Of a stretch of DNA of 64,000 nucleotides, positions 1 through 64,000 are shown piece after piece (position 1 is the stretch's first letter; each line of letters opens with the position of its first letter). The notes under the pieces are model-generated. The model searched no databases, was not told the origin of the DNA, and worked only from the letters and a program-made list of their open reading frames with translations. The stretch spans positions 374,889,419 through 374,953,418 of the forward strand of contig CM077643.1 in the NCBI GenBank assembly GCA_039707465.1. The letters are read 5' to 3'. This stretch comes from Rhabdophis nuchalis (lineage: Eukaryota; Chordata; Lepidosauria; Squamata; Natricidae). Both the position numbers and the translations under genes were made by a program.

Positions 1-1314
1 GGGCATCTTGCCTAATGACTGTTTTGTTCAGTCGTCAACATTCTGATCCCAATTGCAGTTGCAAGTCAAGAACTACCTGCTCGGACTAAAAATGTTCAAT
101 TCCATTCCAGTTTGGTGATGTTACTGTATGGTTTATTTGTTTCGTCTTTATTGTGTTGAACTTTCATGTGTTTCATGTTCCCTCTGTAATTCTGCCTTTG
201 TAGGTTTTCTGCATGGCAACAGTGACAACCAGGTGTCCTTAAGGCTTTAATCAAGCCAACACATTCTCAGCTGAGGAGCCTCTCATCTGATACTAACATC
301 ATCATTTACTTTTTTTGGGTCTATGCATATGGTTTTCTGGATAAATATAGGAAAGATTTACCATTGTGAGTGTCACATTGTCACTAAGTGATCATCTAGC
401 TCTCACATTGCTCCTGCCTGATAGTCTGCTTGTTTCATTTGAGCAACTAGGATGACCTTTATGCCTTGGGTGACTCTAGTAGAAGCATATATTTTTGCCA
501 TGCATTCCCAATGTTCTTCATTTATGGAATGACTATTAATAGTCAAGCCTTTAAATGACTTTACCAATAAGAGGAAGACTAAACCGAGTTATATTTATGG
601 TATAAAACTCTTAGCATTTATATAAAATAAATCCCATCTTGAGGCATGAAAAAATCCAAAAATACTCTAATCCGATAACAGCATTTTTCAGGGAAACTGC
701 ATTCAATTTTGTGGGTCACATTATATAAGCAACATGTAATAATGTTTAAAATGATTTTTAATAAAATTGTCATTTCTTTATTTTACCAACTCGTTAATCC
801 AATAAAAATATATTTTAAGATCATATGCAAATTCTTGGACTTACACTCATGTAAGAATATTGTATTACTTCACTGATAATTCAAAACAAGGAGAAAATAT
901 ATAGCAATTACAATTAGCAATCATTCATAATCCCAATGAAAAAGTGAATTCCTCATAAAATGTTCAGGTATGTCTATCAGCCAAATTAGTTGTTAGATAG
1001 TGGAAATATTGAGGTTATATTTCAATGGATAAAACCTACCTGTAACTTTTCTTGAACATGTTTCAGAAAAGAAAAAAAATGTATGATAAGTAAAAGTAAT
1101 AAATTATTATTTTACAAGGATCAGTGGGGTTTTATTGTTTCTATAAAAGATAAGTACTTTATCCAACTTTTCTTATCAAAATTGTGATTATGTACCATCA
1201 AGTTATCATTAATTCTTAATGGCCACATAGATTTTCTCTATGATATGTCCCTAAACTGGTTCTTCAAGTCTTCCAACAGTGCACTCATCACTACTGTAAT
1301 AGTTCATCCAACTT
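1..1314. other. AT-rich unique-looking stretch
   Basis: I see no gene, RNA or recognisable repeat here. The stretch is AT-rich with only short chance reading frames. Confidence 0.5.
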
Positions 1315-1450
1315 GCTGATCATTATCTTTTCTTTCCATCTTTTCCAATATTACAGCCTTCTCCAGAGATCCAGGTCTTCATAATGTCTCTAATGTAGGA
1401 TAATTTGAGCCTGGCCATTTGTGCCTTGAATGAGAACTCTGAGTTGCTTA
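1315..1450 (-). mobile_element. RTE-clade LINE fragment (ORF C-terminal part)
   Basis: The reverse complement reads without a stop through EFSFKAQMARLKLSYI and then an RDIMKTW-like stretch. This is the region just after the reverse transcriptase in RTE elements (compare the pattern LKLxYFGHIMR). It is a short, 5'-truncated relic of the same family as the copy at 29690-29985. Ends are approximate and no TSD was found. Confidence 0.6.
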
Positions 1451-3489
1451 TTCACTTGTTTGTATACCAGCACTATGTATTTTTTTAAATTGAAAGATAA
1501 AAGTAAAATGAAAAAGATCAAGTTCATGGCTGTGAATTTCATTGTTTTAACTATGTTTCATGTAACAATTGTTACCTCATCTTTTCTGAAGTCTCCAACA
1601 TTCAGCTCTTTTTAATCAGTCATAATTCTGATATTTTAACATTACCTCTATAATTTTATGTGCTTCTATTATATACTCTTACATGCTTGTTTTCTAAAAT
1701 ACTTCAAATACTATAAATACTGATGGGGTTGGGTTTCCTTCTTTGAACTTGATCTCAAAGTTCATTAAACTCTGATTTTACTGTATTACATGAGTATTAC
1801 ATAAATCTTAATCACTGTTTTTCCAAGCATTATGGAAAATAAATATTAGGAAAAATAATTTCTTTGTAAAGTATATGGGAGTTTAAAAATAATTTTCAGT
1901 CAATACCCTGTTTCTATTTTTGCCTTGTATAATGGCTTTCCACTTAATCTAAGACAAAATTGGGGTATTCCTACTGAAGAAAACAACACTTCTTAATTAT
2001 AAAAATGTTTTATCGGTAAATTATGAAAAAATTAATGAATAGAATAGTAGGAATATATTCAGATACATGTTTGCTTGCATTCTCAAGTATTTAAGCTTGC
2101 AAATTAACCTTGAATAATAGACTCACTCTGTTGTTAATGTTCATGACAAATGAATCAAACAGCTTTGGACCTGGAACCAATTTTGATTGAAATTTTAGTT
2201 CCTGATCTTAATCCAACACTGCTGGACCACATTGGCTCATTATCATGCAGAGTTGAAGTTTATTTATAACATATCCTCAAAAATATTGAATTTAAGAAGA
2301 TTGATTCTGATATTGGAGATTGGCGCATTCTACTGTAAAATCCATTATAAGCATTTAATTTAGAGTATATCAAAGCTGAATGTTAAGATTAAGAAGTTAG
2401 CACTTCTATAGCAATTTGCAGCATAATTGTTTTCACTCTTGTTCCAAGCCACTTCCACAAAATACCTACTTTCCATTCATTTTGTGGGAAGATTGGTCTA
2501 CTTTCTCATATATTCTTTTATTTCCAAAGTTATTCTTTCACATATATTTTTTACTTTTTTCTTTCCATCACAATCTTTTTCACAAAATGTGTACCTGACA
2601 TCACTAAACAATGGTCACACATTCAGATCCTCTTATCCTCGTCTTTTCAATCTTTCATAACAAATAATAAACTTAGTCTTTCATAATAAATGACAACTCC
2701 ATCATGCTTTATATTCATTGCTCTGTATGCATATAAATGAATATTATTATGCTTAAAATACATTCTCAACACATACATGTCCTTTTCTAAGCAGATATTC
2801 AGCAAGCAAGCAATTGTACTTATTATTGGGTCTTCAATGGTTTAGTTAATTTTTCTGTATTCTCTTGGACTAATTTGCAATGCTTTCATGCTGACCATTC
2901 CCTCTGTTTGTAGGAAGCCAATATCCATCTATTTATGTTACTTCATGAAATACCTTTTAACTCCAGATCCCATGTGTTTCCAAATTTTGGACTGTTTCCC
3001 CCAATACTCATCCTTTGTTCTCTTATTAACACTGTAGGAGTACAACTATATTAACACTCTAGGACCATCATTTTTTTTCCATTTCATTGGAAAAAAGCTG
3101 CCCAGAGTAGCCTCACAATTCTGCTGTTTGCACAACTGTTGTTATAGAGAATGGACTGCATGAAATATTACTTCCCTAAAAAATAGTTTGTTTGGTGAGT
3201 TTTTTATAAGATTTTACCTTGATTCATTACAGCTGTCATAATTTCTACAAACATGTTTTTCATATTATTATTTATTTAGTATATTATATTCTAACACAAT
3301 TAATGTTATTAAATGTTACACATTGTATTACTGGTTTTTATCTGTAACTATTAACTTTAATTTTTATAATTAGATAGTTAAAATAACAGAAAGTTATCAT
3401 GAATATAAATTAAGTCTAGAAATAATTGTCAACCTGAATTAAATAAAACAAAAGCATCCAAGACTATTGTACTGTTCAGAATATGTTCT
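1451..3489. other. AT-rich unique-looking stretch
   Basis: No gene or recognisable repeat. Frames of about 60-77 codons near 2.4-2.7 kb are low-complexity and look like chance. Confidence 0.45.
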
Positions 3490-3715
3490 ATGACAGAGGC
3501 CCAGTTTGATCAAGCAGTTAAGGCAACAGGCTAGGAACCAGGAGACTGAGAGTCTTAGTCCTACCTTAGGTACAAAGCTAACTGGGTGATGTTGGCCACT
3601 CACTCTACCTTGGGTCTAGGAAGCAAGCAATAGCAAACCCTTCTGAAATGTGCCAAGAAAATTGCAGAGATTAGTCCAGGCAGTCGCCAGGACTCAACTG
3701 ACACAAAGACACCAA
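3490..3715 (+). mobile_element. tRNA-derived squamate SINE
   Basis: The head resembles a tRNA gene: a GTTAAGGCAACAGGCTAG block followed by a degenerate B-box region (GAGTCTTAGTCCTACC). The body then has the squamate SINE phrases AACTGGGTGATGTTGGCCAC and CCAGGCAGTCGCCAGGACTC. It is diverged. The related copy at 47938-48130 has the same order of blocks. Confidence 0.7.
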
Positions 3716-6700
3716 AATTTAAAAATGTCATAGGCTATAGACAAAATTTAGTTATAATGAAACCCTTTTCACAAATGATCTAGGCTGGCAAAGCATACTA
3801 AATATAGAGGGGAAGTAAACTAAAAATTACATTTAAATTTGATTAAAAATAAAAAAGTACTTTTAAAATAATAGAATATTGTTCAAGTATTCTAAACATC
3901 TTTTTCCATATTAAAAACTAAAACTCAAATACAGGTTTTGCATGGGGTCTAAGGATTACATCAAAGGCATTTGAGGTCACATAGTAGGCTCAGGCTGCAA
4001 ACGGTACATTTCTAATTTTGTAAATTTTGTAATTTATCCTATAGGTTATGTATTCCAAAAATTAAGGGGAAAATAACTAATAAATTTAGTACATTAACAA
4101 AGCTAGCAATGATACTTTCTATTAGAATAAATTATTCCTCTTTTATGTCCTGAAAATAGTTTCTATATATATACATGTTTATTGCGAGTTAATTCCTATT
4201 CAGTACAGCTTACTTCCTGACAAACATACATAGATTAGAGCTTAAATATTCAAAAACTTTTATGTATTATTTAGTCCACAACCATCTAAGTCAGAAATGT
4301 GCTTGAATCAATATTGCTGAAAGTATTATTGATTTCAATGAGATTTGCTCAGGACTTAGTCTGGTCATATTTCACTGGAAACTATCTTTAAAAAGCATTT
4401 CAAATTAAATGAAGTAGTTCTACCTATTCTCATATTAAGAATCTATCTTTTTATGTAGTAAAGCTATGAACTAGAGTTCATAGCTTTACTACATAACTGA
4501 ACTATTGAGAATTCCTCCTAAATCTTCCAGGATTCCAGAATATTGATATACAAAGTAGATTTGTGTTATTACATAATTTCCATTTGGAAAATCAGAATTA
4601 TTATAAATCTTTAGTTCTGTAACTATTCACAGTACAAGGTGATTTAAAGGTTTTGGAAGAATAACCAATACATTCATACTTTTTAAATTAATTATCTAAA
4701 GTATATTTAAAATACATTCCTTAGGTGTAAAATGTTAAATAAAAGTTGATTAAAAATTGTAAATAATAAGAACATATTTTATCCTCTTTGTTTGGGATTT
4801 GTAAACAGAGAAAATATTACACACACACCCAAAAACCCCAATCTAATACAGATCTTGAAAGTAGTACTTCCCAAATTTTAATCTCAGATAGACAGTTTAT
4901 AAGCCTAGCAGGAACTTGATAATTATTAGAAAGTGGGTCTCCTGGACATAAGGATATGTCAAATGCAGAGCACTGAACTGTCAATCTCTTTCATTTCAAA
5001 GGAAATATTAAGCATATATTTAAACATTCAAATCAATAAAATTTTAAAGTTTAGACATGGACTGGATTGAGTTAAATGTATATATTGAAAGATTAACCCA
5101 AATCTTAACTCCATTAATTATAATGGACCTTCAGTTATAATATATACAAAAACACTCCATTTACAAAATGTTAATTTTACAAAATAAAGTAGAACATGAA
5201 ATATTTCCTTTCAAAAACATATATGGAATTTATCTATTCAATGAACCATTTAAGAATAATGCTGTAATAATTTCTGGAAATAAAGAGCTAAGCAAGTTTT
5301 TTTAAGCTAAGCATTTTTTAATCCAAATAAAACAAATCACTTTTCATACCATACAAATTTAGAAAACTGTCTATTTTAATGCTTTGCTTTTAAATTATAT
5401 TCACTGTTTATAGAATTACTTCTGCCTAAATATCTTGAGCATTACAGCTGTGATATTAACAATAATATACAAATAGGAATAAACACATTTATAAATATGT
5501 TCACATCATCTACTCACTATGAAAACTGTTTTAAGAAACTTAATTTAATACATGAGGACACATCTATCATGTTTCAAAAATTAAATAATTCAAGACTTGA
5601 TTGACAAGATATTTCATACATGTACTACAGAAAAATTATAAATTATTCCTCTCTTATATCCTGAAAATAGTCTATAAATATACATGTTTACTGACAATTA
5701 AAATCCATTTAATTCACTGAAACTTACTTCCTGACAAATAGTTACAAACTCCATCTTAAATATTCAAATCCATAGTTAAAATTACAATTAATCTGATTTT
5801 TATCTATTGTTCCTTAAACCAATAATTATTGTGGCAGTTTTTCTTCTAGATATAGCAATTACAGATACAGCCAGGAAAAACATTCTTCATCAAGTGATTA
5901 ATTCTGCCACCATCCAAACACAAGAGAAGTAACTTTTTCTCCACTACAAGTTTTATAAAGAAATAATATAAAAAGAACACTGATCTCACACCTGTGTTAT
6001 AAAAGGTAAATCCCCAAACTTCTGGTGAGTAATAGTAGAAATCCCATCTTCAACACTGCTTGTTCCTTTTCAAGCACACAGTGGTTACTTCCAATTGCGT
6101 GATCTGGTCTTTCCCGTTGACAGTTAATCGTGAAAGAAAAATGTAAGCCAGAGAGGAGAAAATATAAAAAAGAAATGCTTTTCTTTAAGAAAATATTCTG
6201 ATGTATTCTTGCTTCACAGAAGATCTCAAGATGCCTCTTTGAAGGGGCTCCTTGAAAAGTTTTTTAATAATATTTTATTATTGTAATTGTCATTTTATGA
6301 TAATTAATAAGGAACTATCATTCCTAGTTTCCACTTTGACTTTTTAATCAATGTAAATATCATAGTTTATAGCCTTTAAAAGTTAAAATCTGCAGTGTTA
6401 TGAACACAGAAAAGGAAGATTTATATTATTCCAAAATGTAAAGCAGCCACTCAATTTTAAAAACAAATAAATCAATAACTTTTATCATACAAACTAATAG
6501 CATTCTTTTCTATATACAATGCTTTCACTTTAGAATCTTTTGCCCCACCTCTCGTATGGAAATCTTATACATACAAAATTCAGATGACATACGTTTTATC
6601 CTACATGTACAAAACAAACACTGTGATGGCTTCTTTTTTTAAAAAAGGTTGTTTCCCAAGTCACTTATGAGCAAATTTAATAAAACATTTTTTTTAAAAT

Positions 6701-7071
6701 CCCAAGCGACTTTAATATCATTCTGAATACCAGGAACTTCTGGTTTTTTTTCCTCTATCCCAAGATGGTTTTCTTTTCCGAAACTCAAGCCGAGAAAATA
6801 GACAAAAGAACCCAATTCACTGAACCTTGCCAAGTCTTGCCTTTCCCCCCCCCCTTTTCTTCAGCTTACACTACTCGTCGCTCCCAGCATGGCAACCTTC
6901 CCAAGCAGTCTTGGCAGAGCTCCAGTCTGTGCTAACCTATCAGACGTCCTTGCTTCCAATAGAAGTCCTTTGAAAATCAATATATTATGCATATACTGTG
7001 CACAATGATCATTGTGCAGTATACCAACCATGATATCTGTAATACAACCTGGCTGAATGAATGGGTGCTGC
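3716..7071. other. AT-rich stretch without recognisable genes
   Basis: Apart from the hairpin listed separately at 4451-4496 I see nothing identifiable. Partly similar phrases recur near 4150-4220 and 5645-5740 (TACATGTTTA, then CTTACTTCCTGACAAA), which suggests an old local duplication or two relics of one repeat. Confidence 0.4.
4451..4496. repeat. Perfect inverted repeat, 22-bp arms, 2-nt loop
   Basis: The left arm 4451-4472 is exactly complementary to the right arm 4475-4496, with AG between. The outer end reads TTATGTAGTAAAGC and its complement. There are no flanking TSDs and no transposon signature, so a template-switch mutation is a likelier origin than insertion. Confidence 0.9.
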
Positions 7072-7127
7072 TGCCAGGATATGGTTTCTGACCAACTCTA
7101 CTGGTGGTCAGAAACCATATCCTGGCA
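7072..7127. repeat. Perfect inverted repeat, 23-bp arms, 10-nt loop
   Basis: Arm 7072-7094 (beginning TGCCAGGATATGG) is exactly complementary to 7105-7127. The loop is ACTCTACTGG. No terminal motif of a known transposon is visible. Confidence 0.9.
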
Positions 7128-7336
7128 ACAACTTTCATTCTCCTGCCAAACTCCAGTACAGATTTTACATTGTAGGATAGTAACTTTTCTATACCCTCTG
7201 GTAACCCTGGACATTTATAAGCAGCATTCAGCAATAAGAAATTTTCCTATAAACATCCACAGATAAGCTTTTCACATAGGAGGATCGATGGCATAAGCAA
7301 CTCAAAACATTGTATTAAGATTTTCTTGACACTGGC
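7128..7336. other. Short unrecognised stretch
   Basis: Nothing identifiable between the hairpin and the LINE tail. Confidence 0.3.
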
Positions 7337-7720
7337 TGATGGGATGGGATGGGATGGGATAGGACAACCTTTATTGTCACTTTTTTCTATGAACACACTG
7401 GCACATATTAAAAAATGAAATTCTGATGTCCACTCTCAAAAGAAAATAAACTGAAATGTCCACCAAGCTAACAGCACTATCCAGGACAGAATGCTTTATC
7501 CAAGTTTCTGTTGCCATGATGACACAGCAGTTTCTCACCTGCCAGTTTGTTAGTAACTCTAGCTTCGTGTACTCCATTTTAGGCTCAAAGGAGCACATTA
7601 GCAAACAAAATAGATGGCAATGACACTGCATGGATTAGCCTTTAGCCTAGTTGTTAACCCTCCATCTTTGCTTCGTTTCCTCTTTCAATCATACCGCCTC
7701 CTCAGAAGCAGCAGCTCAGC
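7337..7720 (-). mobile_element. Internally deleted non-LTR retrotransposon (endonuclease start plus 3' tail)
   Basis: On the minus strand a frame reads LLTNWQVRNCCVIMATETWI, matching the start of the apurinic-type endonuclease domain of fish and reptile LINEs (…RDCCV…TETWL). Just upstream another frame holds KRSKDGGLTTRLKANP, so there is a frameshift. Almost directly after the endonuclease start comes the 3' end (GTGACAATAAAGGTTG) and an (ATCCC)n tail at 7339-7362. The core endonuclease and the reverse transcriptase are missing. The same 3' end occurs at 15783-15838. The clade is not certain. Confidence 0.6.
7339..7362. repeat. (GGGAT)n microsatellite, LINE tail
   Basis: About five tandem GGGAT units forming the 3' tail of the minus-strand LINE beside it. 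Confidence 0.85.
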
Positions 7721-8774
7721 AACAGAGGGAGACTTCCCTGCTGCAAAGGCTGCTGCACCCACTGCCTTCGGCACCTAAAACTCAGAAAGTGGTCTGCCAA
7801 GCACTTTCAGAGATTGCAGTCAATCTCATATCCTTCACACAACCCACCAACACTTCTTCAACCAAAGCATCCGAAGCAACGCAGACTCTCCAGAATAGCT
7901 TTATCAATAGTTCCTCTCTTGCTAAATATCACCAAATCCAATGCAGACTGACAGTCAGAACAATTTTATAATACGACTCCACTATCACAATTCCAAAGAA
8001 TCACTCAAACTGGATGGCACTTTCATCTCCCAAACCCCAACACTCTTGAAAGCCGAAGCAGCTGCAGCCAAGCAAGATGCCCCCATTTTAGAAAAGAACA
8101 CAAACCATGAAAAGTGAGATTCTAATTTAAATTAACAACCACCTTACATTCAAATTATATTCAAGCATTTTTCAAAATGAAGCCAACTTACAATATCAGC
8201 TGTCTGGTTAGGTTTTTATAACCAAAATCAAACCCTTACATTATGATTTAATGCACACAAAATATTTAAATGTTTATTAATGTGTTACTATAAATTATGA
8301 ATTATTGTTTATTAAATGCATCACGGCTATCTACTCCAAAAATACAGAATTAAAACAGTCAAACAGTTAAAAACATAAAAGGATTTTTATGCCTAGATTT
8401 TTAAAAATCATAAAAATAAAAAGGTGACAGTTGTGCCACAGACACATTAACCCAGGCTTAGGAGCAGGCTAGGTCTTAAGGGTCTTCCAGAATACCAGGT
8501 CACTTGGTCACCATATGTATCTCTGGCAGGATATGCTACAGGGCAGTGTATGCTACAGAAACAGCATATTTCAGTCCTATAATATATCATGAATTAGGGA
8601 ACCTGTAGCGTACCTATTCTGTCCAAAGATAGCAGGCAGATAGAAATAACTGAAGATAGGTACTCCTTCAAATAACCAATCCCTATGCTATTATATAGTA
8701 ATATGTAATACCGTGTTATAGTAATGTAAGCCAAATAATGTAATGCATGAATATAACCATAGTGTTTTATTCAA
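7721..8774. other. Unrecognised, may include the LINE 5' region
   Basis: A plus-strand frame of 106 codons (7651-7971) overlaps the antisense of the LINE and has no recognisable domain. It reads like the complement of a LINE leader, not like a host gene. From 8100 on the sequence is AT-rich and nothing is identifiable. Confidence 0.35.
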
Positions 8775-8855
8775 TACAAGTAGTCGTCAACCACAATTGG
8801 GACCAGAATCTTGGTTGTTGAGTGGAGTAGTCAATAAGCAAGTTGTTAAGCAGAC
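8775..8855 (+). mobile_element. Fragment of the ACCACAATTG squamate repeat
   Basis: It reads CAAGTAGTCGTCAACCAC, then AATTGGGACCAGAATC and a run of GTTGTTAAGCA-like phrases. This is the start of a common squamate interspersed repeat made of repeated GTTAAGTG phrases. Other pieces are at 12188-12504 and 18512-18568. Confidence 0.6.
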
Positions 8856-9696
8856 AAAGAGGAAGAAATGAAATCTGGGTCTTCACAATCCACACTTCCT
8901 TTCTTCAGCCCAGTGAAATTCATTTCTCCTTGCCATTTACTCATAAACTGCTCCCTATTTACAAAGGACCATAACAGCATAACCTAGGGCCGTCTGCTCA
9001 GCCCCCTAGCATCTACTTTGATTGGACAGGTCTCTGTGGGAACAGAGGAAAACCTGACCATACTGCATCTAGGGAAGTAAAGAGCTCCTCAACATTCATA
9101 GTATCCTCCCAAGATTATTCCTATAAAGAAGCATTCTAGATGACTCAATACTTCTGGAAGTCCAGGATCTATCTGACTTCATGTTTCTTCAGGTTGTCTA
9201 TCAACATTGATGGAGATGATGTAGCTCTGTTATGTGCCTTTTGCGATGGCACATTTAGGACCAAGAATGATAGGATGGAGCAAACACATGAGTGGAGCTG
9301 GGCTTATAGGGACAAATGTGATCTGTGCGCCCCACATTTCATATGAATCAGATTAGATTGATTAAAAAATCATAGGGCAGGTAGAGGGACACAGAACTCC
9401 AAAAAAATGTCCATATCTGTCAAGTCATCTTTCATTTTCATAAAGTAACAACCGTTGACAAACAACTAATCCATTGCTGCAAATCAGGCACCAATTTCTA
9501 CCTTCAGCATTAAATGATAATTCTTTAAATTATCCTCCATGTCAAGAAATCCACAGTTCTTGAAGTTTTGATAGATTCCAAATACTGAGGATACACGCAA
9601 GAAAGTATACACTTGTTTAACAGATAATGACTGCCTAAGACTCATATTAACTGATAGTCACACTGGGCTCAGTCATAAAGAATCCAATATTGGATT
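8856..9696. other. Unrecognised stretch
   Basis: No supported gene. A 68-codon frame at 9140-9346 has no recognisable features. Confidence 0.35.
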
Positions 9697-9830
9697 CAGT
9701 GGTGAGATCCAACCACTTCGCACCACTTCAGCAGAACCGGTTAACTTTCTGAGCAGTTTGGTGAACTGGTTGTTGGAAAAAATCATTAGGGCAAAGAACC
9801 GTTTGTTAAATTATTTAAATCCCACCACTG
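9697..9830. mobile_element. hAT-type MITE, 134 bp
   Basis: Terminal inverted repeats: CAGTGGTGAGATCCAACC on the left and TTTAAATCCCACCACTG on the right. The interior includes AGCAGAACCGGTTAAC. The flanks ATTGGATT and AATATTTT do not match well, so the TSD is decayed. It resembles the elements at 11980, 22601 and 37575. Confidence 0.75.
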
Positions 9831-11979
9831 AATATTTTGTATGTGGTAAAATCAAAGAGTCCTACAGTCATTATTATTCAGTTGTAAACCACAAATTAAA
9901 CAAATGACTTGAATGCAACTTAATTGTTAAACAGTATCAGTTTTATTCACAACAGACATTATACTAAAATTGATAAAAAGTCTCCCATAACAGGGATTAA
10001 GAAATTATTATTATTCGATGTAATTCCTGTTACATGAGAAGTAGAGACACCATAGAGACTTAATTAAAAGAAACAAACCCAGGAGCCATTGTGCACAAGC
10101 TATAATGTAATCTCTAGTATGCTGTTGTATTAATAACATTACTAAAGCTCTTAGCATGGTTTTGTATACCACATCAACATTTCATCACTCAGTTATAACA
10201 CATGAAACACTGTCCTTTTTAAAAATGTAATCTTATTTGGGAAATAGATATAGATGACTGCAAGATTTTTCTCTCACTTTGGCATTTAGTGTCCCTTTAT
10301 TCATGAGTAAGTATTTTCAATAATATTTTTAAGATGCTGCTTTTGCCAGCAGTTTTAAATTATCAATGCATTATAAGTTTGCAGGAGGAATATAAATCTG
10401 TACCTGGGTTCAGATACACATTGCATAACTCTATTTTGGTTTATTGCGTTCTGCCAGTTAGTTACTGGCTTAATTTATTTGAATAACTTATAAACAAACT
10501 GCAAATTAGCCTACCATATGAACCTAGCCAACATCACATAGGATTCCTCACTAAGTGTTGACAAAGCTCATACAGAATTTACTCCATATGAACGTTGGAG
10601 ATCAATGTCGCCCCCGTACAGTCGGCAACAACTAACAGAGTAAAATCCACAGGGACTCCCATATGAATGTTATTAAAAATTATTCAATATGCAATCTCGT
10701 TGTCTAAGAAAATATAGAGAAAATGTTTAAAATTATTTGTCATTGAGTTCATGAATCCACAAATATTTTGATTCAAAAACAAGCTGTTGTATATTTAATC
10801 AGTCCACAAAAAAGGAAAATTCTAGCAGTGTTGTTAACATCCATAATACAATGCCCAACAGTCAGAAAGTGAAATCCAAATAGTATCTACTTCAGATTCT
10901 CCAAGCCAATACATCTAAATACCCACTTTCCAGGATTTTTAAAAAAATTCTGTAAAAATAGAATAAATTCTCAGTCCAACATAGTTGAGAGGACTGGGTT
11001 TTTTTTCTTCTAGATCTCAAGAGGGAAAATAAGATCCATCTCTATCTTTGCTGAAATTAATGAAAAATCAAAGTGCTATATATTGTATATTCTTTTTTAT
11101 AACTTTCTTGCTTAAGGAAGAAAGACTGTAAAAACAAATAAAACGACAAGTGATATTTTCATTCAGCAAACTGTACTCTGATTACAAAGCCATCTCAGAG
11201 AAGAAATCCAGCTTCAGAATTTCAGTATAATGCAAACAGCAATGTAGGAGGACCAATAAGCAACTTTTCAAGAACTCTGGGAATTAAACTGGAACAGAAT
11301 CTTCTAAGAAAAGCTTACCAATGAATACTGCAAGACAATAAGAATGTGCTAGATATCGAGATAATATTACCTCAGAAATTGTAGCGTTTAAGTATGTGGT
11401 GACATGTTGCTTTCTTTAAAGCTTTTATATTAAGAAATTCCAAGTGCCAGTCATGTTCTCTTTGCAGTATTAATCAATAAAAACGTATTTTATTTTCAAC
11501 AAAAGAATGTACTGATTGAGTGCATAAGAATGAAATCTTTTAAATATCTTTTTTAACCATTTGTTTTCTACAATATAAATGCTAGAAGGCAGTGAATTGA
11601 TTCATGAATTGTATTAAACTATAATGCAGTTTACTGTATTCATAATGCATTATATGAACCCACCCACTGTATTTGTAAACCATGATTTAACATGTGTGTA
11701 TCCAGCCAACTGTGACTTGAACAAACTTCATTAAGAAAACCAGCTTAGTGTAATGTACGAAGCTAGGCAAAGTATTGGCAATCTAGTCCTAAATGTACAG
11801 ATATAAATACATGGCTTAGATAGCTTTAGAAAAAAAAATCCTAAAAGACAGGCGATCTCCATTTGTTAAGTTACTACAAATGAATTGTAGTGTTTATTAC
11901 ATGCATTGCATAAGGACTCACTTTTTTCACGTTCACTTCCATTTCCCACTTAAACTGAAAAGATTGCTGGGCTTAAAAT
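9831..11979. other. AT-rich unrecognised stretch
   Basis: No gene seen. Near 10585-10650 a short phrase (CAGTCGGCAACAACTAAC) resembles the 3' end shared by BovB elements and Sauria-type SINEs, but too little is left for a call. Confidence 0.4.
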
Positions 11980-12147
11980 CAGAGGTGGGTTGCTCCCGGT
12001 TCAGTCCGAATCGGCCAAACCGGAAGTAGTGGTGGGAGGCTCTGCCCACCCACCCGGATGCTTCTGCACATGCGCAGAAGAGTCGTGCACAAGAACACAC
12101 ATGATCACAAGCGAATCAGTAGTAAAAAAATGGAAAACCCACCACTG
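11980..12147. mobile_element. hAT-type MITE, 168 bp
   Basis: It begins CAGAGGTGGGTTGCTCCC and ends GGAAAACCCACCACTG. The 8-bp flanks CTTAAAAT and GATAAAAT agree at 6 of 8 positions. The interior is CG-richer than its surroundings and holds a small palindrome, CTTCTGCACATGCGCAGAAG. Confidence 0.8.
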
Positions 12148-12187
12148 GATAAAATAAATATGCCCTAGAGAATATGCCCAAAATTTA

Positions 12188-12504
12188 TCTTATTAAGCAA
12201 GACAGTTATGTGAGTTTTGCCCATTTTACGACTTTTCTTGCCACCGTTGTTAAATGAATCACTGCAGTTATGTTAATAACATAGTTAACCTTTCCCAATG
12301 TTTTTGCTTGTCAAAAGGTGATCACAATACCCCGAGGATTCTGCAACCTTCATAAATACATGCCAGCGTCCAAGCATCCAAACTTTGATCATGTGACCAT
12401 GGGGATGCTTCAACAATCATGAGTGAGTCAGCACTTTTTTTCAAGGCTGTTCTAACTTTGAGTGGTCATTAAACAAATGGTTGTAAATAAAGGACTACTT
12501 GTAT
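12188..12504 (+). mobile_element. GTTAAGTG-type squamate repeat, near full length
   Basis: It runs from TGAGTTTTGCCCATTTTACG through GTTGTTAAATGAATCACTGC and GATCATGTGACCATGGGGAT to AAAGGACTACTTGTATG. The block order is that of a known amniote/squamate non-autonomous repeat. The 5' part is degraded. Confidence 0.7.
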
Positions 12505-13149
12505 GCATTTTCTCCCTTAACCTACCAGAAAATGTGCAATAAAAGAAACCTTAACCTAGCGTAGCCTAGCTTCATTCTTAAACAGTATTTTAAACATTCG
12601 TCAAGCATATTGTATTGAATTCCCCATCTACGTGCCCTATTGGCTTTGACAATTCTAACTAAGGAAGCAGGAGCATGTCATTAGTATAGCCAGGTTCTAT
12701 TGTTACTGGTAATAAGCAGATATAAAATGCAATTAAGAACACTATAGTTACAGAAATGAGGAATAATATTTCAACAACCCTACAGTATTGGATATATAAC
12801 TGGAGAACATAAAATGCCCTTCTAATAGACTTTATGCTAGTTTATTTTCCTATGTCTTTAATAGCAAAATCTTGAGCTGAAATTGACTGCTAAAATCTCT
12901 ACCTGCTGATTTCTGCGGGCGAAGCTTGTTACTGTGTTAAAAGCAGGCCAGGTGCTTTATTTCTCATTGTTTTTGTCTAAACACTTGAAATTTCAAGTAA
13001 ATTAAAAACATTCACTGGGGGGGGGAAGCCTTAGCAATTAATATCAAACCAAAGCTGGTAACAAATGAATAATTCATTTACTGCAAAGTCAAAAATAGCA
13101 TATTAATAAAAGCACAAACCAAACGCAATAGGCAAGCTAGACAAGACTA
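12505..13149. other. Unrecognised stretch before the CpG-rich island
   Basis: AT-rich with no identifiable features apart from a G run at 13017-13024. Confidence 0.35.
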
Positions 13150-13760
13150 CACGCACGAATAAGCATGCGCAATAGGCTGAACGGCTTTGCTGTACTTTTA
13201 CGGAGCAGCCGCGCCAGATCCATCCTCACAGTTGAAGGCATACTCGGGCGCATGCGTAAATCCCTACTCGCCGGAGGCTTCAGAAAGCTCCTTGACGTTT
13301 CCCTTCAACGTCTTTCTCAAAGCGCATGCGCAGAAAGTTGCCTCCTACCAACAGTTAAGATTAAATAGTGTTTTCCTTCTCCTTCTGCCTACCCGGAATA
13401 CGGACGAGGCTCTGGTCTCTGCCAGGCAAAGCTGCTTCTTTGCTGGGAATTTTTAGGAAAACCGAAGCGGCTTCTCCCATGGTGGCGAAAGTACGGAAGA
13501 GACGGCAGGCAGTAGCAGCAAAAAGCATTCCACCCACCCCCTTCCGCCGCCTTCTTTTAAGCCCCAAGGGCAAAAAAGGAGGAAGAGGCGGTAGCGATCT
13601 GCCTGACGGCTTGCGTTGGTGCCAGGCTCGGGACTTGGAGCACGTGGCCAGCAATCCGCCTGGGAGAGAGAAACACGGGACTCTGTCCACGCACCGGCAC
13701 TGCACGGTCGTTGCCTCTGATCCTGCCGCTGGTGATGTGTAACTTCCGTTTGACTCCTAG
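13150..13760. promoter_or_regulatory. CpG-rich island with NRF1-type motifs (candidate promoter)
   Basis: Composition changes sharply from AT-rich to CpG-rich. Three sites fit the NRF1 motif: GCATGCGCA (13163-13171), GCGCATGCGT (13248-13257) and the perfect palindrome GCGCATGCGCA (13322-13332). A pyrimidine tract (TTTTCCTTCTCCTTCTGCC) follows near 13370-13388. NRF1 sites clustered upstream of a start region are typical of housekeeping promoters. Transcription to the right is inferred. The island could also be a retrocopy or an isolated CpG island. Confidence 0.5.
13479..13742 (+). CDS. Possible first exon or short ORF in the CpG island
   Basis: An ATG at 13479 (CCCATGG context, no purine at -3) opens a frame of 88 codons starting MVAKVRKRRQAVAAKS, basic and Lys/Arg-rich. 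The frame is open upstream to 13368. The N-terminus loosely recalls small nucleolar ribosome-biogenesis proteins such as SLX9/FAM207A (start M-V-G-K-V-R), but that is memory-based and weak. GT dinucleotides are present, yet none inside the frame is a strong donor. No continuation was found to the right, where a CR1 relic starts at 13852. It may be an exon, a fragment or chance in GC-rich DNA. Confidence 0.22.
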   Translation: MVAKVRKRRQAVAAKSIPPTPFRRLLLSPKGKKGGRGGSDLPDGLRWCQARDLEHVASNPPGREKHGTLSTHRHCTVVASDPAAGDV

Positions 13761-13851
13761 ACAATATTTACAACGGGATCGCTGGCCCATAGGGAGATAT
13801 AGGAAAGGTCTGTTCCTTAAACTACGAGTTTAGCATTAGTGATACAGATTA

Positions 13852-14030
13852 ACAGAGTCGGAAGGCACCTTGTAGGTCATCTAGTCCAACCCCCGGCCCA
13901 AGCAGACCTTACACCACTTCTGACAGATGGCAGTTCAGTCTCTTCTTGAAAGCTTCCAGTGACGAAGCTCGCACGACTTCTGAAGGCAACTTCGGTTCCA
14001 TTGGTTGATTGTTCTCACTGTTAGAAAATC
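13852..14030 (-). mobile_element. CR1 LINE 3' end fragment
   Basis: It reads CAGAGTCGGAAGGCACCTTG, then AGGTCATCTAGTCCAACCCC and TCTCTTCTTGAAAGCTTCCA, the reverse complement of the C-terminal codons and 3' UTR of CR1. The plus-strand copy at 46023-46512 has the same blocks. It is 5'-truncated and partly decayed. Confidence 0.85.
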
Positions 14031-14795
14031 ATGTATCCACAACTATTTAGTTGAAACCATTCATAGTTTAAGGGGCGGGTTCGCCTATATCTTCAGAAGT
14101 CATCTGTTCTACCCTTCTTCCTGGGGATAAGGGAGAGGGTTGGTCGCAGGAAACAAGCACCCATGTGTTGTGAGTATTGTGAGTACCTAAGTGTTGTGAG
14201 TATTCGGGAAAATAGAATTAAAATAGTACTTCCCAAATCTGGATAAGTTAGCCAAAATTGGATAAAAGTGCTTTTTTCTTTAGGTAAGGAGATATGAATC
14301 TGTTAATTAGCCAGTCACAAAAACATCCAACTTGAAGTGTTTGACCTGGTAAAAAGGACTTTCTGATCAGTTTTGGGAAATGAAGGAAAAAGCTTGTGAA
14401 CCACTGGAATAAACCATTGTTGAATCAGTCGTGGGGATGCTATTACTTAACGCCACAGCTGGATAAAAGTTAGTTATTGTTTTGGATATAAGTTTATTAT
14501 ATAATGTGGTTTCTATCCAATAGTAATCTAAGTTTTACTTAAATATAATTTATGAAACAAGTGACTGGCTTTGCACAATACAATAAATGTGACCGAATGA
14601 CATACTGCACTATAGTTAGTTTACTAATTTGGGAAGTTCACCTAGAACAGGTAACTTCAAAATGCATACACTCAGTTTCTGTATATTAACATTTGGTGTC
14701 CTAATACAGTGTTTTGTGCCAGCATAAAACCTATTGTAATCCATAATTCATAATTTCAATTTGTACAACACTAAATTATGACAAAGGAAAGCATT
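14031..14795. other. Unrecognised stretch
   Basis: AT-rich with no supported gene or repeat. Confidence 0.35.
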
Positions 14796-14880
14796 TGTTG
14801 CTAGTTAGTTGCAAAGTTGTGTCTGACCCATTGCGACTCCATGGACAAAGTTCCTCCAGGCCTTCCTGTTCTCTACCATC

Positions 14881-14897
14881 CCCCCCCCCCCCCCCCC
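14881..14897. repeat. Poly-C run inside BovB
   Basis: An uninterrupted run of about 17 C. It may vary in length between individuals and is hard to sequence. Confidence 0.85.
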
Positions 14898-15322
14898 AGT
14901 CCATTTAAGCTCCCGGCTACTGCTTCCATGACTCCATCCAGCCACCTCATTCTCTGTCATCCCCTTCTTCTTTTGCCTTCAATCTTTCCCAGCATTAGGC
15001 TCTTCTCCAGTGAGTCCTTCCTTCTCATTAGGCAGCTTCAGGGTCTGGCCTTCTAAAGAGCATTTAGGTTAGGTTGATTTCCTCTAGGACTAACTGGTTT
15101 GGTCGTCTTGCAGTCCAAGGGACTGCATGAGTCTTCTCCAGCAACATAGTTCAAAGGCCTCAATTCTTTGCTGCTCAGTCTTTCTTATTTTCCAACTTTC
15201 AAGGCATACCTGGAAAACCATAGCCTTGACTATATGCACTTTTGTTGGCAGGGCAATGTCTCTACTTTTTAGTATGCTGTCTAGATTGGCCATAGCTTTC
15301 CTCCCCAGTAGCTAGCGTCTTT

Positions 15323-15411
15323 TACTTTACTTTACTTTATTTCATATTTCTATACCACCCTCTCTCCCTGACGGGACTCAGGGCGGTGCACAGGAAAGGA
15401 TAAAAACAATT
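15323..15411 (-). mobile_element. L2/CR1-group LINE 3' tail fragment nested in BovB
   Basis: It reads CTATACCACCCTCTCTCCC then GACTCAGGGCGGTGCACAGG, the reverse complement of the L2-type 3' end seen at 19445-19531. It interrupts BovB between GCGTCTTT and TAATTTTTTGGCC, and TCTTT occurs on both sides as a short TSD. It is therefore younger than the BovB copy. Confidence 0.8.
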
Positions 15412-15782
15412 TCTTTAATTTTTTGGCCTCAGTCCCCATCTGCGGTGATCTTGGAGCCCAGGAAAATAAAATCTGTCGCTACCTCCATTTCCTCTTTATC
15501 TATTTTCCAGGAATTGAGAGGACTGGATGCCATGATTAGTTTTTTTAACGTTTCAAGCCAACTTTTGCACTCTCCTTCTTCACCAACATCAAGTGGCTCT
15601 TTAGTTCCTCTTCACTTTCTGACATTGGAGTGGTATCTTCTGCATATCTGTGGTGGTTGATATTTCTCCCGGCTATCTTCATTCCAATTTTTGATTCATC
15701 TAGCCCCACCTTTCTCATGACGTGCTCTGCTTATAAGTTAAATAGGCAGGGTGACAGTATACAGCTTTGCTGGACTCCTTGT

Positions 15783-15838
15783 TGAAATCAATTTCGTTGT
15801 ATTTAAGTACAATGACAATAAAGATTATACTTATACTT
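15783..15838 (+). mobile_element. LINE 3' end fragment (ACAATGACAATAAAG type)
   Basis: It reads AATTTCGTTGTATTTAAG then TACAATGACAATAAAG, the same 3' end that terminates the minus-strand LINE at 7337-7720. It abuts the truncated 5' end of BovB. Confidence 0.6.
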
Positions 15839-16127
15839 TCCTAATTTTGAAGCAATAATTGGTTCCGTGTCCAGTTCTCACTATTGCTTCATGACCCGCA
15901 TATAGGTTTCTCAAGAGACAAATAAGATGGCCTGGTACTCCCAAGGAAAGCATATTGTGCTATAATACTATTCCATAATTTCCCACAAGAAGGTTTTTCT
16001 GACCAAAGAAATTGGAATTTCTTCATGAATAAGGAATGCCCAAATGGTACCAGATGCTAGTCCAATTATTAAGCTGTATTTTCAAAAGAGTACAGCTGAA
16101 CTTCATCACTTGTTTCACAAACGATAA
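15839..16127. other. Unrecognised stretch
   Basis: Nothing identifiable. Confidence 0.3.
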
Positions 16128-17280
16128 GGCCGGCCGGCGGAAGTAGTGAAACGGAGGAAGGGGAAGGGGGGGGTCGTTTCCACTGAGGTTTTCTCTATCG
16201 ATTCGGTTTTAGGGAGGGGCATGGGCGGTGGGAGGCGGAATGGGCATTACCTGTTGGAAGATCGAGGCCACTGGCTACAGGCAGTCACGCGCTCCAACTC
16301 TCCGTGCTCCCATCGCAGACTAGGAGGGCAGGAATCACAGGACCGGGGCCCTAGGCTGATGTTATGCAATGCCAGGTCCGTGGTACAAAAAGCCCCCCTC
16401 ATTTATGACCTTGTGTCAGAGGGGGACCCGGACCTGGTGGGTATAACGGAAACCTGGTTGGGCCACGAGGGGGGTCTACCCCTCGTAGAAATGTGCCCAC
16501 CAGGTTACCGTGCCTTTCATCAGCCAGGGGCCCTAGGGAGGGGTGGGGGTGGCGATTATGGTAAAGGAAGGTCTTGAGCCGAGGGAGACCACTGTCCCTC
16601 AGACGACCGGGTGTGAGTCCCTCTTCGTGAGGTGGGGCCTAGGGAGGCAGTTGGGCGTGTTAGTTGTATACCTGGCTCCTCGCTATGCAACAGCAGCCCT
16701 GCCCGAGCTTCTAGAGGTGATAGCCGAGGCGGCAGTTGAGACCCCCAGACTTTTGGTCATGGGGGACTTTAACTTGCCGTCAGTATGCGAAACCTCTGGA
16801 GCAGCTCGGGAGTTTATGGCCTCCATGACAGCCATGGACCTGACCCAGGTAGTTTTAGGCCCTACTCACGAGGAAGGACACACCCTGGATTTAATCTTTG
16901 TCTCGGGACAGTGGAGTAGTGATCTGGGAACAGGGGATCTAGCCATCACACCCTTGTCATGGACAGATCACGCTCTCCTCCGGCTGGACTTTCCAATCGT
17001 CACACCTCACCGCGGGGAGGCAGAGCCTGACATTCCTAGATGGTTACGCCCCAGGCTCCTGATGGACCCAGATAGGTTCCAGAGGGAGCTTGGGCCAATT
17101 CCTGTGACCCTGCCCCACGACTCGACTGAGGACCTAGTGACCGCATGGTTAAGTGCGGCCACGGGGGCCTTGGACCGAGTCGCGCCCTTGCGGCGACGAA
17201 TCATCCAGGCTCCTTGGTTTACCGAGGAGCTGAGGGAGATGAAACGCCACAAGAGACGCCTAGAGAGTAAGCCGCCCAAA
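16128..17280 (+). mobile_element. L2/CR1-group LINE, 5' half with endonuclease domain
   Basis: A GC-rich leader is followed by an apurinic-type endonuclease read in two overlapping frames. The first (16146-16577) has NARSVVQKAPLIYDL (N codon at 16368) and ETWLG (16449). The second (16543-17286) has MGDFNLPS (GDFN at 16762), HTLDLIF and the catalytic-type DH (16966). One indel in the G run at 16538-16552 explains the frame change; otherwise the domain has no stops. This endonuclease nicks target DNA for target-primed reverse transcription. The coding sequence stops abruptly near RLES at about 17266, before any reverse transcriptase, so the copy is broken. Confidence 0.88.
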
Positions 17281-17542
17281 CACTAGTGAGAACCCATATT
17301 AGAACTTAACGTCATCCCTCTCTGCCCTTCGACTCAACCCAGAGATCATCCAGACAGAGAACCAATTAGATTACTGCTGTGTGAAATTTTTTAGATATGT
17401 GTTAGATTTTTAAGGGCTGAAAATAAAGAGACCAGGATGGATCCATTTCAGGCTTATTAGGATGACGTTAAGTCTCCTCCCTTAAAGGGGCCCTGAACAG
17501 GAGCTGTGAAAATATTCTCTCATTAATAAGAGTCCTGTAAAT
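17281..17542. other. Spacer with short inverted repeats between the L2 half and the hAT composite
   Basis: ACTTAACGTCATCC near 17306-17319 recurs inverted as GGATGACGTTAAGT near 17460-17473. Between them lies the SINE fragment at 17400-17460. The stretch ends with the left hAT TSD CTGTAAAT (17535-17542). No gene. Confidence 0.5.
17400..17460 (-). mobile_element. SINE 3' fragment, exact inverted copy of 19783-19843
   Basis: All 61 bases are the reverse complement of 19783-19843, the 3' part of a complete SINE. It contains CTTTATTTTCAGCCCTT on the minus strand. The tRNA head is absent, so it is 5'-truncated. Confidence 0.85.
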
Positions 17543-17994
17543 CAGGGGTCCCCGGGCCGCGGACCGGTGCCGGTCCGTGGCTTGGTAGGAACCGGGCCGC
17601 AGGGCCGGAGAGGAGGAGGAGGGAGGACGGGGCAGAGTGCATGGGAGAGTGCAGGCGCGGCTGTTTGCACTGTTGGAGTGCGGCTCTTCCTCCACCCTCA
17701 TCGACGGTGGGATCCTGGGCACTGCAGCAGCAGCCCTCCCTACCGGCCACCGATTCCCTCCCTCCCTCCCCCCGTGGAGCCTCCCCAGCCGGCATGCCAG
17801 CCACTCGTCTTCTTCCAGGGGCTGCGGAGGCTCCGTGGGCGGGGGGAGAGAACCGGCGTCCCCCCCCCAACGGAGCCTGAGCAAGCAAACAAGCGACCAA
17901 GCGTGGTGGCCGGGCGGGCGGGGCAGGCTAAGGCGAGTGAGTGCGGGGGGCCGGGCTGTGGAGGCTCCGCGGGGGGCGGGGGCGGGCGGGGACG

Positions 17995-18423
17995 ACGACA
18001 GACAGACACAGAGAGGCACAGAGACAGGGAGGGAGGGGGGAATCAGAGAGTGACAGATACACACATAGAGACAGAGAGGGAGGGAGGGAGAGAAAGAGAG
18101 AGACACAGAATGAGTGATTAAGTGCATGAATGCGAGACAGACAGACACACACACACACACATAGAGTGACAGATGGGTGGACGAAGGAAAGAGAGACAGA
18201 GAGAGAAAGAAAAAGAGAAAGAAAGAAAAAGAAAGTAGGAGAGAGAAAGAGAAGGAAAGACAGAAAGAGAGAGAAAGGAAAGAAAGAGAGAAAAAAGAGA
18301 GAGAAAGAAAGAGGGAAAGAAAGAAAGAGAAATAAAGAGAGAAATAAAGGGAGAGAAAGAGAGAGAGAAAGAGGAAAAGAAAGAGAAAGAGAAAGAAAGA
18401 AAGAGAAAGAGGGAAAGAGACAG

Positions 18424-18510
<87 letters not shown>

Positions 18511-18511
18511 A
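17995..18511. repeat. Long purine-rich tract ending in (GAAA)n
   Basis: About 500 bases are almost entirely A and G on the plus strand, first as mixed GAGA/GACA units, then as a pure GAAA array from 18424 to 18511. Reading frames across it are low-complexity artefacts. The tract lies inside the hAT composite. Confidence 0.9.
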
Positions 18512-18568
18512 CTTATGACCACAATTGAGCCCAAAAGTTTGGTTGTTAACCAAGACCATTGTTAAGTG
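18512..18568 (+). mobile_element. GTTAAGTG-type squamate repeat fragment
   Basis: It reads CTTATGACCACAATTGAGCC then TTGGTTGTTAACC and GTTAAGTG, the start of the repeat also found at 8775 and 12188. The L2 piece is inserted at its right end. Confidence 0.65.
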
Positions 18569-19531
18569 GATGGGATGGGTAGTAACAAACTCAGGCTCAA
18601 CCCGTCCAAGACCGAGTGGCTGTGGTTTCCGGCACCCCGGTTCAGCCAGATAAGTCCAACACTGGCCATTGGGGGCGAACAACTGGCCCCCGTGGAGAGG
18701 GCGCGCAACTTGGGCGTCCTCCTGGATTCCCGGCTGTCCATGGAGGACCATGTGGCGGCCGTGGCCAGGGGGGCGTTCTATCAGGTACGCCTGATACGCC
18801 AGTTGCGCCCCTTACTGGACCGGGGAGCCCTTCGCACAGTCACTCAAGCGCTTGTGACGTCCCGGCTGGATTACTGTAACGCTCTCTACATGGGGCTCCC
18901 CTTGAGGTGCACTCGAAAGCTACAGTTAGTACAGAATGCGGCCGCGCAGGTGATTATGGGTGCCTCAAGGCAAACCCACATAACACCTCTCCTGCGCGAG
19001 CTGCACTGGCTGCCTGTGGCCTTTCGAGTGCGCTTCAAGGTATTGATGACCATCTTTAAATCGCTCCATGGCTCGGGGCCTAGCTATATACGAGACCGCC
19101 TCCTGCCCCATACATCCCTTCGTCCGATCCACTCCCACAGAGAGGGTCTTCTTCGGGTGCCGTCAGCAGGGCAATGCCGGTTGGCGACACCCAAGGGAAG
19201 GGCCTTCTCTGTGGCGGGCCCGGCCCTCTGGAACGACCTACCCCCCGACCTTCTTACTATCTCCGACCTCCGCCTCTTCCGCCAACGTCTTAAGACATAT
19301 TTATTTCAACAAGCCGGCCTAGGATAGCCCCCCGTCTCTGACTTTTTAAAGAAAAATTTGTAATTTGGTAAGGGTTTTAATATTGGGTTTTAGCACGGGT
19401 TTATTAATTTAATACATTTTAATTGATATTTATTGTATTTTGTGTTTTTAAATAATGCCTGTGCGCCGCCCTGGGTCCTAACAAGGAGAAGGGCGGGGTA
19501 TAAATTTAAAATAAATAAAAATAAAATAAAA
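18569..19531 (+). mobile_element. L2/CR1-group LINE, 3' part of the ORF and tail
   Basis: A stop-free frame to 19325 encodes the region after the reverse transcriptase YADD motif: NKLRLNPSKTEWLW, LVTSRLDYCNALYMGLP, KLQLVQNAAAQVI, HITPLLRELHWLPV and GPALWNDLPPDL, ending QQAGLG. The 3' UTR has CGCCGCCCTGGGTCC then GAGAAGGGCGGGGTATAAAT and an AAATA-rich tail. TAAGTG occurs at both ends (18563-18568 and 19532-19537), consistent with a TSD. It is 5'-truncated; the catalytic core is missing. The long intact frame implies a young copy. Confidence 0.9.
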
Positions 19532-19682
19532 TAAGTGAGTTTCACATTTTCCAAGTTGGCCACGCCCACCCAGTCACATGACTGCTGAGCCACTCAGCCG
19601 GTCCGCAAAACTTTCTTTAAAATGAAACCGGTCCCTGGTGCAAAAGAGGTTGGGGACCTCTGCTGTAAATGGCTGATGTAAT

Positions 19683-19843
19683 CAGGGAAACCGGATAGCT
19701 CAAGGCATAGAAAGGCTTGCCTCATATGCTGGAAAGTGCCGGTTCAAATCCCAGCAGAAGGAGTATGGCCAGCTGAAGAAGGCTAATAAGCCTGAAATGG
19801 ATCCATCCTGGTCTCTTTATTTTCAGCCCTTAAAAATCTAACA
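19683..19843 (+). mobile_element. tRNA-derived SINE with (TG)n tail
   Basis: The head holds a good B box (GGTTCAAATCC) and an A-box-like ATAGCTCAAGG. The body reads GAGTATGGCCAGCTGAAG, GGCTAATAAGCCTGAAATGG and TCTCTTTATTTTCAGCCC. It begins about 20 bp after the hAT TSD. Relatives are at 17400, 31378, 50422 and 50672. Confidence 0.8.
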
Positions 19844-19868
19844 TGTGTGTGTGTGTGTGTGTGTGTGT
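19844..19868. repeat. (TG)n microsatellite, SINE tail
   Basis: A dinucleotide run directly following the SINE 3' end. Confidence 0.9.
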
Positions 19869-21061
19869 ATTTCTGTACAATATGTATATGCATATGTTGG
19901 TGCATGGATGTGTAAATATGTCTATTGTATCTGAATATGTCTCTGTATTTAAATTGACATATATTAAATTGGATCAAATACATATAAATTAAATGTATAA
20001 ATACACTATATAAATATAGTGTAGATATATGTGTCAGTGTACATATATGCATGCACATACATATAATATGTGAATGTGTGTGTGTGTGTTAGTATACACA
20101 TATGCATGTGTAGATGTATAGATATGTGGTCAAAATACCAGTTATCACCTTTGAAGCCTATAAAATTTGATTCCAGAAAACCTGAAGAAATGTTTTATGT
20201 AATGGCTCCACAAATACAAAAATTGCACACACTGAAATCTTCAGAAGTCCTTTTGTTGAGTTGCCTAAGGCCACAAGAATTAGGAATGCTGTAAATAAAT
20301 ATCTAAAAGGCTAGCTCAGCAGAGGCTTATGACACCTTCCACGGGTCAAATAGACTTCATAAAATAAAATATCAGACTCTTTTTCTTCAATTGGGAATGG
20401 TCACATGAGATGCAGCTGAACCAGTGCAACAAGTTACAATATAAAAGATAAAAAGGGGAGGGGGGTTACGACTCATGTAATGTTTTTTTTGCAACATGTA
20501 TGAAACAGAGGCCAAAGTGGAATTTGCTTGCCATTCTATATCTAAAGGATTACACTGATGTTATTAGAAGGACTCTCCCCACCCCCTTGGGGTTTATCTT
20601 CCTTCTAGGAAGTTTTCAGTTTTAGTTGTGAGTTCTCCAAAGCCATCTGGTGGATTTCTAGAGGAAGCGCAGCAACGCACCTCATGCTGGTTTACATCAG
20701 GAAATTCTTTTGGATTTCACAACTTAAAACCAGATCCATCCAATGGAAGAAGAAAAGTGCAAAAGGATATGGCCATGTGTTTTTCAAAAGAAAAGACGCA
20801 TTTAAAATTATGAAAAAAATGCCATTCTAGTCAGACCAGTTTTTAGCATGGAATGTCAAGACAGAGATACCACTCTTTATTTATAGTGGCTACACTAGAG
20901 AAGAAACAAATGCATACTGAGGCATAGTCCAGAGTTAGCTCATGGATACTTTGGCTAATACATTCAGGTCTTCAATTTAAGATGTTTATAGTTCTGGACA
21001 AGTGTCTGATACACTTGATTGTTGATGGCAAGTCGGTTTCGCACAGAATAGGAAATCTACC
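19869..21061. other. AT-rich stretch with TG/TA-rich low complexity
   Basis: 20040-20130 has further GTGTGT and ATATAT patches. No gene or identifiable repeat in the rest. Confidence 0.4.
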
Positions 21062-21361
21062 ATGGCAATTCAGATTCTGTCTCCCAAAAAATTAAAAGAG
21101 TTATCAAAGTGGAAATCTCTTGTCTGTTTACATGCTAGTCAAATTGGCTTGCCACCAACAGTATATGCAGGAATTCCCTCTAAAGAATATGCTTTCACTG
21201 CAGGGCATCTAGTTAAAAGCACAGTTATTTTAGGCAAGGTTGCTGAAGATGTGGCAGCAATCCACATTATTCTCCTGAGAATAGAAACGTCTTACTTGCA
21301 TAGTTTCATAACTAGCCAAAATGAGCTGACAACAAGTGCAATGATGATTGGTGTTGATTAA
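21062..21361 (+). other. Unidentified 99-codon ORF
   Basis: The frame starts MAIQILSPKKLKELSKWK and ends TTSAMMIGVD. Composition is less biased than neighbouring chance frames (a mix of Leu, Ile, Ser and Lys with no low complexity), in DNA that is otherwise AT-rich. I do not recognise a family. There is no obvious promoter, splice context or TSD. It may be a decayed retrocopy or transposon piece, or chance. Confidence 0.2.
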
Positions 21362-21555
21362 ACAGCCCCCTAAACAAACAAATCAGTAGCAATATTTATT
21401 TATTGTAAGCTGGGCAGTATGTAGTCTGGGCAGCTATATATGTTTAATAAATAAATAAATATCTCAATGTACTCTTGAACACTAATTCTGAATATATTAT
21501 TTAAATAAATATGGGTAACATTGAAGTCTGCATTTCCAATTCTTCTAATGGAATA
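21362..21555. other. AT-rich spacer
   Basis: Nothing identifiable. AAATAAATAAATA runs occur near 21450. Confidence 0.3.
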
Positions 21556-21825
21556 CCATATTTATTCGAGTATAACACGCAAAATTTTCTACCAAAAAAA
21601 GAACTCAAAGTTTGGGTGCGCGTTATAAACGAGGGTGCGCATTATAAACCAGGGTGCGCGTTATAAACGATTTTTATCATGGCCGCACGTGTTCAACAAC
21701 GTTTGTCACTTACAATGCTTGGTCTGAGCCGAGAAAAAGTGAAACAAAATTTTATACCGATTTTAAATCGGAAATTAGGGGGTGCGCGTTATACACGTGT
21801 GCGCGTTATACTCGAATAAATACGG
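21556..21825. mobile_element. TA-flanked inverted-repeat element (mariner-type MITE), 270 bp
   Basis: The left end CCATATTTATTCGAGTATAA and the right end, read in reverse, CCGTATTTATTCGAGTATAA differ at one position. Each end is flanked by TA, as for Tc1/mariner elements. Subterminal GGTGCGCGTTATA phrases are repeated. No transposase frame. Confidence 0.85.
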
Positions 21826-22592
21826 TATATTTATTGTGATAAAGCTTATGCCTCAATTATGGAAAAGAAAAATGGACATCATTGCAAGCATGTAGACCTA
21901 GATATTTTACCTTCTGTTGCCTCAGGCAATATAAGCGTATTGATTAGTTGGGGGATTGTGGTTTTTTTCTTGACTTAATAATGTATATATAGCTTATTTT
22001 TCAGCAAATTACATATTACCATGGAAAATACTGGAAGGATCTCCCTTCCATCATTCCATATTCACAATATTCAACAACTTTTAAGTGTTCAAATGGCCAT
22101 TACTCAACATAATTGAAGTAGTTAACTCTACTAGTGGCGATTGATCCCTTCTGTTATCATTATTATAATAAGTATATGTCCATTGTCTTTCATGGTTCAC
22201 CCCGTATTTGACTGTATATTTTTAAAAAACCACTTCTGTAACTGCTTATAATTATTATCCAGAAGATTGCTACTAAGGTGGCAGCTCAGAATATGAAAAC
22301 GCCATTCCATCTTTGAATGAATCCCAAGTAATACATGGCCTATAATAATTGAATCAGCCATCCTTGGCATATGCTAATATTTCTCCTTTACATTTGCTAA
22401 TTTAATTTCCTTTATTTATATGCAGCAGCGTATAATTATATGGAAAGAAACTAAGATAAGGGTTATTGCTACTGGAGAAGCTCATGCATCAGATTTACTT
22501 ACCTGAAGCTGTGATTTTTAGGCTAGCCTTTTCCAAGATATTGTCCTCCAAATGTATTGGACAAATTTCCATGGTCATCCTGTGCTATCTGG
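21826..22592. other. Unrecognised stretch
   Basis: AT-rich; no gene or repeat recognised. Confidence 0.35.
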
Positions 22593-22600
22593 GAAAGCAT

Positions 22601-22914
22601 CAGGAGTGGGTTCTGGCAGGCACTACTGCCGGTTTGCTCGTGTGTGCGCTGTGCTCTATGCGGGCTTGATGTGTGCTGCATGGGCTTGATGTATGCTGTG
22701 CGGGCTTGATGTGCACTGCGTGCACATGCACAGTCCAATTAAAATTGTTCTCTGCATGCGCAGAACTGAAAAACAAGATGGCGCCAAGAGCGCCGCCCGG
22801 GGAACTGGTTCGGGGGCATGGCAGGCCTGGGTCACTGCCGGTTCCAGTGACTCAGGCTGCCAAAACACTACTGGTTTGGCTGAACTGGTCCAAACAAGTA
22901 GGAACCCACCACTG
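22601..22914. mobile_element. hAT non-autonomous element, 314 bp
   Basis: Termini CAGGAGTGGGTTCTGGCAGG and GTAGGAACCCACCACTG; perfect 8-bp TSD GAAAGCAT at 22593-22600 and 22915-22922. The interior has tandem phrases (GGGCTTGATGTGTGCTG repeated about three times near 22660-22720). No transposase. Confidence 0.92.
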
Positions 22915-23407
22915 GAAAGCATGATAGCTGATCAAACACATGTGGAGGATATTAGATGAACGCTGGAGTTATAAGTTCTATGAAGTTACATTTTTTATTG
23001 AAAGGTTGGCAACGTACACACAGTTGTTGGGAAATTATACACATGCTAGAGAAATATAAAAGCATCCATTGTATCCTTTAGACTAGGGAAGTCACAAAAT
23101 TCCTGGATGTTTTGGAATCAGGTTTCTGTTCTACAGCAAATAAAGAATTGAGAGTTCCAGCTGTTTTACACAATTTTACAACAGGCCACAACAGGCCTGA
23201 GAAATTATAACTTTAATTTATCTCTGTAAAACGTTTTCAATGTGGAATTCCTTAAGATTTTTTGAGCCTACCTGCTCGATATATTAAGAAAAACATATAT
23301 TCCAAAACTTTCCAGAAACTCCTCAACTTCCTTTCCATTTATGAGATGAAAAGATGAATAAATGCAGATGACGTCTAGTAAGAGTTTTACAACAATCTCA
23401 ATATTAG

Positions 23408-23443
23408 ATTGGTTTCCAACCTACCAGTTTATTGGAAACCAAT
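23408..23443. repeat. Inverted repeat, 12-bp arms
   Basis: ATTGGTTTCCAA (23408-23419) pairs exactly with TTGGAAACCAAT (23432-23443). Confidence 0.8.
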
Positions 23444-23461
23444 TAAAATCTGCCCTGGAAT

Positions 23462-23485
23462 AGATATTGATAAATATCAATATCT
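23462..23485. repeat. Inverted repeat, 11-bp arms, 2-nt loop
   Basis: AGATATTGATA and TATCAATATCT flank AA. It lies 18 bp after the preceding hairpin. Confidence 0.8.
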
Positions 23486-23955
23486 ATTGATATTTCCTAT
23501 GCATTGTATATTATAGCTTTTTCTCAGGGTGCCATTGCTCTTTTTGTTAAATACCATTTATTGCTGAATCATTTTGTGGAGTTCTTAGTACTCTCCGGGC
23601 TTAACTTTGTTGTTATTGTGGGCCATTTTGAGCTTGAGCAATGTATATATTGTAAAAAATAAACCATCCCAAGCAAGGCACAGAGGAATACTGGGCATAT
23701 TCTCTGTCCTTATGAGGTGGCAAAGAGATTCAGCAAATTTGGCCAAATAAGGGTGCCTTCATGAGGAGACATGGAGAAAACTCTTCAGTGTTTATACCCA
23801 CTTATACAATCACTAAAAATATATTTTTTTTAAAAACAGAAAGGCATGGGATTTGCATTTAAGGTTCCAACAGCAGGTTTACCTTGATTATTTAATTAAC
23901 CTCTTTGTGGAGGTTACACCATATGTTGAATTATACAGAAACCAACTGGTTAGAT

Positions 23956-24063
23956 CAGGGGTCTCCAACCTTTGCAACTGTAAGTCTGAAGGACTTTGCT
24001 GGCTGGAGAATTCTGGGAGCTGAAGTCCTTCAGACTTAAAGTTGCAAAGGTTGGAGACCCCTG
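23956..24063. mobile_element. hAT foldback MITE, 108 bp, nearly full palindrome
   Basis: Termini CAGGGGTCTCCAACCTTTGC and GCAAAGGTTGGAGACCCCTG are exact inverts. Pairing continues through TAAGTCTGAAGGACTT with few mismatches, giving arms of about 41 bp. Perfect 8-bp TSD GGTTAGAT at 23948-23955 and 24064-24071. Confidence 0.95.
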
Positions 24064-24071
24064 GGTTAGAT

Positions 24072-24431
24072 AACATAGTACATTGAGCTCCAAAAAAACC
24101 AAAACCAAACCAAAGCAAACTACCAACTAAGTACTGGTATATTATATAGATATAATGGTATCTCTGTTTCACCTGGTTAAAGGCAAATCTGGTCATTGAT
24201 GTAGCTAATGTAATCTTTAAACATTGAAGAAAGAACCATTTCTTGGTGTGAGGCAGAGATTGTACTGTCTAGAATTGTAACTGTTAATCAGTAAAAGTTC
24301 CTGCTCTTCCTTTATAGGATTCTTTTATTTTTAAAATGAAAAATTGAGCTGTGCAGCCCTTCAGATACCTCCAAATGGGAAGACGGCTGTCCTTTATAAA
24401 GTAGAACATATAAGCTACCTACAGTATATAT
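24072..24431. other. Unrecognised stretch
   Basis: Nothing identifiable. Confidence 0.3.
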
Positions 24432-24709
24432 AAAAGGTAAAGGTTCCCTTCACACATATGTGCTAGTCGTTCCTGACTCTAGGGGTGGTTCTCATCTCTG
24501 TTTCAAAGCCGAAGAGCCAGCACTGTCCGAAGACGTCTCCGTGGTCATGTGGCCTGCATGACTAAACACCGAAGGTGCATGGAACGCTGTTACCTCCCCA
24601 CCAAAGGTGGTTCCTATTTTTCTACTTGCATTTTTATGTACTTTCAAACTGCTAGGTTGGCAGAACTGGGACAAGTAACAGGAGCTCACTCCGTTACACG
24701 GCACTAGAG
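24432..24709 (-). mobile_element. tRNA-derived squamate SINE, head missing
   Basis: It reads AAAGGTAAAGGTTCCCTTC, GTGCTAGTCGTTCCTGACTC, CGAAGACGTCTCCGTGGTCA and TTGGCAGAACTGGGACAAG, matching the body of the fuller copy at 36195-36515. The tRNA-like end (expected on the right) is absent, so the copy is 5'-truncated. Confidence 0.85.
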
Positions 24710-25535
24710 TACGTATATTATATATGTATACACAGTATATAGACACCTGAAAATATTAAAAGGGGAAACACTACAGCAGTCTTCCCCAGCCCTCTCCCCT
24801 ACATATATATTAGGGCTGCAGTTTCAATAAACTCAGGTTCTAACAAAGACTGACCATCACTTCCAAATGACTGATAATCTTGAGGGTAGAAATCTCAAGT
24901 TGGCGAGGGCTAGACTTGAGATCAGAACTAAAGAGTTTGTACTCCATTTTCAAGATGAAGAGGGATCAGTATAAGAAATGGAAAAGGGCATTGTAATTAA
25001 AAGAACAAGGTCAACCTTTCTTTGACAAGTTGCCTTTCCTCCTTGACTCTAGGGCTCAAAATCTGTCTTAGTGATGAATAAAAGGATCCAGCTAAATATC
25101 AAGTATGAGAAGGGAGAAATGGCTATCCGAACAATACCTTCAAGGTGCCTCTATTAAGAAGTTAAATATTAGACATTGACCATTTGTAGTCCTGGCTGAC
25201 AGAGAAGGCTTGAATAAAAGATTTCATATAGCAATATCTCACAAGGTTACAACTATAACAATGCCATATGATGCATAAGGACCCGTATGTGTGGGTTTCT
25301 ATTTCCAAGCAATTGTCCTCTAATATGGCAGAGATGAATAGACACTACATTTCAGAGACTAGTTAAAAGAGGGGTACACGATAAGGAACTGCAGATACCA
25401 CCAAGGCCCCCTTTCTTCTGCTTTAGAGTACTACTTTGCCTTAGTATTATGGTCAAGAGGAAAGATAATCAACTGATCCAGATGTCAACGGAAATAAAAG
25501 AGATTAAAACTGACCAAATTATCAAAGACAAAACT
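24710..25535. other. Unrecognised stretch
   Basis: No gene or repeat identified. Confidence 0.35.
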
Positions 25536-25735
25536 AAAAAAATAAAGTTTTCTGTGAGTTGAATTGGACTCCTGGGGACTTCATGAAGTTTTATTGGTAA
25601 CAAAATGGAAATGTCTATGGAGATTCTCAGTCAACCGAGTCATCCAGAGCTGAAGAAGCTTCTTGGATGAGAAGTGAAACATCTTCAAAGAAAAACCATA
25701 AAGTCCAATTGCCTCTTGAAAAAAGCACCTTGGGG
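25536..25735. repeat. Interspersed repeat with GGATGAGAAGTGAAAC motif
   Basis: It contains GAGATTCTCAGTCAACCGAG, GAAGCTTCTTGGATGAGAAG, TGAAACATCTTC and GTCCAATTGCCTCTTG. This phrase order is familiar from interspersed repeats of fish and reptiles. I cannot assign it to a class or fix its ends. Confidence 0.5.
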
Positions 25736-26116
25736 AAATGAAAATGGTTTTCAATTGTCTTCTTCAAATACGTTTCAAAGATCAGTTAAGTGTTGCCGTC
25801 TGCTGATATATCAAAAGAAAAAACCCCCGAATGCTTCCCTAAAAAGGATGCAGCAAATGCTCCAGCCAACATGGTCAACAACAAGAGTCTGAAGCTATTC
25901 CATCAGTCTAAAAGCTATTTGGTTATTTATGCCATAACTAAGACAATTTAATAACACAGGAACCAGGTCTTAAAAGGCAAAAACTCTATCATGATAAACT
26001 ATGAATGATAACTTTTATATTTAGTAGAAAGTAGGACATTCCTGAATTTAAGATATTTTTTTCCAGATAGAAAAAAATCCTTCTATTCTCAACCAATGTA
26101 ATATGGCCCTCCCATG
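25736..26116. other. Unrecognised stretch
   Basis: Nothing identifiable. Confidence 0.3.
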
Positions 26117-26124
26117 GAGTAAGG

Positions 26125-26498
26125 CAGTGATGGTGAATCTATGGCATGGGTGCCACAGGTGGCATGTGGAACCATTTCTTAGGGCACGTGAGGCCTTGCC
26201 CTGTCAGCACTAGCACACATGTGTGCGCTGGTCAGCTGATTTAGGCCTTCTTTTGAGGACATTTTTCACCCTCTGGAGGCTTCAGGGAAGCTCCTGAAGC
26301 CTCTGGAGGTGGGGAGGGGAGGCTGTTTTCACCCTCCCCAGGCTCCTAGAAAGCCTCTGGAGCCTGGGGAGGGTGAAAAAAGCACTCCAGAAACAGGGGG
26401 TCACACACATAGCATTATGGGTGTGGCACACCCACGCACGACCCCCCTGCGCTCCCCCTGCTTTTGGCACGTGAGCCCAAAAAGGTTAGCCATCACTG
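26125..26498. mobile_element. hAT non-autonomous element, 374 bp
   Basis: Termini CAGTGATGGTGAATCTATGG and AAAAGGTTAGCCATCACTG; perfect 8-bp TSD GAGTAAGG (26117-26124, 26499-26506). The interior has GGCATGGGTGCCACAGGTGG and an internal inverted stretch around GAAGCCTCTGGAGGTGGGG and CTCTGGAGCCTGGGGAGGG. No transposase. Confidence 0.95.
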
Positions 26499-26689
26499 GA
26501 GTAAGGAGTAAGTGCCGGCAGCTAGATTACCACAACACATTGCGCAGAGTCTGCATTTGAAGACTAACCAAAAGCTATTAGTGTAAAAAACAGCAGCCAA
26601 TTTGCCATTACAGTCACATAATACCAATTTTGTGGGTGCTGCCTGAATTACCAGTAGACTTTCAACAACAATTCAGGGTGCTAATATTA

Positions 26690-27292
26690 ACGCGCGAGCA
26701 ATCATGGGAACCACTAGGTTTACCCACATTACACCGCTCTTGCGCGAGCTGCACTGGCTGCCTGTCGTCTTCCGGGTGCGCTTCAAGGTGTTAATTATCA
26801 TCTTTAAAGCGCTCCATGGCTCGGGACCTAGCTACCTGCGGGATCAGATCCTGCCTCACACATCCTCACGGCCGATTCGCTCCCACAGAGAGGGACTTCT
26901 CCGGGTGCCGTCCACTAGACTTTGTCAGCGGGCGACGCCCAGGGGAAGGGCTCTCTCTGTGGCGGGCCCGGCCCTCTGGAACGACCTTCCCCCCGATATT
27001 AGAATGACCACGGACCTCCGCTCCTTCCGCCTGAAATTGAAGACTCATCTTTTCCGCCTGGCCGGCCTAGGGTAGTCTCTCTCTCTATGGGTTTTTAAAT
27101 GTATATCAATATTTAATGGGGATTTTTAGTTAATGGGATTTTAGCACAGGAATTAATTTAATCTGTTTTAATTTTGCTATGTATGTTGTATATTTATTGT
27201 TTTTATTCTCCCTGTGCACCGCCCCGAGTCCCTGTGGGGAGAGGGAGCGGTCAATAAATTTAGCTATTATTATTATTATTATTTATTATTAA
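26690..27292 (+). mobile_element. L2/CR1-group LINE 3' end
   Basis: A stop-free frame (26704-27073) reads FTHITPLLRELHWLPVVF, GPSYLRDQILPHTS, RALSVAGPALWNDLPPDI and ends FRLAGLG, closely matching the end of the copy at 18569-19531. The 3' UTR has CACCGCCCCGAGTCCCTG and the tail is (ATT)n. It is 5'-truncated, and the tail unit differs from the other copy. Confidence 0.9.
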
Positions 27293-27344
27293 CCTATAAA
27301 ATCTTCCATAGTTCTGCACTGAGTTACACCCAGGATATCGCAAG

Positions 27345-27556
27345 AGCCATGGTGGCATAGTGGTTAGAATGCAGTATTGTAGGCTGATGCTGCCCATTGC
27401 CAAAAGTTAGATCCTGACTGGCTCAACCTTCCATCCTTCCAAGGTTGGTAAAATAAGGAACCAGATAGTTGGGAGCAATATGCTGACTCTGAAAACAGCT
27501 AGAGAATGCTGTAAAGCACTATGAAGTGGTATCTAAGTGCTATTGCTATTGCTATA
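27345..27556 (+). mobile_element. tRNA-derived squamate SINE
   Basis: The tRNA-like head reads TGGCATAGTGGTTAGAATGC; the B box is degraded (AAGTTAGATCCTGAC). The body has CTCAACCTTCCATCCTTCC, AGCAATATGCTGACTCTG and CTGTAAAGCACTATGAAG, with a (CTATTG)n-like tail. It is the same family as 35948-36194. Confidence 0.85.
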
Positions 27557-27880
27557 ACCTTTAGGCACAAACAATCTACCCAATCTGTTCATCTAGAGCA
27601 GAGATGTTGAAAGTCTTCCCCTCCCCTTATGTGAGGTTCAATAGGAGAGGGGCAGAAGAAAGTGATTTTCTGATTTGGCTACACCAGATTGGAGTAGTCT
27701 ATACATGGAGATCTTTCTATTCTTCTAGTGACATTTAGGAAAGCAATAAAGGCAGAGCTGTTTCACAGAGCTTTTAATCTGTAATTTCAGCCACAAAGTT
27801 ATCATTAGTTGGGGAGAAAGTAATGAATTATATAAATATTGTACGATTGTGTGACAAAAGCTAAAATTTTCAGATGATAG
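27557..27880. other. Unrecognised stretch
   Basis: Nothing identifiable. Confidence 0.3.
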
Positions 27881-28313
27881 TGTCAGCCTCCACTTTGTTG
27901 CTTGCTTCGGCTGCCATTGATATGAGGAGGGAGGGGCTTTGGTAATTGGGAATGGGACTGTATAGTACAGGAGGGAGATTTGGAGAAAGGAGTATGTTCT
28001 TGCCATCTACTTCACATACCAGTGGCTGGGGCCATACGATGGTCAACGTCAACGGTCTTGCATGCCATCCTGATGATGCTCCTGGAGATGAAACCCGCAT
28101 GACGCCTATGGGGATTTTGCATTGAACAATGGGGTGGGGGTTACTAGGGGAAAGGGGTTGGACATATATTGATATGTATGTTTTCGCGCGCTCGGGTCTC
28201 AGACCTTGCTATACCTCGCTGCTATCTTTTCATAACCAGTAAAAGTACTCTTAATTCTTACAAATGGAGTTGAGTGGATTCTTTCTTGGTTATCATTAGA
28301 GGCAGACCTGACA
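27881..28313. mobile_element. Solo LTR candidate, 433 bp
   Basis: It begins TGTCAGCC and ends GACCTGACA, so TGTCAG and CTGACA form the short inverted ends typical of LTRs. The flanking five bases are GATAG and GATAA (4 of 5 match). Near the right end, CCAGTAAAAGTAC could serve as a polyadenylation signal. No flanking internal region is seen, so it is a solo LTR if real. Gypsy-type or ERV-type cannot be decided from the sequence alone. Confidence 0.5.
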
Positions 28314-28329
28314 GATAATATTCTTTTGA

Positions 28330-28570
28330 ACTATGTAACTAATACATGGAATTTTAACTAAAGTGGATTCACCTTACCCGTACCATTACTAAAAGATAGA
28401 TATGGCAGCATTGGGAAGATAAATGCATGACTCCATATATTCAATGGATTGAAGATCTGATTCCACTTGCTATTTATGAGAGGATTGCCTGTAAATATAG
28501 ACTTTGTATAGGCAAGTATAATGAAATGTGGGGCTCATTTATGCAAAATAGAGTAGGTTAAAAAGGTAGT
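28330..28570 (+). mobile_element. Possible degraded LINE (L1-like) ORF end
   Basis: With frameshifts a reading like PYIQWIEDLIPLA, then ACKYRLCIGKYNEMWGSF, appears. It resembles the C-terminal region of vertebrate L1 ORF2 (…KYxEIW…). The evidence is short and relies on joining frames. Confidence 0.3.
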
Positions 28571-28754
28571 TTTATAATTTATCGGAAACATATACATATT
28601 TGAATAATATTTGCATTAGATAATATATAGAATTGTCACTATTGTTACTAATGGCATGGAGTATTTTTTCCCTTTCTTGTATTTCCCTTTTTTATTAGAG
28701 CACTTTTTATGTGTATGGTTTTTTTCTTCTTTTTGACAATGTATGTATTTCCAT

Positions 28755-29024
28755 ATCATCAAAGCCATAAAAAAGCAAAAGTTAGAATATTTTGGACATG
28801 TGATGCGGCACCTAGAAAAATACGGCATTCTTCACTTAATCTTCCAGGGAAAAATAGAAGGCAAACGAGGTCCAGGCACAAGAAGAACATCATGGATTCA
28901 AAACTTAAGGGATTGGTTTGGAGAAATCTCAGCAGCACTTTTTCATGTGGCTGTTGACAAAAATAGGATTGCCAATATGATCGCCAACGTCTGATGATGG
29001 ATATGGCACAAGAAGAAGAAGAAG
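28755..29024 (+). mobile_element. RTE-clade LINE 3' end with perfect 12-bp TSD
   Basis: The 12-bp ATGTATTTCCAT at 28743-28754 recurs at 29025-29036. The insert encodes a stop-free C-terminus: KKQKLEYFGHVMRHLEKYG, LIFQGKIEGKRGPGTRRTSW, FGEISAALFH and ends RIANMIANV. The frame stops at 28992, and after a very short UTR there is a (GAA)n tail. It is a 5'-truncated insertion of 270 bp. The perfect TSD and intact frame suggest recent arrival. Confidence 0.92.
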
Positions 29025-29089
29025 ATGTATTTCCATCAGTATCGCAAAACTCAATTGTGCTTTGGTCTTTTTCTCTTTTTATTAAAAAT

Positions 29090-29346
29090 ATTTATTTATT
29101 TATTTTTTTTTATTTTTCGAATTTATACCCCGCCCTTCTCCTTGTTAAGACTCAGGGCGGCACACAGGCATTATTAAAAACCATTACAAAACAATATATA
29201 CTATTAAAAACATATTAAATTAAATTAAAACCCGTGCTAAAAACCCTTTAAAACTCTAAAAAATTAAAATTTATAAATATAGTCAGAAACGGGGGGCTAC
29301 GCTAGGCCGGCTTGTTGGAATAGGTACGTCTTAAGGCGTTGGCGGA
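29090..29346 (-). mobile_element. L2/CR1-group LINE 3' end
   Basis: It is the reverse complement of the end of the copy at 18569-19531. On the minus strand it reads QRLKTYLFQQAGLA then a stop, followed by a 3' UTR with the CCGCCCTGAGTC block and an A/T-rich tail (left side). Only the last few codons remain. Confidence 0.88.
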
Positions 29347-29689
29347 AATGCAATATAAATTAAAGTATTTCATCTTTAAGAGTTGTATACTTTTACTGCC
29401 TGGCTTTATCTGTAAAATATGTAGTGTATTCCATTGTAATCAAAAGATACCCCACCAGTTGAGATACATTGCTATAAATGCAATAAAAAGTCTTTGGTAA
29501 ACTGATGAGTGTCACTCAGTCTGATGTAACAAACTCATCCCTCCAACAAATTTTACCTTACGTAAAACATGGAGCCAGACGGAATTTCTGGGTGAAGGCT
29601 ATTTCAAAAATGTACACACACCCACAGAGAAAATGTGTCTGCACACCATCTTACCTTACAGAAGTGAAGAATCACAAAGAGATTCACTT
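29347..29689. other. Unrecognised stretch
   Basis: Nothing identifiable. Confidence 0.3.
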
Positions 29690-29985
29690 TTCTTTTTTTC
29701 CACCTTTTCCAGTATTGGGGCTACTGGTAGATCTTTGCATAATGTGCCCAAAGTAGGCTAATTTGAGCCTAGTCAATAGTGCCTGTATTGAGAACTCTGG
29801 GATAATCTGTTTGATGATACATTTCTTTGTTTTCTTGGTTGCCCATGGTGTTCTCAGAAGTCTCCAAAATCAAAGTTCAAAAGCATCTGTACTCTTCCTA
29901 TCTTGTTTCCTCAAAGTCCAACTTTCACTTCCATAGAACGTCATCGGAAACACCATGATTCTTGCATGATTCTGAATTTTACATA
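29690..29985 (-). mobile_element. RTE-clade LINE relic (post-RT region)
   Basis: The minus strand reads DAFEL, a stop, then FWRLLRTPWATKKTKKC, IIKQIIPEFSIQALLTRLK and LAYFGHIM. This is the RTE block that follows the reverse transcriptase, with one in-frame stop. To the right GGAAACACCATGATTCTTGC continues the same ORF upstream. It is the same family as 1315-1450, older than the copy at 28755. Confidence 0.8.
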
Positions 29986-30957
29986 AAAATAGAGAGGGTG
30001 GATATACACTCTATATTTGACATTATTATGGACAATACTTTAAGCATAAGCAAAAAGGCCAATCAGAATACATTCATGCAAGATGAATGGTAAATTAGCA
30101 TAGTGCTGTGGCTCACATTCAAGCCAAAATGTAGGATCACATATCACACAAAGCCAAAAAGGAAGTAGTATATTAGATCTTAGTGTAATGTGTGAAGCAG
30201 GCCTTTGTTTGAATTCAGACTAGTGGGTGGGAGCTGTTGCAGAGGAAATACAAATCTGAATAGTAAATGTGAAGTATTACTGAGAAGGAAATAATAAACT
30301 GGGCATCATTCATATACATAGAGGCATGGTTTTTTCCCCCCTGATGTGGAGTTTTTATGTTTAATTGGCAGCCATAAACAACAAACTATAATAATTATAT
30401 AATTAGCAAGAAATTACAGATCCCATTAGGTACTTAAAGCAAGCTAGATTAAGTTCTGATTATTTTTTAATAGAGAGGAAGCATGATGCATCACTGCAGT
30501 TCCCTGCATGCCAACATCCCTCAAAGAAATTGCTCACTCTGTCTACAACCACTTCACACAGTGACAGCATGTGCGAAACGTCATGTACATGCCCTGGAGG
30601 AACCAGGAACCTCAGTCCCATGTGAAATGTGTACATTATGCAGAAATGTTCTAGGTGGAAAAGATGCATTATAGCAATAGCAAGGCATTGCTGAGGTTGC
30701 TTCTCTAGGTCAGAAATATTTACATGCCTTGAATATCCTAAGTGCCTTATATAGATCCAGAAAAATTTCTCCTACCATTCCTCTTCTCAGGGTTATGATA
30801 AGATTAGAATCATTCATGTACCAAGGCCTATTCCTCTTCGTCACTCACAGTTTTACTATGTCACATCTGTAACAACATTATAATTTGTAGCAACCAGCTA
30901 AACTATAGTCCTGGTCTAATTGGTGAAATGTTTTAAGTCAAAGGAAATTATTCTAAA
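29986..30957. other. Unrecognised stretch
   Basis: No gene or repeat identified. Overlapping 60-70 codon frames at 30460-30674 on both strands are without recognisable features. Confidence 0.35.
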
Positions 30958-31320
30958 CTAGTTGATATCCCACCGTTGCCCAGGTATTTATTTATAGGAG
31001 GGAAATGTCCAGGCCAAACATAATTTCTACTGTTGGATTTTCCCCCTTATCAGAGAGAGCCATCTTGTGGAGTAATGTGAAGCCATTACCATGGCAACTC
31101 CACTGCACTGTACAGTGGAAGCCATTTATGGCAGTACAGTAGAAGCCATTTTAAGGCACAACAGGCTTAACAGAACACACACCCCGAGGGGTGTTAGAGG
31201 TGTCTTACCCCCCCAGTATTTTTTTCCCGAGAGTAAGTCATCTGTATACTGGTTTGGTTGAAATTGCTTGAGGCATTCCAGAGTTATGCTGGAACATACA
31301 TACATACACACACACAGAGT
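30958..31320 (-). mobile_element. Helitron-like non-autonomous element (3' end at 30958)
   Basis: It is the reverse-strand relative of 41037-41423. Shared blocks include GGCAACTCCACTGCACTGTA, CAGTACAGTAGAAGCCAT, GAGAGTAAGTCATCTGTATA and CCAGAGTTATGCTGGAAC. On the minus strand it ends CTAG followed by T, with a degraded GC hairpin just before, as expected for a Helitron 3' end. The far end runs into a CA/TG microsatellite. Confidence 0.6.
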
Positions 31321-31382
31321 CGTGTGTGTGTGTTGCACTTGTGCTGAAAATGTTTGTGTGTATGTGTGTGTGTGTGTGTGTG
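31321..31382. repeat. TG-rich microsatellite
   Basis: TG runs joining the Helitron-like element to the tail of the adjacent minus-strand SINE. Confidence 0.85.
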
Positions 31383-31530
31383 TTAGATTTTTGAGCTGAT
31401 CAATCAATAAATAAGGGAGACTAGGATAGATCTATTTCGAGCTTTTTATCTCTCCTCAGCTAGACATACCCTTACTGGAATTTGAACCGGGGCTGTATTA
31501 CATGTTAGGCATGTAATATTGGGAGGTGGG
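31383..31530 (-). mobile_element. tRNA-derived SINE with (TG)n tail
   Basis: It reads GTTAGATTTTTGAGCTGATC, GAGACTAGGATAGATC, AGCTAGACATACCC and GGAATTTGAACCGGGGC (B box in reverse). It belongs to the family of 19683-19843 and 50422-50580. Confidence 0.8.
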
Positions 31531-33957
31531 AGCATGGGAAAGCTAGGACAACAGTGAGTCAGGTGATGATGCCAAATGGATATTTTCTCGGGTGGCTTTT
31601 TTCCTGTGTTTTTGAATATTTTGTTTTCATTTTTTTAAAAATCTGCATTAAGCCTTTTTTAAAGGGGGTTTTGCTGCTGTTTTCAAGAATTTACAAATCA
31701 AAATAAGAAAACACGCTAGCCTCAGTAGCTAAAAAAAGGAAAAAGAAGCTAAATACATGAGATAGCCATTTATCTGCAAGGTGCTCTAGTATGAATCGCC
31801 CTCCAGCAACGTAGCCTTTTTTGCTACTAATTTTTGATTTAAAAAAATAAGGTTAATTTTACAAAATTTAGAAAAGATGGTGGTATAGAGAAAGCAGCAC
31901 AAGATATATCCTTCTTACATCTTTTTTTCTCCTGATTGTGTGTGTTATTAGCAAAAGCACATGAACTAGAGAACAGTAATTGCTTGAAAAACTTTTTGGT
32001 GGAAAAAAGTGGGGTATATAAATAATTAACACTGCATGTCCCAGAGTGCAATATTATTGTAAATAAATGCTTGGGGAAATTCCTTGATCTAGTCATGCAC
32101 CCAGTTTCTTGGTTTATACATGATTTATATCAGCTTCTTAAGCTAATATATATCATATGTAGAATATTGGATACATTTTGTTATCTTATGAAAGTTGGGC
32201 TAGAGCTGGCTTCTTGTCAGAAACCAGTAAGCAATCCCTAATATAAAGTCTATAGTCACGAATATTAGCAAGGGTTCAGAACACAAGTACTGTAGTGATT
32301 ATGTTTGCACAACACATAGCACCAGAATCTAACCAGCCACATTTTAGACTAATGTATTGTGCAAATCCACCCAAATAGTTGAATGACAAGTGAACCAAGA
32401 AAATAGGACTGCTAACTGACTTAAGTAATAAGCGAAAATGTGGAGAGAACAAGCAATTATGTAATATATGGTATGTCAAAAGCGGTAAAAAGAAGCCAGA
32501 AAAGTCTGTAATGAAAAGTCTGGAGTTTGGAGAAGATGGAACAAACATTGAAAGATAAGATTTTTATAGTAATGTTTCAATGCCAGGTGAGCTTACCCGT
32601 CTTTTATGAAAAAGCCAAGAATGGGGGGAATAAAATTAATGGCATTTACATGTGTTCAACATTAAATTGTTTATTAAATGCTTTTAACATTACTCTCCCC
32701 ACATGGAATATTTTCTCTCTCTGCTGTTACTGAAAAAAAATGACAATTCAGTGGGAATTTTTAAAAGGGCTCTAGGGGCTCCTCCTAGCTTTTGGGCCTC
32801 AGACTTTCATCTCTGACTTAAATAGAGCAGCTGGCAATGCAGCCAAAGACTGTCAAAGCTCTAGGGTGGCTCTTCTAGCCCTATTTGACTTTTGCCTCAA
32901 GCTCTAGTTACAACAAAATGAGCTATAGGTGAAATCTGGAGTGTCTCACCCTCTGTGGGAGTCTGAAAACAGATCAAACTATATTCAGGGAAGATTTTCC
33001 CAGTTTAGTGCCTCTGGAGAAGAAAAGTTCATCTTCCAAACTTCTAATAATGGACCCTCTAATTGAGGAATTCTGGGAATTTAAATCCACACATCTGGAA
33101 AGCACTCTGATCAATAACGACTAATCTATGAGATGTGGTGTTAAAATAATCTCACTGAAACCCGAGACATGCTCATAGATGCAGATGTTAAGGGATCAGA
33201 GATCATGAGATTATACTGTCTTTCCCACTTCCCAGAGAAATCAGATTTGACTCTTGCCTTCACATTCCTCACTTTTTCATAAGAAACTGTACTGATGTTC
33301 AGCGTGCCCCCCCTGTAGCTTCATCCAACAGACCATGCGTTACTTGGACTACAAGAAGGTCTGTCATAAGCCATGAATGACCTATCCCTCATCTATCTTA
33401 CCACTTTAGACTATTGACAGGACTTGACTAGAGATCCAAGAAAGCAGGAGGGAGGCCTCTGACCGACACCTTAATATATGCGCATATGAAAAATGGCCAG
33501 CTATCCCCAAAGGAATATTCACTGACAGAAGGCACTTGAGGTCATTCAAGAGCAGATGTCACCCCAGCTGGGGACATAGAAAGAAAGAGAGAAATTAAAA
33601 TGAGAAAACTTTGATGAACCGAGCAGTTGTTTTTCATTTATCATCCAGCTTTTTATTCTTCTGGGAATAAAATAAAGGAGCTAAGAAGAGTTTGTGTCAC
33701 CCAAAGGTCTGCCTCTTCTCCCTTCTTGCGCTGATTATCAGCCTAGGTAGTTGCTTCTTGCAGGGGTGGAGGATGGGGGTGGAAGCAACAAAGAATTTTA
33801 TCTGTGATCAGCACTCTGGTTTTGCTGTAATGAAAAGATTTGCATAACAAATACTTCATTGGTTGCCCTTGTTCAGGTTGATATAATTCATTTTCCGCAG
33901 CTAAATAAATCCATCTACCACTGAGGGGTAAAAGGGAAAGTGGCCTCCCCTCTTACT
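31531..33957. other. Unrecognised stretch
   Basis: No gene found. A phrase near 33065-33110 (GAATTCTGGGAATTTAAATC) resembles the interior of common hAT MITEs, but termini are not visible. Confidence 0.35.
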
Positions 33958-33988
33958 TATTCTATTCTATTCTATTCTATTCTATTCT
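33958..33988. repeat. (TTCTA)n microsatellite
   Basis: About six pentanucleotide units. The same unit forms the CR1 tail at 46493-46512, but no CR1 body is visible beside this one. Confidence 0.88.
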
Positions 33989-34554
33989 CTGTTCTTCTTA
34001 ATTAAGTTTGTGTTTATGTTCTCCAATACTCTGTGGTTTATACTGCTTTACTATTACTATTCTAATATAATTAAAGATTTGAGGTTTGGTAATAAATTAG
34101 TGGTCCATCTTGTATCTACTACATTCACTTAAGAAACTACAAATGTTCCATCATCACACTTATTTCAAAAAGATTTTATTGATTTTCTGTTGTTGACATT
34201 TTGTTAGAGCATAATAAGCACTTTCTATGCTCCATCAATGACCTTCTATGGATTAAATCTTTCACTGATTTTAATCCTAGACATCTCCTCCAAAATTTGG
34301 AATTTTATCCTCTATAGGTCTGCCAGATCCATTTTTTGTGTGAAATTAATGCGGAATAACGTCCTGCTCTGAGCCAGTTTGATCCTAAGCAATAGTACCT
34401 AATGCAGTAATACAGAAGACAAAAGTCACTATGGTATTCAACAAGCTTAGGTCAGTCAGAGTCAAAGGTAAAATGCAGGGCAGAAAGCCAAATTTCAGGC
34501 CAAAACAATCTACCAAGCAAAAATCCAAATCAAAAGTCAGTCCAGCAACATGTA
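33989..34554. other. Unrecognised stretch
   Basis: The piece GTCCTGCTCTGAGCCAGTTTG, then ATCCTAAGCAATAGTACC near 34360-34400, recalls the RTE post-RT region on the minus strand, but is too short for a call. Confidence 0.3.
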
Positions 34555-34562
34555 GTCTAAGA

Positions 34563-34695
34563 CAAGGGTGTCAAATTTGCGTCATCATGGCAGCGTCACA
34601 TGACGTATCGTGACTTTTTCCCTCTTCGCTAAACGACGTGGGCATGGCCAGCATGTGATGCATCCAGCCTGCAACCCACAAGTTGCACAGCCCTG
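34563..34695. mobile_element. hAT MITE, 133 bp
   Basis: Termini CAAGGGTGTCAAATTTGC and CAAGTTGCACAGCCCTG; perfect 8-bp TSD GTCTAAGA at 34555-34562 and 34696-34703. The terminus type matches the larger element at 38971-39579. Confidence 0.92.
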
Positions 34696-34703
34696 GTCTA
34701 AGA

Positions 34704-35171
34704 GATGCATCTCAGGATGGATATATAATCTAAGGGCATTGTTCCAAAACTGATATGTTGCAAACAAAGAGCTTTTATGCTCCCCTTTGTAGACACCTAT
34801 CATACTCAACTGTTCGTATTCAGGCAACTAGAAAGATTATTCAAGAATAATAGCTTATTTCTGAAAAAAACTGTTATTTATTGGAAGTTATGTCTTGCAA
34901 ATAATCAATTGTTTGCCTGCTGGCTCTTTGGTTCTGCACCCTAAAATATAGCACCTCCAGGGGCTTGCCAGAGCTTTCTCCCCTACGTTAGAGTCAGACA
35001 TAACATGCTGAAGATCTAATAGAACTTTGACACCACATTGTTTCATAGTTCTATGTTCAGGGCTTTCTGCATCTAAATCTTGTCCTCTAAGAATGAATCC
35101 TCCATATATAAAAGAAATTATGGCCATCATTCACTAGCACTGACAATCCTGGTGACATTCCTTATAACAGG
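34704..35171. other. Unrecognised stretch
   Basis: Nothing identifiable. Confidence 0.3.
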
Positions 35172-35410
35172 ACAAACTAGCCAAACCAGCACTTTTGTGT
35201 GTCTCTATCCATTTCCCCATTTTTAATAAATACTCTATTGAGGTATACAAATCCATCTATTTTCTCTAGTTTGGTGCTATTTAAATATAACTTCGAATTG
35301 TTCGATCCATTTTCTCTGTTAGACATGTTAGTCTTTAATACATTTATTTTCAGAATCATATGCATCATATAGTCTTGGTCAACAGTGTGACATCCACATA
35401 AGTTCATGAT
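35172..35410 (-). mobile_element. RTE-clade LINE relic (end of reverse transcriptase)
   Basis: The minus strand has an open frame with NVLKTNMSNRENGSNN, LYLNSTKLEKIDGFVYL and FIKNGEMDRDTQ. This matches the RTE pattern after the YADD motif (LN..KT…, then F.YLG..F..DG). The sequence to about 35940 may be the upstream remainder, too decayed to read. Confidence 0.7.
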
Positions 35411-35947
35411 CGCAGCCAACATACTTCTCTTTCATACAGCGGTGTGTGTCAATGATATATGATATAGAGGTATATCAGAGATGCATCAGTGTGATTTTAT
35501 TACATTACATTAACTAGCCAAGGGGATATTTTACGGTCTAAATCAATATTAAATCATTTGCTACGTTTCTCAGTTCTCTCTCATACACACGTTACCTTCT
35601 TCAGTACCGATCTTATCATATTCAGCAGTTCCATCTTTGTGAAAGTATATAATAATTCAGGCCTATTCATTCAATCATATTTTTATCATCAACAAACTTC
35701 TAATAAACCTTCTTTCTTATACTCTATTTAATATAAGGCCTATTCAGGAGCAAAAATCTATTCTGCCCTGCAAAAGGCTACACTATACTTCCAATTTGTG
35801 CTCATTGTTCCATCTTGAGTTAATGTTCTATTAAGGAAGACAAATTCATTTACTGGCTGTTTCATTATTTATTTGTAACCTGCAAAATGTTCACTTTATT
35901 TTTCCTTAAAATGCTTTCAGTGTCAAAGTACAAGAGTAAAAAAACAA
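35411..35947. other. Probable degraded continuation of the RTE relic
   Basis: Scattered phrases only; no readable frame. Confidence 0.25.
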
Positions 35948-36194
35948 ATGTGGTGGCAGCAGTGGTTAGAATGCACTACGGCAGGCTTCTTCTGCTGACT
36001 GCCAGCTGACTGCAGTTTGGCAGTTCAAATCTCACCAGGCTCAAGGTTGACTCAGCCTTCCTTCCTTCCGAGGTCAGTAAAATGAGGACCCAAACTGTTG
36101 GGGGCAATATGCTGAATCAGTTAAACCACTTAAAGAGGGCGGAAAAGCACTGTGAAGCAGTCTATAAGTCTAAGTTCTATTGCTTGTGCTATTA
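35948..36194 (+). mobile_element. tRNA-derived squamate SINE
   Basis: The head reads CAGCAGTGGTTAGAATGCAC with B box GTTCAAATCTC. The body has CTCAAGGTTGACTCAGCC, GGGGGCAATATGCTGAATC and GAAAAGCACTGTGAAGC. Its tail (CTATTGCTTGTGCTATT) was the target of the next SINE. Confidence 0.88.
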
Positions 36195-36515
36195 GGTAAA
36201 GGTTCTCCTCGCACATAGATACTAGTCATTCCCAACTCTGGTGCTCATCTCCATTTCAAAGCAAAAGAGCCAGCCCTGTCCAAAGGCATCTCTGTGGTCA
36301 TGTAGCCGGCATGACTAAACCCCGAAGGCACATGGAACACGCACGGAACGCTTCCCAACAAAGGTGTCTCCTATTTTTCTATTTGCATTTTTACATACTT
36401 TCAAACTGCTAGGTTGGCAGAAGCTGGGACAAGTAATGGGAGCTCACTCTATTATGTAGCACTAGGAATTCGAACAGCCGAACCACCGACGTTTCTGATC
36501 GACAAGCTCAGCGTC
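36195..36515 (-). mobile_element. tRNA-derived squamate SINE inserted in another SINE's tail, 15-bp TSD
   Basis: Identical copies of TTGCTTGTGCTATTA flank it (36180-36194 and 36516-36530). Read on the plus strand it runs GGTAAAGGTTCTCC, CAAAGGCATCTCTGTGGTCA, CTTTCAAACTGCTAGGTTGG, then the reversed B box GGAATTCGAACAGCC and GATCGACAAGCTCAGCG. It is more complete than 24432-24709. Confidence 0.93.
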
Positions 36516-36530
36516 TTGCTTGTGCTATTA

Positions 36531-37566
36531 AGTCAGCCCAAAAGGTTAGAAAAAAGACAATGGGATGAGGCTGTTCTTAGCCATATTTTTTATATTGGCT
36601 TTTCCAATATCCATTCACTCAGATAAAGCAATTTATATACACTTTGCTGATAAGTAGACAAGAATAAATATTAGTTTAAGTTCTGATTTTAAAAAATAGT
36701 TGTAATAGGAGAAGGGGTAGCTGATGGAATAGAAAAGGTAACTTTAAAATGTACAGGACGACGGTGGGACGGAAAAGTTGGGACTTGAGGATTACAGCTG
36801 GCAGCTAAAATCACCAACATGCACATATATCATAATACTGATGAAATAACTTGTTGGTTTCTATCCAGAGAAAAGTGATGGATGGGGAGATACCTTTAAA
36901 GGGATCGTGCAGGGTTTTTGCACTGCTGAAGGCTCTTTAGTTCATGAGCCTGGGCTTCATGAAGAATTTGAGGGACCAAACAATCTAAGGGAAAAGTCTT
37001 CAACAAGAAAAGGATATTTTTTGATAAGGTAGGTAGGTTGAAGATGATGGAAAAGAAAATCAAAGGCTTTACTTATCAAAGGATCCCCAGATCAAGGCTG
37101 GCAGCAGTTTATCTGCTTGAGAAAAAAAGAGGAAAAATTGACTACTAACACTATATGCTCTTTCTTACCTTCAAAGTAGGCTGGAGCTTTGCAAAAGCGA
37201 ATGAAAGAACATTACTTTTGCAAACAGAAGAAATGGCATGTTGAGAAGGGACTACAAAAAAATTCCAGCATGCTTTAAAAAGTAAGGCATTTAATCCATG
37301 AAAAAGCCACTGTGTTTGGAATTTTCACTGTATCCTGCCCACATCCACACCCTAGTGCTTCTGGTTTCTGATATATTTAGAATTCCCAACTAGCCTTGCA
37401 ATTAGCTGACTGGGAATTTAAAGAGTTATGGTCCCAATTTATCGTCTCTCAGTATGTTGGGGGAAACTGGTTGGGTTTACAGCAAGTCCAGTATGAATTA
37501 AAAAAAACTCCAAAGTCAGTTTTGTATGCTAACATGCATTTTCTTCATCAGTATCGTTTTATACAT
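36531..37566. other. Unrecognised stretch
   Basis: No gene or repeat identified. Confidence 0.35.
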
Positions 37567-37574
37567 ATTGTATC

Positions 37575-37904
37575 CAGAGGTGGAATTCAATTTTTTTTTT
37601 TACTACCGGTTCTGTGGGTATGGCTTTGTGGGGGTGACATGGCTTTGTGGGCATGGCATGGCTCTGTGGGCGTTGGCTTTGTGGGCATGGCAGGGGAAGG
37701 ATACTTCAAAATCCCCATTCTCTCCTCACCCCGCTAACCTGCTTCCCAGCTTCGTTCTCCTGTTCAGGGCAACAAAAGAAGATCAGCTAGGAGGCTGGGA
37801 GACAGCAGGGGCAGGGGCAGCCTATTTGCTGGTTCTCCAAACCACTCAAAATTTCCGCTACCCGTTCTCCAGCACCTGTCAGAACTGGCTGAATACCACC
37901 TCTG
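37575..37904. mobile_element. hAT non-autonomous element, 330 bp
   Basis: Termini CAGAGGTGGAATTCAA and CTGAATACCACCTCTG. Flanking octamers ATTGTATC and ATTGTGTG match at 6 of 8. The interior carries a diverged tandem repeat (GGCTTTGTGGGCATGGC units, 37620-37690). Confidence 0.85.
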
Positions 37905-37912
37905 ATTGTGTG

Positions 37913-38962
37913 TCTGTAAAATCACCCTTTCCTGTATAATCTCACAGCCAGTGACAGATGAAAGTATAAAAGTCCTGGTGCTACACAAGTCAAAAAGATC
38001 AGAGTTGCCCAGGCAGGTATTAATACAATAAAGCAACTCCTTCTCTCCAAGACTGGAAATGAATGATTAGGGCCATTCTGTTCTAGTTCATTCTGCCAGA
38101 ACAGTCCATCTATTAATGGCATCTATGAGTCAAAACAGATGAGCTTCTTTCTTAGAGAGGCAGTTCTTGCAATGGATAATCACAAATGCTTCCTTTCTGA
38201 ATTTAAAGCCTTGGTGCTCAAACCTTCTTTTTCAGGAAAAAAAACTGGTCTCAGTGGAGCTGCAACTTGAAACACACTCTATATCTGGGATTACTTCTAA
38301 TGAAACAAACTGCAGGCAGGATCCAGTAGAAAATTTCCACCGGGAACTGTTACAAAGCCCCTGCACCAGCCCCACACTACAACTAACCACCAGCGTGATG
38401 GATTATAGATCTCTTCTTGCAGCGAGAGTGATATTCCCAGGAAATATGGAGAGTGTCAGAAGGGGAAAGACCGATTTACATGATTTTACCAAGCTGGCTC
38501 TAGAAGGCATCAAAATCAGATGTCACTCAGGGACCAGCAGTTGATGTACTGCCGCCAGTTCATGAAAAGTCAATTTTGTATGCTGGAATCACACATTTCT
38601 ATGTCTAGATTAAGCATCGCAAGGGATGCACAATGGTACCCAATGCAACCCACCACTTGATAGTCACTGTCACCAAACTGGCCCAGCAGGTTTCCTTGGG
38701 ATTTCCGCCTTCTAAAACCATTTGTTAGCAGTAACATTTTGTTTTGTTGCATTGAAAAGAGAGACAAAATAGCACATACCTCTTCCATTGGCTTTGTCCC
38801 TCCCTCTCCAAATTTTCTCCAGCATTAAATAGGAAGCTAGATTCTTCCTCCACTCTTCCTTCTTTAATCTCGTAATATGCATACTATTCTGATTTGTGAA
38901 TGTATTGGATAAGACCCTTCGGAAATGAATTAGTATGTCAGAGAAAGGTGAACAATCTGATG
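37913..38962. other. Unrecognised stretch
   Basis: A 125-codon frame at 38167-38541 (start MQWIITNASFLNLKPWC) has no recognisable domain; I take it as chance. Nothing else seen. Confidence 0.35.
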
Positions 38963-38970
38963 CACTAGAG

Positions 38971-39143
38971 TAGGGGTGTCAAACTTGATATCATTGACAA
39001 CTGCATCTGGCTTGTATTTGACCTCAGGGGTCGGGGTCAGTGTGGCCTGGCCAGCTTCATGTCACTCATGTCAAGGGCACCTGTGGTGGCCCAGGCGAGG
39101 CTGAGGCGATCCTTCCTTCCTTCCTTCCTTCCTTCCTTCCTTC

Positions 39144-39175
<32 letters not shown>

Positions 39176-39579
39176 TTTTTCCTTCCCTCTTCATTCTCCT
39201 TTTTCCTTTCCCCTCTTTCCTTGTTTTTCCTTCATTTCTCTCTTCCCACCTTCCCTTATTTTTCTTTATCTTCCTGTCCTTTCTTGGATGCTCAAATACA
39301 AAAGGGGAAAGATTTCTCCTTTTGTTTTATTTTGTTTTGTTTTTAGTTTATTTTGCTAGCCCTCTGCTAACAAAATAGAGCATGGGGGACCCATGTGTGG
39401 GTCCTGGGGCACATTTTTGGCCACAACAGCCTCCTGTAACCCTGCGCAGTCCTCCCAAGCTTGTTTTCACTGGCAGAGGCACCACAGGCCGGTCCTTCAG
39501 TTTTCAGGGCAGCTCTATGGACCAGATCTAAGCACCCTGTGGGCCGGATCCACAGGGTGCTTAGGGTTTGACACCCCTG
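38971..39579. mobile_element. hAT non-autonomous element, 609 bp, with internal microsatellite
   Basis: Termini TAGGGGTGTCAAACTTG and AGGGTTTGACACCCCTG; perfect 8-bp TSD CACTAGAG at 38963-38970 and 39580-39587. The interior holds (TTCC)n/(TTTC)n at 39111-39172 and a pyrimidine-rich stretch to about 39280. No transposase. Confidence 0.93.
39111..39172. repeat. (TTCC)n(TTTC)n microsatellite
   Basis: About nine TTCC units pass into TTTC units, inside the hAT element. Confidence 0.95.
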
Positions 39580-39587
39580 CACTAGAG

Positions 39588-41036
39588 AGATGGACATACC
39601 CCACATTTTTGAAGCAGCAGCCCTAAAAATTCAGTGATGATAAAACTTGGAACATTGCTAGTTGATTCATAGTGGTCCTTGGCAAATGCAGCCCCTGGCT
39701 TTAAAAAAAAAATCTATTCCCACTTTAGTTTTCTGAATTACATAGAAAGGGGTTTTAAATGCTTCTCATTTTTTCAAGTAAGACCCATTATCCATCATAT
39801 GTGGTCTTCCCCTGTGAGTATCTCTTGCTAAGAAGGAGGGCAGCCAAGGAAACAGCAACCTCTAGTGCTAAGTACTCCACCCACACCATGCCAAATTTAG
39901 CAGTGTCACTGAGTCAATTTCAGTGCTCCAAAATGAGATCATGCAGCTGAGCACTTCCTGCCTCTCAGCCATCAGCTCAGCAGCTTAATCTCCAAAGTCT
40001 GCCCAGTAATCTGCTAACATTCTCTTCCCCCATTAAAAAAAAAAAAAAAGGAAAAGAAGGATAATGTGAAAAATACTTTTTATCTTTTTTTTTTTTTACT
40101 TCAATCTCAGGAGGCTGAAGAATGTCATTCCATTGTCTTTTGGTATTTTGAGCATATTTTAACCCTAGAGAAAGCTCTTCTACCGCTCATTTTTCCCTCA
40201 CACGAAAGCATCCCTGCCTGTCTCATATTTCCAGACTGAAAAAGCTTGTGGATGGAATTCAGATTGCCAAAGACATGGTGGTACTATCCAAAATAGGACA
40301 TCCTCACAAGCACACCTTGTGGCATTCCAGAAATAAACAAGTGCAGAAGCATCACACCCACTTGTGAGAATTTCACCAAAATGCTGTTCTTCTCTGAAAT
40401 ATTTTCTAAAAACAAATTCTCCTTCCTCCATTTCAGTGAACAGGTTTAGCCTGGTGCTGCAGGCAACATCATGAAACCAGCCAATAAACAGTGCATGAAC
40501 TGGACATCGTTTTTTATCTTTCATAAGGGCTTAAATAATGTGGTACAAATTTGTTATGGGTGGCAATTGGCCTTGAGCAGGTGTTCCCGCTTTCCCTGGG
40601 TTTTAAATGGCAGATGTAAATCCATAAGCCTAAAAAAGACCCAGTTAAATCAAAACTACTTCCCAACACATTGATTGCTGTTGGGAAATGTTTGATAACA
40701 TCCCAGCCTTCCCAAAAGTCTGTCAAATCTCCTTTGTGTGGTAATTGTTGATGTTTTTTCTCCTTATAACACTTCCCTCCTGAGATGGATGCCAATAAAA
40801 ATACCTCAAGCCAAGCTATATAAATGGAGCTTTGCTTTGAGTCTCTTAATGGCATCACCCTAGTAAATCATTTTTCAAGCTTCTCTATACAGCTGTTGAG
40901 TCTCTGGGAGACCATCTTCTGCCACAAACAGGCCCAAGGATGAAGTACAAGGAATTGGCAATTAACCCGCAGGCTTACTGGACTGCAATTCTCATCACCC
41001 CAATCAATATAGTCAACAGTTGGGAGTGGGGATATG
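39588..41036. other. Unrecognised stretch
   Basis: No gene. A and T runs lie at about 40035-40049 and 40087-40099. The reading frames on both strands at 40200-40860 are unremarkable. Confidence 0.35.
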
Positions 41037-41423
41037 TAATTGTGTGTGTGTGTGTATGCATGCATGCATGTGTGTGTGTTCCAGCATAACTCTGGAACAC
41101 CTTGAGCAATTTCAACCAATCTTAGGTACATAGATGACTTACTCTCTGGAAAAAAATACTGTGGGGGGTAAGACATGCCTAACAACCCTGGGTGTGTGTA
41201 TTCTATTAAGATACAGCCTGTTGTGCCTTAAAATACCTTCTACTGTACTGCCATAGAATGGCTTCTACTGTACAGCGCAGTGAAGTTGCCATGGTAATGG
41301 CTTCACAGTACTCCACAAGGGGACTCCCTCTGGTAAGGGGGAAAATCCAACATTAGAAATTACTTTTGGGATGGACATTTCCCCCCTATAAATAAATACC
41401 CAGGCAATGTGGGTTACAGCTAG
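41037..41423 (+). mobile_element. Helitron-like non-autonomous element
   Basis: Starting in a TG microsatellite (41037-41079), it has TTCCAGCATAACTCTGGAAC (itself a palindrome), TTACTCTCTGG, GGCTTCTACTGTACAGCGC and CCATGGTAATGGCTTCACAG. It ends ACCCAGGCAATGTGGGT (hairpin), then TACAG and CTAG followed by T. A short GC hairpin about 10 bp before CTRR-T is the canonical Helitron 3' end. No TSD is expected. The 5' TC end could not be fixed. Confidence 0.65.
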
Positions 41424-42792
41424 TCCAGAATATTTGAAAACATGGCAAAGATTACCCTACAGCAATGCAGAAGATCCTGCAATGGCATAAGACTAAAGCT
41501 TGAAGGATAGAGCACCTGTTTATATGAAAAAGTATTTTGAGTTCAAATTAGAATTGTAAACTGCCCAGAGTCACATTTCTGAGTTGAGCAGCTATAGAAA
41601 ATGAATACATACATGTGATCTGATAAAACTGGAAAGCTTTTGCCAAGACTCAGGAAATTGATTTGGTTCAGTGAAGAAAATGTTGGGCTAAACAAACTAA
41701 TGTTATTATTCTAAGGCATCTTTTAGAGCCCTAATCCCATCCTGCATGGTGTAGCATACCTTATAATACTATTAAAATGATACCAGAGTTTTATTCAAAA
41801 GACAGAACCCTAAAAATGAAGTCTCTAGATCTCAGGTTGTAATAGCCAGTACTAGTAAATAATGTTGATGTGACTCCATTTAACTCTCTGAGGGGAACAT
41901 TCATAAATGAAAAGAAAAGAAATACATTTTGAAATATTTCAGGGGATCCTATGACAGGTAACCTATGGCAACACTCTTTTTTTGGTAGATCCTGTATTCA
42001 CTGAAATTCAGCAGAATAATTCTTAAAAATTGGCATTGTATTTCCCTGCCATTTTGAGGCACAAGACATATAAAACTGCAGTTGAAACACAATAAACTGA
42101 AGTGATTAAGGTGGACTGGGACACACACAATGAAATCTACTCTCAGAGATGGAAGCTCATTGAATAAGTTTATGCTGATCTCCAAATTCCAAAAGTATGG
42201 TTATATAGAGAAAAATTCAAGGGAAGCTGGCAATTGATGTAATTTTAAGCTATTAACTGGAAAGCCAGTAAGTAAATTTAGTCAATAAACAAACAAATTG
42301 GGCTGAAAAAGTAAAAGGTCAATCAAGACAAACCCAATTCAGGGTGAATTTATTAACATATCATGGTTTTTCTGACAATAAGATAGAAGAAACTTGCCCT
42401 TGTCTTCTTCCAGCATGTCTGCCTGCCCTCACATTCTGGCCTATACATTCTTAATTTTTCAAGATCAGCTAAATCTTTTCACCTATCTCTTTAAAAGATC
42501 CAATCCCCTTTGCAGTTAAATGATACAAAATGGTGACTTTGCCCACATGTAGTGAAGCCATTTTATATAATGCTCATAGGCCTTGCCCTTCCTTCCCCCA
42601 AATTAAGTGCAGCCTCCAGCCACTGAAAGGCCTTAAATGTATACCCTCTTTCTCAGTGTGTATCTTTCCAAATGGGTAGGATTCATGAAGTTCCTAGAAA
42701 TCTCAGCCATCATAACTTAAGGTTCCATACAAGCATCTACATTTGCATTTTCCCATTTGTTCTGAGTTTGCACAATGTGTCAAATCATATCA
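41424..42792. other. Unrecognised stretch
   Basis: No gene or repeat identified. Confidence 0.35.
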
Positions 42793-42870
42793 GATAGATG
42801 GATGGATGGATGGATGGATGGATGGATGGATGGATGGATGGATAGATAAATATATAGATAAATAGATAGA
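42793..42870. repeat. (GGAT)n array passing into GATA
   Basis: About eleven GATG/GGAT units, then irregular GATA units, abutting the inverted-repeat element at 42871. Confidence 0.93.
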
Positions 42871-43126
42871 CCGGCTGTTTCCCTGAAAATAAGACGTCCC
42901 CAGATAATAAGCCCAATCGGGCTTTTGAGCTCATGTGCAAAAATAAAACCTACCCCCAAAATAAGTCCTTTATGAAAATATTACAACACAGTACCAGCCA
43001 TGAGGTGAACATGCTTGCCACCTCCTGCACCTCAAAAATAATAAGACTTCCCTGAAAATAAGGCCAAGTGCTTATTTCAGGGGTCAAAAGAAAAGAAGAC
43101 CCTGTCTTATTTTCAGGGAAACATGG
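42871..43126. mobile_element. Inverted-repeat MITE between two tetranucleotide arrays
   Basis: The left end CTGTTTCCCTGAAAATAAGA and the right end GTCTTATTTTCAGGGAAACA are inverted copies. The interior has GCCCAATCGGGCTTTTG and further AAAATAAG phrases. This type of element (TACC…GAAAATAAGAC ends, TA target) is common in amniotes. The right flank is TA; the left TA is lost. Confidence 0.8.
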
Positions 43127-43166
43127 TAGGTAGGTAGTTAGGTAGGTAGGTAGGTAGGTAGGTAGG

Positions 43167-43256
<90 letters not shown>
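43127..43256. repeat. (GGTA)n then (GATA)n array
   Basis: Ten or so GGTA/TAGG units followed by about 22 pure GATA units (43167-43256). GATA arrays are the Bkm-type satellite of snakes. Confidence 0.95.
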
Positions 43257-43258
<2 letters not shown>

Positions 43259-45302
43259 CTTCCTTCCCTCATCACACCGACTCGCTTTCACCCATCCCCA
43301 ACATCACTTCCCTTCTCTCCATATATTTCTGCAGCAAATTCAACAAATCACTTAGATCAAGAGACAGTCAGGGAATGAGATTGTACACTCTGTTCCTTGG
43401 TGTGTTTTCCTTGCATTAAAGGCAGAAAAATGGCAATTTGCTGCAGTCAGCGTTTCCACTTTTCTTGCAGCAGCCTTGGGCAATGAATCAAGGGACAGGG
43501 CGGAGGGGAACAGAATGGAGGTAGGAGATGAAGTCAGGCTTGCACCATTTTCTGAGGAGCATTTTATTCAAACAAAAGCAAGAAAAGCCTAGAGCTGATT
43601 TAGGAAGGCTTAAAACCTTCATTTTAAGAATTGAATACAGCAGCAAAATGCAGTTATTACAGGGGAGGGGGGAGGGAGAGGCTACACACTGCATTGTGTG
43701 CATAACTCTTAGCTTCAATCCCTATAGAAATGAAAAGCTCAGAAGTGCATTTTTTGCATTTCTGCCTCCCATTCTTCTACTTTTTATCTTCCTTTCTGTT
43801 CTGTTGTCCCCTTTTGTGGAAATGTAGGCATTTGTATGCATCCTGCAGAAACAGAATGCAGCATTCAGCTAGCAAGTGCTATCTTCTTTCATGATGTAAA
43901 GAGCTACTTAAATCTTCACCCCTATATGTGAAGCAACCAAACAGGTCAAACTGGGGGATGGAATTTCTGATTCCTTGGCAGGTCCAGGATAAACTAATTG
44001 TCCCAATGGCATTGAGATCTGACTTAAGTTCTCAAAACACTCATCCACTATTTGTTGTTTTCCAGATGAGTTGGGGCTATCATATCCAGAAATCTCCACT
44101 ATATATGGTAGGGATGGAGATATTTGGAACTGTAATGCCAAAAGTGGAAGCACTGGCTTAGAAAAATGCAATATCACAAGTCAACCTGATTCTCAAATAC
44201 ACAATGATATTTTCAATAAATAAATGAAGCCCAACTAGGCAACGATAACAGTGAAGTGAAAATGTTTATTCTTTTTCTTCCAGCTGTTGAATGACCAATT
44301 GTATAATTAGATGGGAACCTCTGGTGTTCCCATCTAACTATAACAAAAAAAAATTCTTTTGAATCCAGAATTCAGATAATTGTTGAAAACCAAGTGCATT
44401 CCAATTGTATAACTTTTAAACAACTTTTTAGCAGCATAAAATTAGAATTGTAAGCCACCCAGAATCACTTGGTTGAGTTGGAAAGCTATAAGAAAAGAGG
44501 GAAGGAATGAAGGAAGGGGAGGGAGGGAAAAATGTTTTTCTATAACATATTGATTCTGGAAATTTCCATGAAGACTAATCAAAGTTATTAGTACTTGGAT
44601 GAGAAAATACAAGGGCTATAGACTAGGAAGGGAGACCCATGCCAATAAAACTACAGATGGCAGATTTGAGTTTAGTGAAATCAAAATGAAATCAACTTGA
44701 AATAGACTTTTCTTTACAAAAATGAACTATATAGGTATTTAAAGGTTGATTTTGTCATTTGACCTTACATTTGCCAAATATTTTGAGAATTCTTTTCACT
44801 GGATATCAAAAACCTTAAATTTGTCTAGGTAGACTAAATAGTCACATGAACACTATCGCTCTGGTAATATTGCAATCTCTTTTTAACAATGGTACTCAGA
44901 CTGTAATGGAATTTCTAAGCAGATTCTCAGTCAAACTGCTGCAGAGATATCATCACTCAGCAACATTATTATCTACAACAACTTGCATTGCAGAATTCGT
45001 TTTTATTCATTGTGGTGATACATGCCCCTTTAGATTATTTTAAAAGACAGCTGGACAAATCCATGAAGTAATAAGCAAATGATGGCCATTGGTCTTGATA
45101 ACCATATGCTTTTTTCTGAAACAAAGGTGGAATTACTTAAATACCAACTGATGGAGGAAACAATGGGAGAAAACTATTCCTTCCTGTCCATACAGGATGT
45201 ACACATCCTGTCTTGGGTACATCTGGTTAGCCATTGTGTAGGATAAAATAGTTGGGCTCTTTATTGGAACCAGCACAGCTCTTGTTATGTTCTTGCAAAA
45301 GA
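43257..45302. other. Unrecognised stretch with one hairpin
   Basis: No gene found. The hairpin at 44307-44337 is listed separately. Phrases at 44060-44150 resemble hAT MITE interiors but have no ends. Confidence 0.35.
44307..44337. repeat. Inverted repeat, 12-bp arms
   Basis: TTAGATGGGAAC pairs exactly with GTTCCCATCTAA across a 7-base loop. Confidence 0.8.
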
Positions 45303-45370
45303 CTGGATGGATGGATGGATGGATGGATGGATGGATGGATGGATGGATGAATGGATGGATAGATGGATGG
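45303..45370. repeat. (GGAT)n array
   Basis: About 17 units with minor interruptions near the right end. Confidence 0.95.
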
Positions 45371-46022
45371 GCAGGCAAGAAGACAGGCAGGCACTAATAT
45401 TTGGTATGATATATGAATCATGCCATGTTCCATATATTGTACATAATATATGAAAGAGATATTGGGCACCTCCATGACACCTTTTGGACAATTCTGCATG
45501 CCTCAACAGCATTATTGAAAATTGATATTTGAAAATGTTTTCTGTGGTTCTCTACCCAACAGACTGCAAATTAAAATACTTATAATTTCTTAAAATAACA
45601 TATGTTGATTGAAATTGAAATTATTTATACCCAAAATATGTTATTCTGGACCCATAGTTACATACATTTTGGAATAACTTTGTTTGTTTGTTTGTTTTTA
45701 CCCTGCTTTTGTTTCTTTTCATATCTGAAATTTTTGGTTCATGTAGTTTACAATAAAATAGAATCTGATCATGTTTCTTGCCTGGTCTGACTGCTAAAAC
45801 TGGCATCAGTCTTGCAGGTCTGACAGTACAATTCTCCCACTGTCACCTTTACAGGCCAATAACTTAGGGACCATCCTTCCTGAGCCTCTTAATCCAACCT
45901 CTACCCAGCTGTGGATAGTCATGCAGATATTCAGGTATCAAGTCATAAAGGGTAGCATGTTAAAGAAAAGCTATTACGTCAGTGCTTCCTAAATTTCCTA
46001 AACCTAAATTTCCCCAAATTTG
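45371..46022. other. Unrecognised stretch
   Basis: Nothing identifiable. Confidence 0.3.
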
Positions 46023-46512
46023 GGAGATGACGTGATGTAGAAAAGATGTAGAAAGACTCTAGAAAGAGTGCAGAGAAGAGCAACAAAGTTGATTAGGGGA
46101 CTGGAGGCTAAAACATATGATGAACAGTTGCAGGAACTGGGTATGTCTAGTTTAATGAAAGGAATGAATAGGAGTGGCATGATAGCAGTGTTTTGATATC
46201 TCAGGAGCTGCACAAAGAAGAGGGAGTCAAGCCATTCTCCAAAGTACCTGAGGGCAGAACAAGAAGCAATGGGTGGAAATTAATCAAGGAGCGAAGCAAC
46301 TTAGAACTGAGGAGAAATTTCCTGACAGTTAGAATAATTAATCAGTGGAACAGCTTGCCTCCAGAAGTTGTGAATGCTCCAACACTGCAAGTCTTTAAGA
46401 AAATGTTGGATAACCATTTGTCTGAAGTGGTAGAGGGTTTCCTGCCTAAGCAGGGGATTGGACTAGAAGACCTGCAAGGTCCCTTCCAACTCTGATATTC
46501 TATTCTATTCTA
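46023..46512 (+). mobile_element. CR1 LINE 3' end with ORF C-terminus and (ATTCT)n tail
   Basis: From ACTCTAGAAAGAGTGCAGAG the sequence follows CR1. A stop-free frame (46193-46493) encodes RSNGWKLIKERSNLELR, RNFLTVRIINQWNSLP, VFKKMLDNHLSEVVEG and QGIGLEDLQGPFQL, the classical CR1 C-terminus. The 3' UTR is very short and the tail is ATTCT repeats (46493-46512). An upstream frameshift or stop near 46185 breaks the ORF. It is 5'-truncated at about 46023. CR1 tails of this kind have seeded ATTCT/ATAG arrays in advanced snakes. Confidence 0.95.
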
Positions 46513-46604
46513 AATTTGGCAAAATAGTTTTTTCTTTGGATATGAATCACGAACCCATTACTCAATCACAATGAAGACATTTAAATTGACTTACAGTGTT
46601 TAAC

Positions 46605-46739
46605 TTGCACTGGGTGACCTTGGGCCAATCAGACTCAACTCACCTTACAGGGTTGTTTATGTGGGGACAATAGGAGGAGGAAGGTGTAAGGGATACTCTT
46701 GCTGTCTTGAGTTATTTGCAAAAATAATAAAGGCAGGAT

Positions 46740-46740
<1 letters not shown>
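46605..46740 (+). mobile_element. SINE 3' half whose tail seeded a (GAAA)n array
   Basis: It reads GGTGACCTTGGGCCAATCAG, ACTCACCTTACAGGGTTGTT, GACAATAGGAGGAGGAAGG and TTGAGTTATTTGCAAAAATA, then ATAAAGGCAGGATA. The related piece at 55152-55275 has the same blocks. The tRNA head is missing. The tail passes straight into GAAA units. Confidence 0.75.
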
Positions 46741-46834
<94 letters not shown>

Positions 46835-46836
46835 AG
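46741..46836. repeat. (GAAA)n array
   Basis: About 24 tandem units at the end of the SINE. Predicted Ser/Phe-rich frames across it are artefacts. Confidence 0.96.
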
Positions 46837-47937
46837 ACTTTCTGGTTCGTGGTTTTGGATAATGAAGGAAAAGGTTTGGGAAGCACTGTATTATATGTTT
46901 AACTTCTGCATCAAAGCCTGCCAGGGAGCTGTCTATGGTCCTGACTACATGACTAGCAACTTCTCTTGGGTTTCTGTGACAACCGGCTTCTGTCAACACA
47001 ATCGGCTTAGCTGGTCAAAACAACATACACATGTGTGGAATTGTTTCACATGTGTGATTCCCTTCTTAAGAGAGTTTGTTTCTTAAAAGATTTGAAAGCA
47101 CCTTTCAGCATGGAAATATAATGCTTCTCAGTATTTGATATGCAAATTTCACAAGTAAGGACATAGAAACTTGCTGATGATGTTTTAGTTAAACATATAC
47201 AAACCATACTTAATTAGATATGGCATACTAAATTAACTGTAGTTTTGATGTAGGAAGAAAATCAAAGAAATGCTTTGTTCTTGCAGTGAAGGGGAAAACC
47301 CATCATTCTATCATGCTGTATAAGTTCAGGGACACAATGCAAACTGACATGGAGAAAATTGCCTCCAGCAACACCGACTTATTGTAAAAGCCTTGCTCAC
47401 TAATAAGGCTCTAGAGCATATTTACAGTATATCTGTGATATATCAACTCTGTTTCTAACAGAGATAAGAAGGAATTGAAAAGAAAATTGCTAGATTTTTT
47501 CTAATTGTCTAGGTCAGATATACAGGTTAGATAGACCATTTCTTAAAATATGTTCACACTGGAATCTTGTAACATTTATCATTTTGTAAGGTTTATTTAG
47601 AGTTTATCGCTTGTTATTCCAGATTTGTGGATATTTAAAGTGTCCAACAATACCACATCAAATACAAAACAATACATAATAATATTATTCATCCAACTCC
47701 AAGAACCTATTGAAGAGGAAAGTTGTGGTTTCTTCCTTGAAAGCTGAAAAAATGGGCTAGAAGAATAAATCAATTGTTGAAAGAGTGCATTCCATAATTA
47801 GAATATTTTTTAGTTATTGGTTCATTCAAAAAAATGTTCAAGTGCCATAACCAAGCTGGGATGGTCTCCTTAGCTATTGTTTAAATATAATTATTAGAAG
47901 GCATGGGATGGCTAAAAGTGAATTGTCTCTTAAATGT
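46837..47937. other. Unrecognised stretch
   Basis: No gene or repeat identified. Confidence 0.35.
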
Positions 47938-48130
47938 GAGGCAGTTTGGTGTTGTGGCGAAAAAGAGGACCAAGAACTGATCCCACCTTAGGCAAGAAAC
48001 CAACTGGGTAAACTTAGGCACTTATATTCTGTTGGTCCTAGAAATAAGGCTAGGGCAAATCACTTCTGAAAAACTGGCCAGGCAATCACCAAAGGTCAAT
48101 ACTGAATTGAAGGTTCCAAAACAAACAAAT
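47938..48130 (+). mobile_element. tRNA-derived squamate SINE
   Basis: The block order is that of the copy at 3490-3715: GCAGTTTGGTGTTGTGGC, GATCCCACCTTAGGCAAG, AACTGGGTAAACTTAGGC and GGCCAGGCAATCACC. It is strongly diverged. Confidence 0.65.
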
Positions 48131-48889
48131 AAACAAGCAACCCCTATTTGAATGGGACTGATATATTTCATTAAGCATCCCCTTCCTCATTTTTCCACTA
48201 TTCTCTGCACTGGATGTATTATAAATTTTTTATTCGAGGGAAGACCAAAAAATGTTGACGTGGAATTCAATGCTTGGATTCAGCTTGACCTTAGACAGGT
48301 TTTGCCTATTGTTAACATTCATTTGAATTGGCCTAGGGATTCAGACATATTGACTTTAAACAGCCTTAAAATTGCATGACTGTCTGACTAATAAATCACT
48401 TACCTTTGAAACAATTAATTGATGAACTACACAACAACAAACAAATTTAAAGTCACTCCAGCTAAAATAAATCCCTCTTTCTGATAATGTAAGATTTGTT
48501 TTCTGGAGGCTCATCTCTGGTTTTCTCATGTTTCCAATACACTGGGTGTTAAAGACTCTTGGGAATAAAATAGCTCTATGCATACTTTGCCTATCTGTCA
48601 AAGATTACTTGATGCTTAAGGAAAACCTTTGATTTTTCAAAGAAAATGAAGTCTTTCTCCATTATTTCTGTCCCTTTGGGGGTAGGGCCCTCACTTATTT
48701 TTAGATGGCACAGGTGGCAGAATAAATTATGCAGCCAAAATAACTTATAAAAGAACATGGGAAAATGGGGCACAGGAAGACTTAAGGTTAACACTATTTT
48801 AGAAAGTAAATTGTCGCTTTGCCAGCCTACCACCACAAAGTGACTTTTATAGCAGTTCTTACCCATGTTCACTCAAGTGTATCCTCTGT
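48131..48889. other. Unrecognised stretch
   Basis: Nothing identifiable. Confidence 0.3.
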
Positions 48890-49690
48890 TGATCTCCAGC
48901 AGTGCTCTAGATGTCTCTTCTTCCATTTCATCTCCCTCAGCTCCTTCATAAACAAAGAGCAACAGGAACCAATGGAAAGAATGTGTTGCGTGGACACCAT
49001 CTGATCAAGGTGACAGCTGCTCTCTTATTCCAACTAGCAACTAAGGCCTCTACAGTTGCATCTAACCAAAAGGAGCAACCCGCAGTTCCTTCTGGAGCCC
49101 TTATGGTCCATCAGTCGCTGAGGACAGATCAATCCCTGTGGCGTGGTTACCAGGCATGATCTGATCATAACTGAGAAAGCACAGAGAGTTCCTCTAATCC
49201 CAGATCACTTTATCACTACTCTGACAGATACTCAGATCAGGTGTGTGACCACTGCCCCATGTTGGGTACCATATGACCTGATACAGGCCCATGTTTGTCA
49301 AAGTGGCCATGAACTCTGAGCCATCTCAGACCCTGCTGTCATGGTAGGTAAAATGAAATCTCCCAAAGCCATGAGCCTGGGGATTTGGACTTTCCACGTT
49401 GAGATAGGCAGGGAGATTGCAGTGCAATAGAGAAGCTGGCACTGTAGCAGCAGCCACAGCTGACCCCTAAAATCCAATGTAAGGAACTGAGTCACATACC
49501 CAACAACTAATAGACCAGCAACCATGAAAGCCATAAGAGGTACCTGATTTACAACTGCCACACTCCTACCCAGCCTGGAATCTTTACTGATTTCATATCC
49601 TAGAACCAACTGGACACATTTCAGAGATGGGAATCTGCCAGACTTAGCCAACTATTGCTAATACATACCAGGTCACTCATCTGTGAATCA
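48890..49690 (-). mobile_element. Degraded LINE with endonuclease remnants (L2/CR1 group)
   Basis: On the minus strand a frame contains VQIPRLMALGDFILPTMT, corresponding to PRLLVMGDFNLPS in the intact domain at 16.7 kb. Further along, with a frame change, GSGHTPDL corresponds to GHTLDL. Before it, AAVVNQV…-like text is poorly conserved. Many stops; an old relic. The 5' and 3' limits are uncertain. Confidence 0.55.
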
Positions 49691-50421
49691 TAGATGAGAG
49701 AAGTTTTATTACAGGCTGGTCTGACATTCAGTAATACCATAGCAGCCAAAAGCCAGGGCCTCTGAAGGCCTAATGATCAGGAACTGAGATTGTGGTTCGG
49801 GTGCCAGAACATGAGATCAATACAAAGTACTGGACCTGTGTTCTCCAATACTGCCCTGTCTCTAACCTCCCACCATACATTCCCATACCTGTCACCACTG
49901 TGATATTCCATTCCCCCTCCAATCCTGCTCCCAAATCCTCATACACCCCAACCCATGTCCTCTGGTTTTCAAAACAGGATATCCCCACATTTCCTCCCTG
50001 TGATCATTCATTCATTCAAAGCAGGAATAAGCAATTAACTTTTCCAAGGGATCACATGAGAAATTGGGACTGTTGTGGAGAGTTGCTGCTACTTTCCAGC
50101 CACCTCCCAGCTGCTGCCAGATACGGTCTGCCAAAGGACTGAATATGACCTGGCAGGCTATAAAATACCAGGTCTGATCTAAAAAGAGGAGGAAATTGAG
50201 TCCTCCAGGCACTTCAGTTCATATACTTAGGACTATGGAAGACTCAAAAGGACCCACTTCCTTTCCCCCATGCTCTCTCCCACCAACTTCTCTCACTGGA
50301 AACCATACACCACACAGATATGCACACACCCAATCCTTCTTTTGCCCCTATAGCTCTTACCCAAGGGGAAATGGTTGGTATAACTAACAACTGGCATTGA
50401 TATGTGTATGTGTATATGTAT
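49691..50421. other. Unrecognised stretch
   Basis: Frames of 60-116 codons on both strands overlap each other without recognisable domains. Confidence 0.35.
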
Positions 50422-50580
50422 GTTACATTTTTGTGCTGATAAAATAAATAAAGGGAGACTAGTATAGATTTATTTCAAGCTATTTAGCTCTCATCAGCTA
50501 GCCATACCCTTAATGGGATTTGAACCTGGGAAGTATTACACTTTAGGCAGTTGTAATTGCCACTGAGCCACAGAGTCTCC
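50422..50580 (-). mobile_element. tRNA-derived SINE with (TG)n tail, inverted partner of 50672-50810
   Basis: It reads GAGACTAGTATAGATTTATT, TCATCAGCTAGCCATACCC, GGGATTTGAACCTGGG (reversed B box) and CCACTGAGCCACAGAG (reversed A box). Nearly complete. Confidence 0.85.
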
Positions 50581-50620
50581 TCCTTGATCAGCTGAGCCAG
50601 AGTAATAAGTATATATTGTG

Positions 50621-50662
50621 TCACAACACCCTGGTAAGCCCCAAATATGGGAGGGAGCAGAA
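50621..50662. repeat. Left arm of a 42-bp inverted repeat
   Basis: From TCACAACACCCTGG to GGGAGGGAGCAGAA; it pairs with 50894-50935 at 41 of 42 positions. Confidence 0.92.
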
Positions 50663-50671
50663 TTACAAATA

Positions 50672-50810
50672 TGGCAATTACAACTGCCTAAAGTGTAATA
50701 CTTCCCAGTTTCAAATCCCAGTAAGGGTATGGCTAGCTGATGAGAGCTAAATAGCTTGAAATAGATCTATACTAGTCTCCCTTTATTTATTTGTCAGTAC
50801 AAAATTTAAC
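50672..50810 (+). mobile_element. SINE copy, inverted relative to 50422-50580
   Basis: It reads TGGCAATTACAACTGCC, CAGTTTCAAATCCCAG (B box), GTATGGCTAGCTGATGAG and TCTCCCTTTATTTATTTG. The variable anticodon-side stretch CAACTGCCTAAAGTGTAATA is identical in both copies. Confidence 0.85.
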
Positions 50811-50893
50811 ACAAATATAACAAAGTCAATGAAAAAATTGCTTTCTGCCTGGATAGCTCCTAGGGTGAGCCGAAAGACAGAAAAGGAAAGCAG

Positions 50894-50935
50894 TTCTGCT
50901 CCCTCCCATATTTGGGGCTTACCAGAGTGTTGTGA
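50894..50935. repeat. Right arm of the 42-bp inverted repeat
   Basis: From TTCTGCTCCCTCCC to GTGTTGTGA; one mismatch to the left arm. The GATA array follows directly. Confidence 0.92.
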
Positions 50936-50936
50936 T

Positions 50937-51031
<95 letters not shown>

Positions 51032-51032
51032 G
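50937..51032. repeat. (GATA)n array
   Basis: About 24 pure units, Bkm-type. Confidence 0.97.
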
Positions 51033-51521
51033 GAGATTATGAAAAATCCCATTCTTTTTGCACTTCATGTGATATAAAATCACTACAATCAATGGGAATG
51101 TTCTCATAATAGAATATTTGGATACATTTATATTTACATTTACTTTTATTGTTAGTATTCAGTAAAAAGAACTGATTAAATAGATCAAGAGTCATATTAA
51201 TTAACAATACAAAACTGAAGGCAATAGTAATAAATATGGTTGTGCTTTCAAAAGGAAGACTTAGCATTGAGAGTTCAAGGTTTGTGTAATAATAAAAATT
51301 GAATTAAACTTGACTTTAACCTGTATTTATTTATTCATTCATTACAGAAAGTCTCGATATGAGTTGATATGGTGGACTGAAGTTCATCTATGACAGTGTA
51401 ACTGCATGAAGTCATGAAGTGAGTTCCACCACTGAATAGGAAAGAGCCTAGATCTCTTTTTTCCAAGGCTGATGTCTTAAGAACTAATAAAGGAGAAAAT
51501 TTGTACCTCAGGGTTAAAAAT
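51033..51521. other. Unrecognised stretch
   Basis: Nothing identifiable. Confidence 0.3.
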
Positions 51522-51664
51522 CCTTGGTGCTATCTTGGCTGTTTTCTTGCAGACATTTTGTTACCCAAACTAGGTAACATCATCAGTGCTAGTGATGATG
51601 ATGTTACCTAGTTTGGGTAATGAAACCTCTGCAAGAAAACAATCAAGTTCAGAGAGCACAAAGG
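51522..51664. repeat. Long palindromic repeat, arms of about 65-70 bp
   Basis: The inner 25 bp are perfect: TTACCCAAACTAGG onward at 51561-51585 against 51596-51620, with a 10-base loop. The outer parts pair imperfectly (TTGGCTGTTTTCTTGCAGAC against CTGCAAGAAAACAATC; CCTTGGTGCT against AGCACAAAGG). The phrase set is familiar from snake interspersed repeats. Confidence 0.85.
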
Positions 51665-53355
51665 ACCCCTCATTTTAGAAACTACCCTACACTAGCTCTC
51701 AATTATGGAAGCCTTGCTTTTATTAAGCAAGGCTATCAGAAGTTATGTTGTTAGTCGTTCAGTTCTCATAGGGACTTCAGTTCAAATTCACTACTGTCCC
51801 TAGACTTCCAATGATTTCTCTGGAAGGTGATATCACTAGCCAGATCTGAACTATCTGCTGGTGCAGAATAGATATTAAAGATACATTAAAGCAATGGAAG
51901 CAATGGAATTGATTGACAATATGTAATTTATATAAAATTTAAGGGATGAGTATGGAAAGGATACACAAAACCTTGTAACCAATTGACACACTGTACGGAA
52001 TGGAAGATGTTTTTATGTTACATGTTTTGTTTGTTTATGTTTGTTTAAAAAATTAAAAAAATAAATTTAAAAAGAAAGCAATGGAAGGAAAGAAGGGAGG
52101 AAGGTTAATTATATATTATAGTTGACCCCCTTCACCCAAACTGCCAGATTAGGTTTGCTTCCTGGTTGGAGCATCTAGGACAACAGTCCAAGTTAGGTAC
52201 AGATTCTTATTGTAAGGTTAGAGAGACAAAAGTAACCATCAGAACGCACTAAACTATTCCTTTGATTTCATAAACTGAGACTGGTTAAACTGGGTCAAAT
52301 AATAACATTTGTCTTTGTGAACCAAGACAATCACCAAGCAATCTTTGCCGCAAAAGCCATTAACAAGGGCCAAAAAAGATGTCTTTTGCCAATAGGTAGA
52401 AAGAAAATATCTTGAGTAATACAAACTGTCTTCTCAGAATTTTCCCTTGGGCCAGAAATTAAGAAGATGAAAACAAAAGTTAAGTGTAGGACTTAGATAG
52501 AAAATTTAATGTTGTTGATTCTGTACATAATTGTTATGAATTTCTGATATACCTATCAGGGTATTAATATCAATTGTGTTTGGTTTATTGTATTAATCTT
52601 AATAGTTTGCTCTATGAACACTTCTATTTCTTCTTATCATCATATGTAGAGAGGCATTCATATCCCACTTTAAATTTTAATTTTTTATCTAGTAAGTTCA
52701 GGTTAAATATCTCTCTTTATTTAGATGTTTTGTCATTTGCTTCTGTATTCAAATATGGAAATATAGTTACAACCAATAGAGTGTGGCAATGGAATTCCAC
52801 CAACAGAGAAACATCTGAGTAGCTTAAGTGCTGTCCTTTGTCCTGAAAACCCACTCCAGTAAGTCCTCCTTTTCAGTTTTGGAAAAAAGCAGGACCAAGT
52901 GTCCTTATTGCACTTAACTAAAAAATTGGGACATGGTTTTGCTTGCAAAATATATTCACTTGTTCCAAAGTGGTTCTCCTACCTGAAGATCTCTTCTTTA
53001 TCTTGAATGTTATCATGTCTTAAGTCAGTGTGTTTATGCATGTTTAGCTAAATGCCACCATGTGGAAAGATGCATGTGGTATCCACGTCAAGGATACTGA
53101 GCAGGGGAGTGAAGTTTGATCAAGGTGCATACCACTTATAAATAAATTTGAATAGCCTCTAGAAGAAGCATGTGTAAATTGTAAACATAAATATAAAGCT
53201 TACATATTTTCCCTGAATTTCAGTCTCAAGACATGCACAACATAAACATACGTCTTCTGACAACCCTCTGTCCAGTCCTATTTTCAGAGTCAGAGAGCTC
53301 CTGAGCCAATTAAAGAGCTCCTTTAAAGTCAAAAAATTATTTCTACTGTTTAATC
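51665..53355. other. Unrecognised stretch
   Basis: No gene found. Confidence 0.35.
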
Positions 53356-53492
53356 CAGTCTTTTCTAACTTGATGCCCAATAATTGCATGTGTTCCAACT
53401 GCCATCAGCTCAAAACCCACAGGGCTATTCTGGTTGGAGATGAAGGGAATCAGACTCTGACACATCTGGAGACACCTTGTTGAGAAAGGCAC
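53356..53492. mobile_element. hAT-like MITE relic
   Basis: It begins CAGTCTTTTCTAACTTGATG and ends ACCTTGTTGAGAAAGGCA, with an interior CCAACTGCCATCAGCTC. The pattern is that of a common sauropsid MITE (CAGYCTTTCTCAACCTGG ends). No convincing TSD. Confidence 0.55.
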
Positions 53493-54072
53493 ACTAAATT
53501 TCCCCTATTCCCTCCAAGCTTAAACATCTCTTCTCCCCCCCTCCCCCCCTCCCTCTCTATCAAAGAACAGAGAAATATGGCAGTGCTAAAATTCCTTTTT
53601 TCCACAACTATCAGCATATTGCCCTTCTCTCCTTCCCACCCAACCCTTTTAATCCTCTTTTCTCTTTGGGGAAATGTGCCTCTTCCTTTAAGGCCTTTCT
53701 CTCCCCCCCCCCTTCAATTTTCTTCCCTGTCTTTTGCATTCTTGGCCTGCCTCTGTGCCTCACTGCATCTTCCTGCATAAAAGCTTCTAATTCACCTTGG
53801 ATGCAGGGAGGTGAGTGGAAGTGCAAAAGGGTATAATGGCAGCTGGAGGGAGATGGGCGGAATGGAGTAATTCTCTTCTCTGATGGAAAAAGGCTGGGGA
53901 AAGGAAGAAGAGAGTGTTATAATTTAAAAAAAAATCCAAACTACTGCAGCCTGCATGTAGCCAACTGTCAATTCTGCTTTCACTGCAGTGCTGTCAGCTG
54001 CAAAACATGGCTACCCTTCCCTTCCTTAGCAACATTCTCCCCCACCCCCATGTGCACAGTTCTACTTGCCTT
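53493..54072. other. Pyrimidine-rich unrecognised stretch
   Basis: C/T-rich patches at 53525-53560 and 53700-53715; no gene. Confidence 0.35.
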
Positions 54073-54102
54073 GCGCGCGCGCGCACACACACACACACAC
54101 AG
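54073..54102. repeat. (GC)n(AC)n alternating purine-pyrimidine run
   Basis: GCGC units passing into CACA units, about 30 bp of strict purine-pyrimidine alternation. Confidence 0.93.
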
Positions 54103-55115
54103 ATGCACACACATTGAGATAAATTCCATTGAAAAGGATGACAAGAGGTTGTAGGCAATTTGACTAACCCTCCCCCCAAATCTACTCCCTAACTTACCTA
54201 TCTCTGCAGTTCCCCTCGTCCTCCTTACTCAAACCCTATAGCATTGATCTCTATGCGTGTTATGCTTGAGATGCGTTTTAGGAGACAGGATTAAAGCTCT
54301 AAAATGTCATTTGAATTAGACACATACTGTCCATTTTTCTCGCTCTCTGAATACGCAGATTCATGCACCCATTCCATCCATCTGTCCTTCTAGCCATCTA
54401 ATTTTCCTCCTGAAACTGAAGCTAACAAGCTTTTGCAAGAGGCAGGATTTGAGGATAAATAAAGAAATGCTGACATACATGTCACAACAAAATCTCCAAA
54501 TCTGTAGTTTGACCAAGCACATAGAACTGTGAACAACATACAGTATAAACGTGTTTTCCATAAATTTTGGAATACTCATGCGTGCTGAGAAACCCCAAAA
54601 CATGACTGTTAAACAATAATGCAGTGTTCCAAAAATGTTGCCTGTAATGCATAATTCCAAGGACACAATATATAGATTTAAAAAAAAAACACATTACAGT
54701 GCAACCTTGAATGTATTTCAGATATGAATACAATGTAGCATATTCTGTATTCATCCACATTCATGAATGGCTGCTCATGTGTGCCATATTGGAGGGGGGG
54801 TGTTGTTCAGTATCACCTATATGCATACATCGTTACATGCAAGGAGAGGGAAAAGGGGATGGATGGAGAGGAAGCTGTGCGTTATCTGAGAGAGGGGTGT
54901 GAAATTAACACCATTAGGACCAGAAACCATGGGCCACTTGGGATTCCCCAGGACAAAATCAGTCTTTCTCTCTAGGTAAATGTTCCTGAATTCTAGAAGA
55001 TTTGGAGGGGGGAGGGAGGTATACCAGCTGATCATTATTGCTCCAAAAGGTTGTGGGAATGATGGAGATCTTCCTGTTTTTTAGTCCTCTTTCTTCTCCT
55101 TTTCATTAGGCCATG
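54103..55115. other. Unrecognised stretch
   Basis: Nothing identifiable. Confidence 0.3.
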
Positions 55116-55149
55116 GGGAGGGAGGGAGGGAGGGAGGGAGGGAGGGAGG
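55116..55149. repeat. (GGGA)n microsatellite
   Basis: About eight units directly before a SINE piece. Confidence 0.93.
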
Positions 55150-55151
55150 TC

Positions 55152-55275
55152 TTTGGGTGACCTTGGGCCAGTCACTCGCTCTCAAACCAATCCACCTCAC
55201 AAGGTTGTTGTGGGAAAAAGAGAACCACAACCTCCCTTGAGTTATTTGTAAAAATAACAATCAAGAAATAAATAA
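55152..55275 (+). mobile_element. SINE 3' half
   Basis: It reads GGTGACCTTGGGCCAGTCAC, CACCTCACAAGGTTGTTGTG and TGAGTTATTTGTAAAAATAA, then an AAATAAATAAA tail. Same family as 46605-46740. Confidence 0.8.
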
Positions 55276-55499
55276 AACAGTTCAGTTGATGATTGCAATC
55301 GATAGGCAGGTTACCGAATGGGGACACACCGAAGCCTTCTGTTTCCAGGGCAAGCATGAAGGCAGCAGAAATGAGGGTGGGGGAGAAGATTTGAATAGTG
55401 AGTTTTAGGGGATGGCTGATAAATCCCTCCAAGAATCCCCCCCAAAAAACCCCCGGTGAGGGTGGAGGGGAGAAAGCTGCTGGCAAGGCTTCCAGAATA

Positions 55500-55876
55500 G
55501 TGGGTGAGCTCAGAGCAGGGGCTTGGCCTGGGAAGGGCTTCGGAAAGGGTTCCTCTGCCTCCTCCCTCTTCAGGTGATCCACAGCCTCCTCCCACGATTC
55601 CAGCCCCAGCCCCTCAGCCCACCCCCATCCCTCTGCTGAAGCTCGCTTGGGCTCCAACTTGAGGCACAGCCCGCAGTGCCTGGCGACCAGCAAAAACGCT
55701 GCGTGCCTCTCTGCCATCCTCTCTTCCTCTGAGTGGCTCATCGCATCTTGGATCTTCACTGGAGATGGCCGACCTCGCTTGCCCTCCGGAGTGAGGGGGG
55801 GGGTGTCTGCCCCACGGACCACCTTTTGCCCGTCCAAGCCACGGAGGAGCCCAGTCCTAACCAGCGGATTTTCCAT
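55500..55876 (-). other. Open reading frame in the GC-rich domain, possible exon
   Basis: An ATG at 55876 opens a frame starting MENPLVRTGLLRGLDGQK and continuing through SPVKIQDAMSHSEEERMAER and AFLLVARHCGLCLKLEP. It remains open to 55172, but the last part reads through the SINE at 55152-55275, so the whole frame cannot be an old coding sequence. The first 125 codons have an unbiased composition and might be an exon of a gene leaving to the left. I do not recognise the protein. GC-rich DNA often has long chance frames. Confidence 0.2.
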
Positions 55877-56815
55877 TTTGTTCTTTTCAAAACAGCTCCG
55901 AGGTCAAACCTTCTTCCTCACCATTCCTCCCCATCTTCCTCCCTCACAGCTTCCACCCCATTCCAGCTTGCCCCTCCACCCCCAAAGGAAGAGATTGCGG
56001 GAGGGGGGGGCGCAGCCCGCCTACCACCCAGAAGACAATCCGGAGAAGAGACAGAGGATGCTCAGCTTTCTGCTCTCGAGTGGTCGGTTTTATTGGGAGG
56101 AACGGAGCTGGGGTGGGGGTGGGTGGGTGGGGGGTGGGGGGGTCAGAAGCGACCACTTAAGAATGACATAGAGGAGAGCTCTATCAACGGCTAAGTGGAG
56201 TCTCCCCATTCAGAGGTAATCTATCTCTAAGTATTGACTCCTAGATGGGTAAACAGCACAAGGGGAGGGAGAGATTGCCTAGTAGGTGGGGGAAATCTGT
56301 TGGTGGGTTTTCTGGATTCATCTGACTGACGTCTGTTGGAAGCAGAATGGTAGACCTCTTGGTCTGCCCCAAGAAGATCCGTTTGGATGTTTGGGCTCTG
56401 AGACTTGACAAGGTTCTCTTAACATTTGGGGAATTCTCTCCATCTGTCTTTTTCTCTCCCTTTGGGTTTGGGAAGGAGAAGGGAGGGTGGGGAGGGAACT
56501 TGGCATGGGGCAGGTCATGAAAGAGACGGAGGAAGGAAGGAGCCGTCCTGTTGTGTGCCTCAATATCTGTAGGTGTGCAAGTGAGATTTTGAGGAATTTA
56601 GCCACAGCCTGCTGGGCTGGGTATTGGAGGCAATGAGATGACTTTTTGGACTTTAGTGGGGAAGATGTTGTGGTTGTTACTCTCCCGCATTTAAAAAAAA
56701 AAAAAAGAGGGGGGAGGAAGGAGACCGAGGCAATCCTTTCCCTCTCTGATAAAGATGGGAGGGGGTAGCTTGAAGGGATGCACGCAATGCAGTCAAGTAA
56801 TCCCTGAAATCAGGT

Positions 56816-56816
56816 T

Positions 56817-56880
<64 letters not shown>
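56816..56880. repeat. (CT)n microsatellite
   Basis: About 32 dinucleotide units. A shorter run lies at 56990-57010 and an (AG)n run at 57486-57507, all within the promoter-like domain. Confidence 0.96.
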
Positions 56881-56884
<4 letters not shown>

Positions 56885-57067
56885 CCCACCCCCACCGTGG
56901 TCATGCTGTAGTCAAGAACATCTACTTAGAAAGGCTTCGGGTGGGGCAAGAATGGGTTTTTGAGCGGGGGTGAATCTGGTGCTCTCCCTTTCTCTCTCTC
57001 TCTCTCTCTCGCTCCCTCCCTCGCTCTCCCTCCCTCCCTCCCCCACCCTACCCTCCCCCTTCTGTTT

Positions 57068-57160
57068 TTGCTGCTGCATTTTGCATGAGCTATCTAGGTC
57101 ATTAGCATTTTAGCGTATGCAAGACTTGACAAAGCTGAGCGCAAGCCAGATGGGCCCCCG
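57068..57160 (+). promoter_or_regulatory. Candidate conserved upstream element of the mir-124-1 transcript
   Basis: A non-repetitive block stands out between low-complexity tracts. It holds two POU/octamer-like sites in opposite orientation, TTTTGCATGA (57079-57088) and GTATGCAAGA (57115-57124), and CTAGGTCATTAGCATTTTAG between them. Its complexity and position about 0.9 kb before the hairpin suggest a promoter or enhancer. Conservation itself was not tested. Confidence 0.4.
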
Positions 57161-57454
57161 CTTAGCCCGTGTCCTTCCCCCTGCTTTTTCCCCCCCTTTT
57201 TTTTCCTTTTTTCATCCTTGTGGGAAGGAGGACCTCTTGGTACCTTATCATTAAAGAGACGAATGCAGCAGCCCCAGCTCTTTCCCTCCCTCCCTCTCCT
57301 CCTTTCTTTCCTTTCCTCCCTTCATCTCTCTCTCTCTCTCTCCCCTCCCTTCCTCCTTCCCACCCTGGCCTTGGCTGAGCATCTTTGCAGGCAGACCAAA
57401 CAGCGGCATCTGCCGCAGCAGCAGCAGCAGCAGCATCCGCAGCATCAGGACCAG

Positions 57455-57530
57455 CAGGGATAAAAGAGAGAAACGGAGACGGAGGGAGAGAGAGAGAGAG
57501 AGAGAGATGGTCTAAGGGGGAGGTAAGGGC
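57455..57530 (+). promoter_or_regulatory. Candidate core promoter and first donor of the mir-124-1 host transcript
   Basis: A TATA-like GGGATAAAAGAG starts near 57457 after a (CAG)n-like stretch (57413-57434). Downstream, GGGAG followed by GTAAGG (57523) makes a good donor, so a first exon of about 30-60 nt is possible. The layout is inference. Confidence 0.3.
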
Positions 57531-58017
57531 ACGCCAGCCATCGCCTCGCCCATCCCAAGCTTGATGTTCTCCCCACTCCCCCATCCCCACCCCCCATCCC
57601 CACCCCCGCCTTCCCCGCTTCTCGTCCTGGCTGAGTGACTAGGGCACCTGCAGCAGCTCTTGTGGGACGGGGGTGGGGTGGGGGTGGGGAGGGCGGAGAA
57701 ACAGGCCCCACCGCCTATTGCAGTGGCGGGAGATCTCCGCGGCGCTGCGAGGAGGCTGATAAAGAACAAAGACGCCCTTTCGCAGCGGCAGCTTCCGCGC
57801 CTCTCGTTCCCTTCTCGCTTTTGTTCGCGGGTGGGGATCCGAGGATGAAGGCTCCGGCTGACCTGCCCGCCAGCCGCAACTCCCCCTCTTTGATCCACCC
57901 CACCCCCCACCCCCTCTCTACACGCCCACGCGTTGCCAGGAAGGAATGGGTCCTTCTCGCTTTCTCCCACCCTGGTCAGCATCAGGACCAGCGGCTGCTG
58001 GCAAAGGCCCCTCTCTG

Positions 58018-58039
58018 CGTGTTCACAGCGGACCTTGAT
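58018..58039 (+). ncRNA. mir-124-1: Mature miR-124-5p
   Basis: The 22-nt 5' arm product is identical to the human 5p sequence. It is normally the passenger strand. Confidence 0.93.
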
Positions 58040-58056
58040 TTAAATGTCCATACAAT

Positions 58057-58076
58057 TAAGGCACGCGGTGAATGCT
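58057..58076 (+). ncRNA. mir-124-1: Mature miR-124-3p (guide strand)
   Basis: Seed AAGGCAC (positions 2-8) is intact, and positions 1-19 match the canonical sequence. Position 20 is T instead of C; it lies opposite an unpaired C of the 5' arm, so stem pairing is hardly affected. Confidence 0.95.
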
Positions 58077-58290
58077 AAGAACGAGGCTGGAAAAACTTCG
58101 GGCCGGCCGGGAAGGGGGGGGGGGTAATTCCGGGTGGGGGGGTTGATGGAGAACTGCAGGGAAGGATGGATAGGACCTGGAGTATGGTGTGTGTGGATGA
58201 TGCACAATGGGCGCGATTTGGCCAAAGGTTGGGACCTGGCTCCTTCAATAGCCCCAGCCTAGACCTGAATCCTCAGAAAGAATTCCTACT

Positions 58291-58306
58291 TGAATCCCAG
58301 GTAAGT
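58291..58306 (+). promoter_or_regulatory. Splice donor candidate after mir-124-1
   Basis: TGAATCCCAG followed by GTAAGT at 58301 fits the full donor consensus. If used, mir-124-1 lies in the exon that ends here, about 210 bp past the hairpin. A T-rich acceptor-like stretch (58449-58466) with TACAG near 58487 follows, but would give a very short intron. Confidence 0.4.
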
Positions 58307-61300
58307 GTGATGCACCATAGGCCCTTTCCTCCCCTCTCTTAGGACACAGACTGGGTTTAATTAGGGGAGGGAGTAGAAAAAGCGGGGATGCATTGAGGCC
58401 CAAAGCCCACCCCCACCCTTCTCCTGCACTAACATTCCCCCCCCCCTTCTTTTTTTTTTTTTTTTTACATTGGCAACTGCGGTACAGGGTTGCTGCACAT
58501 GTTTACTTAGATGCAAGCTCCAACTGGGCTGGAGAACCTTGCTCTGACAGAAGTGTGCCTGCAGGATATTCCCTGGCTCCTTCTGTCTCTCTCGCTCTGC
58601 ATGATATTTTCAATCTGGAATGATGGCCTCCCGACTTAAAATTGCTGCAATGAGATGGAGGAGGGGAGAGCAAATCTAATATGCCTGAGACATTATGATA
58701 GAGATTAAGGCTTATTGCTTTAAAAAAAAACACCCCACTTGTGATGGTATATTGTTGGGCATTTAATAATAACCCCAACCATCAGATTTCATGTGCCCAT
58801 ATCCCCAGATATGCCTATTAATGCAGAGCATCCCTCCATTCTTAGTGATATCCACTCCAATGGGCCAGGAATGGATGACAATTAAAGCAAGCATATTGGT
58901 GCCCTAGCTAGAAGCTCTTCCACAGCCCCCACCCCCACCCCACAGCCCAGGTTATTTTGCAAAAGACAGCAAATCCCACACAAAAGTAAATCCACAGGGT
59001 TAAATTTGAAGCAGAATTAATATTTTAGATATGATGCAGTAGCATTTACACAATGGAAGAGGAAAAAGAGATCCATTGTAACCAAGAACAGCTACTGTAA
59101 TGGCTGGATGGATAAAGAGATAAATTATGTATATTATCTATTTATATGTCACTGCCTTTACAAAATCGTATACTTCATTCATACACAGTAGAGATGGGAA
59201 TATACCTGGGCAGAGACATAGATAAGTATTCTGACAGATGTTATAGATGTATAAACATGTATTTCTAATCATACTCTAAATAAATAAATATTTAGCTTAT
59301 TGTATATAGGATACATATAAAACTACTAAGTCAGAACACAGAAGAGCCAGGGACAAGTACTTCTATTTTTCCAAATAGAGAATTAAAATAATAATAAATC
59401 ATTTAAAGCAATGGGACAACTGGATCCATTACACATTGAATATATGTTCTGTATGTACCCTATGTATGCCTATTAGAGTGATGGTGGTGATGGAGATGAA
59501 ATTTGCATTGTATCGCAACCAACGGCCAAATTTCATAGATACTAGGATGAGAGAATAAGTACAGCATTTATTCATTTCAAATATAACAATAAAGAAAATT
59601 ATACATACTTACATGACTGCCATTCATAACCTTTAAATGTGATTTAGCACCCGTACAGTTCTGGGATAGAATTATATGCTGGTGTGAGTTGTAAAAATGC
59701 AGTCTGCGAGTGCAGAAATAATATATATGCATGGGTTCTCCCTGATGCCATAAACAAGTACATAATGCTATTGCTTCTGTCACCTTTAGAAAAACAAAAA
59801 GATGTTTGGAATATTAATTCAGCTTTTCTAGCAAATTACCTCTCTCTTGCACATCCAGAGTATTGCTATAGCTGGTTCTACCGCAAAAACAAATATCTTT
59901 CTTTAACTGGCACTTGTTTTTCAGTGGAATGGGGTCAATCAGAATATTCAGAGCATGGTAGAGATGAAAAGAGAAAAGCGGCATTTTAATTATTTCAGAT
60001 CAAAATAAAATATAGCGTTAAGAACGCAAGTGATTTCTCCGAATGGAGTCTGCATGTATATCTACTGTATAGATTTCTAACCGGGTCACTATAGGCTTTG
60101 TTTCTTCTCATCTCTGATTTTAAAAAGAGGGGGGAAATTAAATTGGAAGGAAAGGGGGTAGCTCCATATGTGTATGTATATATGTATATATGCATGAGGC
60201 GGGGGGGGGGGGGAGATGTCAGTCTGTTTGGTAAAAACATACTCATTTGTTTCCTTTGTATGGTAATATAGATCCCTCCTCACACAATCTCCTCACCCAC
60301 AGCAGCTGCCCCAGCATTTCCAATAATGGGACCAATTACCCTCCAGAAATGACCCCCACCCCCTATTTAATTTGTTACAGAGCCCTCCCCTTCCTCCCCC
60401 ACCAGCCAGCCAAGGAAAGAAGGGGAGGGTATCAATAAACTACACAATCTATCAAGCCAAAAGGAATGAAAAAGGAGGGGAAGATGAAGATGAAGAAAAG
60501 GCATAAGCCAGCTCCTTGTTAAATAAGGGGTGAAACGTTGCTCAGGGACGTGAAGCAAAAGAGACTTGGTAAGACAATGCTTGGATGAGGAAGGGGTTGG
60601 AAAGGAAGTTGCCTTCCACAGAAGATCTGGTTTGCAAACTCCCTCCCTACTTTTTTTTTATGGCTCCTAGAGCACACGGAGGAAATACTGTAATTGAATC
60701 AGGTTTGGATAACATTAGAAGACTTTTCTTTTTTTTATTTCATTTTACTGCCGTCTGTTTAAGGCAGCAACTGATTTAAAGGTTCTACTCCCAAAGAGAA
60801 CGCACTGGTGGATTATACTCTTACTCTAGAATTTCCTATTAAAAAGGTATTTGCTTCAGGGCAATGTCTGGCTGATACATACTATATACTGCTTGACTGG
60901 CTGGCTGGATGTACCTTTAGAAATATGTCACTGTATTGCTACGTTTTTCTATGCCATAGAAAGAGCCACATTTTTCACACCCATTCCATTTTTTTCTTCT
61001 TTCTTTAGACAGGACCTTAACATTCAACATTTCTCTACTGACTTACCTTTTTAGACTTCGTGTCAGCCAGAAAGATACTTTATCCTAGATTACACTGTTT
61101 ATCACTTTGACTCAGGCCTGTCTGTTCTGCCTGGGGATGACTTTTCAGAGACTCATGTGGAGAAAGGTTTTTTTTTCCCCCATCACCCGCCCCTGAGTGT
61201 TTTAACTGGAAATGCTGGGATTTGAATTTGGGGCCATCTGCATGGAACATAGAATTATCACTGAACTCTTAGCCCCCCTCATTTGCTGCAGTTTAACCAC

Positions 61301-63800
61301 AGTGCAATAATTCAGTAAAGGTGTGTATGCAGCCTGCCTTGCACTTGGGATCAAATGGGTTTGTATCCAACAAAATATACATTTAGATTCAACTTCAGAT
61401 CAGATCATTTAATGTCGCATGATGGCACTGTTGCATCCCCGTCATAGATATCCTTCCAAAGCAGGGGGCGGAGGGAACCAACAATTCAGCCTAATATAAT
61501 CTGGTAGAATGGAGGCTACCATGTTTCAGAGCAAGGCTACATTGAATGCATAGTCTTAGCTTGATGCTATACATCCATATTCAAAACTAAATCCATATTG
61601 AATTCAGTATAAACATCACTTCCAGGTAAGTACATTAAGTATTGCAGGTTCATCTGCCGAGTAAATATTATTAAATGCAAGGACATTTAATTCTGAATAT
61701 CTGTGTTCAATATCTGTGTTCAATATATCCATTGAATATATACATATTTAGGATTTGGTGGCCAAAAAGTGATCCAAATTGCAGAATTTTGCCTGATTCT
61801 ATTTACTATTTACATTTCACTGATTTTTACCTTCAACATCTGACCTGGTTAGAAAGAAGAAGCAATTGAGATTAATAATTATAATTTTTCAAACTCAAAA
61901 CATGAAAGTTTTCATCGATAAGCATGAACTAAAAAGATACAATAAAATAACATCAGATTAAAATTTGTTACCCACAAATCATCAACAGCCATATGATATT
62001 TAAACAAATAACATAAAAACAAATGTTTCACAGCATTTTCTAAATTCCATGGAAAAAGTAAATTTTTGATTAAAGTAAATATCACTCCGCAAACATCAGG
62101 CTTTGGTTGAAGGTTCAACTCTTCCTTAATTTTAGTTCATTTGGTAAGATTTCCTTGATTTATGCATATAAACCCAATATCAGCAGAGTGTATAAAACCA
62201 TTTCCTGTGCTTGCTCAATACAGTGGTTTTTTTTAAAATAAAAAAATCTAAGTCTCATGTCATATGTGAATGCAGCAATGAACTGAAAACTAATCTTAAT
62301 AGCTTGATTCAAGTGCAGGGTAGGCATGATTAATACTGGCTTCTTGGATTCAAATTCTGACATTTGCACTGGGGTGCTAAAACAAACTAAGCAATGGGAC
62401 ATCAACATAATGTCTTGAAAAATATCTTTCATTTAAAACTGGATTGTCATGAACGTATTTTCTCAGTTATCATTACAGATGAAAGAGGCCTCCGTTTTTA
62501 GCAATTTTACCCTCCACTATCATAAGTATTACTTCTTTTTTCTTGCATCAAAATATAAGCTTGGATTGGATCAGAAAATGGTTTATTTTGCAGTTTTGAG
62601 AAAAGAACTTTAATTTTGATATATTGTCACCAAGCAAATTCCTCATGATCCTGCCTTCCTACATTAACAAACCAGATATCCCTGGGCACAAAATAGTGGC
62701 CGTCTTCTGCTTTGTTGTCCAATATCTGATTCTACTGTCTTGGTTGACTGAGGTCATGTTTAGTTTCCAGACTGATGACCTTTAACAGACATTCTCTCTC
62801 TTTTTTTTTTTTTTGCATATGCTATACAGTTGAGAGTTGCTTTTTGAGATGGGTATAGAATCAAATCCTATGGCAGTATTGGGATAGTCAACCCATTTTA
62901 CAACAAATGGTTCTGATATGGAAGCATCATCCATTAAGGCAAGCATCTAAGCCTAATCTTGAGCAGCTTCTGGGATCTAAGTATTCCAGCAGGGATCTTT
63001 CCAGATCTGACCTACACTGGCCAGGATCTTTGAAGTGGCAGCTGGATCTAGGATTCACCTGCCCAGTTAACATTTTCCACAATGGTCTGAACTGTCTTCT
63101 TGGCTAATTCCTAAGGTGAAGAGGACCCTTTGTGACTAATCAGGAGTAACTTGCATGGGTTCTGCCATCTGTTTTTATTTGATTGGGCTTCTCAAGCCTG
63201 AGCTGCTCCCCTACATGGCTTTCACAAAGCATTAGACATATTCCTGGAAGATGAAGAGAGCATCAGCAGTTCCCTATTAGTCTAAGGTCATGGCTGAAAA
63301 ATTCTCAGAGTGAGCCTTGATTTAGCACAGTGCTATCCATTCACGTCCAGCTCATATTTAATCAAGTGGAGTTTATGTGTTTTCTTGGAATGATAAACTT
63401 GGTATCAAATGTTTATTATTCATCTGTTTTTAATGATCATAAATAAATAGGTTTTTTTTTAAAAGAAAAAGTGTCCGTCTTTTTTTGCCCTGCCTACATG
63501 TTCTCTTCACCGCTGAATTTTAACCTTTTAAAAATAAAATCTGAAGATCTACATCTGAAAATGGCTTGGCAGATTGTCCTAAAAATCTGTTCACAAGAAG
63601 AGACATGAAAAGGAAGCTGACAACCCACTGGGCTTGGGAATCAGAGCACCCGAATACAGATGGTCAAGATGGGATGAAACTGTTATGCCAAGAGTGCTGG
63701 GCTGCCATAAGAATTACTGATCTATGAATTACTTTCAGTACTTTAGTGCTCCAAGCAGTTGTGTTTATTTGTCTGCTTATTGAAAAGTTGCATATAGGAG
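58307..63800. other. Unrecognised stretch downstream of mir-124-1
   Basis: The GC-rich domain ends near 58.6 kb; beyond it the DNA is AT-rich with poly-T and G runs (58449-58466, 60199-60212) and no recognisable transposon. This absence of repeats over more than 5 kb contrasts with the rest of the window. A second perfect donor, CAG followed by GTAAGT, is at 61626. Host-transcript exons or regulatory elements may lie here. Confidence 0.4.
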
Positions 63801-64000
63801 CGGAATTTATTATTATTATTTTAAATATATATATTTATTTTTATTTCGATATAAGCATCCACAAATATACCATTACATCTTAACAAACACTATTATGTAT
63901 TATCCAATATTATATCAATTCTTCTCACTATTTACGCACAATAACTCTCATTGTTCTTCTGCTTTCCATACACCATATTATACCCTGTTCCACAGCAGCA
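63801..64000. other. AT-rich end of window
   Basis: ATT and TATATA runs (63810-63840), then unrecognised sequence that continues beyond the window. It may be an interspersed-repeat 3' end, unproven. Confidence 0.3.

What the first reader, a model, noticed from the sequence alone, without database searches (positions are those of the whole stretch)
58006..58088. Complete miR-124-1 gene in an otherwise gene-free window
Seen: the 5p arm is exact, 19 of 20 bases of the 3p arm match, and the loop is of mir-124-1 type. Known: miR-124 is the chief neuronal microRNA; mir-124-1 sits in LINC00599/Rncr3. Inference: the window is the snake counterpart of the TNKS-MSRA interval.
Basis: partly seen in the sequence, partly recalled or inferred. 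Interest (0 to 1): 0.75.

Follow-up and report, generated by a model that had tools for sequence, protein, structure and literature searches.

The report
Snake copy of microRNA gene mir-124-1
This is an ordinary, intact copy of a well-known brain microRNA gene in what looks like a snake genome, next to the gene MSRA as in mammals but not next to TNKS.

Summary
Window 58011-58083 (+) is the only Rfam match above a family cut-off in the window: mir-124, 77.3 bits. The stretch 58000-58095 folds with z = -3.4, 0 of 200 shuffles as stable.

Three mir-124 hairpins were found in the genome. This one is the mir-124-1 ortholog: MSRA lies 136 kb away, divergent, then XK-related, GATA-N and FDFT1 genes. 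The other two lie beside YTHDF1 (C2) and YTHDF2 (C12).

'TNKS-MSRA interval' is half right. A tankyrase-1-like exon lies on C2 near PPP1R3B, and no PARP match lies within 29 Mb of the hairpin.

The 3p mismatch is C to U at mature position 20. Both paralogs have C; the predicted fold is unchanged. A thrips paper lists the same form against Anolis.

'Snake' fits the repeats.

An ordinary member of a known family. Side result: a mir-124 and an MSRA-like gene beside YTHDF2, and none found at YTHDF3.

The parts
58011..58083 (+). pri-mir-124-1 hairpin (Rfam RF00239, full-length model match)
   Evidence: 77.3 bits, cut-off 49; 58000-58095, MFE -32.6, z -3.36
58018..58039 (+). miR-124-5p arm, CGUGUUCACAGCGGACCUUGAU; identical in the three copies found in this genome (arm ends recalled from miRBase)
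58040..58056 (+). terminal loop region with one extra base relative to the two paralogs
58057..58076 (+). miR-124-3p arm, UAAGGCACGCGGUGAAUGCU; seed AAGGCAC intact; position 20 (58076) is U instead of C (arm ends recalled from miRBase)
   Evidence: same variant listed against Anolis in PMC6053560 (passage)
57867..58017 (+). moderately pyrimidine-rich stretch 5' of the hairpin, ending CCCCUCUCUG; possible counterpart of the PTBP1-binding CU-rich stretch of mammalian pri-miR-124-1 (weak; the mammalian motif CCUCUCUCUCC is not there letter for letter)
   Evidence: best 107-nt window (from 57867) 70% pyrimidine, reached by 1.6% of + strand windows; the 107 nt directly upstream only 60%, reached by 10.8%; mammalian motif from PMC11180186 (passage)

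Best explanation
The feature is the snake (squamate) ortholog of the neuronal microRNA gene mir-124-1. Shown: an intact hairpin with both arms, the canonical seed, and a conserved neighbourhood on the MSRA side. Inferred from the established biology of the family: it is transcribed rightward as part of a long non-coding RNA in neurons, cut by Drosha and Dicer, and its 3p arm is loaded into Argonaute to repress non-neuronal mRNAs through the seed AAGGCAC. The C to U change at mature position 20 lies in a small predicted internal loop near the base of the stem. It leaves seed and predicted fold untouched, so it should change only the 3' end of the mature RNA, making this locus distinguishable in small-RNA reads. 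Neither tankyrase gene is a neighbour here; the syntenic block runs from mir-124-1 through MSRA, XK-related and GATA-N genes to FDFT1.
For: Rfam 77.3 bits, full model. Fold z -3.36. Three hairpins in the genome, at C1, C2 and C12 (its fourth row is the reverse strand of the C12 hairpin, below the cut-off), confirmed by an 18-mer and a 21-mer, exact only at those three places. MSRA exons C1:374,696,655-374,811,542 (-), mir-124 at 374,947,429 (+); the joined C1 pieces match the solved MsrA 1fva_A over residues 2-151 of 151. FDFT1 C1:373.59 Mb, GATA-N C1:373.67, XK-related gene closest to XKR4 among solved structures C1:374.26-374.43. YTHDF1 lies beside the C2 copy and YTHDF2 beside the C12 copy. 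The position-20 change alters the MFE by 0.2 kcal/mol, same structure. mir-124 is abundant in Anolis brain: aca-mir-124b heads the brain column of Table 2 (PMC4858913, passages).
Against: No small-RNA reads were available, so expression is not shown. Fold energy is unremarkable for the window: 112 of 2842 tiled windows are at least as stable. TNKS, which flanks the human gene (recalled), is elsewhere. This copy scores lowest of the three (77.3 against 85.3 and 81.2 bits). MSRA adjacency alone is not unique, because an MSRA-like gene also flanks the C12 copy. In the Anolis table aca-mir-124b is also listed for skeletal muscle (26,041), so the Anolis counts are not strictly neuronal.
Confidence: 0.95

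Rival explanations
1. It is the mir-124-2 or mir-124-3 ortholog rather than mir-124-1.
For: The three copies share nearly the same hairpin, so the hairpin alone discriminates weakly.
Against: None of the 7 YTH matches is on C1; the YTH exons of YTHDF1 and YTHDF2 lie 40 and 44 kb from the other two copies, and YTHDF3 is on C3. MSRA, FDFT1, GATA-N and XK-related genes flank this one.
Confidence: 0.02
2. A decaying copy: the base change in the 3p arm and the lower Rfam score mark a gene losing function, its role taken by the two other copies.
For: Lowest Rfam score of three; a change in an arm that both paralogs keep; least stable of the three in an 89-nt fold (-30.7 against -36.0 and -32.0 kcal/mol).
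Against: The 5p arm and bases 1-19 of the 3p arm are identical to both paralogs. The same 3' variant is listed against Anolis in PMC6053560, and aca-mir-124b heads the Anolis brain list (PMC4858913), so the variant appears old and expressed in squamates. That the listed form is aca-mir-124b, and that aca-mir-124b is the MSRA-linked gene, is inference.
Confidence: 0.03

Closest known systems
mir-124-1 (human MIR124-1 in LINC00599; mouse Rncr3), Rfam RF00239
   Same: Hairpin, arms, seed, loop type (recalled), MSRA on the divergent side, and XK-related, GATA and FDFT1 genes further out (human map recalled).
   Different: Mature 3p position 20 is U; TNKS is not adjacent; host transcript not demonstrable.
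aca-mir-124b of Anolis carolinensis
   Same: PMC6053560 lists a thrips form UAAGGCACGCGGUGAAUGCUA with Anolis carolinensis in what I read as the matched-species column (passage), the same position-20 variant; aca-mir-124b heads the brain column of Table 2 in PMC4858913 (passage).
   Different: That the matched Anolis form is aca-mir-124b, and that it is the MSRA-linked gene, is inferred; no Anolis genome could be read here.
The two other mir-124 genes of this genome (C2 beside YTHDF1; C12 beside YTHDF2)
   Same: Identical 5p arm and first 19 bases of the 3p arm.
   Different: C at position 20, one base less in the loop, different neighbours.

Membership tests
mir-124 family | Covariance-model match over the whole precursor above the curated score | tested here: met
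   RF00239, 77.3 bits, cut-off 49, positions 1-72 of 72
mir-124 family | Hairpin with paired arms and intact 3p seed AAGGCAC | tested here: met
mir-124 family | Mature 3p sequence UAAGGCACGCGGUGAAUGCC (recalled) | tested here: inconclusive
   19 of 20 bases; U at position 20; the same variant is printed for an ascidian, a thrips and a nematode (passages)
mir-124 family | Neuronal expression and Drosha/Dicer processing | not testable with these tools
   no small-RNA reads
mir-124-1 ortholog | Divergent neighbour MSRA and the XKR-GATA-FDFT1 block (human map recalled) | tested here: met
   GATA-N and XK-related tested at family level only
mir-124-1 ortholog | Not beside YTHDF1, YTHDF2 or YTHDF3 | tested here: met
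   (7 YTH matches, none on C1); paralog names
mir-124-1 ortholog | Embedded in a Rncr3/LINC00599-type lncRNA | not testable with these tools
   only a strict splice-donor match 215 nt downstream at 58298, not evidence by itself
   34 PARP matches, none on C1 beyond 345.15 Mb; tankyrase-1-like exon at C2:141.98 Mb, near PPP1R3B

The most novel reading that the evidence does not exclude
This snake carries its miR-124 dose on a different set of the four genome-duplication copies than mammals do. It keeps the MSRA-linked and YTHDF1-linked genes and a YTHDF2-linked gene (with its own MSRA-like neighbour) that humans lack (recalled), while the YTHDF3-linked mir-124-2 is lost. The MSRA-linked gene makes a U20 mature form that lets its output be counted separately.
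Probability: 0.35. Interest if true: 0.4.

Novelty: already known. Interest (0 to 1): 0.2.

Why it matters
As a gene it is ordinary: miR-124 is among the best-studied animal microRNAs. Two points have modest value. The mir-124-1/MSRA linkage is found here without TNKS, so either the TNKS linkage of mammals is the younger one or TNKS moved away in this lineage. And mir-124 copies lie at three of four paralogous regions marked by MSRA, YTHDF1, YTHDF2 and YTHDF3, a set different from the human one (recalled). The locus-specific 3' base would let small-RNA reads of squamate brain be assigned to this gene.

Tried and rejected
Considered and rejected: mir-124-2 or mir-124-3 identity; a fourth hairpin among weaker matches. 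One search gave 12 places: 3 exact and 9 with 2 mismatches, against 7 for the reversed-pattern control. Five of the 9 (L046-L050) gave no mir-124 match in Rfam at E up to 0.1; the other 4 had no locus and were not scanned. One search gave 51 places: 3 exact and 48 with 2-3 mismatches, against 16 for the control; most of the 48 are variants of one sequence (GTGTTCAAAGAGGACCTTGAC or near it), probably a repeat, and none was scanned further. I first took the C12 copy for mir-124-3 (notebook); the YTHDF identities corrected that.

Led nowhere: paper searches for mir-124 with snake and MSRA (1 paper, unrelated by its listing), with squamate and python, TNKS/MSRA/chicken/8p23.1, three of mir-124/YTHDF2/ohnolog/MirGeneDB, mir-124-1/MSRA/TNKS. 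The pyrimidine-rich PTBP1 stretch is only weakly supported. COX1 was sought to name the species, but the best match is on the 411-Mb contig C1, so probably a nuclear copy of mitochondrial DNA, and it was not pursued. A scan of five neighbour pieces against NCBIfam matched only for the FDFT1 piece (squalene synthase best, below its whole-protein cut-off); the other four matched nothing. A first alignment used the wrong strand for two copies and was replaced. The gene that stands downstream in place of TNKS was not found: that DNA was not obtained.

Full report
Observation. The window holds one Rfam match above a family cut-off: mir-124 (RF00239) at 58011-58083 on the + strand, 77.3 bits, E 3.3e-16, full length. 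The 96 bases 58000-58095 fold as the hairpin plus a 3-pair stem at the left end (MFE -32.6 kcal/mol, z -3.36, 0 of 200 shuffles as stable). Stability alone would not have singled it out: 112 of 2842 tiled 89-nt windows on both strands fold at least as well as the 89-nt hairpin. The sequence does. The exact 18-mer of the 3p arm was found at 3 places in 1.92 Gb and the exact 21-mer of the 5p arm at the same 3 loci, which are the three mir-124 hairpins found with the Rfam model (that search scored 60 of 90008 candidates, and its fourth row is the reverse strand of the C12 hairpin below the cut-off). The inexact matches of both patterns are treated under Tried and rejected.

Which mir-124. The hairpin lies at C1:374,947,429-501 (+). 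MSRA exons lie on the opposite strand at C1:374,696,655-374,811,542, so the two genes diverge, with 136 kb between the hairpin and the nearest exon matched. The joined exon pieces match solved MsrA proteins, best 1fva_A. Further along C1 come an XK-related gene closest to XKR4 among solved structures (374.26-374.43 Mb, +), a GATA-N gene (373.67 Mb, -) and FDFT1 (373.59 Mb, -; squalene synthase). XKR6 and GATA4 are the names expected from human; only the families were tested. By my recollection of human 8p23.1 this is the same order with the same relative orientations. The other two hairpins are 40 kb from the YTH exon of YTHDF1 (C2) and 44 kb from that of YTHDF2 (C12); YTHDF3 is on C3. None of the 7 YTH matches is on C1. 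So the window copy is mir-124-1.

TNKS. The PARP-domain search gave 34 matches at E up to 1; the nearest to the hairpin on C1 is at 345.15 Mb, more than 29 Mb away. Two matches are tankyrase exons by comparison with solved structures: C2:141.98 Mb fits tankyrase-1 slightly better (138.2 against 135.9 bits) and C3:79.94 Mb tankyrase-2 (137.6 against 135.0). The margins are small because only 62 residues were compared. The neighbour supports the first: the PPP1R3 gene at C2:142.15 Mb is PPP1R3B (191.8 against 127.8 bits for 3C), the recalled neighbour of human TNKS. Either way, neither tankyrase exon is on C1. The block ends between mir-124-1 and TNKS, so the window is the counterpart of the MSRA side only.

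The mismatch. Position 20 of the 3p arm is U (58076), where both paralogs have C. Putting the paralogs' letter there in a script leaves the predicted structure the same and moves the energy by 0.2 kcal/mol; it sits in a small internal loop near the stem base. The full-text search for the U variant found 3 papers, of which I read the passages: an ascidian mir-124 (PMC5399378), a nematode mir-124b (PMC5085782), and a thrips table listing UAAGGCACGCGGUGAAUGCUA with Anolis carolinensis in what I read as the matched-species column (PMC6053560). In Anolis brain aca-mir-124b has 96,714 normalized counts against 39,122-39,123 for each of aca-mir-124a-1, -2 and -3; in skeletal muscle it is listed with 26,041 (PMC4858913, Table 2 passages). 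I infer that the variant is shared by squamates and expressed. That aca-mir-124b carries it and is the MSRA-linked gene is not shown.

Surroundings. Of 88 open frames of 90 aa or more I tested 10 against Pfam, and one matched: a LINE-type endonuclease at 16537-17286. A CR1-L3-like 3' end with a short TATTC tail lies at about 46172-46510 and an AATAG array at 33962-33986; ATAG-type arrays lie at 43127-43256 and 50937-51031. PMC6050309 (passages) describes ATAG and AATAG arrays as greatly expanded in colubroid snakes, the latter next to CR1-L3 elements. A pyrimidine-rich stretch upstream may correspond to the PTBP1-bound stretch of mammalian pri-miR-124-1 (PMC11180186, passages), but the support is weak: the best 107 nt reach 70% pyrimidine (1.6% of windows do), those directly adjacent only 60% (10.8%), and the mammalian motif is not there letter for letter.

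Side result. C12 carries a mir-124 and, 77 kb away, an MSRA-like gene (70% identical to the C1 protein over the compared pieces), beside YTHDF2. No hairpin was found near YTHDF3 on C3, neither with the 3p core at up to 2 mismatches nor with the 5p arm at up to 3. Humans, as I recall, have mir-124 at MSRA, YTHDF1 and YTHDF3. A different retained set is therefore possible. But stretches that read N occur in this genome's DNA as served here (in 5 fetched loci, three of which overlap each other, and one of which is the YTHDF3 locus), so loss is not shown.

Verdict. A real and intact gene, correctly named, with one wrong statement about its neighbourhood. Known kind; low interest.

Noticed in passing
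G000:C12:15021401-15032678 (L005, L006, L010): A second MSRA-like gene beside the YTHDF2-linked mir-124, suggesting that the MSRA/mir-124 pair predates the vertebrate genome duplications.
   Followed up: partly
G000:C3 around 183.1 Mb (L020): YTHDF3 locus where mir-124-2 would be expected; no hairpin found in two pattern searches; gap or withheld stretch not excluded.
   Followed up: partly
window 16128-19327: Remains of a LINE retrotransposon (Exo_endo_phos match at 16537-17286), interrupted by a long GAAA array at 18183-18511.
   Followed up: partly
window 46172-46510 and 33962-33986: CR1-L3-like 3' end (name from recall) running into TATTC repeats, and a separate AATAG array, as described for colubroid snakes.
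   Followed up: partly
window 58298-58306: Strict splice-donor match CAGGTAAGT 215 nt after the hairpin, one of 2 on the + strand and 6 on both strands in 64 kb; could end a host exon.
   Followed up: no
window 57443 and 57980: A 13-base direct repeat CATCAGGACCAGC upstream of the hairpin.
   Followed up: no
G000:C1:213330195-213331534 (L061, L062): COX1-like stretch inside the 411-Mb contig with several TGA and one TAG: probably a nuclear copy of mitochondrial DNA.
   Followed up: no
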